A DNA stretch of 46,722 nucleotides. Source: Gemmatimonadaceae bacterium (GTDB taxonomy: Bacteria; Gemmatimonadota; Gemmatimonadetes; Gemmatimonadales; Gemmatimonadaceae). The stretch is taken from positions 1 to 46,722 of the forward strand of contig WYBP01000015.1 of the NCBI GenBank assembly GCA_011525845.1, read 5' to 3'. Below are positions 1 to 46,722 of this stretch, piece after piece. Made by a program: the position numbers and the translations under genes. Every line of letters starts with the position of its first letter. Positions within the stretch are counted from its first letter, which is position 1. The notes under the pieces are model-generated. The model was not told the origin of the DNA. It saw only the letters and a program-made list of their open reading frames with translations, and ran no database searches.

Positions 1-562
<562 letters not shown>

Positions 563-579
563 GTGTTCAATCGACTCTA

Positions 580-622
580 CCGAATCGCTGTCACGCTGTC
601 ATCGCATGACAGCGTTATTCGG
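580..622 (-). other. rRNA leader hairpin upstream of 16S
   Basis: The transcribed leader just upstream of the 16S 5' end contains a long imperfect inverted repeat. The outer arms are CCGAAT and ATTCGG, and the inner arms are CGCTGTCAT and ATGACAGCG around a 3-base loop. Its place, about 18 bases before the mature 5' end, suits a leader-folding or RNase III processing stem. The role is inferred; the symmetry is visible directly. Confidence 0.5.
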
Positions 623-702
623 AATCACAAAAATTGTTCAGGTCTGAACTCTCCCCCAGCCCCTGAATGGACCAGGATCATAGAGTTCGCCTCGCACACT
701 TT

Positions 703-730
703 GCGATATCTCTCTCAACTCGATTGTCAA
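703..730 (-). promoter_or_regulatory. Candidate second (proximal) rRNA promoter
   Basis: A perfect -35 hexamer TTGACA (725-730, minus) is followed after 16 bases by TATCGC (703-708). The -10 box is weak. It lies between the strong upstream promoter and 16S, matching the common tandem P1/P2 layout of rRNA operons. A TATGAT at 677-682 is a better -10 box but has no good -35 partner. Confidence 0.4.
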
Positions 731-774
731 TCAGCGTTGTTTCGCTCCGCCCATGATTTCCGGGGGAGCCTATA

Positions 775-803
775 AGAATACCCTGGAGAACCGAACGTGT
801 CAA
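775..803 (-). promoter_or_regulatory. Main rRNA operon promoter (P1)
   Basis: TTGACA (798-803, minus) is separated by exactly 17 bases from TATTCT (775-780). The bases after the -10 box are GC-rich (GGCTCCC), like the discriminator of stringently controlled rRNA promoters. Transcription would start near 768 and run leftward into 16S. No other gene start is close, so the assignment to the rRNA operon is firm; the stringent control is inferred. Confidence 0.75.
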
Positions 804-950
804 GGGCCTACTTCAACTTCTTGCCCAGACTCACAACCAGGCCTCGCAGCCCGGCGATCCTCCCGCTCCCCACGACTTCGCAGGGAGAAACGAATAGTAA
901 TGGCACCTTTCGGTGCACGCAAGGGTGACCCCGCTCACCTGCACCACCAC

Positions 951-979
951 AAGAAAAAAGCCCCGACGATCGCCGGGAC
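951..979 (-). terminator. Intrinsic terminator after the Pro-Arg-Lys tRNA cluster
   Basis: On the minus strand an 8-pair stem GTCCCGGC / GTCGGGGC (two G-U pairs) with a GATC loop is followed at once by six T residues. It lies about 47 bases beyond the 3' end of tRNA-Lys and before the rRNA promoter, so it would insulate the rRNA operon from the tRNA transcript. Confidence 0.8.
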
Positions 980-1025
980 TCATCCCTGCTTCACCCGTCA
1001 CCCTGCTCACGCCAACTTCGAACAA

Positions 1026-1098
1026 TGCGCCCTGAAGGAATCGAACCTTCAACCTAGTGATTAAGAGTCACTTGCTCTGCCAATTGAGCTAAGGGCGC
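1026..1098 (-). tRNA. tRNA-Lys (anticodon CTT)
   Basis: A 73-base cloverleaf reads on the minus strand. The acceptor stem is GCGCCCT / AGGGCGC and the anticodon stem AGTGA / TCACT encloses loop CTCTTAA, so the anticodon is CTT. The T-loop is TTCGATT. The discriminator is A and CCA is not encoded. It is the last of three clustered tRNAs before an intrinsic terminator. Confidence 0.95.
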
Positions 1099-1142
1099 TC
1101 ATGCCTGCTCGTTCCTTCTCGTTCCTGCTCCGTCCCGCGAGG

Positions 1143-1216
1143 CGCGCCAGGAGGGACTCGAACCCCCGACCCACAGCTTAGAAGGCTGTTGCTCTATCCA
1201 CCTGAGCTACTGGCGC
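1143..1216 (-). tRNA. tRNA-Arg (anticodon TCT)
   Basis: A 74-base cloverleaf reads on the minus strand. The acceptor stem is GCGCCAG / CTGGCGC, the anticodon stem ACAGC / GCTGT encloses loop CTTCTAA, so the anticodon is TCT, which reads AGA/AGG. The discriminator is G and CCA is not encoded. It is the middle tRNA of the Pro-Arg-Lys cluster. Confidence 0.95.
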
Positions 1217-1323
1217 TTCGTTGCGTGCCGTGTCGCTCCTGCTCCCGCCGATCCACCCGGTGCGCACCGCGTCGCACGATGCACATCGCACCAGCGCTGC
1301 GCCCCCATCCCTTCGCGACCCGA

Positions 1324-1397
1324 TCGGGGCGGCCGGATTCGAACCGGCGACCTCCTGCTCCCAAAGCAGGCGCGATACCGGGCTACGCTACGCCCCG
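1324..1397 (-). tRNA. tRNA-Pro (anticodon TGG)
   Basis: A 74-base cloverleaf reads on the minus strand. The acceptor stem is CGGGGCG / CGCCCCG, the anticodon stem CCTGC / GCAGG encloses loop TTTGGGA, so the anticodon is TGG. The T-loop is TTCGAAT. The gene starts 37 bases after the rdgB stop codon, so the cluster may be read from the rdgB transcript. Confidence 0.95.
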
Positions 1398-1434
1398 CGA
1401 ACCGAACGAACACTAGTCGGCACCGCGCCGCTGG

Positions 1435-2103
1435 TCAACGGGCCGCGCCGACTTCCTCGCTCCACTGCGCGCGCAGCGCGCGCAGCGCACGCCCGCGATG
1501 ACTCACCGCCCCCTTCTCCGCGCGCGTGCACTCCCCGAACGCGCGCGCGAGCTCCGTGCTGAAGAAGAGCGGGTCGTAGCCGAATCCGCCCGTGCCGCGC
1601 GCCTCGTGCAGGATGCGGCCCTCGCACGTCCCGCGCGCCGTCCACTCGCGCGCGTCCCACACGCAGACCACGGCGCAGACGTAGCGCGCCGTGCGCGCGT
1701 CGGGATCCCGCAGGTGCGCGAGTGCGCGCAGGAGCATCGCGTTGTTCGCGGCGTCGAGCGCCGCCCCTTCGGCCACGCTCCCGGACCAGCGCTTGCTCCG
1801 CACGCCGGGCGCGCCGCCGAGCGCGTCCACCGCGAGCCCCGAGTCGTCCGCGATCACCGCGCGCCCCGGCAGGCGTTCGGCGAACCACCGCGCCTTCGCG
1901 CGCGCGTTCTCCTCGAACGTCTCGTGCACCTCGAGCGCATCCTCGGCCGCGTCGGGCGCGATGCCGGCGTCGTCCAGGTTCTCCACCGCGATCCCGTGCT
2001 CCCCGAACAGCGCTGCGAGCTCGTCCCGCTTCCCCGCACTGCGCGTGGCCAGCACCACGGCGCGCGGGGCGATCGCCGCGCGGCCCGCACTCCCCGCGCT
2101 CAT
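1435..2103 (-). CDS. rdgB: XTP/dITP (non-canonical purine NTP) pyrophosphatase
   Basis: This is a Ham1/RdgB-family house-cleaning enzyme of 222 residues, slightly longer than the usual ~200. The family hydrolyses dITP, XTP and ITP to monophosphates and pyrophosphate, keeping deaminated purines out of DNA. Visible motifs are [14 protein letters not shown] (about residues 16-29), [19 protein letters not shown] in the middle and GFGYDPLFF in the second half. The nucleotide-binding motif usually reads T-x-N-x-x-K; here it is TRSAGK, with Ser for Asn. Its ATG overlaps the rph stop by four bases (ATGA), so the two are translationally coupled. The pairing with rph is common in bacteria. Confidence 0.93.
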
Positions 2104-2885
2104 CGACGTGGCGATGGCGATGCGCTCGAGTGTGGACGCGGATGCGAGAGCGCGTGCGCCTGCGCGCTGTGGAGCGCGGTGATGCCGTTGGTCGCGAGGT
2201 CGAGCAGCGCGTCGAGCTCCGCGCGCGCGAAGGTGCCGTTCTCCCCGGTGCCCTGCACCTCGACGAAGCGCCCCTCGCTGCTCATCACGACGTTGGCGTC
2301 CACCTCCGCGCGCACGTCCTCGACGTACTCGAGGTCGAGCAGCGGCCGGCCGTCGACGACGCCGACACTCACGGCGGCGACGCGGCGCCGCACCGGCGAA
2401 GCGACGACCCGCCCCGTGGCGACCATCCAGTCGAACGCATCACAGACGGCGACCGCCGCACCGGTGATCGCCGCGGTGCGCGTGCCGCCGTCGGCGCGCA
2501 TCACATCGCAGTCCACCTTGAGCGTGTACTCGCCCCACTTGAAGTCGTCGAGCATCGCCCGGACGCTGCGCCCGATGAGCCGCTGGATCTCCTGCGTGCG
2601 GCCGCCCACCTGGCCGCGCTCGCGCGAGGTGCGCGTGTTGGTCGCGCGCGGGAGCATCGCGTACTCGGCGGTGAGCCACCCCTCCCCCTTCCCCTTCTTC
2701 CATCCCGGCACGCCATCCTCGACGCTCACGGCGCAGAGGACGGTGGTGTTCCCGAAGCTCACCAGGCAGGAGCCCTCGGCGTTGGGTGCCGCCCCGCGCT
2801 CGAGGGAGACGGGGCGCATGTTGTCGTCCGCGCGTCCTGCGGGACGCGAGGCGGAGGGGGAAGCGTCAGCGGGCCTTGCCGGCAC
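2100..2885 (-). CDS. rph: Ribonuclease PH
   Basis: RNase PH is a phosphorolytic 3'-5' exoribonuclease that trims tRNA 3' ends. The 261 residues carry the family's N-terminal [15 protein letters not shown] stretch (17-31) and [13 protein letters not shown], then the Arg-rich substrate segment [20 protein letters not shown]. The middle [23 protein letters not shown] and the [12 protein letters not shown] block near the C terminus contain the conserved active-site Asp residues. The first ~16 residues are Pro/Ala-rich and poorly conserved. The start overlaps the rfaE2 end by 20 bases, and the stop overlaps the rdgB start. Confidence 0.95.
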
Positions 2886-3360
2886 GGAGTCTCTCGACGA
2901 TGGAGGTGGTGGACTGCCCCGGCGTGAGCGGGATGATCACGACGCGGCCGCCGCGCGCCTGGACGAACTCGGCGCCGACGACGGTCTCCGGAGCATAATC
3001 ACCACCCTTCACGATGACATCCGGCTCGAGGGTGCGCACGAGCTCGAGGGGCGTGTCCTCCTCGAAGACGACGACCGCGTCGACGGCGCCGAGGCCGGCG
3101 AGGACGTACGCGCGCTCGGCCTCGCTGCGCACGGGGCGGTCCTCCCCCTTGCCGAGCCGGCGCACCGAGGCGTCGCTGTTCACGCCGACGACCAGGTACT
3201 CGCCCTGAGCCCGCGCGCCGTAGAGGAGGTCCACGTGGCCGGGGTGCAGGAGGTCGAAGACGCCGTTGGTGAAGACGAGCGGCCCCTTGCAGCTGGCGCG
3301 CCAGCGCGCGGCCTGCGCGCGCGAGAGGATCTTCTGTCGCGGGTCGACGAGCAGGGTCAG
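2866..3360 (-). CDS. rfaE2: D-glycero-beta-D-manno-heptose 1-phosphate adenylyltransferase (stand-alone RfaE2/HldE C domain)
   Basis: The protein is a cytidylyltransferase-like enzyme that makes ADP-heptose for the lipopolysaccharide inner core. The nucleotide-binding signature [13 protein letters not shown] lies entirely upstream of the first in-frame ATG/GTG, so an ATG-started model from 3234 would lose the catalytic HxGH. Reading upstream, the frame stays open, and the first credible start is CTG at 3358-3360. That codon overlaps the upstream stop as CTGA, mimicking the ATGA couplings elsewhere here. A second CTG lies at 3352-3354. Later motifs include [14 protein letters not shown]. The kinase half (RfaE1) is not in the window. 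Product call is secure; the start is less so. Confidence 0.85.
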
Positions 3361-3710
3361 AACGTCCCCACCGCTTGCGGGTGGAAGTAGACCTCGCGCA
3401 CGAACCCCGGCAGCTCCACGAGCTCGTAGTACTCGGCCCAGATCTGGATCGTGCCCGGCCGGCGGCGCACGTGCACCTTGTGCGCTCCCTCGGGGAGCTT
3501 GAGCGAGTCGGCGAACTCCTTCAGCCGGCGCGCGATGGTCTGGTCGCTGCGGTGCGCCGCGAAGCGTGCCTCCTGCTTCATGCGGTCCTCGAACTGAACG
3601 TAGCGCCAGTAGGTGCCGCCGATGTTGATGCCGAAGTAGACGAGCGCCCCGACGAACACGATCGCGAACAGGCTCCCCAGGAGCCCCTTGCCCTCACGCG
3701 TTCTCACCAT
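3357..3710 (-). CDS. Small membrane-anchored protein, unknown function (DUF4845-like)
   Basis: This 117-residue protein has one N-terminal transmembrane helix (about residues 9-31, [20 protein letters not shown]) after a short basic tail. A soluble domain follows, with a helix rich in charged residues and a beta-rich C-terminal half. Size and layout resemble DUF4845-type proteins, but no catalytic motif is visible and I cannot name a function. It overlaps the lptE stop by seven bases and its own stop lies inside the rfaE2 start, so it belongs to an envelope-related operon. Confidence 0.7.
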
Positions 3711-4219
3711 TGGGACTGTGCCCCCTCGATCACGTCGTTCACGATGCGGTCGATCGCCTGCTTGCGCCCCAGCGCCTCGCCACGGTCGTTGTACTCGCCA
3801 TCCGCCTGGATGCCCGTGCGGGCCCAGAGCGTCTTCCCGGTCACCTGATCGACGATCTCCACGTCCACCTGGACACGAAGTCGCCGGCGCGCGGTGGTGG
3901 CCTGGCTGGGGTTCGCGCTGAAGGCGACGGGCTCGTCGACCACGTACCGGGTGATCTTCCCGCGGACGAGCGCGTTGGCGCGGGCCTCGGTCGCGTCACG
4001 GAGGCCGAGGCGGGACTTCAGGCCCGACTGGAGCGCCTCCTGGAGCTCGAGCGGCAGCTCGGGGGACCCCGTCTCGTTCTCGAAGGGGAGCACCGCGACC
4101 GTCTTCACGTGCGGCGGCAGGCCCCCCCCGGCGAAGCCGTAGAGGCAGCCGCTGGCGACCATCGTGAAAGCAAGCAGGAGGCCCAGGGGAAGGCGGCGCA
4201 TCGGGGAGGGTCGGGTCAC
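3704..4219 (-). CDS. lptE: LptE-family lipopolysaccharide-assembly lipoprotein
   Basis: LptE is the outer-membrane lipoprotein that plugs the LptD barrel during LPS insertion. The 171-residue product has a lipoprotein signal: basic MTRPSPMRRLP, a hydrophobic core and lipobox VASGC, with Cys about residue 25. The mature part begins LYGFAGGGLPPHVKTVAVLPFENETG, typical of LptE (LptE/DUF4136-like) proteins, and continues with an alternating beta pattern (RRRLRVQVDVEIVDQ). It is followed by the small membrane protein and rfaE2, which fits an LPS role. No LptD is in the window. Confidence 0.82.
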   Translation of the reverse strand: MTRPSPMRRLPLGLLLAFTMVASGCLYGFAGGGLPPHVKTVAVLPFENETGSPELPLELQEALQSGLKSRLGLRDATEARANALVRGKITRYVVDEPVAFSANPSQATTARRRLRVQVDVEIVDQVTGKTLWARTGIQADGEYNDRGEALGRKQAIDRIVNDVIEGAQSQW

Positions 4220-4250
4220 ACAGTAAGTCTCAGCGCCGCCACGTCGCGGG

Positions 4251-4679
4251 TCAATCGCCCGAGGAGACGACGTCCTCGAGCAGCGCGCGGAAGTGGGCCG
4301 GCATGGCGACGGGGCGGTTCTCCCCGTCGATGGAGATCAGCCGGGTGGTCGCGCTCGCGAGGCGCTCGCCGGCGGTGTCGCCGGGCGCGGGGACGCGCAG
4401 GAGCGTGTACGAGAACTCGACCATGCGGGATCGTACCCCGGTGAGCCGGGTCTCGATCCGCACCACGTCGTCGTACTTCGCGCCCGCGTGGTAGCGGAGC
4501 GTGGCGTCGGCCACGGCGAGGCGCACCCCCTGCCGCTCCATCTCCGCGTAGGTGACGCCGAGCGAGCGGATGAAGTCCGTGCGCCCGATCTCGCACCAGA
4601 CGAGGTAGTTCGCGTGGTAGGCCACGCCCATCTGGTCGGTCTCGGCGTAGCGCACGCGGGTCTCGGAGGCGGTCTGCAT
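4251..4679 (-). CDS. YbgC/FadM-family acyl-CoA thioesterase (hotdog fold)
   Basis: A 142-residue single hotdog domain. The N terminus carries the 4-hydroxybenzoyl-CoA thioesterase-type signature RYAETDQMGVAYHANYLVW (about 9-27), including the catalytic Asp of the ETDQ motif and the YHANY stretch. This family hydrolyses acyl-CoA or acyl-ACP thioesters; the substrate cannot be read from sequence. It lies 31 bases from the lptE start and may be first in that operon. It is divergent from lpxH across 66 bases. A TTTACA about 16 bases ahead of GATAGA on the minus strand of that gap is a possible promoter. Confidence 0.88.
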   Translation of the reverse strand: MQTASETRVRYAETDQMGVAYHANYLVWCEIGRTDFIRSLGVTYAEMERQGVRLAVADATLRYHAGAKYDDVVRIETRLTGVRSRMVEFSYTLLRVPAPGDTAGERLASATTRLISIDGENRPVAMPAHFRALLEDVVSSGD

Positions 4680-4710
4680 CTGGGGCGAGTCTATCCGTGC
4701 GTCGTTCCCT

Positions 4711-4739
4711 TTGTAAAGGGCGCGCCGACGCGGTAGGAT
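4711..4739 (+). promoter_or_regulatory. Candidate lpxH promoter giving a leaderless transcript
   Basis: TTGTAA (4711-4716) and TAGGAT (4734-4739) are spaced by 17 bases on the plus strand. The lpxH ATG begins only seven bases after the -10 box, so a normal start site would fall on or beside the A of ATG and give a leaderless mRNA. No Shine-Dalgarno sequence is visible in the six bases before ATG, which agrees. Confidence 0.5.
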
Positions 4740-4745
4740 TGTGCG

Positions 4746-5504
4746 ATGCTATCCGCGCCCTGCTACGTGTTCGCCGACGCGCACCTCGGTGCGGCGCCGG
4801 CCGAGACCGAGCGCGACCTCCTCGCGTTCCTGCGCGGGCTCCCCTCGGACGCGAAGTCCGTGGCGATCAACGGGGACCTCTTCGACTTCTGGTTCGAGTG
4901 GCGGCACGTCGTGCCGCGCTCCGGGCTGCGGGTGGTGGCCGAGCTCTCGCGCCTGCGGGACGCCGGCATCGCGGTGACCTGGATCGCGGGGAACCACGAT
5001 TGCTGGGGGGGCGAGGTGCTGCGTGACGACCTCGGCCTCGACTACCACATCGGGCCCTGGCGCGGGATGCTGGGCGGCTGGGACACGATGATCGAGCACG
5101 GGGACGGGCTGCGGGCGAACGAGGACGCGCCCTACCGGCGGATGCGCGCGGTGCTGCGGCACCCCCTCTCCAAGCGGCTCTTCCGCTGGATCCACCCCGA
5201 CTGGGGGACGGCGATCGCGCGCCGGAGCTCGCACACGAGCCGCAACATGCGACCGCGCGACGGCGGCGAGGGGCTGCGGAAGGTGGCCGAGCTGCGGCTC
5301 GCCGCCGCGGGGGCGCCCGAACTCCTGATCTTCGGGCACTCGCACGTGGCGACGCTCGAACGGATGCACGCGCGCGTCTTCGCGAATCCCGGGGCGTGGC
5401 TCGACGAGCCGCGCTTCCTGCGCGTGGTGCCGGAGCGCGTCGAGCTGCGGCGGTGGAACGGCCGCGGGAGCGACGTCGAGCAGGTGCTCGAGCGCCTGCC
5501 CTGA
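4746..5504 (+). CDS. lpxH: LpxH-like UDP-2,3-diacylglucosamine diphosphatase
   Basis: This calcineurin-like metallophosphoesterase of 252 residues would cleave UDP-2,3-diacylglucosamine to lipid X in lipid A synthesis at the inner membrane face. The metal ligands are clear: ADAHLG (Asp11, His13), NGDLFDFW (Asp44), GNHD (Asn83, His84), EHGDG in the middle and GHSH near residue 199. The segment YRRMRAVLRHPLSKRLFRWIHP matches the membrane-contacting insert of LpxH. It is transcribed alone and stands against an LPS-linked operon. LpxH2-type or related UDP-sugar phosphoesterases are alternatives. Confidence 0.85.
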   Translation: MLSAPCYVFADAHLGAAPAETERDLLAFLRGLPSDAKSVAINGDLFDFWFEWRHVVPRSGLRVVAELSRLRDAGIAVTWIAGNHDCWGGEVLRDDLGLDYHIGPWRGMLGGWDTMIEHGDGLRANEDAPYRRMRAVLRHPLSKRLFRWIHPDWGTAIARRSSHTSRNMRPRDGGEGLRKVAELRLAAAGAPELLIFGHSHVATLERMHARVFANPGAWLDEPRFLRVVPERVELRRWNGRGSDVEQVLERLP

Positions 5505-5515
5505 GCGCGTTCAGC

Positions 5516-6196
5516 TCACCGGAACGGGATCGAGACGGAGATCGCGGGCCCCGCGTGCGTGCGGCGGATCCCCACCTTCCCCGGGAGGTCCCAGAGCTGG
5601 GCCGCCACGAAGGCGTCGGCGCCGGCGAAGAGGTGGTTGAAGAAGAGGACGGCGAGCCAGTCCTCGTAGTGGAGCCGGCGCGTCCTCACATAGGTGGAGT
5701 CGTAGCGGGGCGCGGTCCAGGCCGCGACCACGGGGTCGCCGTTGGTGTCGCGGGCGACGAGGCCGGTGGTGGGGTCCGCCTGGTAGCGGAGGGGCACCGA
5801 GTCGCCACTGAAGGCGCGGGCGATGCGCAGGTCCTCGGCGGAGCGATGCACGAACACGAGGCTCGCGACCTCGATCAGGAAGAACATCCCGCCGGCGCGG
5901 CCGCGGTCGAGGCGGGCCTGCCCGGCCCCGGGGAGGAGGAACGAGTAGAGGAACGCGCGCCGCGGGGAGATCGGCGGCTGGAGCGAGTCCTGGGCCGCGC
6001 GCCCGCGCGCGGGGAGCGCGCGCTGCACGGTGTCCGAGAGCGCCGGGAGGGAGACCCCCACGCGCGCGCTGTCGGCGCGCTGCGCGCGTGCGGCGGGCGC
6101 GGCGGGCCCCAGCGCGCCGAGGATCAGCGCGAGAGCGAGTACGAGCGCGGCTGACGGCACGCGGGACGTGCCGCACCGGGAGCGGGAGGAACGCAT
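5516..6196 (-). CDS. DUF5683-type membrane protein, unknown function
   Basis: The 226-residue protein has an N-terminal signal (about residues 15-38, ending in ARAQ). A Ser/Arg/Ala-rich spacer follows, then PPISPRRAFLYSFLLPGAGQ, the P-x-R-A-x-x-Y-S-x-x-L-P-G-x-G-Q signature of DUF5683 proteins. A hydrophobic segment (GGMFFLIEVASLVFVHR) and a second (DWLAVLFFNHLFAGADAFVAAQ) suggest a membrane location. The C terminus ends in AISVSIPFR, a pattern reminiscent of an outer-membrane terminal strand. Function is not known. It follows tRNA-Sec on the same strand after 30 bases. Confidence 0.75.
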   Translation of the reverse strand: MRSSRSRCGTSRVPSAALVLALALILGALGPAAPAARAQRADSARVGVSLPALSDTVQRALPARGRAAQDSLQPPISPRRAFLYSFLLPGAGQARLDRGRAGGMFFLIEVASLVFVHRSAEDLRIARAFSGDSVPLRYQADPTTGLVARDTNGDPVVAAWTAPRYDSTYVRTRRLHYEDWLAVLFFNHLFAGADAFVAAQLWDLPGKVGIRRTHAGPAISVSIPFR

Positions 6197-6226
6197 GACG
6201 GTCCTGATACACCGGAGTGCGCGCGA

Positions 6227-6323
6227 TGGCGGGAGCGTGTGGGAATCGAACCCACCCAGCCCGACGTAGTCGGGCCGCTGCGGTTTTGAAGACCGCGAGG
6301 ACCACCAGACCCCATCCGCCCCC
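6227..6323 (-). tRNA. selC: tRNA-Sec (selenocysteine, anticodon TCA)
   Basis: A 97-base tRNA of the long selenocysteine type reads on the minus strand. The anticodon stem GCGGT / ACCGC encloses loop CTTCAAA, so the anticodon is TCA, which reads UGA. The extra arm is long (GCCCGAC / GTCGGGC with a TAC loop). The T-stem GTGGG / CCCAC encloses TTCGATT. The acceptor has eight positions on each side, the innermost an apparent G-A mismatch. The discriminator is G and CCA is encoded, unlike the other three tRNAs here. It begins 23 bases after the selD stop, so both can share a transcript. Confidence 0.93.
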
Positions 6324-6346
6324 TCACCCGCGCCTCGCAGTCTACC

Positions 6347-7381
6347 CTACTCCAGCACGATGTGCGCGCCCGTGGTGCGCGCGGAGACGCGGCCGACGAC
6401 GGCGGAGCCCGGCACGCGCTCGACGAGGAGGGCGGCCTGCGCGGGCGGCAGGGCGACGAGCAGTCCGCCCGAGGTCTGCGGGTCGGTGAGGAGGGCGCGG
6501 ACGTCGCTGCCGCTGTCGTTCCAGTCCACGGCGCCCGCGAGCCACTCCGCGTTCCGCTTCGCACCCCCGGTGGCGAACCCGGCCACCAGCGCCTCGCGGG
6601 CGCCCTCGAGGAGCGGCACGTCCGCGTGCGCGAGGTGGAGGGTGACGTCGCTGGCGCGTGCGATGTGCAGCGCGTGCCCGAGGAGGCCGAAGCCGGTGAT
6701 GTCGGTGGCGCAGCGCGCGCCGAGCTCGACGGCGGCCTTCGAGGCGGCCGCGTTGAGCGTGGACATCGCGCGGTAGAGCGCCTCGTCCTGCTCCGGCGTG
6801 AGGGCGCCCGCCTTCCCCGCGGTGGCGAGCACGCCGATCCCGAGGGGCTTGGTGAGCACGAGGAGGTCGCCGGCGCGCGCGTTGGCGTTGGAGAGGATCC
6901 GGTCGGGGTGGACGCGCCCGGTGACCGCGAGCCCGTACTTCAGCTCCTCGTCGATCACGGTGTGCCCGCCGACGATGCGCGCGCCGGCCTCGTGCACGGC
7001 GTCCTGGCCCCCGCGGAGGATCTCGGTGAGCACGCTGAGCGGGAGCTTCTTGTCCGGGAAGCCGACGATGTTCATCGCGGTGAGTGGCTCGCCCCCCATC
7101 GCGTACACGTCGGAGAGCGCGTTGGCGGCGGCGATGCGGCCGAAGCGGTAGGGGTCGTCGACGATCGGCGCGAAGAAGTCCACCGTCTGCACGAGGGCCA
7201 GGTCGTCGGCCACGCGAAAGACCCCCGCGTCGTCGAAGGTCTCGCGACCGACGAGCAGACGGGGATCGGATTCGCGCGGCAGCGGCGCGAGCGCGGCGGA
7301 CAGGTCACCCGGACCCATCTTCGACGCTCAGCCGGCGCAGCGTGCGAACTGGGTCAGGCGGAAGATGTCTTCGCGGGACAC
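6347..7381 (-). CDS. selD: Selenide, water dikinase, itself a selenoprotein (in-frame TGA = Sec)
   Basis: SelD makes selenophosphate from selenide and ATP for Sec-tRNA synthesis. From the ATG at 7316-7318 the protein starts MGPGDLSAALAPL and lacks the catalytic N terminus. The frame upstream is open except for one TGA (7328-7330) and reaches a GTG at 7379-7381. It reads (M)SREDIFRLTQFARCAG-U-ASKMGPGDL. This aligns with the E. coli segment LTQYSHGAGCGCKISP, placing the TGA on catalytic Cys17 and keeping the essential Lys three residues later (U-A-S-K). Later motifs include DFFAPIVDDPYRFGRIAAANALSDVYAMGG and LTKPLGIGVL. Full length is 344 residues, normal for the family. A SECIS-like hairpin follows the TGA, and selC is adjacent. 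Confidence 0.92.
7299..7330 (-). promoter_or_regulatory. Bacterial SECIS-like hairpin for the selD UGA codon
   Basis: The UGA codon (7328-7330, minus) is followed by eight bases and then an 8-pair stem, GATGGGTC (7312-7319) with GACCTGTC (7299-7306), around a 5-base loop CGGGT. Two of the pairs are G-U wobbles. In bacterial SECIS elements SelB binds a small apical stem-loop starting about 11 bases after UGA, with a G-U in or next to the loop; size, distance and GGU loop all fit. The fold was drawn by hand. Confidence 0.65.
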
Positions 7382-7386
7382 GAGAG

Positions 7387-7419
7387 GCAGATGGGAGATG
7401 GGAGATGGGAGATGTGAGG
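7387..7419. repeat. Short tandem heptamer repeat related to the 37.5-kb repeat
   Basis: Between ridA and selD the plus strand carries about three and a half copies of a 7-base unit, GGGAGAT, ending in GATGTGAGG. A closely similar GGGGAGATGTGAG and its inverted copy occur at 37495-37531. It is non-coding and looks like a dispersed intergenic repeat family. Confidence 0.6.
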
Positions 7420-7453
7420 AACGGCCCTCATCCGCTCCCATCCCAGTGCGGGA

Positions 7454-7837
7454 CTACTTGAGCTTCGCGACGAGTTCGACTTCCACCGCCACGCCACGCG
7501 GGAGGGCGGCGACCTGCACGGTGGAACGCGCCGGGCGGGCGTCGCCGATGGCGGAGGCGTACACGGCGTTGAAGCGCGGGAAGTCGGCCATGTCCTGCAG
7601 GAAGACGGTCGTCTTCACGACCTCCGCCCAGCCGATGCCGGCCTTGGCGAGCACCGCGGTGAGGTTCGCCATCACCTGCTTCGTCTGCGGCTCGATGTCG
7701 CCGGTGATGAGCTCGCCGGACTTGGGATCGAGGGGGATCTGCCCCGCGGTGAAGAGGAAGCCGCCCGCCATCGTGGCCTGGCTGTAGGGCCCGATCGCCG
7801 CGGGGGCCTTGTCGGTGCTGAGGATATCGACGCTCAC
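7454..7837 (-). CDS. ridA: RidA-family reactive imine deaminase
   Basis: RidA hydrolyses reactive 2-aminoacrylate and related imines released by PLP enzymes. The 127-residue length is exactly typical. Motifs include APAAIGPYSQA (about 11-21), GQIPLDPKSG, the WAEVVKTTVFLQDM stretch, the active-site Arg in ARSTVQVAALPRG and a C-terminal VEVELVA. It starts nine bases after the fhs stop, in the same operon. Next to one-carbon metabolism it may protect against damage around serine turnover; that link is inference. Confidence 0.94.
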   Translation of the reverse strand: MSVDILSTDKAPAAIGPYSQATMAGGFLFTAGQIPLDPKSGELITGDIEPQTKQVMANLTAVLAKAGIGWAEVVKTTVFLQDMADFPRFNAVYASAIGDARPARSTVQVAALPRGVAVEVELVAKLK

Positions 7838-7846
7838 GTTCGTCTC

Positions 7847-9520
7847 CTAGAAAAGCCCCGAGATGGAGCCGTCAGGGTGGATGGCCATCTTCTCGGCCGC
7901 GGGGGCCTTCGGGAGTCCCGGCATCGTCATCACCTCGCCGCACTGCGCGACGATGAAGCCCGCGCCCGCCACCGGATACACCTCGTTCACGGTCAGGCGG
8001 AAGCCGGTCGGCCGGCCGAGCTTCGTCGCGTCGTCGGAGAGCGAGTACTGCGTCTTGGCCATGCAGATGGGGGTCTCGCCGAGCCCGATGGACTCGAGGT
8101 ACTTGATCGCGCGCTCGGCCTTGGCGCTGTAGTCCGCGCCCTCGCCGCCATACACCTTCTGCACGATGGTGTCGATCTTCTCGCGGATCGGCTTCTTCAC
8201 GTCGTAGATCGGCGCGAAGTCCGACTTCCCCTCCGCGAGGATCGCGAGCACCTCGCGCGCCAGGGTCTCGCCGCCGGCGCCCCCCTTGGCGAAGACCTCG
8301 CAGAGCGCCACGCGCGCGCCGGCCTTCTCGGCGGCCTTGCGGACGATCTCGAGCTCGGCGTCGGTGTCGGTGCCGAAGCGGTTGATCGCCACCACGAGGC
8401 GCATCCCGAACTGCCGCACGTTGGCGATGTGGTGCTCGAGGTTCACGACCCCCTTCTGGAGCGCCTTGAGGTCCTCCTTCGCGAGCTCGGTCTTGGCAGC
8501 GCCGCCGTTCATCTTGAGCGCGCGGATGGTCGCGACGACCACCGCGGCCTCGGGCTTGAGCCCGCCGAAGCGGCACTTGATGTCGAAGAACTTCTCGGCG
8601 CCGAGGTCGGAGCCGAATCCCGCCTCGGTGACGACCACGTCGCCCACCGCGAGCGCGGCGCGGGTGGCGAGGATGGAGTTGCACCCGTGCGCGATGTTGC
8701 CGAACGGGCCCGCGTGCACGAAGGCCGGCCCGCCCTCGAGCGTCTGCACGAGGTTGGGGCGGATCGCGTCCTTGAGCAGCAGGGCCATCGCGCCGTTCGC
8801 CTTGAGGTCGCGCGCGCGAATGGGCTTCCGGTCGGCGCCATAGGTGGCGCCGACGATGATGTTGCCGAGCCGTTCCTCGAGGTCGCTCGCGCTGGTGGCG
8901 AGCGCGACGACCGCCATGATCTCCGACGCGGGGACGATCACGAAGCGCTCCTCGCGCACCACGCCTTCGGAGGGGCCGCCGAGCCCGATCACGACCTTCC
9001 GGAGCGCGCGGTCGTTCATGTCGATCGTGCGCGGCCAGGTGATGCGGCGGGGGTCGATGTTGAGCGCGTTCCCCTGCTGCAGGTGGTTGTCGAGCATCGC
9101 CGAGAGGAGGGCGTGCGCGGAGGCGATGGCGTGGAAGTCGCCCGTGAAGTGCAGGTTGATGTCGTCCATCGGGAGCACCTGCGCGTAGCCGCCGCCGGCC
9201 GCGCCCCCCTTCACGCCGAACACGGGACCGAGCGAGGGCTCGCGGATGCAGAGCACCGCGTTGGTGCCGATCTTCCGCAGCGCCTGGGCGAGTCCCACCG
9301 AGGTGGTGGTCTTCCCCTCACCGGCCGCCGTCGGGTTGATGGCGGTGACGACCACCAGCTTCCCCTTCGGCTTCCGCGTGGTGAGCTCGAGCGAGACCTT
9401 CGCCTTGTACTTCCCGTACAGGTCGATCTCGTCGGGGGAGAGGCCGATGTCGGCGGCCACGTCGGTGATGGGGCGCAGGCGCGCGGCCTGGGCGATCTCG
9501 ATGTCGGATGGGACGGTCAT
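7847..9520 (-). CDS. fhs: Formate-tetrahydrofolate ligase
   Basis: Fhs makes 10-formyl-tetrahydrofolate from formate, THF and ATP. The start at 9520 gives MTVPSDIEIAQAARLRPI, the classic N terminus, and 557 residues, the usual length. The open frame runs further upstream by lack of stops, but that part shadows tatD and is not coding. The P-loop is PTAAGEGKTTTSVGLAQAL, followed by REPSLGPVFGVKGGAAGGGY and the FTGDFHAI motif. A GAGGA Shine-Dalgarno lies about 15 bases before the ATG. It sits between tatD and ridA, all on one strand, probably co-transcribed. Confidence 0.96.
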   Translation of the reverse strand: MTVPSDIEIAQAARLRPITDVAADIGLSPDEIDLYGKYKAKVSLELTTRKPKGKLVVVTAINPTAAGEGKTTTSVGLAQALRKIGTNAVLCIREPSLGPVFGVKGGAAGGGYAQVLPMDDINLHFTGDFHAIASAHALLSAMLDNHLQQGNALNIDPRRITWPRTIDMNDRALRKVVIGLGGPSEGVVREERFVIVPASEIMAVVALATSASDLEERLGNIIVGATYGADRKPIRARDLKANGAMALLLKDAIRPNLVQTLEGGPAFVHAGPFGNIAHGCNSILATRAALAVGDVVVTEAGFGSDLGAEKFFDIKCRFGGLKPEAAVVVATIRALKMNGGAAKTELAKEDLKALQKGVVNLEHHIANVRQFGMRLVVAINRFGTDTDAELEIVRKAAEKAGARVALCEVFAKGGAGGETLAREVLAILAEGKSDFAPIYDVKKPIREKIDTIVQKVYGGEGADYSAKAERAIKYLESIGLGETPICMAKTQYSLSDDATKLGRPTGFRLTVNEVYPVAGAGFIVAQCGEVMTMPGLPKAPAAEKMAIHPDGSISGLF

Positions 9521-9566
9521 GGCCGAATGGTAATCCTCGGGCGGTGGCGTGGGAACGCGTCGGGGC

Positions 9567-10412
9567 TCAGCGGAGGCGGAAGCAGTGGCGGGTGTTCTCG
9601 ACGATCCGCGCGCCGAGCAGCGCGGGGTCCGTACCGCGGGCGGCGGCCAGGCGGGCCAAGGTGTGCGCGCACCAGGCGGGCTCGTTGCGCTTGCCGCGGA
9701 AGGGGACGGGGGCGAGGTAGGGGCTGTCGCTCTCGACGAGGAGGCTGTCGTCGGGGACGAGCCGGAGGAGCGCCTCGTCGGTCCACTTGCGGAAGGTGAC
9801 GATCCCGCTGAACGAGACGTACCACCCCGCCGCGAGCCCCACCTCGGCGAGCGCGTGCGAGCCAGTGAAGCAGTGGAGGATGCCGGTGATGCCGGCGCTG
9901 CCGGCCTCCCGGACCATGGCGCCCGTGTCGTCCTCCGCCTCGCGGGTGTGGACGACGACCGGGCGGCCGGTCTCCTGCGCGAGGGCGAGCTGGTCGGCGA
10001 AGGCGCGACGCTGCTGCGCGCGGGGGGAGTGGTCGTAGTGGTAGTCGAGCCCGCACTCGCCCACGGCCACCGCACCCGCAGCCATGCACTCGCGCAGCGC
10101 GTCCAGGTCGCGCGCGGGGTCGTACCCCGCGGCGTCGTGCGGATGGACGCCGGCGGTCCACCAGACGAACCCCGGGTGCGCCGCGGCCACCGCGCGGGCG
10201 CGCGCCGCGGCGGCGAGGGACTCCCCGATGCAGACGACCCCCTGGCCTCCCGCCTCGCGCACGCGGGCGATCGCCGCGTCGCGGTCGGCGTCGAACTCCT
10301 CCCCGGCGAGGTGGGCGTGCGAGTCGATCCAGGGGGCGGCCGGAAGGGCCAGAGACGACGGAGCCCCGGCGCGAGGATCGCGCCGGGGCTCCGGGTCAGC
10401 GGACGGGACCAA
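9567..10412 (-). CDS. tatD: TatD-family metal-dependent DNase
   Basis: TatD proteins are metal-dependent nucleases of the amidohydrolase fold, linked to 3'-5' DNA processing. The metal-binding motifs are all present: DSHAHLAGEEF, GECGLDYHYD, HTREAEDD, HCFTGS and ESDSPYL. The longest model starts at a TTG (10410-10412), but its first ~20 codons span a perfect 15-base inverted repeat (10360-10392) that looks like an RNA hairpin rather than coding sequence. The true start may therefore be nearer 10349, for example a CTG just before ALPAAPWIDSHAH. It follows secF by only a few bases in the longer model. Confidence 0.9.
   Translation of the reverse strand: MVPSADPEPRRDPRAGAPSSLALPAAPWIDSHAHLAGEEFDADRDAAIARVREAGGQGVVCIGESLAAAARARAVAAAHPGFVWWTAGVHPHDAAGYDPARDLDALRECMAAGAVAVGECGLDYHYDHSPRAQQRRAFADQLALAQETGRPVVVHTREAEDDTGAMVREAGSAGITGILHCFTGSHALAEVGLAAGWYVSFSGIVTFRKWTDEALLRLVPDDSLLVESDSPYLAPVPFRGKRNEPAWCAHTLARLAAARGTDPALLGARIVENTRHCFRLR
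10360..10392. terminator. Perfect 15-bp inverted repeat after secF (possible terminator hairpin)
   Basis: Arms GGAGCCCCGGCGCGA and TCGCGCCGGGGCTCC are perfectly complementary around a 3-base loop. It lies 25 bases past the secF stop. No T-run follows on either strand, so it may slow or process the transcript rather than end it. Its core resembles the tRNA-cluster terminator at 951-979. Confidence 0.5.
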
Positions 10413-10416
10413 CGCC

Positions 10417-11367
10417 TCAGGCCCGTGCGTGCTGCCGCGAGGGGGCGGCCGCGTTCGCGCGCGGGTAGCGCTTCTCGATCCAGTAGAGCACCGGCGACGC
10501 CACGAAGACCGAGCTGAACGTCCCGACGATGATGCCGAAGGTCAGCACCCAGGCGAAGGGGCGGATGACCGAGCCGCCGAAGATGAGGAGCGCCAGGAGG
10601 CTGGTGAGCGTCGTGGAGCCCGTCATGATGGTGCGCGGCAGGGTCTCGTTCACCGAGCGGTTCAGGAGGTCCCAGAAGGGCTGCTTCCGGTTGGAGCGCA
10701 GGTTCTCCCGCACGCGGTCGAACACCACGACGGTGTCGTTCATCGAGTAGCCGATGACGGTCAGCACCGCGCCGACGACGAAGACCGAGATCTCGATGTT
10801 CATGTACAGCATGAACGCGAGGGTCGCGATGAGGTCGTGGAGGGTGGCGATGACCGCGGCCGCGCCGAAGCGCCACTCGAAGCGCCAGGCCAGGTAGACG
10901 AGCGTGAGGGCGAAGGCGATCAGGGTCGCGACGGTGGCCTGGCGGCGGAGGTCGCTCCCGACGCGCGGGCCGACCGCGGCGGTGCGGCCGATGGTGAAGG
11001 CGTCCTTGCCGAAGGTCGTGGTGAGCGTGGCCTCGATCTGCTGCTGGACCGACTCGGCCCCCGTCGCCAGCTGCTCGACGTGCTCCGCTTCCTGCGCGCG
11101 GATGGAGATCTCGCGCGGGGAGCCGAAGGTGAAGATCTCGGCGTCGCCGTGGCCCGAGGCCGCCAGCGCGGCGCGCACCTCGGCGATGTTCGGCGCCTCG
11201 ACGAACTCGACGTCCATCTGCGTGCCGCCGGTGAACTCGATGCTGTAGTTGAAGCCCACCGTGGGCACGAGCACCGTCGCGGGGACGACGAAGAGCGCGA
11301 CCGTCAGGATGGCGAGCTTCCAGCGCGAGAGGAAGTCCCAGGAGGTGTTGTGGAGGATGCGGAACAT
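10417..11367 (-). CDS. secF: Protein translocase subunit SecF
   Basis: SecF works with SecD in the inner membrane to drive Sec-dependent export with the proton gradient. The start at 11367 ([18 protein letters not shown]) gives 316 residues, normal for SecF. After the first membrane helix comes the SecDF signature FNYSIEFTGGTQMDVEF, then a small periplasmic domain and five more helices (ending GIIVGTFSSVFVASPVLYW). The ATG overlaps the secD stop by one base (TGATG). The reading frame stays open well upstream, but that part lies inside secD in another frame. Confidence 0.96.
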   Translation of the reverse strand: MFRILHNTSWDFLSRWKLAILTVALFVVPATVLVPTVGFNYSIEFTGGTQMDVEFVEAPNIAEVRAALAASGHGDAEIFTFGSPREISIRAQEAEHVEQLATGAESVQQQIEATLTTTFGKDAFTIGRTAAVGPRVGSDLRRQATVATLIAFALTLVYLAWRFEWRFGAAAVIATLHDLIATLAFMLYMNIEISVFVVGAVLTVIGYSMNDTVVVFDRVRENLRSNRKQPFWDLLNRSVNETLPRTIMTGSTTLTSLLALLIFGGSVIRPFAWVLTFGIIVGTFSSVFVASPVLYWIEKRYPRANAAAPSRQHARA

Positions 11368-12998
11368 CAGATGCTCAGGGTGGTGGCGGTCTTGTTGCGC
11401 GACATCCAGAGGAGGAAGAGCGTGCGCACGACGAAGATCGCCGAGACGAGCGAGGCGACGAGGCCGGCGAGGAGGGCCACCGCGAAGCCGCGGACCGGCC
11501 CGGTGCCGAACTGGTAGAGGATCGCGGCGGTGAGGCCGGTGGTCACGTGCGTGTCGACGATGGCGCTCCAGGCGTGGCTGAAGCCGTCGTCGATCGCGGT
11601 GCGGATGGTGCGCCCCGCCTCCATCTCCTCGCGGATGCGCTCGAAGATCAGGAAGTTCGCGTCCACCGCCATGCCGATCGAGAGCACGAAGCCGGCGAGG
11701 CCCGGGAGGGTGAGCGTCGCGTCGAAGGTGGCGAGGATCGCCAGCGTCACCAGCACGTAGAAGGCGAGCCCGCAGACGGCGAGGAAGCCCGAGAAGCGGT
11801 AGTAGCCCACCATGATGAAGATCACGAACACGATGCCGAGCGCGCCGGAGAAGAGCCCCTGCCGGATGGCGTCCGCCCCGAGGCTCGCGCCGATGGTGCG
11901 GGTCTCGCCGATCTTGAGCGGCACCGGGAGCGCGCCCGCGCGGAGCACGAGGGCGAGGTCCTGCGCGGCCTGGAGGTCGCGGCCACCCATGGTGATCTGC
12001 CCGCGCGCCCCGATGGCGCTCTGGATCACCGGCGCGCTCATCACGCGGTCGTCGAGCACGATGGCCATGTTGTCGCCGATGTGCTTCGCCGTCTCGGTGC
12101 GGAAGCGCCGCCCGCCCTCGTTGTTGAACTGGAAGTCGACCTTGGCCCCTTCGAGCGGGTCCTGGGCGGGCGTCGCGTCGGTGAGGTAGGTGCCGTCGAT
12201 GATCGCGCGCGAATCGAGCACGTACAGGGTGCGATACACCTGCGCCCCGAGGAGCACGGAGTCCACGCCCCACCGCACGTCCTTGCCCGGCGGGAGCGCC
12301 GCGCGGATGGATGGATGCTCGAGGAGCGTCCGGATCACCGGGTAGTCCGCGGCGGCGATGAGGAACTGGCCCGGCATCTGTCCCGCGGCGAGCGCCCGGC
12401 GGAAGGGACCGTCGGTCGCGCCGCCGGTCACCGAGTCGGCCCGCGGCGCGCTGTCCACGGCCTGCAGGAGGTTCGTCAGCGTGTTGGTGCGCGCGGTATC
12501 GCCGCCGAGGGCGACGGAGGCCGTGGAGAGCCCCTGCGACTTCACGATGCCGTCGAGGCGGGGCACGGCGCGTTCCAGCGCCTGCGACTTGTCCGTGATC
12601 TGGAAGCGGAGGAAGGCGGCACGCTGCACGACCTCCTCGGCGCGCGCCCGGTCGTCGATGCCGGGGAGCTCGACCACGATCCGGTCCTCCCCCACGCGCT
12701 GCACCACGGGCTCGGAGACTCCGAACTCGTCGATGCGGGTGCGCACGACCTTGAGCGCCCGGTCGAGGGCGTCGCTCACGTCCAGGACCTGTCCCTTGGA
12801 CTGGTCGATCTCGAGCATCAGGTGCATGCCGCCCTGCAGGTCGAGGCCGCGCTTGAGCGGCACGCGGCGCACGGTGTCCTGCACGAAGACGCCATCGCTG
12901 CGCTTGACGCGCTCCACGACGGTCCGTGGGAAGAGCGCCCAGACCGACGCCAGGACCATGGCGGCGATCAGGACCAGGCGGAGTCTCAGGTTCGACAT
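11367..12998 (-). CDS. secD: Protein translocase subunit SecD
   Basis: SecD is the larger RND-like subunit of the SecDF export motor. The 543 residues begin with one membrane helix ([16 protein letters not shown]). Next is the conserved [16 protein letters not shown] (about 49-64), a long periplasmic region with ELPGIDD, and five C-terminal helices. The helix containing [17 protein letters not shown] carries the conserved D-x-N-x-L-x-x-E-R element used in proton transport. The insert around residues 135-200 is variable and Ala/Asp-rich. A sigma-70-like promoter lies 65 bases upstream. Confidence 0.96.
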
Positions 12999-13062
12999 GC
13001 CGGACGAGAGGGCTGGAAGACGGATGCGTGCTGCATCGAAGCGTGTTTCGGGGGAACCGAGA

Positions 13063-13091
13063 AGAGTACCGAGGCCATCAGGTCAAGTCAA
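13063..13091 (-). promoter_or_regulatory. secD-secF promoter
   Basis: TTGACT (13086-13091, minus) and TACTCT (13063-13068) are exactly 17 bases apart in the 141-base gap between ribF and secD. It would start transcription near 13056 and give a leader of about 58 bases. It is the only good match in the gap. Confidence 0.65.
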
Positions 13092-13139
13092 TCGGATTCA
13101 ACAAGTTGGAGCCGCTCGTAGGGCGCTTCCCCGACGGGG

Positions 13140-14072
13140 TCAGGATCCGGAGAGCAGCGCGCGCGCCCGCTCGGCGTCGCGGCCCAGCTGCGCACGCAAC
13201 TCCTCCCCCGAGGCGAACTTCCGCGTCTCGCGCAGCCGCCCCATGAAGTCGAGGCGCACGCGCATCCCGTAGAAATCGGCGTCGGTGTCGAAGAGGTGGG
13301 CCTCGAGACGCGTCTCCCCTTCGCCGAAGGTCGGCCGGGGCCCGAGGTTCATCATCCCGCCGAACGCGCCGCGCGGCGTCTGCACCCGCACGGCATACAC
13401 CCCTTCGGGCGGGAGGAGCTTCCGCGCCGGGGGGAGCGAGATGTTGAGCGTGCGGAAGCCGATCGAGCGGCCGCGCCCGGAGCCGGGCTCCACCACCCCG
13501 CTCGCGCTGTAGGGACGCCCGAGGCCGTCCGCGGCGCGCTCCAGATCCCCGCCGGCCACCGCCCGCCGGATCACCGTGGACGAGATCGGACGGCCATCAC
13601 TCCCCTGCACCGGCGGCACGACCTCCACACCGAAGCCCCGCGAGGCGCCCAGCCGCTCGAGCGTGGACGCGTCCCCCGAGCGTGCGCGCCCGAAGCCGTG
13701 GTCGTAGCCGATCAGGAGGTCCTGCAGCCCGAGCTGTTCGCGCAGCACGAGGTCCACGAAGTCGCTGGCGCTGTAGGTCGAGAGCGCGTGCGTGAAGGGG
13801 AGCACCACCACGTAATCGATCGAGCTCTCTGCGAGCACCTCGGCCTTCTCCACCCCCACGGTGAGCAGCGGGGGGGCGGCCGCGGGGTTCACGACCTCGA
13901 GCGGGTGCGGGTCGAAGGTGACGAGCACGGCGGGGAGGCCGCGCTCACGCGCCCGTGCGCCGAGCCGCTCGAGGACGAGCCGGTGCCCGCGGTGCACGCC
14001 GTCGAAGGTGCCGACCGTGCAGACGGTCCCGCGCACCTCGGGCGGGAGTCCGAAGGCGGCGCTGGGCCTCAC
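13140..14072 (-). CDS. ribF: Bifunctional riboflavin kinase / FAD synthetase
   Basis: RibF phosphorylates riboflavin to FMN and adenylylates FMN to FAD. The N-terminal FAD synthetase half has TVGTFDGVHRGH (about 19-30) and LVTFDPHPLEVV. ISSTVIRRAVAGGDLERA leads into the kinase half with GYPYSASG-like GRPYSASGVV, RGRSIGFRTLNISLP and the MMNLGPRPTFGEG block. I set the start at GTG 14070-14072, overlapping the truB stop as GTGA, which gives 310 residues. An upstream ATG at 14186 would add a low-complexity Arg/Pro tail that is really truB in another frame. Confidence 0.94.
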   Translation of the reverse strand: MRPSAAFGLPPEVRGTVCTVGTFDGVHRGHRLVLERLGARARERGLPAVLVTFDPHPLEVVNPAAAPPLLTVGVEKAEVLAESSIDYVVVLPFTHALSTYSASDFVDLVLREQLGLQDLLIGYDHGFGRARSGDASTLERLGASRGFGVEVVPPVQGSDGRPISSTVIRRAVAGGDLERAADGLGRPYSASGVVEPGSGRGRSIGFRTLNISLPPARKLLPPEGVYAVRVQTPRGAFGGMMNLGPRPTFGEGETRLEAHLFDTDADFYGMRVRLDFMGRLRETRKFASGEELRAQLGRDAERARALLSGS

Positions 14073-15001
14073 GCGCCGGCTCCCTGGGGGGCCTCGTGCA
14101 TCACCACCCGCGGCTGCCACCGGTCGTCGCGGCGCTCGGCCAGCGCCACGAGGACGCCGTTCGCGGGGTTCGTGAGGGCCCCCCACGCACCCGGGACGGT
14201 GGCCGCGACGTCGATCCCGCGGGCGATGCGGGTGACCTCGTCGTCGGAGAGCACCTGCACGGGGAACCCCGGGAGCGCGTCGAGCGCAGGCCGGAGGCGT
14301 GCCCGTCCCTCGGTGAGGTCCGCGACGGTGAGCGCGTCCTCCACGGCGAAGGGGCCCGAGCGCACGCGGCGGAGCGCCGTGAGGTGCGCCGCGCTCCCGG
14401 CGGCGCGCGCGAGGTCGCGGGCGAGGGACCGCACGTAGGTGCCGCCGCCGCAGTGCACGCGGACGCGCGCCGTGCGCACGAGCGCGCCGTCCTCTGCGCC
14501 GAGGGGGGCATCCGCCGCGTCGCGCAGCTCGAGCACCTCCCAGCGGTCCACGCGGATGGTGACGGGCTTGAGCTCCACCTTCTCCCCGGAGCGCGCCAGC
14601 TCGTAGGCGCGCTTCCCGTCCACCCGCTTGGCCGAGTAGGCCGGTGGCACCTGCTGGATGGTGCCGGTGAGCGCGGGGAGGGCGGCGAGGAGTGCGGCGC
14701 GGGTGGGGAGCGGTGCCTCGCGCGAGACGGCGCCGTCCAGGTCCTCGGTCTCCGTCTCCGCCCCGAAGCGGAGGGTGGCCTCGTACACCTTGGGCTCGCC
14801 CGGGAGGCGCGGGAGGAGGCGCGTGGCGCGTCCCACGAGGAGGACGAGGAGTCCCGTGGCGAAGGGGTCGAGGGTGCCGCCGTGCCCGATGCGCTTCTCG
14901 CCGAGCGCGCGCCGCGCCACGCTCACCACGTCGTGCGAGGAGAGGCCGGCCGGCTTGTCGACCAGGAGCAGGCCGTCAGCCGTGCCCGTCGTCCGTCGCA
15001 C
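14069..15001 (-). CDS. truB: tRNA pseudouridine(55) synthase
   Basis: TruB makes pseudouridine 55 in the T-loop of tRNAs. The 310-residue product shows LLLVDKPAGLSSHDVV (11-26), the catalytic motif GHGGTLDPFATGLL with nucleophile Asp45, EATLRFGAETETEDLDG, and QQVPPAYSAKRVDGKRAYELAR. The C-terminal half has CGGGTYVRSLARDLA. It overlaps rbfA by 26 bases and is coupled to ribF, the usual order in many bacteria. Confidence 0.96.
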   Translation of the reverse strand: MRRTTGTADGLLLVDKPAGLSSHDVVSVARRALGEKRIGHGGTLDPFATGLLVLLVGRATRLLPRLPGEPKVYEATLRFGAETETEDLDGAVSREAPLPTRAALLAALPALTGTIQQVPPAYSAKRVDGKRAYELARSGEKVELKPVTIRVDRWEVLELRDAADAPLGAEDGALVRTARVRVHCGGGTYVRSLARDLARAAGSAAHLTALRRVRSGPFAVEDALTVADLTEGRARLRPALDALPGFPVQVLSDDEVTRIARGIDVAATVPGAWGALTNPANGVLVALAERRDDRWQPRVVMHEAPQGAGA

Positions 15002-15380
15002 CGTCGGCTGCGTCGCTCGCGGGAGGGGTCGGGCGGATGCTGGCGAGGAGGGACTCGATCTTCGCCGCGCGCGCGACCGACTCGTCGAGCTTGAAGTGGA
15101 TCTCGGGGGCGAACTGGAGCCGGAGCGCCTTCCCGACGCGGCTCCGCAGGTGGGCCGCGACGCTCAGGAGGCCGTCGAAGGTCTCGGCGCGTTCCGCGTC
15201 CGTGCCCATGACGCTCACGAAGACGGTGGCGTGGCGGAGGTCGCGCGTCATCTCCACCGCGGTCACGGTCACGAGCCCCGTGATGCGCGGGTCCTTGGCG
15301 TCGCGCGCGAGGAAGGCCGCCACCTCCTCGCGCACGGCGGCGGAGACGCGGTCCACCCGGCGTGGGTCACGCGGCGGCAT
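14976..15380 (-). CDS. rbfA: 30S ribosome-binding factor A
   Basis: RbfA binds immature 30S subunits and helps 16S 5'-end maturation. The 134-residue protein has the KH-like fold pattern: RVDRVSAAVREEVAAFLARDAKDPRI at the N terminus, VTVTAVEMTRDLRHATVFVSVMG in the middle and LRLQFAPEIHFKLDESVARAAKIESLL near the end. A short polar tail follows. It sits between infB (28 bases) and truB (overlap), as in the conserved operon. Confidence 0.95.
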   Translation of the reverse strand: MPPRDPRRVDRVSAAVREEVAAFLARDAKDPRITGLVTVTAVEMTRDLRHATVFVSVMGTDAERAETFDGLLSVAAHLRSRVGKALRLQFAPEIHFKLDESVARAAKIESLLASIRPTPPASDAADGATDDGHG

Positions 15381-15408
15381 CAGTGCGTTCCCTCCCCGCG
15401 CCGCGCGC

Positions 15409-18192
15409 TCAGTCGGCCGTGGCCGATGCGAGCGTGCGGGCGACGGACTCGGTGCGGTAGGTCTCGATCACGTCGCCGACCTTGATGTCGTTGAAGTTCT
15501 CGATCCCGATGCCGCACTCGTACCCTTCCTTCACTTCCTTCACGTCGTCCTTGAAGCGGCGGAGCGACCCGATGGTGCCGTCGTAGACCTCCACGCCGTC
15601 GCGGACCACGCGCGCCTTGTGCTGGCGGTTGATGAGCCCCGACTTGACCGCGCAGCCGGCGATGACGCCGATCTTCGGCACCTTGAAGAGCTCGCGCACC
15701 TCGGCCTCGCCGACGATGACCTCCTTCATCTCCGGCCGCAGCAGTCCCTCGAGCGCGGCGCGGACGTCGGCCACCGCCTCGTAGATGATGCGGTAGAGCT
15801 TGATCTCCACGCCCTCGCGGTCCGCGGCGGCGCGCGCCTTGGTGTCCGGGCGGACGTGGAAGCCGATGATGACCGCCCCCGACGCCTTGGCGAGGAGGAT
15901 GTCGCTCTCGGTGACGGCGCCGACCGCGCGCGCGACCACCTCGACCTGCACCTCGTCGTTGCTGAGCTGCTGGAGCGCGTCGGCGAGCGCTTCCGCCGGC
16001 CCGCCCTGGTCCGCCTTGATGAGGAGCTTGAGCTGCCGCTTCTCGCCGCCGGCGGCGGTCGCCATGAAGTCCTCGAGCGAGACGGCGCCCTTGGCGGTGC
16101 GGCGGCTGCGCGCCTCGCGGTCGAGCCGCTCGCGCCGCTGCGCGATCTCGCGCGCCTCGGCCGCGTCGGCCACGGCGATGAACTGGTCCCCCGCCATCGG
16201 CACGCCGGAGAGGCCGAGCACCTGCACGGGGATCGCGGGGCCGGCGGACTCCACCGTCTTGCCGCGCTCGTCGAGCAGGGCGCGCACGCGCCCCGAGTAG
16301 AGGCCGCAGATGAAGTCGTCGCCCACGCGGAGCGTGCCGTTCTGCACGAGGATCGTCGCCACGGCGCCCTTGCCGGCGTCGAGCTGCGCTTCCACCACGG
16401 AGCCCGTGGCGCGACGGTCCGGGTTCGCCTTGAGGTCGAGGATCTCGGCCTGGAGCAGGATCTGCTCGAGGAGCGCCGGGATGCCCGTCCCCTTCTTGGC
16501 CGAGATCTCGGAGGCGAGGGTCGTGCCGCCGAAGTCCTCGAGCACCACGCCGTGCTGCAGGAGGTCCTGGCGGACCTTCATCGCATTGGCGGTGGGGAGG
16601 TCGATCTTGTTGATCGCGACGATCATCGGCACGCCGGCGTTCTTGGCGTGCGAGATGGCCTCGATGGTCTGCGGCATCACCGCGTCGTCCGCGGCGACCA
16701 CCAGCACGACGATGTCGGTGACCTGCGCGCCGCGGGCACGCATGGCGGTGAACGCCTCGTGGCCCGGGGTGTCGAGGAAGGTGATCGAGCGGTCGTCGGG
16801 GAGGGTGACGTGGTAGGCGCCGATGTGCTGCGTGATGCCGCCGGCCTCCCCCGCCACGACCGTCGCCTTGCGGAGGTAGTCGAGGAGGGAGGTCTTGCCG
16901 TGGTCCACGTGGCCCATGATGGTGACCACCGGGGGCCGCGGCTGCAGGTCCTCGGGGGCGTCCTTCACCGTCTCTTCCGTCGGCGCCGCGGCGTAGTCCT
17001 CCTCACGCACGGCGATGTAGCTGAACTCGCTCGCGATGAGCTCGATCTGGTCGAAGTCCATGCGCTGGTTGATGGTGACCATCAACCCGAGGTGCTTGAA
17101 CGCGAACGAGACGATCTGGGTCGCGGGCACCTTGAGGATCTCGGCGAGCTCGCTGACCGTGATGAACTCGTTCACGCGCACCGTCTTCTTCTCGCGCTCC
17201 GCCATCTCGGCGCGGATCGCCTCGAGCTCCTCGCGGGCGGAGTCGTCCACGCGGCCGCCACGGCGCTTGCCGGAGCCGCCCCCCATCTGGCGCATGGTGC
17301 GCGAGATGTTGGCCGACACCGCTTCCTGGTCGACGCGCTTCCCCTTGCGGCCGCGTCGCGGGCCGGACGAGGGGGCGCCGGTGCTCGCACCGCCGCCGGG
17401 GCGGCGGTCGTCGCGGCGTCCGCCGGAGAGCCCGCCACCCGGGGTGGCCGAGGCCACGGGGCGCGGCGGGAGGGGCATGCCGCTCGTGACGGGGCGCGGG
17501 CGCGGCGCGGCCGGGACCACCGGGCGCGGACGCGGACGGTCCCCGCCGGCGGAGGCCGGGCGCGGCGCGGCCGGACGGGGGGCGGCGGGCGCACTCGGGG
17601 CCGCGGCCCCACCCTCCGGGGCCTCGGCTTCGGCGCGTTCGGCCTCGGCGGCCCGCTGACGCTCGACCTCCTCGGCGCGGGCCAGCTGGACGGCGCGCGC
17701 CTCCTCGTCCGCCTTCGCCTTCGCGGCGGCGGCCTCGGCAGCGGCGGCCTTCTCCGCGGCCTCCTTCTCGGCCGCCGCGGCGGCGGCTTCCGCGGCCTCG
17801 GCGGCGGCGGCCTCGGCCTTGGCCACGTCGGCCGCCCGACGGCGGCGCGTGGTCGGCTTGCTCTCGGGCTCGGCCTCGGGTGCGGCGGCGGCCTCGGGCT
17901 CGGCCTCCTTCGCCTTCTTCGAGGGGGCCTTCTTCTTCGCGGTGGTCTTCTTGGCGGCCGTCTTGGTGGCCGCCTTCCTGGTCGCCTTCTTCTTGGCCGG
18001 GGTCTCGGCGGCGGCCTTGTCGCGCGTGCGCTTCTCGCGCTCCCAGCGCACGCGCAGGCGCGCGACGGCGTCGTCGTCCACCGCGGATTGCGGGGAACGT
18101 GCGACGACCTCCATCGACCGAAGCATGGACATCACTTCGTCGGCGGCGATGCCGAATTCCGTGGCGAGTTCGTGTACGCGAAGCTTGGTCAA
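15409..18192 (-). CDS. infB: Translation initiation factor IF-2
   Basis: IF-2 is the GTPase that brings fMet-tRNA to the 30S subunit. The 927 residues begin with an IF2_N domain (MTKLRVHELATEFGIAADEV), followed by a long low-complexity linker. This linker is Lys/Ala-rich, then Ala/Glu-rich and coiled-coil-like, then Pro/Arg-rich (about 70-300). A second IF2_N-like segment (VNEFITVSELAEILKVP) precedes the G domain: MGHVDHGKTSLLDYLR (about 425), DTPGHEAFT and NKIDLP. Domains II-IV are complete. The ATG overlaps the ylxQ stop. A very long ORF on the opposite strand here is only a GC-bias shadow. Confidence 0.98.
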   Translation of the reverse strand: MTKLRVHELATEFGIAADEVMSMLRSMEVVARSPQSAVDDDAVARLRVRWEREKRTRDKAAAETPAKKKATRKAATKTAAKKTTAKKKAPSKKAKEAEPEAAAAPEAEPESKPTTRRRRAADVAKAEAAAAEAAEAAAAAAEKEAAEKAAAAEAAAAKAKADEEARAVQLARAEEVERQRAAEAERAEAEAPEGGAAAPSAPAAPRPAAPRPASAGGDRPRPRPVVPAAPRPRPVTSGMPLPPRPVASATPGGGLSGGRRDDRRPGGGASTGAPSSGPRRGRKGKRVDQEAVSANISRTMRQMGGGSGKRRGGRVDDSAREELEAIRAEMAEREKKTVRVNEFITVSELAEILKVPATQIVSFAFKHLGLMVTINQRMDFDQIELIASEFSYIAVREEDYAAAPTEETVKDAPEDLQPRPPVVTIMGHVDHGKTSLLDYLRKATVVAGEAGGITQHIGAYHVTLPDDRSITFLDTPGHEAFTAMRARGAQVTDIVVLVVAADDAVMPQTIEAISHAKNAGVPMIVAINKIDLPTANAMKVRQDLLQHGVVLEDFGGTTLASEISAKKGTGIPALLEQILLQAEILDLKANPDRRATGSVVEAQLDAGKGAVATILVQNGTLRVGDDFICGLYSGRVRALLDERGKTVESAGPAIPVQVLGLSGVPMAGDQFIAVADAAEAREIAQRRERLDREARSRRTAKGAVSLEDFMATAAGGEKRQLKLLIKADQGGPAEALADALQQLSNDEVQVEVVARAVGAVTESDILLAKASGAVIIGFHVRPDTKARAAADREGVEIKLYRIIYEAVADVRAALEGLLRPEMKEVIVGEAEVRELFKVPKIGVIAGCAVKSGLINRQHKARVVRDGVEVYDGTIGSLRRFKDDVKEVKEGYECGIGIENFNDIKVGDVIETYRTESVARTLASATAD

Positions 18193-18542
18193 CCCTTCCT
18201 CCGTGAGCCTTTCTGCGTGGCGTCCGTCGAGTCGACGAGCGCCCGGATCCCCTTGGCCAACTGCGCATCCACGACGCCGATCACGGCCGTCGTCTCGCGC
18301 CCTGCCGCCCCACCCAGCACCGCCGCCGACGCGATCGTGATCGTCGGCACCTGCTTCGCCGCCAGGAGGCGTGTCACCTTCTCCAGGCTGTGCCGCGACG
18401 CATCCGCCGCGATCACCGCCACCCGCACCGTCCCGTTCCGCGCCGCCTCGCGCACCCGGTCCACCCCCAGCACCGCGAGCCGTCCGCGGATCCCGAGCCC
18501 GAGCAGCCCCAGCAGGCGCCGCTCGATGGCCGGGTCGAGCAC
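18189..18542 (-). CDS. ylxQ: L7Ae-like RNA-binding protein (YlxQ family)
   Basis: A small L7Ae/L30e-fold protein placed exactly between nusA and infB, where YlxQ is found in other bacteria. I chose the GTG at 18540-18542, eight bases inside the post-nusA sequence, giving 117 residues that start VLDPAIERRLLGLLGLGIRGRLAVLG. The stretch ARNGTVRVAVIAADASRHSLEKVTRLL followed by VPTIT matches the L7Ae pattern. The C terminus is basic (GSRRKG), fitting RNA binding. The usual ylxR partner is absent. Longer models run into nusA and are not credible. Confidence 0.82.
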   Translation of the reverse strand: MLDPAIERRLLGLLGLGIRGRLAVLGVDRVREAARNGTVRVAVIAADASRHSLEKVTRLLAAKQVPTITIASAAVLGGAAGRETTAVIGVVDAQLAKGIRALVDSTDATQKGSRRKG

Positions 18543-18547
18543 CTGGA

Positions 18548-19903
18548 CTACGCCTTCTCCGGCTCCCCTTGCGGGGCTCCGGCCTCGGCGGCGGGCGCCA
18601 CCTCGACGCCCTCCGCGCCCTCCTCGGTGAGCTCGTCGATGATCGCCATGATCCGGTCGGCCTCCTCCGGCGCGATCCCCGGGAGCTTGAGGAGGTCCTC
18701 CCGCTCGAGGTCGAGGATGTCGTTCAGCGTGCGCAGCCCACCCGCCTCGAGCACGGCGAGGGTGGCGGTCGCGAGCCCCTTGATCTCCGCGAGCGGCACG
18801 TCGGCGGCCTCCTCGTCGGGGAGGGGCGCGAAGAGCGGGATGTCCCCGCCCTTCTCCAGCCACTCGCGGCTCGAGTAGAGGTCGATCTTCCACCCCGTGA
18901 GCTCCGACGCCAGGCGGACGTTCTGGCCGTTGCGGCCGATGGCCAGCGAGAGCTGGTCCTCGTCCACCACCGCCTGGATCGTCTTGGTCGCGGCGTCGCT
19001 GAACACGCGGGCGACCTTGGCGGGCGCCAGCGCGAGCTTCGCGAAGCGCTCCGGGTCGGCCGACCAGGGCACGATGTCGATGCGCTCGCCGCCGAGCTCC
19101 TGCACCACGGCCTGCACGCGCGAGCCCTTGAGCCCAACGCAGGCGCCCACGGGATCGATGCTGTCGTCGCGCGAGACCACGGCGATCTTGGTGCGGCTCC
19201 CCACCTCGCGCGAGGAGGCGCGGATCTCGACGACGCCGGACTGGATCTCCGGCACCTCGAGGCGGAAGAGCGCCTGCACGAAGAGCGCGTCGGCGCGCGA
19301 GAGGATCAGGCGGGGCCCCTTGGGGGTCTCCTCGATCTTCTTGAGCACCGCACGGATCGGCTCGCCCTGCGAGTAGTTCTCGCGATGGTTCTGCTCGCGG
19401 TAGGGGATGATCGCCTCCGCCTCGCGGAACTTGTTCAGCATGAGGACGATCTTGCCCCGCTCGATCTGCTGGATCTCGCCGGAGAGGAGGTCGCCCACGC
19501 GCGAGGAGAACTCGTCGCGGATCTTGGTGCGCTCGCCCTCGCGGACGCGCTGCACGATCCGCTGCTTGGCGGCCTGCACGGCGGAACGGCCGAACTCGGC
19601 GAACTCCACCGGGATCTCCATCAGGTCGCCGAGCTGGTAGTCGGGGTCCTCGTAGCGCGCCTCCTCGAGGAGGATCTCGCCCACGGGGTCCTCGACCTCC
19701 GCCACGACCTTCTTGAGGATCACGATGCGGATCTCGCCCTTCTGGTCCTCGATCTCCACCTCCGCCTGCACGGTCGGGCCGTGCTTCTTGGCGAGGGCGG
19801 CGAGGATGCCGTCCTTGAGCAATTCCTGCAACTCCGAGCGCTCGATCTGCTTGCTGTTCGCGAGCTCTCGGATCGCGGTGAGGATCTCAGCCGAACCGGC
19901 CAT
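18548..19903 (-). CDS. nusA: Transcription termination/antitermination factor NusA
   Basis: NusA binds RNA polymerase and nascent RNA and tunes pausing, termination and antitermination. The 451 residues contain the N-terminal polymerase-binding domain (to ~125) with DGILAALAKKHG. An S1 domain (GDLLSGEIQQIERGKIVLML, about 135-200) and two KH domains follow, with DPVGACVGLKGSRVQAVVQELGGERIDI and LSLAIGRNGQNVRLASELTGW. A C-terminal helix-hairpin-helix segment (LLKLPGIAPEEADRIMAI) ends the protein. Its operon starts with rimP and a leader that carries an intrinsic terminator, which may matter for NusA feedback. Confidence 0.97.
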   Translation of the reverse strand: MAGSAEILTAIRELANSKQIERSELQELLKDGILAALAKKHGPTVQAEVEIEDQKGEIRIVILKKVVAEVEDPVGEILLEEARYEDPDYQLGDLMEIPVEFAEFGRSAVQAAKQRIVQRVREGERTKIRDEFSSRVGDLLSGEIQQIERGKIVLMLNKFREAEAIIPYREQNHRENYSQGEPIRAVLKKIEETPKGPRLILSRADALFVQALFRLEVPEIQSGVVEIRASSREVGSRTKIAVVSRDDSIDPVGACVGLKGSRVQAVVQELGGERIDIVPWSADPERFAKLALAPAKVARVFSDAATKTIQAVVDEDQLSLAIGRNGQNVRLASELTGWKIDLYSSREWLEKGGDIPLFAPLPDEEAADVPLAEIKGLATATLAVLEAGGLRTLNDILDLEREDLLKLPGIAPEEADRIMAIIDELTEEGAEGVEVAPAAEAGAPQGEPEKA

Positions 19904-19927
19904 CCCGGTCTCCTTCGAAGAGAATGC

Positions 19928-20395
19928 CTACGGTTTCCAGTGGAACGCGAGGCGGGCGTCCTTGACGTCCGCCAGCGCGATGATCTGCTCGATGCCCTTC
20001 GCGTCGCGGAGCCGGAGGCGCTCCTGCCCTGCCTCCCCCTCCACCGCGACGATCTCCAGTTCCTGCCGCCCGCCCAGCGCCGGCGCGTTCACGCTCGCCA
20101 TGCGCCCCACGAAGCGCTCCCACTCGGCCGCCTTGCGCAGCGGCCGCTCCATCCCCGGCGACGACACCTCCAGCACGTACCGCGACGGGACCAGCGACGG
20201 ATCCGCGTCGAGCCGCGCCTCGATCGCGCGCGACGCGAGCTGGCAGTCGCCGACCTTCACCTTCTCACGATCGAGCCGGTCGATCCGGACGTCCAGTACC
20301 GGCCGCCCCTTGGAGCCCCCGGACCGGAGCTCGACGAGCTCCATTCCAAGCGCTGCAAGTTCTTCAGTGATAACGGCTTCTATCTCTTGATTCAC
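19928..20395 (-). CDS. rimP: Ribosome maturation factor RimP
   Basis: RimP acts in 30S assembly. From the GTG at 20393-20395 the protein begins (M)NQEIEAVITEELAALGMELVEL and has 155 residues, the normal size. A longer model from 20491 would translate straight through the leader terminator and is rejected. Family features are VLDVRIDRLDREKVKVGDCQLASRAI in the middle and the highly conserved YVLEVSSPGMERPL. It opens the rimP-nusA-ylxQ-infB-rbfA-truB-ribF operon, with 24 bases to nusA. Confidence 0.94.
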   Translation of the reverse strand: MNQEIEAVITEELAALGMELVELRSGGSKGRPVLDVRIDRLDREKVKVGDCQLASRAIEARLDADPSLVPSRYVLEVSSPGMERPLRKAAEWERFVGRMASVNAPALGGRQELEIVAVEGEAGQERLRLRDAKGIEQIIALADVKDARLAFHWKP

Positions 20396-20431
20396 GTTTC
20401 TTCGAGGTGCCGGACGAAAGCTCCGGAGAAC

Positions 20432-20462
20432 AAAAAAGTGTGGGGAGACCTTCCCCCACACT
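20432..20462 (-). terminator. Intrinsic terminator in the rimP-nusA-infB leader
   Basis: On the minus strand AGTGTGGGG and CCCCACACT form a 9-pair stem around an 8-base loop, followed directly by a run of six T. It lies about 27 bases downstream of the expected start of the promoter at 20496-20524 and ends 37 bases before the rimP start codon. It could end residual pgeF transcription, but it also lies inside the operon leader, so it can act as an attenuator. Confidence 0.85.
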
Positions 20463-20495
20463 CCGCCAGCGGCCCGGAATGTCTCCAACAATCAA

Positions 20496-20524
20496 AGAAT
20501 AGGGGGCGCGCCCTCTCCCGTCAA
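20496..20524 (-). promoter_or_regulatory. Promoter of the rimP-nusA-infB operon
   Basis: TTGACG (20519-20524, minus) and TATTCT (20496-20501) are exactly 17 bases apart; the -10 box is identical to that of rRNA promoter P1. It is 50 bases past the pgeF stop and would initiate near 20489, upstream of the terminator at 20432-20462. Confidence 0.75.
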
Positions 20525-20573
20525 GCGGGGGCGGCGATGCGTGCACTCGTGGCGCGGCCATGGACGCCGCCCA

Positions 20574-21284
20574 TCACGCGGGTGCCACGATGCACGCCAC
20601 CTGCCGCCCCGCGTCCCCCGCCCGGTGCGAGAAGAAGATCCCGTTGTCGCACTTGGTGCACTCGCCGCTCGCGCTCCAGCGCGTCACGCCGAACTGCTTC
20701 ACCTGGTCGGCGAGGAGCGCGCGCAGGTCCACCTGCCGGGGCCGCGTGGTGCTCCACCCGGTGAGCTGCTCGTAGACGTCCGCGCCCACCTCGTAGCAGC
20801 GCCCGCAGATGGAGGGGCCGAGGTGCACCACCAGCTCGTCGGCGGGGAGGCCGCGCGCGGCGAACATCCGGATGGCCTCGGGGAGGATCCCTCCCGCCAC
20901 GCCGCGCCAGCCCGCGTGCACGGCCGCGACCGCCCCACTCGGGTGCGCGATGAAGACGGGCACGCAGTCCGCGATGCTGATCGCGGCGGCGCCGGGCCGG
21001 GTCATCACGTGGCCGTCCGCGTCGTCCACGCGCAGCCATCCGTCCCACCCGGCGCCGTGCAGGAGCACGCGCGTGCCATGCACCTGCCTGGACGAGGCGA
21101 GGCGCGGCGCGCCGAGCGGGGCGAGGGCACGGGCGAGGTCCTGCCAGCGCGCGGTGGCCGCGGCGTCCTCGCCGTGCTCCGGGATGCCGAAGGAGCCGGC
21201 CTCGCGCGTGGTGATGAAGGCGCGCACGCCGATCGCCGCGAGGGGGGCGACCTCCACGTGCGGCGGGAGCGTGGCGACCGGCAC
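20574..21284 (-). CDS. pgeF: Peptidoglycan editing factor PgeF (YfiH/YlmD, laccase-domain family)
   Basis: Members of this family were once called polyphenol oxidases; some act on purine nucleosides and E. coli PgeF keeps peptidoglycan precursors correct. I set the start at GTG 21282-21284, five bases after the murA stop, giving 236 residues. The three metal/catalytic residues are in the expected places: His69 (SSRQVHGTRV), Cys107 (ISIADCVPVFI) and His123 (AVHAGWRGVAGG). The C-terminal half has LGPSICGRCYEVG. Longer upstream models are murA in another frame. The pairing with murA supports a cell-wall role. Confidence 0.9.
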   Translation of the reverse strand: MPVATLPPHVEVAPLAAIGVRAFITTREAGSFGIPEHGEDAAATARWQDLARALAPLGAPRLASSRQVHGTRVLLHGAGWDGWLRVDDADGHVMTRPGAAAISIADCVPVFIAHPSGAVAAVHAGWRGVAGGILPEAIRMFAARGLPADELVVHLGPSICGRCYEVGADVYEQLTGWSTTRPRQVDLRALLADQVKQFGVTRWSASGECTKCDNGIFFSHRAGDAGRQVACIVAPA

Positions 21285-21289
21285 GCGCC

Positions 21290-22573
21290 CTACTCCACCC
21301 GCCGGATCGAGGCCCCGAGCGCGTTCAGCCGCTCGTCGATCCGCTCGTAGCCTCGCTCGATCTGCCCGATGTTGTTGATCGTGCTCGTCCCCTTGGCGCA
21401 GAGGGCGGCGATCAGCATCGCCATCCCGGCGCGGATGTCGGGGCTCTCCACGGTGGCGCCGCGGAGCTCGGTGGGGCCGCTCACGAGCGCGCGGTGCGGG
21501 TCGCAGAGCACGATGCGCGCGCCCATCGCGATGAGCTTGTCCACGAAGAAGAGCCGGGACTCGAACATCTTCTCGTGCATCAGGATGATCCCGTCGCACT
21601 GCGTGGCGGTGACGATCGCGATCGACATCACGTCCGCCGGGAAGGCGGGCCAGGGCTGGTCCTCGAGCTTGGGCACCGCGCCGCCCAGGTCGGAGCGGAT
21701 GCGCAGCTCCTGCTTCGCGGGCACGATGAGGTCATCGCCCCGGATCGTGGTGCTGACGCCGAGCCGTTCGAAGCCGAGCCGGATGGAGCGCAGGTGCGCG
21801 ACGCCCGCGTCGGCGATGGTGAGCTCGGAGCGGGTGACCGCGGCGAGCCCGATGAACGACCCCACCTCGATGTGGTCCGGCCCGATGCGGTGCGTGCCGC
21901 CGTGGAGCGCCCGGCCGCCGGTGATGGTCAGCACGTTGGAGCCGATGCCCTCGATCCGCGCGCCGAGGGTGACGAGCATCCGGCAGAGGTCCTGCACGTG
22001 CGGCTCGGAGGCGGCGTTGTGCAGCACGGTGGTGCCGCTCGCGCCGACGGCCGCCATCACCGCGTTCTCGGTGCCGGTGACGCTCGGCTCGTCGAGGAAG
22101 ATGTCCGCGCCCTTGAGCCCCTTGGTGCGGAAGGTGATCCGCTCGGCGAAGACATGCTCCGCCCCCAGCGCCTCGAGCGCGAGGAAGTGGGTGTCGAGCC
22201 GGCGGCGGCCGATCACGTCGCCCCCGGGGGGCGCGAGGGTGACGGACTTCGCGCGCGCGAGGAGGGGGGCCGCGAGCAGGATCGACGCCCGGATGCGCTT
22301 GCAGAGCTCCGCGTCGAGCGCGTCGCCGCGCACCTCCTTCGCGGTGATCACGAGCGTGTTGTCCGCCGTCCACTCCGCGGTGGCACCCGCCTGCCGGATG
22401 AGCTGGAGGAGGCTCTCGATGTCGCGGATGCGCGGGACGTTCTCCAGCGTCACCGGCTCGCTGGTGAGGAGCGCGGCGCAGAGGATCGGGAGCGCCGCGT
22501 TCTTGTTCCCGGTCGGGCGGATGGTGCCGGCGAGGCGGCGGCCGCCTTCGACGATGAACTTGGGCGAGGACAT
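21290..22573 (-). CDS. murA: UDP-N-acetylglucosamine 1-carboxyvinyltransferase MurA, Asp variant
   Basis: MurA transfers enolpyruvate from PEP to UDP-GlcNAc, the first committed step of peptidoglycan synthesis. The 427 residues align with the family throughout: [15 protein letters not shown] with the essential Lys near 24, [16 protein letters not shown], and the C-terminal [11 protein letters not shown]-like [15 protein letters not shown]. In the active-site loop the E. coli text PGGCAIGARPVDLH becomes [14 protein letters not shown], so the PEP- and fosfomycin-reactive Cys115 is Asp119 (codon 22217-22219). Such natural Asp variants are active and fosfomycin-insensitive in other bacteria. The divergent gap to 22624 is only 50 bases. 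Confidence 0.96.
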
Positions 22574-22623
22574 GGCCGGGAATATACGCTTGACGCCATC
22601 ACGACGGCTGGAGAGGATTCGAC

Positions 22624-23184
22624 ATGCTCTTCTTCCAGCTCGCGGCCGCGGCCGACACGATCCTCGTGCGCCAGGTGCCCCTCGTCCGGACGGGGTTCGA
22701 GCAGTTCGTCTTCGTGGTCTCGGGCCTGACCTCGCTGATGGCGCTCGTCCTCGTGGTGGTCGCGATCGTGCTCCTCCTCTCGCTCCGCGCCAAGGCGGAG
22801 GAGACGCGGGGCAAGCTGGACGAGCTGCTGGCCGAGCTGCGGCCGCTCACCCGGAACGCGAACACGATGGTGGAGGACGCGAGCCGGATGGCGCGGAACG
22901 TGAACGAGGTGGTGGAGCGCTCGCGGGACACGGTGAAGTTCGCCGACGCGCGCGTGCGGCGGTCGGTCACCGCCCTCACCGACCGCGTGGACGACCTGAG
23001 CGACCTGCTCGGCCGCGTGCACACGGCCGCCGAGCGCGTGGAGACGGTGGCCACCACGACCGTCGCGGGGATCAAGTTCGGGGCGCGGGCGCTGGGGATC
23101 ACGCGGAAGAAGAAGCGCGGCAAGGTCTCGCGGAAGGTGGAGAAGGCGCTCAAGGAGCGCCCCCGGCTGCGACGGAAGGACTGA
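22624..23184 (+). CDS. DUF948-like membrane protein
   Basis: A 186-residue protein with a hydrophobic segment at about residues 28-54 ([25 protein letters not shown], read in parts). A long amphipathic, charged helical region follows, with heptad-like [18 protein letters not shown] and repeated Asn/Thr/Val spacing, as in DUF948 proteins and methyl-accepting-type coiled coils. The tail is strongly basic ([14 protein letters not shown]). Function is unknown; a membrane-anchored coiled coil is what can be seen. The next gene starts six bases after its stop. Confidence 0.75.
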
Positions 23185-23189
23185 CGCGG

Positions 23190-24075
23190 GTGGTCGCCGC
23201 CGCGCTCGCGGCCGTCGTCCTGCTCGCGCTCACCCCCGGCGAGGCGTGGGCCTGGTCGCCGGGGACGCACATCCTGCTCGGCGAGGCGCTGCTCAAGTCG
23301 GCCGAGGTGGTGCTCCCGGGGGCGCTCGCCTCCCTGCTCCGCGCCTTCCCGTATGACTTCCTCTACGGGTCGATCGCCGCGGACACGAGCTTCGCCAAGC
23401 GCTACGCGCGCGTGGGGCAGCACTGCCACAACTGGGAGGTGGCGACCGAGATCCTCGAGCGGGCGCGGGACGACTCGCTGCGCGCCTTCGGGTACGGCTA
23501 CCTCGCCCACCTCGCGGCGGACGTCGTGGCGCACAACCACTTCGTGCCGCACCAGCTCGCCGTCTCCTCGGGCACCTCAGGGGCCGGCCACGCCTACTGG
23601 GAGAGCCGGTTCGAGACGCACACCGGGGAGGAGTGGGCGCGGCGGGCGCGGGAGGTGATCCTGCTGGACCACGCGCGTGCGGACGAGCACCTGGACCGGA
23701 TCCTCAGCCCCACGATCTTCAGCACGCCCACCAACCGGCGGATCTTCCGCGGCATGGTGCGCGTGACCGACTCGGGCACCTGGCAGCAGATCATGCAGCT
23801 GATGTCGGAGCGGAGCCGGTGGACGCTGCGCGACGCGGCGGTGAGCGCGCACCTCGACCGCTCGTTCGACTACGTGGTGGACTTCCTCGTGCGGCGCGAC
23901 CTGAGCGTGCCGCGTGGCTTCGACCCGAGCGGGCACGACGCCCTCCGCGAGGCGAAGTCGGTGCGGAAGGCCGGGCTCGCCGCGGGCGGGGAGCGCGCCG
24001 TGCGGAAGTTCGCCGCGGAGCGCTACGGCCTCCCGCCGAGCGACCTGGCGCACACGGCCAAGCTCCCCAAGCCGC

Positions 24076-24101
<26 letters not shown>
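23190..24101 (+). CDS. Zinc-dependent phospholipase C-like secreted protein
   Basis: I chose the GTG at 23190, which gives a signal peptide VVAAALAAVVLLALTPGEAWA directly followed by mature WSPGTHILLGEALL; a GAAGGA ribosome-binding site lies at 23174-23179. The N-terminal Trp and the His residues of GTHILL, VGQHCHNWE and YGYLAHLAADVVAHNHFVPH match the zinc-ligand pattern of the bacterial zinc-dependent phospholipase C / S1-P1 nuclease-like fold. About 303 residues. Substrate is unknown. The 3' end overlaps the convergent gatB end by 26 bases, so neither can have its own terminator inside the gap. Confidence 0.78.
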
Positions 24102-25529
<1,428 letters not shown>

Positions 25530-25533
<4 letters not shown>

Positions 25534-26957
25534 CGGTGCGCCCCCGCGCCGAGCGCTTCCTCGAGCGCGTACGCCGCGCGGAACATCGTGGGCTCGTCGA
25601 AGTGGTTCGCGAGGAGCTGGCCGCCGACCGGCATCCCGTCCACGCGCCCGATCGGGAGGGACATCCCCGGGATCCCCGCGAGGTTCGCGGTCACGGTGAA
25701 GATGTCGCTCATGTACATCTCGTACGGGTCAGAGATGGCGCCGAGCTTGAAGGCGGGGGTGGGCGTGGTGGGAGTGAAGAGCACGTGCACGCCCGAGGCG
25801 AAGACCTTCGCGAAGTCCTGCGCGATGAGCGCCCGCACCTGCTGCGCCTTGCGGTAGTAGGCGTCGTAGAAGCCGGCCGAGAGCCCGTAGGTGCCGAGCA
25901 GGATGCGGCGCGTGACCTCGGGGCCGAACCCCCTGGCGCGCGTGGCCTCGTACATCTCGCGCACGCCGGCGCCCTTCTCGCGCAGTCCATACCGCACGCC
26001 GTCGAAGCGGGCGAGGTTCGCCGAGGCCTCGGCCGGCGCGATGATGTAGTAGACCGGGATCGCGAGGTCGGTGTGCGGGAGCGAGACGTCGGTGATCGTA
26101 GCGCCCTGCGCCTTGAGCGACGCGATCGCCTTGCCGCAGCGCTCCTTCACCTCGGGGTGCAGCGTGGCCGGGAAGTACTCGCGCGGCACGCCCACGACCA
26201 TCCCCTCGAGCGAGCCCGGCCCCACGCGCATCGCCGGCACCGGGCGGTCGCTGGAGGTGGCGTCGTTCACGTCGTGGCCGGAGATGACCTCGGTGGCGAA
26301 GGCCGCGTCGTCCACCGTGCGGCCGAACGGGGCCACGCAGTCGAGCGAGGAGGCGAAGGCCACGAGCCCGAAGCGCGAGACGCGCCCGTAGGTGGGCTTC
26401 ACGCCGACGATCCCGCAGAAGGAGGCGGGCTGGCGCACCGACCCGCCCGTCTCGGAGCCGAGCGCGATGGGGGCGACGCCGCTCGCGACCGCGACCGCGG
26501 AACCGCCCGAGGAGCCGCCGGGGGCGCGCGTGGGATCGAGCGGGTTGCGGCTCGGGCCGTAGGCGCTGTTCTCCGTGGAGGAGCCCATCGCGAACTCGTC
26601 CATGTTCGTCTTGCCGACCACCACCGCGCCCGCCTCGCGCAGCTTGCGCACGGCGGTGGCCTCGAAGGGGCTGACCCATCCCTCGAGGATCTTGGACGCG
26701 CACCCCGTGGGGAGGGAGCGCGTGGCGAAGTTGTCCTTGATGGCCACGGGCACGCCGGCGAGCGCGCCCATCGCGAGGGGCTCGGTCTCCGGGCCCGCGA
26801 CGGCGGGATGGAGCACCGCGTTGAGGGAGCTCCCCTCGGCGTGCGTCTCCGCAATGCGGAGGAGCGAGGCCTCGAGCACCGCGGCCGCGGTGGTGCGCTT
26901 GTCGCGCACGGCGGAGGCGACCGCGGCCGCGCCCAGCGCGATCAGGTCGGCGCTCAC
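25530..26957 (-). CDS. gatA: Glutamyl-tRNA(Gln) amidotransferase subunit A
   Basis: GatA releases ammonia from glutamine for the amidation done by GatB. The 475 residues carry the amidase signature with a complete Ser-cisSer-Lys triad: Lys74 (PVAIKDNF), Ser149 (GGSSGGSA) and Ser173 (GSETGGSVRQPA). The spacing of 75 and 99 residues equals that of the S. aureus enzyme. GVKPTYGRVSRFG follows the triad. It overlaps gatC upstream and gatB downstream by four bases each, so the three subunits are translationally coupled. Confidence 0.97.
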
Positions 26958-27265
26958 GACTCCTCCCCCGGGTCCTCGTGCGTGGCCAGGCGCGGCACCA
27001 GGAAGAACCCGCCCTTCATCTGCGGCGCGAACTGCTCGCGCGGGATCTCGAGCTTCACCGCGCCCGGCACGTCAGGGCGCGTTCGCATCCCCTCGCGCGC
27101 GGCCTCGGCCGCGTCGGCGACGGCCCCCGGCTCGACCTTCGCCAGCACCTCCATGTGCGCGAGGATGCCGTTCAGCTGGCTCACGTACACCGCGAGCTCC
27201 GCCTCCGGGATCCCCATCCGTGCGAGCTGTGCGACGTGCCGCACGTCCTCCGGAGTCACCGCCAT
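26954..27265 (-). CDS. gatC: Aspartyl/glutamyl-tRNA amidotransferase subunit C
   Basis: GatC is the small linker that wraps around GatA and GatB. The 103 residues show the family N terminus TPEDVRHVAQLARMGIPEAEL and the LNGILAHMEVLAKVE helix. The C-terminal half has the usual MRTRPDVPG...QFAPQMKGGFFLVPR pattern, read in parts. The gene starts ten bases after the pcrA stop. Confidence 0.93.
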   Translation of the reverse strand: MAVTPEDVRHVAQLARMGIPEAELAVYVSQLNGILAHMEVLAKVEPGAVADAAEAAREGMRTRPDVPGAVKLEIPREQFAPQMKGGFFLVPRLATHEDPGEES

Positions 27266-27275
27266 CGGTCCGCCA

Positions 27276-29564
27276 TCAGTCGAATCCCCGTTCGAGTCCC
27301 GCGAAGGCGATCACGAGTCGCTTCCGCCCGATCGCTTCGTCATCGAAGTCCACCGTCACCTTCGCCTCCTTCCCGCTCCCGCTTAGCTCGGCGATGGTGC
27401 CCGAGCCGAACTTCCCGTGCGTCACCCGCTCGCCGGGGACGAAGTTCGGGAGGTCCTGCGAGGCGTCCTCGTCCTGCACGAAGCTGGGCACCTCGTGGTC
27501 CTGGCGGGGCCGCCAGGTGGGGGTGCGCCGCTGGCCGAACTCCCCCTCGCCCCCCGGACCGCGCCGCCCACCTGCATAAGATGGCGCGAGGCGGGGCGTC
27601 GAGCGGAGGCGCACGGTGGAGCGGCGCTCGACCTTGAGCTCGGAGATGCCGCGCAGGAAGCTGGACATGATGCCCGGCAGGAGCTCGCCGTTCCGACGGC
27701 GCTGGTGCGCCCAGGAGAGCTGCAGGCGGTCGCCGGCACGGGTGACGGCCACGTAGAAGAGCCGCCGCTCCTCCTCGAGCGCGGCCGGGTCGTCGAAGGA
27801 GCGCGAGAGGGGGAAGAGCCCGTCCTCGAGTCCGGTGACGCAGACCATCCTGTACTCGAGACCCTTGGCGGTGTGCACGGTCATCATGGTGACCGCGTCC
27901 GCGTCGGGGCCGAGCTGGTCGAGCTGCGTGACGAGGGTGGCGCGCTGGAGGAAGTGGTCGAGGGGGCGGAGCCCGACCTCGCCGCCGTCGTCGATGATCA
28001 CCTCCGCGGCGGAGGTGACGAGCTCGCGCACGTTGTCGAGCCGCTCAAGTCCCTCGGGGCCCTCGTTGCGGAGCGCCTCGTCGTAGCCGATGGCCGCGAC
28101 GAGCTGCAGGAGGAGCTGGTCGACGCTCGTGTCCGTGGCGAGGGCGCGGAACTTGTCCACCGTGGCGACGAGCTCGGTGAGCGCGGTGCGGGTGTTGGGG
28201 CGCACGCCCTCCACCGATTCGATGCGGCGCGACATCTCGAGGAGGGACACGCCCGCGGCGGACGCCTCTCCCGCGAGGAGCTCGAGCGTGGTCTCCCCCA
28301 CCCCGCGCTTCGGCGCGGTGAGCGCGCGGCGGAAGGCCTCGTCGTCCGCGGGGTTCGCGATCAGGCGGAGCCAGGCCACGAGGTCCTTGATCTCGCGGCG
28401 ATCATAGAAGCGCACGGCGCCCACGAGCCGGTAGGGGATCGCCGCGCGGCGCATCGCCTCCTCCATCGCGCGGCTCTGCGCGTTGGTGCGGTAGAGCACG
28501 GCGCAATCGCCGAACGACCCGCGTGAGGAGCGCCACTGCTGGATCGCGTCCGCCACCTCGGCGGCCTCGTCCCGGTCGTCGGCGCACTCGAGGATCACCA
28601 CGGGGTCGCCGCCACTGCGGGTGGCGCGCAGCGTCTTCCCGCGCCGCGCCTCGTTGAGCGCGATCACGTCGTTGGCGAGGTCGAGGATCGCGGCGGTGGA
28701 GCGGTAGTTCTCCTCCAGCCGCACCACGGTCGCCGTGGGGAAGTCGCGCTCGAAGTCGAGGATGTTCCGGATGTCGGCGCCGCGCCAGCCGTAGATCGCC
28801 TGGTCGTCGTCCCCCACCACGAGGAGGTTCTGGTGCGCGCTCGCGAGGAGGCGCACGAACTCGTACTGCACCCGGTTCGTGTCCTGGTACTCGTCCACGA
28901 GGATGTGGTGGAAGCGCTCGGCCAGCCGGGTGCGCACCTCCGCGTGCTCGCGCAGGATCCGGAGCGGGAGCACGAGCAGGTCGTCGAAGCTCACCGCGTT
29001 GGCGCCGCGGAGCGTGGGCTCGAGGTCGGCGTACACGCCCGCCGCCGCCTTGGAGAGCGGGGTGCGCGCGAGCGTCTCGTACTCCGCCTGCTCCACCATC
29101 GCGTTCTTGGCCGAGCTGATCTCGCCGAGGATCGCCTTGGGCGCGAACTCCTTGTGGCTGATCCGCCGCCGCTCCATCAGCCGCTTCACCACGGCGAGGG
29201 TGTCGTCCTCGTCGTAGATGGTGTACTCGGCCGTACGCCCGACGAGGGGCGCGTGCATCCGGAGGAGCCGCGCGCCTATTCCGTGGAACGTGCCGATCCA
29301 CATCCCCGCCGGGTCCTCACCGAGCAGCCGCCCCACCCGCTCGCGCATCTCGCCGGCGGCCTTGTTGGTGAAGGTCACCGCGAGGATCTGCCGCGGGAGC
29401 ACCTCCTCCCGCTCGATGAGCCGCGCGATGCGCGTGGTGAGCACGCGCGTCTTCCCCGAGCCGGCGCCGGCGATCACCAGGAGCGGGCCTTTCCCATGTT
29501 CGACCGCGGCGCGCTGCGCGGTGTTGAGCCCGGTGCCAGGCGCGGAAGGCGTGCCCGCGCTCAT
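27276..29564 (-). CDS. pcrA: UvrD/PcrA-type superfamily 1 DNA helicase
   Basis: A 3'-5' DNA helicase for repair and replication-restart. The ATG at 29562-29564 overlaps the serS stop (ATGA) and gives 762 residues. Visible motifs are LNTAQRAAVEHGKGPLLVIAGAGSGKT (read in parts; Walker A Lys38), FTNKAAGEMRER, the DEYQDTNRVQYE Walker B, GDDDQAIYGWRGAD, LEENYRST and VHTAKGLEY, with FYVAVTRA near the end. A C-terminal VTHGKFGSGTIAEL segment matches the Tudor-like polymerase-binding tail of PcrA. Longer models run into serS in another frame. Confidence 0.95.
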   Translation of the reverse strand: MSAGTPSAPGTGLNTAQRAAVEHGKGPLLVIAGAGSGKTRVLTTRIARLIEREEVLPRQILAVTFTNKAAGEMRERVGRLLGEDPAGMWIGTFHGIGARLLRMHAPLVGRTAEYTIYDEDDTLAVVKRLMERRRISHKEFAPKAILGEISSAKNAMVEQAEYETLARTPLSKAAAGVYADLEPTLRGANAVSFDDLLVLPLRILREHAEVRTRLAERFHHILVDEYQDTNRVQYEFVRLLASAHQNLLVVGDDDQAIYGWRGADIRNILDFERDFPTATVVRLEENYRSTAAILDLANDVIALNEARRGKTLRATRSGGDPVVILECADDRDEAAEVADAIQQWRSSRGSFGDCAVLYRTNAQSRAMEEAMRRAAIPYRLVGAVRFYDRREIKDLVAWLRLIANPADDEAFRRALTAPKRGVGETTLELLAGEASAAGVSLLEMSRRIESVEGVRPNTRTALTELVATVDKFRALATDTSVDQLLLQLVAAIGYDEALRNEGPEGLERLDNVRELVTSAAEVIIDDGGEVGLRPLDHFLQRATLVTQLDQLGPDADAVTMMTVHTAKGLEYRMVCVTGLEDGLFPLSRSFDDPAALEEERRLFYVAVTRAGDRLQLSWAHQRRRNGELLPGIMSSFLRGISELKVERRSTVRLRSTPRLAPSYAGGRRGPGGEGEFGQRRTPTWRPRQDHEVPSFVQDEDASQDLPNFVPGERVTHGKFGSGTIAELSGSGKEAKVTVDFDDEAIGRKRLVIAFAGLERGFD

Positions 29565-30835
29565 CGAATGACGTCGCGTCCCACCCAGGGGCGGAGGAAC
29601 TCCGGCACGGCGACGCTCCCATCGGCCTGCTGGTGGTGTTCGAGGAGCGCGGCGAAGACGCGCGGGAAGGCGAGCCCGGAGCCGTTGAGCGTGCACACGA
29701 ACTTCGGCTTCCCGCCCCCCTCGGGCCGGTAGCGGATGTTCGCGCGCCGCGCCTGGAAGTCGGTGCAGACCGAGCAGGACGACACCTCGAGCCACTTCCC
29801 CACGCCCGGCGAGAAGACCTCGAGATCATACGTCTTGGCGCTCGAGAAGCCGGTGTCCCCCGCGGCGAGGAGCACCACGCGGTACGGGAGGCCGAGGCGC
29901 TGCAGCACCGCCTCGGCGTGCCCCACCATCAGCTCCAGCTGCGCCTCCCCCTGCTCCACCGTGCAGTAGCGCACCATCTCCACCTTGTGGAACTCGTGCA
30001 CGCGGAGCACGCCGCGCGTGTCCTTCCCCGCCGAGCCCGCCTCGCGGCGGAAGCAGGCGCTCAGCGCGGTGAAGGCGCGCGGGAGCTCCCCCTCGGCCAG
30101 GATCTCGTCGCGGTAGAGGTTCGTGATCGGCACCTCGGACGTGGGGATGAGGAAGAGGTCGTCATCCTTCACGCCGTACATGTCGTCCTCGAACTTCGGG
30201 AGCTGCCCCGTGCCCGTCATCGTCGCGCGGTTCACGAGCGTGGGCACCCAGAGTTCCTCGTAGCCGAACTCGCCGGTGTGCAGGTCGAGCATCGCGTTGG
30301 CGAAGGCGCGGAGCATCCGCGCGCCCGCCCCGCGGTAGACCACGAACCCCGAGCCCGAGACCTTGGCGCCCCGCTCCAGGTCGAGGAGCCCGAGCGCCGT
30401 GCCCACCTCCCAGTGCGGCTTCACGCTCTCGGCGGCGCGCGGCGTGCCCCAGCTGCGCACCACGACGTTCTTCGACTCGTCCCCCTCGGGGACGTCGGCG
30501 AGCGTGACGTTGGGGATGCCGAGCATCAGCTCGGTGAGGCGCGCCTCGGTGGGGCCGAGCGTGGCCTCCATCGCGGCGATCTCGTCGCCGAGGGCGCGCG
30601 CGGCGGCCATCGGGGCGTCGGCGTCCTGCTTCGCCTTCTTGAGGCGCCCGACCTCCGCCGTCAGCTGGTTGCGCTGCGCCTTCTTCTCCTCGACGGCCGT
30701 GATGCTCGCGCGACGCTGGAGGTCGAGCGCCTCGGCCTCGTCGATCACCGCCGCGAACTGCTCGAGCTTGCCCCGCCGACGCATGCCGGCGCGCAACTCC
30801 TCGATCTGGTCGCGCACCATCCGCAGGTCGTGCAC
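29561..30835 (-). CDS. serS: Seryl-tRNA synthetase
   Basis: SerS charges tRNA-Ser and, where Sec is used, also tRNA-Sec before SelA conversion, so it links to the selC gene in this window. The 424 residues start with a long antiparallel coiled-coil arm (about 10-110) that holds the tRNA. The class II motifs follow: the dimer motif, TSEVPITNLYRDE, CFRREAGSAGKDTRGVLRVHEFHKVE, LLAAGDTGFSSAKTYDLEVFSPG (read in parts) and the motif 3 NGSGLAFPRVFAALLE. It lies three bases from the lipoprotein gene and overlaps pcrA. Confidence 0.97.
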   Translation of the reverse strand: MHDLRMVRDQIEELRAGMRRRGKLEQFAAVIDEAEALDLQRRASITAVEEKKAQRNQLTAEVGRLKKAKQDADAPMAAARALGDEIAAMEATLGPTEARLTELMLGIPNVTLADVPEGDESKNVVVRSWGTPRAAESVKPHWEVGTALGLLDLERGAKVSGSGFVVYRGAGARMLRAFANAMLDLHTGEFGYEELWVPTLVNRATMTGTGQLPKFEDDMYGVKDDDLFLIPTSEVPITNLYRDEILAEGELPRAFTALSACFRREAGSAGKDTRGVLRVHEFHKVEMVRYCTVEQGEAQLELMVGHAEAVLQRLGLPYRVVLLAAGDTGFSSAKTYDLEVFSPGVGKWLEVSSCSVCTDFQARRANIRYRPEGGGKPKFVCTLNGSGLAFPRVFAALLEHHQQADGSVAVPEFLRPWVGRDVIR

Positions 30836-30838
30836 GGG

Positions 30839-31441
30839 CTAGAACTCCGGGATGCCGGTCTGGAAGGAGCGGAACCCGCAGTTGGGGTTGATGAGCGCCT
30901 GCACCTTGAAGCGGCGCTCCGCGGGGATGATCGAGTCCACGCGGAACTTCGCGTAGATCTCCTGCCGGAAGTCGAACTGGCAGAAGGCCGACGCGATGCG
31001 CGTGATGAAGATGTCCCCGACGCCGAGCACGAGCGACGAGTCGGAGGTGTACCCCGAGCGCGGCGCCTCGAGGATGGCGTCGTAGGCCTCGGTGGGGCGC
31101 AGGAAGCCGATCGCGCGCGTGCCGGCGAGCGCGGCGACCACCGAGCCCACCGGGAGCACCACGAGCCGCCCGTTGGCGTCGATGTCGAAGCCGAGGTCGA
31201 AGCTCCCCGCCGCGTCGGGGCGGGTCATCGTGTACCCGGGGACGATCAGCACCGAGGGGAGCGAGGGCGCGGTGCCGGTGAGGGCCCACCCCTCGAGCCC
31301 GACATCCACGTTGACCCGCGAGGCCTGCAGCTCGAACGGGTCCTCGCAGGCGGAGGCGAGGAGGATGGCGGCGAGCGCCGCGGCGAGGAGCGCGGGGCGG
31401 CCGCGCGGGGCGCGAAATGGACGTGGCATCCGGCGTTGCAT
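30839..31441 (-). CDS. Putative lipoprotein, unknown function
   Basis: I chose the ATG at 31439-31441 because it lies just downstream of a promoter (31463-31491); the longer model from 31537 would start upstream of that promoter. The product has 200 residues, an Arg-rich n-region, a hydrophobic core and lipobox LASAC (Cys about 32). The mature part has short beta-like strands (VNVDVGLEGWALTG) and Cys residues late in the chain (FCQFDF, NPNCGF) that could form a disulfide. No family recognised. It leads the operon with serS. Confidence 0.75.
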   Translation of the reverse strand: MQRRMPRPFRAPRGRPALLAAALAAILLASACEDPFELQASRVNVDVGLEGWALTGTAPSLPSVLIVPGYTMTRPDAAGSFDLGFDIDANGRLVVLPVGSVVAALAGTRAIGFLRPTEAYDAILEAPRSGYTSDSSLVLGVGDIFITRIASAFCQFDFRQEIYAKFRVDSIIPAERRFKVQALINPNCGFRSFQTGIPEF

Positions 31442-31462
31442 GGGGTTTCTCACAGTCGTGGA

Positions 31463-31491
31463 AGCTAACGGAGCGTGGGGCCGCACATCAA
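31463..31491 (-). promoter_or_regulatory. Promoter of the lipoprotein-serS-pcrA-gatCAB run
   Basis: TTGATG (31486-31491, minus) and TTAGCT (31463-31468) are 17 bases apart. The start site would be near 31456, 15 bases before the chosen ATG. It lies back to back with the plus-strand promoter at 31503-31530. Confidence 0.5.
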
Positions 31492-31502
31492 GCGAATCGC
31501 GC

Positions 31503-31530
31503 TTGACTTCACCTCGGTGGAGCGTACACT
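31503..31530 (+). promoter_or_regulatory. Promoter of the roadblock-response regulator-sugar operon
   Basis: TTGACT (31503-31508) and TACACT (31525-31530) are 16 bases apart on the plus strand. A GGAGCGGCG ribosome-binding site precedes the ATG at 31555, giving a leader of about 18 bases. Confidence 0.6.
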
Positions 31531-31554
31531 TCGGCAACCTTTCCCGGAGCGGCG

Positions 31555-31908
31555 ATGGCCTCGATTCGCGACCTCGTTTCAGCCATCCGGCAGCGTGATG
31601 GGATCGACGCCGCCGTGGTGCTCGGCCGCGACGGTCTCCTGATCGACCACCAGGCGGACGACGGCGTGGACGCCGAGCAGGTCGCCGCCCACGTGCCCTC
31701 GATCCTCCAGTACGCCGACGAGCTCGGGAAGGCCGCCGGACAGGGCCAGCTCCTCACCGCCGTGCACGAGAACGAGTCCGGCACGATCGTGATGTCCGCG
31801 ATGTCGGCCGAGGCGGTGCTCCTCGTGCTCCTCCGCCCCACGGCCGACCTCGGGGCCCTGCTCTTCGACCTGCGCCGCCACCGCGCGAACATCGCGGCGC
31901 TGGTCTGA
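31555..31908 (+). CDS. Roadblock/LC7-domain protein (MglB-like)
   Basis: A single roadblock/LC7 domain of 117 residues: IRDLVSAIRQRDGIDAAVVLGRDGLLIDHQ, read in parts at the N terminus. It continues with the helix HVPSILQYADELGKAAG and strands IVMSAMSAEAVLLVLLRP. In other bacteria such proteins partner small Ras-like GTPases (MglA type) as activators or scaffolds in polarity and motility. No GTPase gene lies in the window. It is followed after 35 bases by a response regulator, suggesting a signalling pair. The partner and output are not known. Confidence 0.82.
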   Translation: MASIRDLVSAIRQRDGIDAAVVLGRDGLLIDHQADDGVDAEQVAAHVPSILQYADELGKAAGQGQLLTAVHENESGTIVMSAMSAEAVLLVLLRPTADLGALLFDLRRHRANIAALV

Positions 31909-31943
31909 CCGCCCCCGACTCACCTTCTTCCCCGGAGCCGCGC

Positions 31944-32342
31944 GTGGGTTCCGACCCGGTCCCGCCGGTCCATGTCCTCGTCGCCGACGACGAGCCGCAC
32001 ATCGGGCGGATCATCAAGACCAAGCTCGAGCAGGGCCCCTTCGAGGTCACCTTGGTCTACGACGGCGCCGAGGCGCTCGAGGCGCTCGAACGGTCCCCCG
32101 ACATCCGCCTGCTGATCCTCGACCTGATGATGCCGCAGGTCTCCGGCCTCGAGGTGCTCGACCGCGTGCGCGCCGACGAGCGCTGGAAGGGGCTCCCCTG
32201 CCTGATCCTCACCGCCGCGGGGCAGGACCACCAGGAGGAGGACGCGCGCCGGCGCGGGGCCGATGACTTCATGACCAAGCCCTTCAGTCCCAAGCGCCTC
32301 TTCGCGCGGGCGGCGGAACTCGCCGGCATCGAGGGCGCCTGA
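31944..32342 (+). CDS. Single-domain response regulator (CheY-like receiver)
   Basis: A stand-alone receiver domain of 132 residues from GTG 31944, with no output domain. The acidic pair is Asp15/Asp16 (VADDEPHIGR), the phosphoacceptor Asp60 (LLILDLMMPQ), the switch Thr90 (LILTAAG) and the Lys112 (TKPFSP). All key residues are present, so it should be phosphorylated by a kinase encoded elsewhere. It probably signals by protein contact, perhaps to the roadblock protein upstream. The next gene starts two bases after its stop. Confidence 0.92.
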   Translation: MGSDPVPPVHVLVADDEPHIGRIIKTKLEQGPFEVTLVYDGAEALEALERSPDIRLLILDLMMPQVSGLEVLDRVRADERWKGLPCLILTAAGQDHQEEDARRRGADDFMTKPFSPKRLFARAAELAGIEGA

Positions 32343-32343
32343 G

Positions 32344-33387
32344 GTGGTTGGCTCCCTGTACGCCGTGGTGCTCGCGGGAGGCGTGGGCTCGCGCTTCTGG
32401 CCGCTGAGCACGCCGGAGCGCCCGAAGCAGCTCCTCCCCCTGGTGGGCGACGCGCCGATGCTCGCCGACACCGTCGCGCGGCTCGTCCCGCTGGTGGGAG
32501 GCGAGCGCGTGCTCATCCTCACGAGCGCCTCCCTCGCGGAGCCCGTGCTCCGCGCGCTCCCCGGGTTCACGCGCGAGCAGCTCCTGCTCGAACCGCGCGC
32601 CGCCGGCACCGCCGCCGCCCTCACCTGGGCCGCCGCGGCCGTCGCGCGGCTCGGCGGCCCGGACGCCCGAATGGTCTGCGTGCACGCGGACTGGGCGATC
32701 GGCGACGCGGACCGCTTCCGCGCCACGCTCCGGCAGGCCGCCGACGTGGCCGCGCAGCGGAGCGCGCTCGCCACCGTCGGGATCGTCCCCTCGCGCCCGG
32801 ACCCGGGGCTCGGGTACATCCAGCCCGGCGAGGCGCTCGGCGACGGCGCGCGCACGGTCGCGCGCTTCGTCGAGAAGCCGAGCGCTGAGCGCGCCGCCGG
32901 GATGGTGCGCGACGGGTACCTCTGGAACTCCGGCATCTTCGCCTGGCGCGCCACCGACCTGCTCGACGAGGTGCGCACCCTCACCCCCGAGCTCGCGGGT
33001 GCGATGGCCCACATCGACGGCAGCGCCGAGGCGTTCTTCGGCGCCGTCGCGACGCCGATCAGCATCGACGTGGGCGTGATGGAGCGGAGCAAGCGGGTGG
33101 TGGTGCTCCCCGGCGAGTTCGGCTGGGACGACGTCGGCACCTGGGGAGCGCTGCAGCGCGTGCGGCGCCGCGATGACGCGGGGAACGCCACGCACGGCCG
33201 CGTGATCCTGCGCGAGGCGCGCGACAACGTCGTACACTCCGAGGGGGCCTCGGTGGTGCTCTACGGCGTGGAAGGGCTCGTGGTGGTGGTGCGCGACGGG
33301 GTCACGCTGGTCACCACCGTCGAGCGCTCGCACGACCTCAAGACGCTGGTCGAGGCCCTCCCCACCCCACTCCGGGAGCTCCGGTGA
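32344..33387 (+). CDS. manC: Mannose-1-phosphate guanylyltransferase
   Basis: This nucleotidyltransferase makes GDP-mannose for polysaccharides. From GTG 32344 it has 347 residues, matching the ManC catalytic domain without a C-terminal isomerase. The signature is VVLAGGVGSRFWPLSTPERP (about 8-27) followed by KQLLPL. Further motifs are LEPRAAGTAAAL, GLGYIQPGE, VARFVEKPSAERA, LWNSGIFAW and FGWDDVGTWGAL. It overlaps the following GlmU-like gene by four bases. Confidence 0.93.
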   Translation: MVGSLYAVVLAGGVGSRFWPLSTPERPKQLLPLVGDAPMLADTVARLVPLVGGERVLILTSASLAEPVLRALPGFTREQLLLEPRAAGTAAALTWAAAAVARLGGPDARMVCVHADWAIGDADRFRATLRQAADVAAQRSALATVGIVPSRPDPGLGYIQPGEALGDGARTVARFVEKPSAERAAGMVRDGYLWNSGIFAWRATDLLDEVRTLTPELAGAMAHIDGSAEAFFGAVATPISIDVGVMERSKRVVVLPGEFGWDDVGTWGALQRVRRRDDAGNATHGRVILREARDNVVHSEGASVVLYGVEGLVVVVRDGVTLVTTVERSHDLKTLVEALPTPLRELR

Positions 33388-34604
33388 GCGGCTTCGTTCT
33401 CTACGACGACCTCGCGGCGCGCGCCTTCGAGCCCTTCGCGCTCACCCGCCCCGCGGGCGAGCTCCGCGCCGGAGGCGAGATCATCCGCCGCCGCTGGGAG
33501 CAGCTCCTCGGCGAGCCCGCCAAGGGGTTCATCGGCGCGGCGCACCTCGCCTCCTTCCGCGAGTTCGACGCGCCCCCGGCCGCCACGGGCACGCTCGCCG
33601 CGGGCACCGTGGTGGTGAACGCGCGCTGCGCCCCCGCGCTCTCGCCCGCGACCGCGCGCGAGGCCACCGCCGCGATGTCGCACGGCGCGGGACGCTGGAT
33701 GTGCGACGGGCGCGTGGCCGCGGTGCGCCTCAAGGGTGCGCTCAAGGTGAGCGCGCTCGCGGATGGGAGCACCACGCTCGACTCGCTCGTGTACAAGGGG
33801 GCCGAGGGCTCCATCGGCGGGTGGTGGATCGACCAGGTCTGGGACCTCATCCGCCACATCAACCCGATGCTCGCGGCGGACGCGATCGCCATGGCGCCGC
33901 GCGCCGCGAGCGCGCCCCAGGCGCTCGAAGTGATCGGCGACCACCAGGTGCACGTGGACCTCGGCGCCACCGTCGAGCCGATGGTGATCGTGGACGCGAC
34001 CCTCGGCCCCGTGCTCGTCAGGAGGGGCGCCACGGTGCAGGCCTTCACGCGCCTCGTGGGTCCTTGCATCATCGGCGAGGGGGCGGTCGTCACCGGCGGC
34101 CGGCTCGGGAGCGTGAGCATCGGCGAGCGCGCCAAGGCGAATGGCGAGATGTCCGCGGTGATCATGATCGGCCACGCCAACAAGGGGCACGACGGCTTCG
34201 TGGGCCACTCGGTGATCGGCCGCTGGGCCAACCTCGGCGCGGGCACCACCACGAGCAACCTCAAGAACTCGTACGGCAACGTCTCGCTCTGGACCCCGCG
34301 CGGCGTGGAGGACACGGGACTCCAGTTCCTCGGCTCCCTCATCGGCGACCACGTGAAGACCGGGATCGGCACGCTCCTCACCACGGGGTGCGTGCTCGGC
34401 GCGGGTGCGAACCTCTTCGGGAGCACCATCTCGCCCAAGGTCGTCGCGCCCTTCGCGTGGGGGGAGGCACCCGCCTGGAAGAGCTTCGAGCTGGAGAAGT
34501 TCCTCGAGGTGGCCGAGCGGGTGATGGCGCGGCGCGACGTCGCGCTCACGGCGGAGATGCGCGCGCAGCTCATCGCCGCGCACGCCGCCCGCTGGAAGGT
34601 CTAG
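33384..34604 (+). CDS. GlmU-like putative sugar nucleotidyltransferase with left-handed beta-helix
   Basis: The 406 residues combine an N-terminal NTP-transferase-like part with a hexapeptide-repeat helix. The N terminus FVLYDDLAARAFEPFALTRPAGELRAGG (read in parts) is typical of the degenerate NTP_transf_4-type family found in Bacteroidota, not of true GlmU. The C-terminal half has acyltransferase-like hexapeptides (VTGGRLGSVSIGERAKANGE, then HSVIGRWANLGAGTTTSNLKN) closely resembling the GlmU C domain. The substrate is not known. Coupling with ManC suggests a role in cell-surface sugars. Confidence 0.82.
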   Translation: MSGFVLYDDLAARAFEPFALTRPAGELRAGGEIIRRRWEQLLGEPAKGFIGAAHLASFREFDAPPAATGTLAAGTVVVNARCAPALSPATAREATAAMSHGAGRWMCDGRVAAVRLKGALKVSALADGSTTLDSLVYKGAEGSIGGWWIDQVWDLIRHINPMLAADAIAMAPRAASAPQALEVIGDHQVHVDLGATVEPMVIVDATLGPVLVRRGATVQAFTRLVGPCIIGEGAVVTGGRLGSVSIGERAKANGEMSAVIMIGHANKGHDGFVGHSVIGRWANLGAGTTTSNLKNSYGNVSLWTPRGVEDTGLQFLGSLIGDHVKTGIGTLLTTGCVLGAGANLFGSTISPKVVAPFAWGEAPAWKSFELEKFLEVAERVMARRDVALTAEMRAQLIAAHAARWKV

Positions 34605-34605
34605 C

Positions 34606-35430
34606 GTGCGGGGGTGGACGCTCGGGAGCGGGAGCTCCGGCAACGCCCTTCTCATAGAAAGCGGTGCGCATCGCCTCCTCGTGGACTGCGGGTTCGGCCC
34701 GCGCGCGCTCGCCACGCGGCTCAAGGCCATCGGCGTGGCGCCGGAGTCGATCAGCGGGCTCCTCATCACGCACGAGCACGTGGACCACGCGCAGGGGGCC
34801 GAGCGTGCGCAGCACAAGTGGCGCTGGCCCGTGTACGCCTCGGCCGGCACGCTCGCCGCGCTCCCCGGGGTGACCGCGCGCTGGCGCCGGCCGCTCGTGG
34901 CGGGCACGCCACTCACGATCGACGGCTTCACGCTCGAGGCCGTGAGCATACCGCACGACGCGGCGGGGCCGTTCGGGTACGCAATCACCGCGACGGCTTC
35001 GGGTGCGCGCGTGGCCGTGGCGCACGACCTCGGCGCCGTGCCCGACGCGCTCCGCCGCGCCTTCACGCAGTGCGACGTGCTCTGCCTCGAGGCGAACCAC
35101 GACGTGGAGATGCTGCGCAACGGCCCCTACCCCTGGCACCTGCAGCAGCGGATCCGCGGAGGGCGCGGGCACCTGAGCAACGCGCAGGGAGGCGCGCTCG
35201 CGGCCGAGCTCGCGGGGCCGTCGCTGCGCGCGGTGGTGCTCCTCCACCTGAGCGAGACGAACAACACGCCGGCGCTGGCCGAGCGCGACGTGACCGCGGC
35301 GCTGCGGCGCACGAAGTACCGCGGGCCCGTGACCGCCGCGCCGCGGCGCGTGCCGGCGCCGGCGTTCGCGCTCGACGGTGCGCGGATGGCCGAGGCGCGG
35401 CGGAGCGAGCAGCTCACGCTCGGCGTCTGA
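34606..35430 (+). CDS. MBL-fold metallo-hydrolase, WalJ/YycJ-like
   Basis: A metallo-beta-lactamase-fold protein of 274 residues starting at GTG 34606, one base after the upstream stop. It begins with the family's LGSGSSGNALLIESG, then VDCGFGPRAL, the metal motif THEHVDHAQG and GPFGYAITA. VAHDLGAV and CLEANHD supply later metal ligands, and LLHLSETNNTPALA comes near the end. WalJ proteins are implicated as 5'-3' exonucleases in cell-cycle coordination; other MBL hydrolases remain possible. Confidence 0.88.
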   Translation: MRGWTLGSGSSGNALLIESGAHRLLVDCGFGPRALATRLKAIGVAPESISGLLITHEHVDHAQGAERAQHKWRWPVYASAGTLAALPGVTARWRRPLVAGTPLTIDGFTLEAVSIPHDAAGPFGYAITATASGARVAVAHDLGAVPDALRRAFTQCDVLCLEANHDVEMLRNGPYPWHLQQRIRGGRGHLSNAQGGALAAELAGPSLRAVVLLHLSETNNTPALAERDVTAALRRTKYRGPVTAAPRRVPAPAFALDGARMAEARRSEQLTLGV

Positions 35431-35476
35431 CCGGCGACGCTTCCCTCCCCCCGCCTCGCCCCCTAACGTTCGCGCG

Positions 35477-36106
35477 ATGGAGAGCATCGAGAAGCTGATC
35501 GCGAACAACCGCGCCTGGGCGGACGCCCTCAAGGCGCGCGACCCCGAGTTCTTCGCCAAGCGCGAGAACGACCAGGCGCCGCACTTCCTGATGATCGGCT
35601 GCTCGGACAGCCGCGTGCCCCTCGAGGTGATGACCGGCGCGCTCCCCGGGGACATGTTCGTCCACCGGAACATCGGGAACCAGGTCTACGCGACCGACTT
35701 CAACGTGCTCTCGGTGATCCAGTTCGCGGTGCAGGTGCTCCGGGTGGAGCACATCATCGTCTGCGGGCACTCGAACTGCGGCGCGCTGCGGGCGGCCGAG
35801 CAGCCCGCCGGGATGGGGATCCTAGACCACTGGATCGCGGGGGTGCGGAACACCATCCGGCGGCACCGCGGCGAGCTCGACGGGTGCGGCTCGGAGGACG
35901 AGCGGCTGCGGCGCCTCTCGGAGCTCAACGTGCTGCAGCAGGTGGGCGCGCTGAGCCGCACTCCCACGGTGCTCGACGCCTGGTCCACCGGGAAGCGTCC
36001 GCTCCTCCACGGCTGGGTGTACGACATCGGCACCGGGCACCTGGACAAGGTGGTGGAGGCGATCGACGGCGTGGAGCGCGCGACGGCGCTCCTCCCCACC
36101 GGCTGA
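35477..36106 (+). CDS. can: Beta-class carbonic anhydrase
   Basis: The enzyme interconverts CO2 and bicarbonate in the cytoplasm. The 209 residues contain the beta-class zinc set Cys42, His98 and Cys101 with the Asp44-Arg46 dyad: IGCSDSRVPLE and CGHSNCGALRAA. The start ATG 35477 is preceded by TAACGT seven bases upstream, a possible -10 box for a leaderless transcript. It converges on sbtB-sbtA, so all three genes for inorganic carbon lie together on facing strands. Confidence 0.95.
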   Translation: MESIEKLIANNRAWADALKARDPEFFAKRENDQAPHFLMIGCSDSRVPLEVMTGALPGDMFVHRNIGNQVYATDFNVLSVIQFAVQVLRVEHIIVCGHSNCGALRAAEQPAGMGILDHWIAGVRNTIRRHRGELDGCGSEDERLRRLSELNVLQQVGALSRTPTVLDAWSTGKRPLLHGWVYDIGTGHLDKVVEAIDGVERATALLPTG

Positions 36107-36169
36107 CGCGGCACCGGCCGCAGCATCGGCAGCGGCATCGGCCGCGCCGCCGCTCGGCGGTGCCCCGCC

Positions 36170-36475
36170 CTAGAACTTCTCCGGCCGCTGCACGTCGACG
36201 TCCTCGACGAACATGATCATCGCGTAGTTGTCGTAGTACCGCTCGCGCATCGCCGTGGCGATCGCGTCGGCGGTCTCGGCCGTGCAGACGATGTCGATCC
36301 GGATGTTCGCGGTGAGGTCGAACCCCGCGTTGCGCACGCCGCGCGAGCCCTTCCCCCGCACGTCGGTGACGGTGTAGCCGTGCGCGCCGAGCTTCTCGAG
36401 CTCCACGAGGAGGGAGCGTTCGAGCGAGGCCTCGGTGACGATCGTGACGAGCTTGCGCTTCTCCATCATCGCCAT
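36170..36475 (-). CDS. sbtB: PII-like carbon-sensing protein SbtB
   Basis: A PII-fold protein of about 101 residues (KLVTIVTEASLERSLLVELEKLGAHGYTV, read in parts; then DVRGKGSRGVRNAGFDL as T-loop region and IRIDIVC). Immediately downstream of sbtA, it is best called SbtB, which in cyanobacteria binds cAMP/AMP/ADP and controls SbtA. The C terminus ends QRPEKF with no Cys pair, so the redox R-loop of cyanobacterial SbtB is absent. The uridylylated Tyr of GlnB-type PII is also absent. The start is ATG 36475 or GTG 36484, the latter overlapping the sbtA stop. Confidence 0.85.
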   Translation of the reverse strand: MAMMEKRKLVTIVTEASLERSLLVELEKLGAHGYTVTDVRGKGSRGVRNAGFDLTANIRIDIVCTAETADAIATAMRERYYDNYAMIMFVEDVDVQRPEKF

Positions 36476-36480
36476 GGCGG

Positions 36481-37428
36481 TCACCCTCCGAGGGTGTGGA
36501 GGTATTCGGCGAGGCGGAGGTAGAGCGGGATCCCCACCAGGATGTTGAACGGGAAGGTCACGCCGAGCGAGGCGGCGAGGGAGAGGGTCGGGTTCGCCTC
36601 GGGCACCGACATGCGCATCGCGGCCGGCACCGCGATGTAGGAGGCGCTCGCGATGAGCGTGGCGAGCATCGCCGTGCCGCCGAGCGAGAGGCCGAGGAGG
36701 AGCCCGACCGTGCCGCCGATCACCGCGCCCACGAGCGGCATCCCGATCCCGAACGCCACCAGGAAGACGCCATGCTTGCGCAGGCTTCCCACCTGCCCCG
36801 CCGCGAGGAGCCCCATCTCCAGGAGGAAGAGGGCGAGGACGCCCTTGAAGAGTCCCATGAAGAGGGGCTCGATGGGCTGCACGCCGACCGGGCCCGCGAT
36901 CCACCCGATGGCGAGCCCGCCGAGGAGGAGCACCACGCTCTTGCCGAGGATCACCTCGCGGGCGAGCTCACCCCACTTGGTGCCGCCCCCCACGCCGCGC
37001 GCGAGGAGGATGCCGACGACGATGGCCGGCATCTCGAGGAGGACGAGGAGCACCGGCATGTACTGCTCGAACTCCACCTGCTGGAAGGCGAGGTAGGCCA
37101 CCGCGACCGCGTAGGTGCCGACGCTCACCGAGCCATAGTGCGCCGCGATTGATGCCGCGTCGGGGCGCTTGAGGCGCCCCACGTAGCGGAGCACCGGGTA
37201 GGCGAGGAGCGGGAGGAGGAGCCCGATGAGGAGCACCGCCCCCACCTGCGGGAGGATCCCGAGGGGTGACTGGTTCGCGAGCTCCACCCCGCCCTTCAGC
37301 CCGATGGCGAGGAGGAGGAGGATCGTGAGGAAGTCGTAGATCGCCGGCGGGAGCCGCAGCTCCGTCCGCGCAATTCCCGCCGTAAGCCCCAGCAGGAAGA
37401 AGAGAACGACCGGATCGAGTGTACGCAT
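36481..37428 (-). CDS. sbtA: Sodium-dependent bicarbonate transporter SbtA family
   Basis: A 315-residue membrane protein of about ten helices. The first reads LDPVVLFFLLGLTAGI, followed by ELRLPPAIYDFLTILLLLAIGLKGGVEL (in parts), the SbtA N-terminal hallmark. The motif AAHYGSVSVGTYAVAVAYL and the C-terminal repeat SASYIAVPAAMRMSVPEANP are the two inverted core segments that bind bicarbonate and sodium in SbtA. Length is slightly below the cyanobacterial ~370, because the central cytosolic loop is short. It is paired with sbtB. Confidence 0.92.
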   Translation of the reverse strand: MRTLDPVVLFFLLGLTAGIARTELRLPPAIYDFLTILLLLAIGLKGGVELANQSPLGILPQVGAVLLIGLLLPLLAYPVLRYVGRLKRPDAASIAAHYGSVSVGTYAVAVAYLAFQQVEFEQYMPVLLVLLEMPAIVVGILLARGVGGGTKWGELAREVILGKSVVLLLGGLAIGWIAGPVGVQPIEPLFMGLFKGVLALFLLEMGLLAAGQVGSLRKHGVFLVAFGIGMPLVGAVIGGTVGLLLGLSLGGTAMLATLIASASYIAVPAAMRMSVPEANPTLSLAASLGVTFPFNILVGIPLYLRLAEYLHTLGG

Positions 37429-37456
37429 CGCCCGGGAGTATGCCGTTCAGCGAGGG

Positions 37457-37498
37457 GTAAAAGGAAGAGGGTAGAAGGAAGAGGGGAAAAGGAAGAGG
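37457..37498. repeat. Three tandem 14-bp purine-rich repeats
   Basis: Three consecutive 14-base units, GTAAAAGGAAGAGG, GTAGAAGGAAGAGG and GGAAAAGGAAGAGG, form a pure-purine-biased tract on the plus strand between sbtA and groEL. They abut the hairpin at 37495-37531. Confidence 0.8.
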
Positions 37499-37531
37499 GG
37501 AGATGTGAGCACCATCCTCACATCTCCCCTC
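37495..37531 (-). terminator. groEL terminator-like hairpin
   Basis: Arms GAGGGGAGATGTGAG (37495-37509) and CTCACATCTCCCCTC (37517-37531) are perfectly complementary around a 7-base loop. On the minus strand it lies 21 bases after the groEL stop and is followed by a pyrimidine-rich TTCCTTTT tract. The arm sequence recurs near 7400, so it may also be a member of a repeat family. Confidence 0.6.
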
Positions 37532-37552
37532 TCCCATCTCACATCTGCCGTT

Positions 37553-39537
<1,985 letters not shown>

Positions 39538-39575
39538 AGGGTGGACCTCGTGTGGAGTGAAGGAGTGGTTGGTGG

Positions 39576-39602
39576 CTGGCACTCGGAATTGTCGAGTGCT
39601 AA
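39576..39602 (-). promoter_or_regulatory. CIRCE operator (HrcA binding site)
   Basis: The perfect half GAGTGCTAA (39594-39602, plus strand) and the near-perfect half CTGGCACTC (39576-39584; consensus TTAGCACTC) are spaced by exactly nine bases. This is the CIRCE arrangement bound by the heat-shock repressor HrcA. It lies over the expected transcription start of groES-groEL. hrcA is not in the window. Confidence 0.9.
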
Positions 39603-39610
39603 CAACTGGG

Positions 39611-39639
39611 AATGTAGGGGCAAGGGGTGTGCCAGTCAA
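39611..39639 (-). promoter_or_regulatory. groES-groEL promoter
   Basis: TTGACT (39634-39639, minus) and TACATT (39611-39616) are 17 bases apart. The start site would fall near 39604, at the edge of the CIRCE operator, the usual repressor geometry. Confidence 0.75.
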
Positions 39640-40067
39640 TGAAGGGGCGTAAGTCCTTGGGATTTCGTAAGTGGATGTTTCGCATGTAGTTAGGATGGCA
39701 GGATAGCTGCCAGTTTGTCTTGGCGATATGAGGGCCGAAGGTCCGGGTTGCGGTCAGAATGGCGGGGGGACACCTAGGCGGAAGGTCGAGGCGGGAGCAG
39801 GACGCTCGCCCGGGCCGCGCCGGCGACAGAGTCGGCGACGCGAAGCAGTCGTCCTCGGTCAGCGCGCCGGTTTCACGCATCGGAGACGTGCAACTCGGCT
39901 TCGATCGCGACTCTCCGGGTTGCTCGCGTTGTAGCGTTTGGCGCGGCGGCGCGCTGAGTCCAGCTGGACGCCCGCGATGACGTTGCGCGGACGTGTACCT
40001 GAATGAGTATTGCCGGGGCGATTCCCCCTGAACTGGCCAACGCGGCGCGAAGGCGCGGACCGGGCCG
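39640..40067. other. Non-coding flank on the left of the defence island
   Basis: About 430 bases between the groES promoter and the next gene. I see no open frame with coding character, no tRNA, no integrase and no clear direct repeat. The sequence is a mosaic of GC-rich pieces and more balanced stretches, unlike the compact operons on its left. It probably includes the promoter of the gene at 40068 and old junction sequence. Confidence 0.5.
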
Positions 40068-40763
40068 GTGATGCGTTCTACCACGCGTGAGGTCGACGAT
40101 TCAACTACTTGGCCGATGAGAGAGTCTGAGCTCAACGCACGATTCGTAAAGTTCCTCGTTGAGGAGCGCGGCTTCCCCCGCGTTACAATCGCGTTTCCTG
40201 TTTCGCTGAACTTCGATGTACGGCCGGACCTCGGCATTGTTGATCCGACTACGCGTGCCATCCTCGCAGTCGTGGAGTACAAGGTGCCGCCCGACGCTCT
40301 GGCCGAGCCAACCGAGCGGTACAGCGGCGTTGGCATTCGACTCAAAGCCGCGTTGCCACGACCGGAGATTCCGGTCTATCTGGTCATGCCTGGTCCCGCG
40401 CCGTACGATTTTGCCGTGTGGACGCTGAGCGAAGACGCCGGTTGGACGCAGGTCGCGCACGTCGACTTTCCCTCGTACGAGGCGCTGGTCAATCTCGCGG
40501 TCACGACGTTCATCGAGCGCACGCGAAGTCGCCGAGAAAGCAACGTCGCGACAATCGAACAGACCGGAGCATGGTTAGCCCTTCTTGCAGGCGAACTACT
40601 TGTGCTAGCCGTCGCGGGGTGGTGGTCGCCGACGTGGCAGGTCCTTGCGCTGGCGGGAGCCTTCGGTGCGCTCGTTCTTTATCCTCAGTTCACAAGGATT
40701 AAGGTCGCTGGAATCGAGCTTGAGCGCGCCACTGATCGCGGCACGCTGCCTCCAGCGGAGTGA
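40068..40763 (+). CDS. Putative membrane-anchored PD-(D/E)XK nuclease-like protein
   Basis: The 231 residues have two parts. Residues about 17-140 resemble the N-terminal nuclease domain of type I restriction HsdR proteins (HSDR_N type): ELNARFVKFLVEERGFPRV, then NFDVRPDLGIVD and AILAVVEYK. Pro53-Asp54 and Glu70-x-Lys72 form a good PD-(D/E)XK core. Residues about 167-208 form two hydrophobic segments (WLALLAGELLVLAVAGWW and WQVLALAGAFGALVLYP), so the protein is predicted to sit in the membrane with the nuclease-like domain in the cytoplasm. A second start (ATG 40116) fits the domain edge better. No exact family is recognised. It lies 143 bases before the Septu-like pair, same strand, same lower-GC composition. 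Confidence 0.7.
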   Translation: MMRSTTREVDDSTTWPMRESELNARFVKFLVEERGFPRVTIAFPVSLNFDVRPDLGIVDPTTRAILAVVEYKVPPDALAEPTERYSGVGIRLKAALPRPEIPVYLVMPGPAPYDFAVWTLSEDAGWTQVAHVDFPSYEALVNLAVTTFIERTRSRRESNVATIEQTGAWLALLAGELLVLAVAGWWSPTWQVLALAGAFGALVLYPQFTRIKVAGIELERATDRGTLPPAE

Positions 40764-40906
40764 TGAGCGTTCCCGCGAGCGAGCGGCGCTTAGCGACTGA
40801 CGGCTGGGCGACGAAAGCGGCGGCGGGGCCGCCACGTCCAGTTTGAACGGCCGCAGCAGACTGACGTTAGACCGATACTGACGAATTAATCCGGGGCCAC
40901 ACACTG

Positions 40907-42148
40907 ATGTTCGACTCGCTCAGCATCCACAATTGGCGGCAGTTCTCTCGCGTCAACGTGACGTTCCACCCGCGCCTCACCGTTCTGACCGGCGCGAACG
41001 GGAGCGGAAAGACCACCCTGCTGCAGCTTCTTAACAGGCACTGGGGATGGAACTCGCAGTTCGTCAGCACCCCGCGTTTTGACAGGAAGGGAGTTCGGAC
41101 CTACTGGACTGGCTTCTGGGAAGGCTTCGACGAGGACGTGAACACTCACGCAGCCAGGAGCTCGGCCTATGAAGATATTGGCCGTCTGACATACTCCGAT
41201 GGCCGATCCTCCCGGCTAAGAATACCGCAGGGATCGCACGAAAAGTACGAAGTCCAGATCGATGGGATGCCACAGATCCAGGGCGTATTCGTGCCGTCGC
41301 ACCGCTCGCCGTACGTGTATCAGCGCGTTGAGCAGATACCGACCGTTCTCGATGCGAAAGAACAGATCTTCCAAACGTATCTGAACGAGCTAATGGCTCG
41401 CTTTAGCACAGGTGGACGCACACAGTCGCCCAGCTTTCGCATCAAAACATCACTGATCTCGCTTGCAACGTTCGGCTACGGCAATCAGGCGGTTCAAGCG
41501 AACCCGGACGCGATTCGGACGTTCGAAGGATTCGAGGACGTCCTGCGACGTGTGCTACCGGACTCGCTCGGCTTCAGGCGCTTGGTTGTGCGCGTTCCGG
41601 ATGTCATCCTCGACACTTCAACGGGAGACTTTTCTTTCGATGCCGTCTCAGGCGGTATCGCTGCAATCATCGACCTTGCGTGGCAGATCTACATGTATCG
41701 CCAGCTCCACGAGCGATTCGTTGTCGTGATCGATGAACCTGAGACGCACCTTCACCCCGCGCTCCAGCAGCGCCTACTACCCGACATGATTGCGGCGTTC
41801 CCGTCTTGCCAGTTCATCGTGGCGACCCACAACCCGTTCATGGTTGCCTCGGTGCCAGACGCAAACGTCTTCGTCTTTACTTATAGTGACGCACGAAGGG
41901 TTGAGAGTGCCCGCCTTGAGCAAGTGAACATGGCCGGAACTCCAGACGAGATCCTTCGGACCGTTCTCGGGGTTCCGTCTACCAGCCCCCGATGGGCAAC
42001 TGAGCGACTTCAGCAGATTCTGAAGCACATCGAGGCGAATCCGATAACCTCAGAGAGCCTAGAGGGACTGCGCGCTCAGATGACGGACATCGGACTCCAG
42101 CACCTCTTCCCCAGCACAGTGGCACGGGTGCTCGAGGAACATGAATGA
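40907..42148 (+). CDS. ptuA: Septu-like PtuA ATPase (AAA/ABC-type, RecF/OLD-like)
   Basis: The 413-residue ATPase starts MFDSLSIHNWRQFSRVNVTF, typical of SMC/RecF-like AAA proteins. Walker A is GANGSGKTT (29-37), a signature-like SGGIAAIIDLAW lies near 248-259, Walker B is VVVIDEPETHLHP (about 272-284, Asp276-Glu277) and the switch His is in ATHNP (306-310). The middle part is a helical insertion. No TOPRIM domain is visible, unlike OLD nucleases, so cleavage would come from a partner. The stop overlaps the start of an HNH-nuclease gene (ATGA), the defining pair of Septu anti-phage systems. A TTGAAC (40843-40848) with TTAGAC 18 bases on is a weak promoter. Confidence 0.8.
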   Translation: MFDSLSIHNWRQFSRVNVTFHPRLTVLTGANGSGKTTLLQLLNRHWGWNSQFVSTPRFDRKGVRTYWTGFWEGFDEDVNTHAARSSAYEDIGRLTYSDGRSSRLRIPQGSHEKYEVQIDGMPQIQGVFVPSHRSPYVYQRVEQIPTVLDAKEQIFQTYLNELMARFSTGGRTQSPSFRIKTSLISLATFGYGNQAVQANPDAIRTFEGFEDVLRRVLPDSLGFRRLVVRVPDVILDTSTGDFSFDAVSGGIAAIIDLAWQIYMYRQLHERFVVVIDEPETHLHPALQQRLLPDMIAAFPSCQFIVATHNPFMVASVPDANVFVFTYSDARRVESARLEQVNMAGTPDEILRTVLGVPSTSPRWATERLQQILKHIEANPITSESLEGLRAQMTDIGLQHLFPSTVARVLEEHE

Positions 42149-42816
42149 TCGCGCTCAGGAAGATGGCGCCGCCCGAGATCTTGGCCACCAAGGGTCCTGA
42201 GTGGACAGCCGAATACCTAGCTGCGAAGACCGCCGGGGAGCCAGTCTCGGACACCGTCCGCTTTCGGTACCGCCATGCTGCCGTGAAGGCAACCCTTCAC
42301 GAGGAGACGCACTCAAAATGCGCCTATTGCGAGACGCGCGTCTCGGTCGGCGAGACGGACCATATACTTCCGGTTAAGGAGCGCCCTGAGTTGATCTGCG
42401 TGTGGGAGAACTTGGCACTGTGCTGTAAAGAGTGTAACCGCGCGAAAGGTCCCTACTACAGCGCGTCGGAACCTCTCATCAATCCATTCGTGGACGATCC
42501 CGATCGGCACTTGCTGTTCTTCGGACCACTCGTACTCCATAGGAGCGGCGACGACAAAGGCATGCGTACTACGGTCCGCCTGGAACTATCGCGCCCCGAC
42601 CTTATCGAACGTCGCTCGCGACGGATCAATGACCTGATGCCGCTCGTCGATCGCTGGAAGGTGCACGAGGAAGGTGAGACCAAGAAACTGCTTTGGCAGC
42701 TAATTCTGAAGGAGGCAGCGGACGATTCTGAGTACGCCGCTACGGTGCGGGCCTATCTCTTCAGCGAGTTTGGTGTTCGTGTCCCGTCGGAACCTGACAA
42801 TCGCGCCGCAGCCTAG
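42145..42816 (+). CDS. ptuB: Septu-like PtuB HNH endonuclease
   Basis: A 223-residue HNH nuclease. The zinc/active site reads CAYCE (Cys59, Cys62), then TDHILPVKERPE (Asp72-His73), VWENLALCCKECNRAKG (Trp87, Asn89, Cys94, Cys97, Asn98, Lys101). This C-x2-C, DH, W-x-N, C-x2-C-N layout is that of the HNH proteins paired with PtuA in Septu and with retron Ec78. The C-terminal half (LELSRPDLIERRSRRINDL) resembles the helical tail of that family. In Septu, PtuA and PtuB form a complex that degrades nucleic acid on infection. The four-base overlap with ptuA supports a fixed stoichiometric pair. Confidence 0.8.
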   Translation: MIALRKMAPPEILATKGPEWTAEYLAAKTAGEPVSDTVRFRYRHAAVKATLHEETHSKCAYCETRVSVGETDHILPVKERPELICVWENLALCCKECNRAKGPYYSASEPLINPFVDDPDRHLLFFGPLVLHRSGDDKGMRTTVRLELSRPDLIERRSRRINDLMPLVDRWKVHEEGETKKLLWQLILKEAADDSEYAATVRAYLFSEFGVRVPSEPDNRAAA

Positions 42817-43141
42817 CGACGGTTGCTGCTGGTGGCGGCCGCCCGGGACTGGTGTGGCGACGTCGCCGTTGTGACCAGGGTTGGTTGCAGCGACCCGGCC
42901 CATCCATGCTCATCGGAGCATCCAACGTAGCAGCAATCGTAGGGCACAGGATGATCCGCAGGGCAGCGTCTCAATCTCCCGCGGCGTCTCAGGTGCCGTG
43001 CTGCCCACCGATGGCAATGCGGTCGAGCGCGAATCCAATCGAGTGATCGCCAGCTACCGATCAATTCAGAGCTCCCGAACACACTTAGCGGACGACCCGC
43101 AATGCCGCGGCACCGATCGGACCCCGCGCGCCCTCCCTCCA
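42817..43141. other. Non-coding flank on the right of the defence island
   Basis: About 325 bases between ptuB and the convergent end of the epimerase gene. I find no coding frame, RNA gene, terminator with a T-run, or terminal repeat. The first ~90 bases are GC-rich, the rest mixed. It probably holds the right junction of the island. Confidence 0.5.
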
Positions 43142-44260
43142 CTACCGCCGCGCCTTCCACAGCGCCAGCAGCTCCCGCTCCCGCTCCGCCGTAAACCCAG
43201 TCTTCAGCCCCGCCTGCCGCTCCGCCGGCTCCCCCCGGAACCACTCCAACGTCTCCCGCGCCGTCACCTCCATCGGCCGGAACGTCAACCCCGCCTTGAT
43301 CTCAGGCGTAAGGTCGAACCTCGCGAACCCGGCCGTCGCACCACGCATCACCTGGAAGACCGGGAGCTCCCGCCCGTACGGATTCGCACCGTTCGCGCGG
43401 AGGAAGTCCGCGTCGACCCAGGTGTACGTCCCGGTCCCGCCGACGCCGCGGTGGATCCGGTCGACGAACTCCTTGAAGGGCTGGCCCATGTGCGGGCCGA
43501 CGCCGTTGAACACGCCGTAGGTCCGGTCCTCGACCAGCTTCACGCAGAACTGCACGAGGTCGCGCACGTCGATGATCTGCACATGGTCCGTCCCGTCCCC
43601 GGGCACGAGCACCTCCCCGCCCCGCGCGATCCGGACGGGCCAGTAGGTGAAGCGGTCGGTGTCGTCCCCCGGCCCGATGATCAGCCCCGGACGCACCACC
43701 GTCACGCGGCCGGGCATGGCGGCGTGCGCCTCCTTCTCGGCGTACGCCTTGGCGTGCCCGTACGGGAGCGCTCGCCCCTCGGCGATCGGTGAGTTCTCGA
43801 GCGTGAGCACGGGCGCGTCCGCGGTCATCGGCACGCGGCTCGTGTCGCGATAGACGGAACGCGTCGAGATGAAGAGATACTGGTCGGTCTGCTCCTTCAG
43901 CATGCCGGCCGAGAGCCGCACCCACTCGGGGGCGCTGCTGAGCGAGGCGGACTCGTCGATGACAGCGTCCCACCGGCGCCCCTTGAGCGCGCTCAGGTCG
44001 CTGGCGCGGTCCCCCGCGAGCTCCTCGACATCCTTGCCGAACATCCCCGGTGCGCTCCGGCCGCGATTGAAGATCGTGACCTGATGCCCGCGCTCGAGCG
44101 CGTGGCGCACCTGGTGCGGACCGACGAACCCGGTGCCGCCCAGGATGAGAATCCGCTTCGGCGCCGGCGCGGCCGCCGCGAAGAGCGCCCTGGGGTCGAA
44201 CGCCGTGGCCGCGCCGAGCGCGACGAGTCCGCTGCCGATGAATGCACGCCTGTTCTGCAT
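43142..44260 (-). CDS. Tat-signal NAD-dependent epimerase/dehydratase (extended SDR)
   Basis: The 372-residue protein opens with NRRAFIGSGLVALGAATAF, a twin-Arg signal, then a linker (AAAAPAPKR). The nucleotide-binding ILGGTGFVGPH (about 40-49) starts a Rossmann fold. RVTVVRPGLIIGPGDDTDRF and the VPGDGTDHVQIIDVRDLVQF region resemble isoflavone-reductase or sugar-epimerase-like SDR proteins. The signal suggests export already folded with its cofactor, an unusual place for an SDR enzyme. The substrate is unknown. It ends convergent to the island. Confidence 0.85.
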   Translation of the reverse strand: MQNRRAFIGSGLVALGAATAFDPRALFAAAAPAPKRILILGGTGFVGPHQVRHALERGHQVTIFNRGRSAPGMFGKDVEELAGDRASDLSALKGRRWDAVIDESASLSSAPEWVRLSAGMLKEQTDQYLFISTRSVYRDTSRVPMTADAPVLTLENSPIAEGRALPYGHAKAYAEKEAHAAMPGRVTVVRPGLIIGPGDDTDRFTYWPVRIARGGEVLVPGDGTDHVQIIDVRDLVQFCVKLVEDRTYGVFNGVGPHMGQPFKEFVDRIHRGVGGTGTYTWVDADFLRANGANPYGRELPVFQVMRGATAGFARFDLTPEIKAGLTFRPMEVTARETLEWFRGEPAERQAGLKTGFTAERERELLALWKARR

Positions 44261-44413
44261 GAGCCGTCCGGGTGGAGGTCGTGCAGAAGATACGCCGGAC
44301 GGCCGGAAAGCGATGGATCAGCCGGCGGATGGCGCGCCCGCGGGCTTCGGGCCAGTATGGGGACGGTCCAGGCAGGGCCACCACCTCCCACGGCGACCAC
44401 GAGCCCACGCGCG

Positions 44414-44869
44414 ATGCGATCCATCTTCAACGCACCGGACCTCCGCGAGCTGCGCGACCGCCTCGCCGCCCTGGAGCCGAACTCTCCGCGCCGCTGGGGC
44501 CGCATGACCGCGCAGCAGGCCGTCTGCCACCTGAGTGACTGGCTCAAGGGAGTGCTCGGCGACCGACCGATCCCCGGCAAGGATCCGGGGCTCAGGATCA
44601 AGCTCATCCGGTTCATCGCCTTCAACACGCCCCTCCCGTGGCCGCGGGGATTCCCCACGTCACCGATGCAGGACCAGGAGAAGGGCGGGACACAGCCGAC
44701 CGCCTTCGCGGCGGACGTGGCCGAACTGGACGCGCTCCTGGTGCGCTTCGCCGCCACCGGCGGGATGGGCCTCCAGCCCCACAATCGCTGGGGGCGCATG
44801 TCGCGGGGCATGTGGGGGCGGTACGGGTATCGCCACGTGAACCACCACCTGCGGCAGTTCGGGCGCTAG
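44414..44869 (+). CDS. DUF1569 / DinB-like protein
   Basis: I use the ATG at 44414 (MRSIFNAPDLRELRDRLAAL), giving 151 residues. The DUF1569 pattern is clear: RRWGRMTAQQAVCHLSDWLKG near 26-46, LDALLVRFAATGG, and the C-terminal HNRWGRMSRGMWGR...HVNHHLRQFGR, with His residues placed as in the DinB-like four-helix metal site. Function of the family is unknown; thiol-S-transferase-like roles are known for other DinB-fold proteins. It converges with the regulator gene after it. Confidence 0.85.
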   Translation: MRSIFNAPDLRELRDRLAALEPNSPRRWGRMTAQQAVCHLSDWLKGVLGDRPIPGKDPGLRIKLIRFIAFNTPLPWPRGFPTSPMQDQEKGGTQPTAFAADVAELDALLVRFAATGGMGLQPHNRWGRMSRGMWGRYGYRHVNHHLRQFGR

Positions 44870-44907
44870 GGAGGCCACTCCCCGATCCACGCCCGCTCGC
44901 GAGCGTC

Positions 44908-45450
44908 CTACGGCTGCCGCACCGACGGCAGCATCAGGCCTTCGAGGAAGAACGCCGCGAGTTCGGCCCGGCCGCCGAGGCCCGACTTCTGGTAGACGGC
45001 GACGGCGTGCTGGCGCACCGTACGCTCGCTCCGCTGGGTGGCGGCGGCGATCTGCTTGTGGCCATGGCCCTTGAGCACCAGCAGCGCCACTTCGCGTTCG
45101 CTGGGCGTGAGGCCCCAGGCGGTGAACTGCTCGTCGATGGCGTGCCCCAGGCCGTCGAGCGCGGCCTCAGCTCGCTGCCGCCACGCATCACGCTCGGCCG
45201 CGCGCTCCGCCACGGCCGCCCGCGCGAGCGTCAACCCGGCGGCCGCGCGAGCCCACTGGCGCCAGAGATAGAGCGCGACGCCGCCGCTCACCAGCATCAG
45301 CGCGACCTCGATCAGGACGTGCGGCGTGAACCAATCCGTCGGCGCGTCGAAGTAGAGGTCGGTCGCGCCGCCCACCACCACGACCACCAGCACGGCCGAG
45401 ACGACCAGTCGAAGCCGCCGTGACTCGAGCGCGTCATCCTCTTGGGTCAC
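44908..45450 (-). CDS. Membrane-anchored LuxR-type transcriptional regulator
   Basis: The 180-residue product has two transmembrane helices (about 15-35, LVVSAVLVVVVVGGATDLY; and 44-63, HVLIEVALMLVSGGVALYLW) separated by a short loop. An Ala/Arg/Glu-rich coiled-coil-like linker (70-105) follows, then a LuxR helix-turn-helix: LTPSEREVALLVLKGHGHKQIA (114-135, read in parts) and SERTVRQHAVAVYQKSGLGGRAEL. There is no receiver domain. It would be a membrane-bound DNA-binding protein, possibly sensing envelope state; the target genes are unknown. The DUF2231 gene is divergent from it. Confidence 0.85.
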   Translation of the reverse strand: MTQEDDALESRRLRLVVSAVLVVVVVGGATDLYFDAPTDWFTPHVLIEVALMLVSGGVALYLWRQWARAAAGLTLARAAVAERAAERDAWRQRAEAALDGLGHAIDEQFTAWGLTPSEREVALLVLKGHGHKQIAAATQRSERTVRQHAVAVYQKSGLGGRAELAAFFLEGLMLPSVRQP

Positions 45451-45632
45451 CGCGAGCCTCGCGTGGGAAGGAGTTTCGGCAGATCTGTCGTCCGCCGGAG
45501 GGCATCCGGCATCCGTCGCATGGGCGGGAATCGCGTCATCTGCCCGATGGTGCTGCTCCGCGCCGACCCGGATCCTTCGCGTGAGGCCGCGGGACTTGCC
45601 CGACGGCCGTTCACGTTCCGGAGGATCCGACC

Positions 45633-46160
45633 ATGTTCGCTGCCCTTTCCAATCTGGTCCCGAACCCCCTGCACCCGGCAGTGGTGCATCTCCCGATCGC
45701 CCTCACGGTCCTGGTCCCGGCCTTCGCCGTCGGAGCCCTCGTCGCGATCCGGCACGGGGCACGACCCGTCCGCGCCTGGGGGATCACGACCGCGCTGCTC
45801 GCGACGCTCTCCCTGAGCGCCTGGGTCTCGCTCGAGACCGGAGCCGACCAGGAGGACCGCGTCGAGCGCGTCGTGACGGAACAGGCCATCCACTCCCACG
45901 AGGAGGCGGCCGAGGCCTTCCTCGCGCTCTCGTTGCTCGTGCTGGTGATCGCCGGGGCAGGACTCCTCAACGGCAGGATCGGCACGGGCGCCCGTCTCGC
46001 CGCCACCGCCGGCACGCTCGCGCTGATCGTGGCGGGCTACCGCGTCGGTCACTCCGGCGGGGCGCTCGTGTACCAGCATGGCGCGGCCTCCGCCTACACC
46101 TCCAGCGCCTCGATCCCGCTCACGGGTGAAAGAAACGCCGGCGGTGACCATGAGCGCTGA
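45633..46160 (+). CDS. DUF2231 membrane protein
   Basis: A 175-residue integral membrane protein with four helices. The N terminus NPLHPAVVHLPIALTVLVPAF carries the DUF2231 signature (L-H-P-x-x-V-H-x-P-I), and the second and third segments contain His residues (EQAIHSHEEAAEAF, read from the middle). Such proteins are often heme- or copper-linked membrane proteins of unknown function. A GGAGGAT ribosome-binding region lies at 45618-45624, ahead of the ATG. The polar C terminus is not conserved. Confidence 0.82.
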   Translation: MFAALSNLVPNPLHPAVVHLPIALTVLVPAFAVGALVAIRHGARPVRAWGITTALLATLSLSAWVSLETGADQEDRVERVVTEQAIHSHEEAAEAFLALSLLVLVIAGAGLLNGRIGTGARLAATAGTLALIVAGYRVGHSGGALVYQHGAASAYTSSASIPLTGERNAGGDHER

Positions 46161-46283
46161 GCGGCAGCAGCGCCGCGTCATCGACGGTCAGCCGCTCACT
46201 CGCACGGCCCACCGCCTCGCGGCACCCTGAAACGCGGATGTCGCAGCGCGCGTAGAGGTGCGCTTCACTCCGCCGAGGTTCGC

Positions 46284-46722
46284 ATGCGCAGGATGTCCCG
46301 TGTGGTCGCCGCTCTCGTGGGTATGGTGTCGATCGCCTCGTGCCGGAGTGCCGCGCCCGCCGTCTCCACCGCCCCCGTGCCGAGCACCGCGCGGGCGGTG
46401 TACGAGGGCACGGTCGCGGCGTTCCCCGAGAGTGGGACGGTGCAGGCCGCGTGGACGATCCGGATGGCGAGACGCCCGGGCGCGGACTCCCTCGTCTTCC
46501 TGCTCAACCGTGGCGTCACGATCTCGTCCCTCTCGGGCCGCGACGTGCAGCGGTACGAGACCTCGCGTGCCCGCGACCTGACGCGGCTCGCCGTGCACCT
46601 CGCGCCGCGCGCGGGCGCGGCGGAGGCGGAGTTCCGGCTGGAGTACGCGGGCCGGCTCCAGTTCAGCGAGGACCGGATCAACGGGCTCGCGCCAGAGTGG
46701 GTGGAGCTCGGGCTCGACAGCT
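46284..46722 (+). CDS. Lipoprotein, N-terminal part (cut by window edge; possibly M1-type peptidase)
   Basis: An open frame from ATG 46284 reaches the window edge without a stop, at least 146 residues. It starts MRRMSRVVAALVGMVSIASC, a lipoprotein signal with lipobox IASC (Cys20). The mature part is beta-rich (VQAAWTIRMARRPGADSLVF, then LTRLAVHLAPRAG) and ends INGLAPEWVELGLDS. This resembles the N-terminal beta domain that precedes the catalytic domain in M1-type aminopeptidase-like proteins. The catalytic part is not in the window, so the peptidase idea is tentative. Confidence 0.7.
   Translation, partial: MRRMSRVVAALVGMVSIASCRSAAPAVSTAPVPSTARAVYEGTVAAFPESGTVQAAWTIRMARRPGADSLVFLLNRGVTISSLSGRDVQRYETSRARDLTRLAVHLAPRAGAAEAEFRLEYAGRLQFSEDRINGLAPEWVELGLDS

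What the first reader, a model, noticed from the sequence alone, without database searches (positions are those of the whole stretch)
40068..42816. Septu-like anti-phage pair with an upstream membrane PD-(D/E)XK protein: a possible three-gene variant
Seen: an AAA/ABC-type ATPase with full Walker A/B and switch His overlaps by four bases an HNH nuclease with C-x2-C, DH, W-x-N and C-x2-C-N elements. Known: this pair defines Septu (PtuA/PtuB). New here: 143 bases upstream, same strand and composition, is a protein joining an HsdR-N-like PD-(D/E)XK domain to two membrane helices. If functionally linked, the system would couple two nucleases, one at the membrane, to one ATPase sensor. The gap and separate promoter possibility keep the link open.
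Basis: partly seen in the sequence, partly recalled or inferred. Interest (0 to 1): 0.78.

Follow-up and report, generated by a model that had tools for sequence, protein, structure and literature searches.

The report
Septu beside separate integron cassette gene
A normal two-gene anti-phage system (Septu) sits next to a gene for a membrane-anchored nuclease-like protein, but a leftover integron recombination site lies between them, so they look like independently acquired cargo rather than a three-gene system.

Summary
ptuA (40907-42148) and ptuB (42145-42816) match PADLOC PtuA/PtuB models at 2.8e-157 and 2e-62, with catalytic residues intact. Gene 1 (40068-40763) is predicted to be a PD-(D/E)XK nuclease fold plus two long C-terminal helices, at least one strongly hydrophobic.

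The three-gene reading is not supported. The 143-bp gap holds an integron attC site (40777-40874). A covariance model trained without this copy finds it at 52.3 bits, E=1.6e-11 genome-wide. The same repeat recurs at about 27 other places in this genome, which also encodes an integron integrase. The only clear homologue of gene 1 (32% identity, another genus of the family) is itself an integron cassette with an attC at its stop codon, and an unrelated cassette follows it, not ptuAB. All seven other relatives of this PtuA examined have ptuB next door and none has gene 1.

So this is ordinary two-gene Septu beside an independent, unfamiliar membrane-nuclease cassette, in a partly decayed remnant near groES. 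The 3' end of ptuB has only a weak attC-like palindrome, so ptuAB's own cassette origin is likely but unproven. Integrons as stores of defence genes are already established.

The parts
40068..40763 (+). Gene 1: PD-(D/E)XK-fold nuclease domain (about residues 17-150) plus two long C-terminal helices (137-183, 190-225), a predicted membrane hairpin; start GTG 40068 or ATG 40116
   Evidence: ORF; no family hit; AF2 model and structural matches to PD-(D/E)XK nucleases; conserved PD...ExK; hydropathy peak at residues 165-188
40777..40874 (+). Integron attC site downstream of gene 1; R' box GTTAGAC (40866-40872) fits GTTRRRY, R'' box degenerate (GCGAGC in place of YYYAAC)
   Evidence: Repeat found; aligned; covariance model built without it hits at 52.3 bits, E 7.8e-13 over 175 kb and 1.6e-11 genome-wide
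40907..42148 (+). ptuA: ABC-type ATPase of Septu, 413 aa
   Evidence: PADLOC PDLC00290 PtuA 2.8e-157; invariant ATPase motifs
42145..42816 (+). ptuB: HNH nuclease of Septu, 223 aa
   Evidence: PADLOC PDLC00337 PtuB 2e-62; Pfam HNH 2.1e-7; invariant HNH/Cys residues
42811..42945 (+). Candidate decayed attC at the ptuB stop (GCCTAGC ... GTAGGGC, inner palindrome ACGGTTGCTGCT/AGCAGCAATCGT); not demonstrated
   Evidence: Inverted repeat; palindrome score reached by 8-25% of random positions; only a chance-level hit in the attC model
39229..39537 (-). groES, native left flank; homology to congeneric genomes stops at about 39640, just upstream of it
   Evidence: Translation; comparison with same-genus groES loci

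Best explanation
The locus is integron-derived cargo. Gene 1 is the gene of one integron cassette, ending in the attC at 40777-40874. ptuAB is a standard two-gene Septu system lying directly beyond that attC, most likely as a second cassette that begins at the crossover point (40866/40867), 40 bp before the ptuA start codon. The pair was probably put into the groES-side intergenic region by the genome's own integron integrase, away from its main cassette arrays, and the sites have since decayed. PtuAB would act as Septu does elsewhere: a PtuA ATPase complex senses infection and releases PtuB nuclease activity (tRNA-Tyr cleavage was shown for an E. coli Septu, PMC13096335). Gene 1 would act on its own as a membrane-tethered nuclease of unknown target, possibly defensive. 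Shown: the families, the attC, the other arrays and integrase, and the independent cassette status of the homologue. Inferred: cassette status of ptuAB, the insertion route, and all activities.
For: The attC model, trained on 14 other copies, finds the gap at E 1.6e-11 genome-wide and finds 28 sites at E<=0.01 in six contigs. The array on C21/C3 is a real integron: cassette start and end are complementary over 9-11 nt in 15 of 19 consecutive cassettes tested, and an IntI gene scores 389 bits against a cutoff of 265. The gene 1 homologue (L013:8720-9397, minus) has an attC at its stop codon (30.6 bits, E 2.2e-6), starts just after a GTTAGGCC core, and is followed by a 238-aa cassette with an 11-nt matched start/end. 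PtuA relatives L091-L096 and L050 all have ptuB adjacent and none has gene 1. G+C is 0.58-0.62 over 40-43 kb against about 0.71 around it.
Against: The R'' box of the window attC is degenerate, and the site folds no better than shuffles as a single strand. No significant attC follows ptuB, and none was found upstream of gene 1. The start/end complementarity expected for an intact ptuAB cassette is only 5 of 7 (GTCTAAC expected, GCCTAGC found). Congeneric genomes differ right of groES, so no empty site could be read.
Confidence: 0.86

Rival explanations
1. A true three-gene Septu variant: the membrane PD-(D/E)XK protein is an accessory effector or membrane anchor of PtuAB.
For: Same strand, 143-bp gap, shared lower G+C. 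Gene 1 is nuclease-like and has membrane helices.
Against: attC between them. The homologue is an independent cassette without ptuAB. 0 of 7 other PtuA relatives have gene 1. No co-occurrence elsewhere in 395 genomes of the phylum.
Confidence: 0.05
2. Only gene 1 arrived as an integron cassette and landed upstream of an already resident ptuAB; ptuAB itself was never a cassette.
For: Only one significant attC in the islet. The ptuB 3' palindrome is not significant. The same-genus ptuAB in G004 (40% identity) shows no attC and lies in a different, non-cassette locus.
Against: ptuA starts 34 bp after the attC core, as cassette genes do, and ptuB's stop codon lies inside an RYYYAAC-like GCCTAGC. 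Such features are typical of cassettes but can occur by chance.
Confidence: 0.25
3. Two neighbouring cassettes that are co-transcribed and selected together as a small defence island, without being one machine.
For: Same orientation and short spacing. Integron arrays are known stores of anti-phage genes (Darracq 2025, Kieffer 2025 and Getz 2025, as cited in PMC12444791). This genome's own array carries a PADLOC PD-Lambda-3_B protein.
Against: No expression data. Gene 1 has no defence-family hit.
Confidence: 0.3

Closest known systems
Septu (PtuA/PtuB), PADLOC PtuA1/PtuB1 models PDLC00290 and PDLC00337
   Same: ABC ATPase overlapping an HNH nuclease, full-length model matches, intact catalytic residues
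   Different: Nothing in ptuAB itself; the extra upstream gene is not part of Septu in relatives
Integron gene cassettes (ORF plus attC) and cassette clusters without a nearby integrase
   Same: attC with GTTRRRY core directly after gene 1; the same attC family in arrays of the same genome; an integron integrase in the genome
   Different: Only one confident attC here (the CALIN definition needs two), its R'' box is degenerate, and it is on a different contig from the integrase
Integron-borne anti-phage genes of Vibrio, Xanthomonas and mobile integrons (PMC12444791 and works cited there)
   Same: A defence gene next to an integron recombination site
   Different: Here Septu, in a lone decayed remnant in another bacterial group; cassette status of ptuAB unproven
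PD-(D/E)XK nuclease domains (BsaXI/BpuSI nuclease domain, archaeal Hjc, SPARDA nuclease subunit)
   Same: Fold and PD...ExK motif of gene 1's N-terminal domain
   Different: Gene 1 adds two C-terminal helices predicted to be membrane-embedded and has no detectable sequence family

Membership tests
Septu | PtuA: ABC-type ATPase matching PtuA models with intact motifs | tested here: met
   PDLC00290 2.8e-157; invariant motifs
Septu | PtuB: HNH nuclease adjacent to ptuA | tested here: met
   PDLC00337 2e-62; 4-base overlap; invariant residues
Septu | Anti-phage activity | not testable with these tools
   Needs plaque assays
Three-gene Septu variant | Gene 1 recurs next to ptuAB | tested here: not met
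   0 of 7 PtuA relatives; the one gene 1 homologue lacks ptuAB
Integron cassette (gene 1) | attC immediately after the gene with a GTTRRRY R' box | tested here: met
   GTTAGAC at 40866-40872; model hit E 1.6e-11
Integron cassette (gene 1) | RYYYAAC R'' box and foldable imperfect hairpin (intact, active site) | tested here: not met
   R'' degenerate (GCGAGC); fold not better than shuffles: a decayed site, so attC by descent but not an intact one
Integron cassette (gene 1 family) | Homologue found as a cassette in another genome | tested here: met
   L013:8720-9397 with attC at 8612-8726
Integron cassette (ptuAB) | Own attC at the 3' end | tested here: inconclusive
   GCCTAGC at the stop plus a palindrome, not significant
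CALIN | At least two attC sites without a nearby integrase | tested here: not met
   Only one significant attC
PD-(D/E)XK nuclease superfamily (gene 1) | Fold and catalytic PD...ExK motif | tested here: met
   VIA-align Z up to 8.9 to BsaXI, several PD-(D/E)XK families on top; D54, E70, K72 conserved in the homologue. Foldseek alone gave no E<=0.001
PD-(D/E)XK nuclease superfamily (gene 1) | Nuclease activity | not testable with these tools
   Needs biochemistry

The most novel reading that the evidence does not exclude
Gene 1 is the founding member of an unrecognised family of membrane-anchored PD-(D/E)XK nucleases that travel as integron cassettes and act as stand-alone defence effectors, and Septu itself moves as an integron cassette in this lineage.
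Probability: 0.25. Interest if true: 0.5.

Novelty: new member of a known kind. Interest (0 to 1): 0.3.

Why it matters
It removes a false lead (a three-gene Septu) and shows how the gap sequence, not only the genes, decides whether neighbours form a system. It also adds a possible Septu-carrying integron remnant, and a rare membrane-nuclease cassette gene, to the growing evidence that integrons store anti-phage genes.

Tried and rejected
Homologues of gene 1: none by pattern scans of genome contigs and viral contigs or by tblastn in plasmids and phages. One clear homologue in 395 genomes of the phylum and no more in 288 of the order with a two-row profile. A weak second hit (G132, 33% over 77 aa, in a 525-aa protein) was not pursued.

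A first hand-made attC scan with strict boxes found nothing because it demanded intact boxes; the repeat was found by comparing the gap DNA with the genome. Single-strand folding of the window attC was no better than shuffles. The palindrome at the ptuB 3' end was tested against random positions and judged not significant. An upstream boundary near GTTGCGC (about 39982) was considered and dropped (6.2 bits, E 0.85).

An empty site was sought in congeneric groES loci; the right flanks differ in all of them, so none could be read. Rfam found nothing in the islet.

Full report
Observation. Gene 2 is PtuA (PADLOC PDLC00290, 2.8e-157, aligned end to end) and gene 3 is PtuB (PDLC00337, 2e-62). They are distant from the retron-linked PtuA/PtuB models of NCBIfam, well below those cut-offs. 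Walker A, Walker B, the switch histidine and the HNH/Cys residues are invariant across the window and seven relatives. Gene 1 hits no Pfam, PADLOC or NCBIfam family. Its AlphaFold2 model, made from two sequences (mean pLDDT 70; nuclease part mostly 80-90), gives PD-(D/E)XK nucleases as best structural matches: BsaXI Z 8.9, Hjc 8.7, BpuSI 8.6, with SPARDA nuclease subunits lower. Foldseek alone gave only E about 0.02. D54, E70 and K72 are conserved in its homologue. Two long helices follow, the first with a hydrophobic peak at residues 165-188.

What lies in the gap. Comparing the 146 bases between gene 1 and ptuA with the window's own genome returned a repeat present many times: C21:188-200 kb, C3:0-4 kb, C19, C14 and C5. 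Aligned, these copies are attC sites. They have RYYYAAC and GTTRRRY ends, and paired L boxes with unpaired extra bases (GCTTGGTGACTGACGGCC against GGCCGCAGCACAAGC). Consecutive cassettes show the integron hallmark: the first bases of a cassette are complementary to its last bases over 9-11 nt in 15 of 19 cases tested. The genome encodes an integron integrase (TIGR02249, 389 bits, cut-off 265) at C12:347-1279, at a contig end. The arrays at C21 and C3 also run to contig ends, so the main integron is probably broken across contigs.

The window's copy. A covariance model built from 14 attC sites, without the window's, finds window 40777-40874 at 52.3 bits: E 7.8e-13 over 175 kb and 1.6e-11 over the genome. 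Its R' box GTTAGAC (40866-40872) fits the consensus GTTRRRY given in PMC12901181. Its R'' box is degenerate, and the strand does not fold better than shuffles. It is therefore an attC by descent, probably weak or inactive now. ptuA starts 34 bp after the core.

Independence of gene 1. In 395 genomes of the phylum one clear homologue was found (G047, 32% identity, E 1.4e-12). It begins just after a GTTAGGCC core, ends with its stop codon at an attC (L013:8612-8726, minus strand, 30.6 bits, E 2.2e-6), and is followed by a 238-aa membrane protein that is again a cassette. No ptuAB is there. In the other direction, six PtuA relatives from a scan of 84,980 genomes and one same-genus relative all have ptuB adjacent and none has a gene 1 homologue.

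Is ptuAB a cassette too? Probably, but this is not shown. At its 3' end, GCCTAGC overlaps the stop codon, and a 12-nt palindrome lies 98 nt apart. However, such a palindrome score is reached at 8-25% of other positions, and the attC model gives only chance scores there. With one confident attC the locus does not meet the usual two-site definition of a CALIN (PMC12444791). Off-target insertion by an integrase elsewhere in the genome is one proposed origin of such elements (PMC8618304), and attG insertion is a known route (Loot 2024, cited in PMC12901181). That route is inferred here, not shown.

Mechanism. PtuAB most likely works as Septu does elsewhere. In an E. coli Septu both the ATPase and the HNH residues are required, and tRNA-Tyr is cut in the variable loop during infection (PMC13096335). 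Target and trigger here are unknown. Gene 1 most likely cuts nucleic acid at the membrane on its own. That is inference from fold and topology.

Novelty. Integrons as libraries of anti-phage genes are established (Darracq, Kieffer and Getz 2025, as cited in PMC12444791). No held paper described an integron-borne Septu among those listed (only some were opened), but that library is incomplete. The finding becomes a new member of a known kind, with a rare uncharacterised cassette protein as its most interesting part.

Noticed in passing
L060 (C21:181000-199966), L061 (C3:1-8000), L062 (C19), L064 (C5), L009:347-1279 (intI): A sizeable integron (about 27 attC sites besides the window's) is split over several contig ends of this genome, with the integrase gene on yet another contig end.
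   Followed up: partly
L060:12704-13585 (minus): A cassette in the main array encodes a PADLOC PD-Lambda-3_B protein (9e-90; Pfam Hypoth_Ymh), so the array carries another candidate defence gene.
   Followed up: no
L060:9358-11190 (minus): A 611-aa protein with a Pfam Beta-lactamase (serine hydrolase) domain (4.1e-49) lies between two attC sites; not necessarily a resistance gene.
   Followed up: no
window 35378-37428: An SbtA-type bicarbonate transporter (Pfam Sbt_1, 4.4e-113), a PII-like small protein reading frame and a carbonic-anhydrase-like ORF lie together: a possible bicarbonate-uptake cluster. The last two were judged by eye only.
   Followed up: no
L050:7578-9460 (minus): A congeneric genome (G004) carries a different ptuAB pair (PtuA 39-40% identical) at an unrelated locus beside a large helicase-like gene, suggesting separate acquisition of Septu in the genus.
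   Followed up: partly
window 1-1400: The window starts at a contig end with what looks like the 5' part of a 16S rRNA gene (minus strand), followed by tRNA-like sequences; judged by eye.
   Followed up: no
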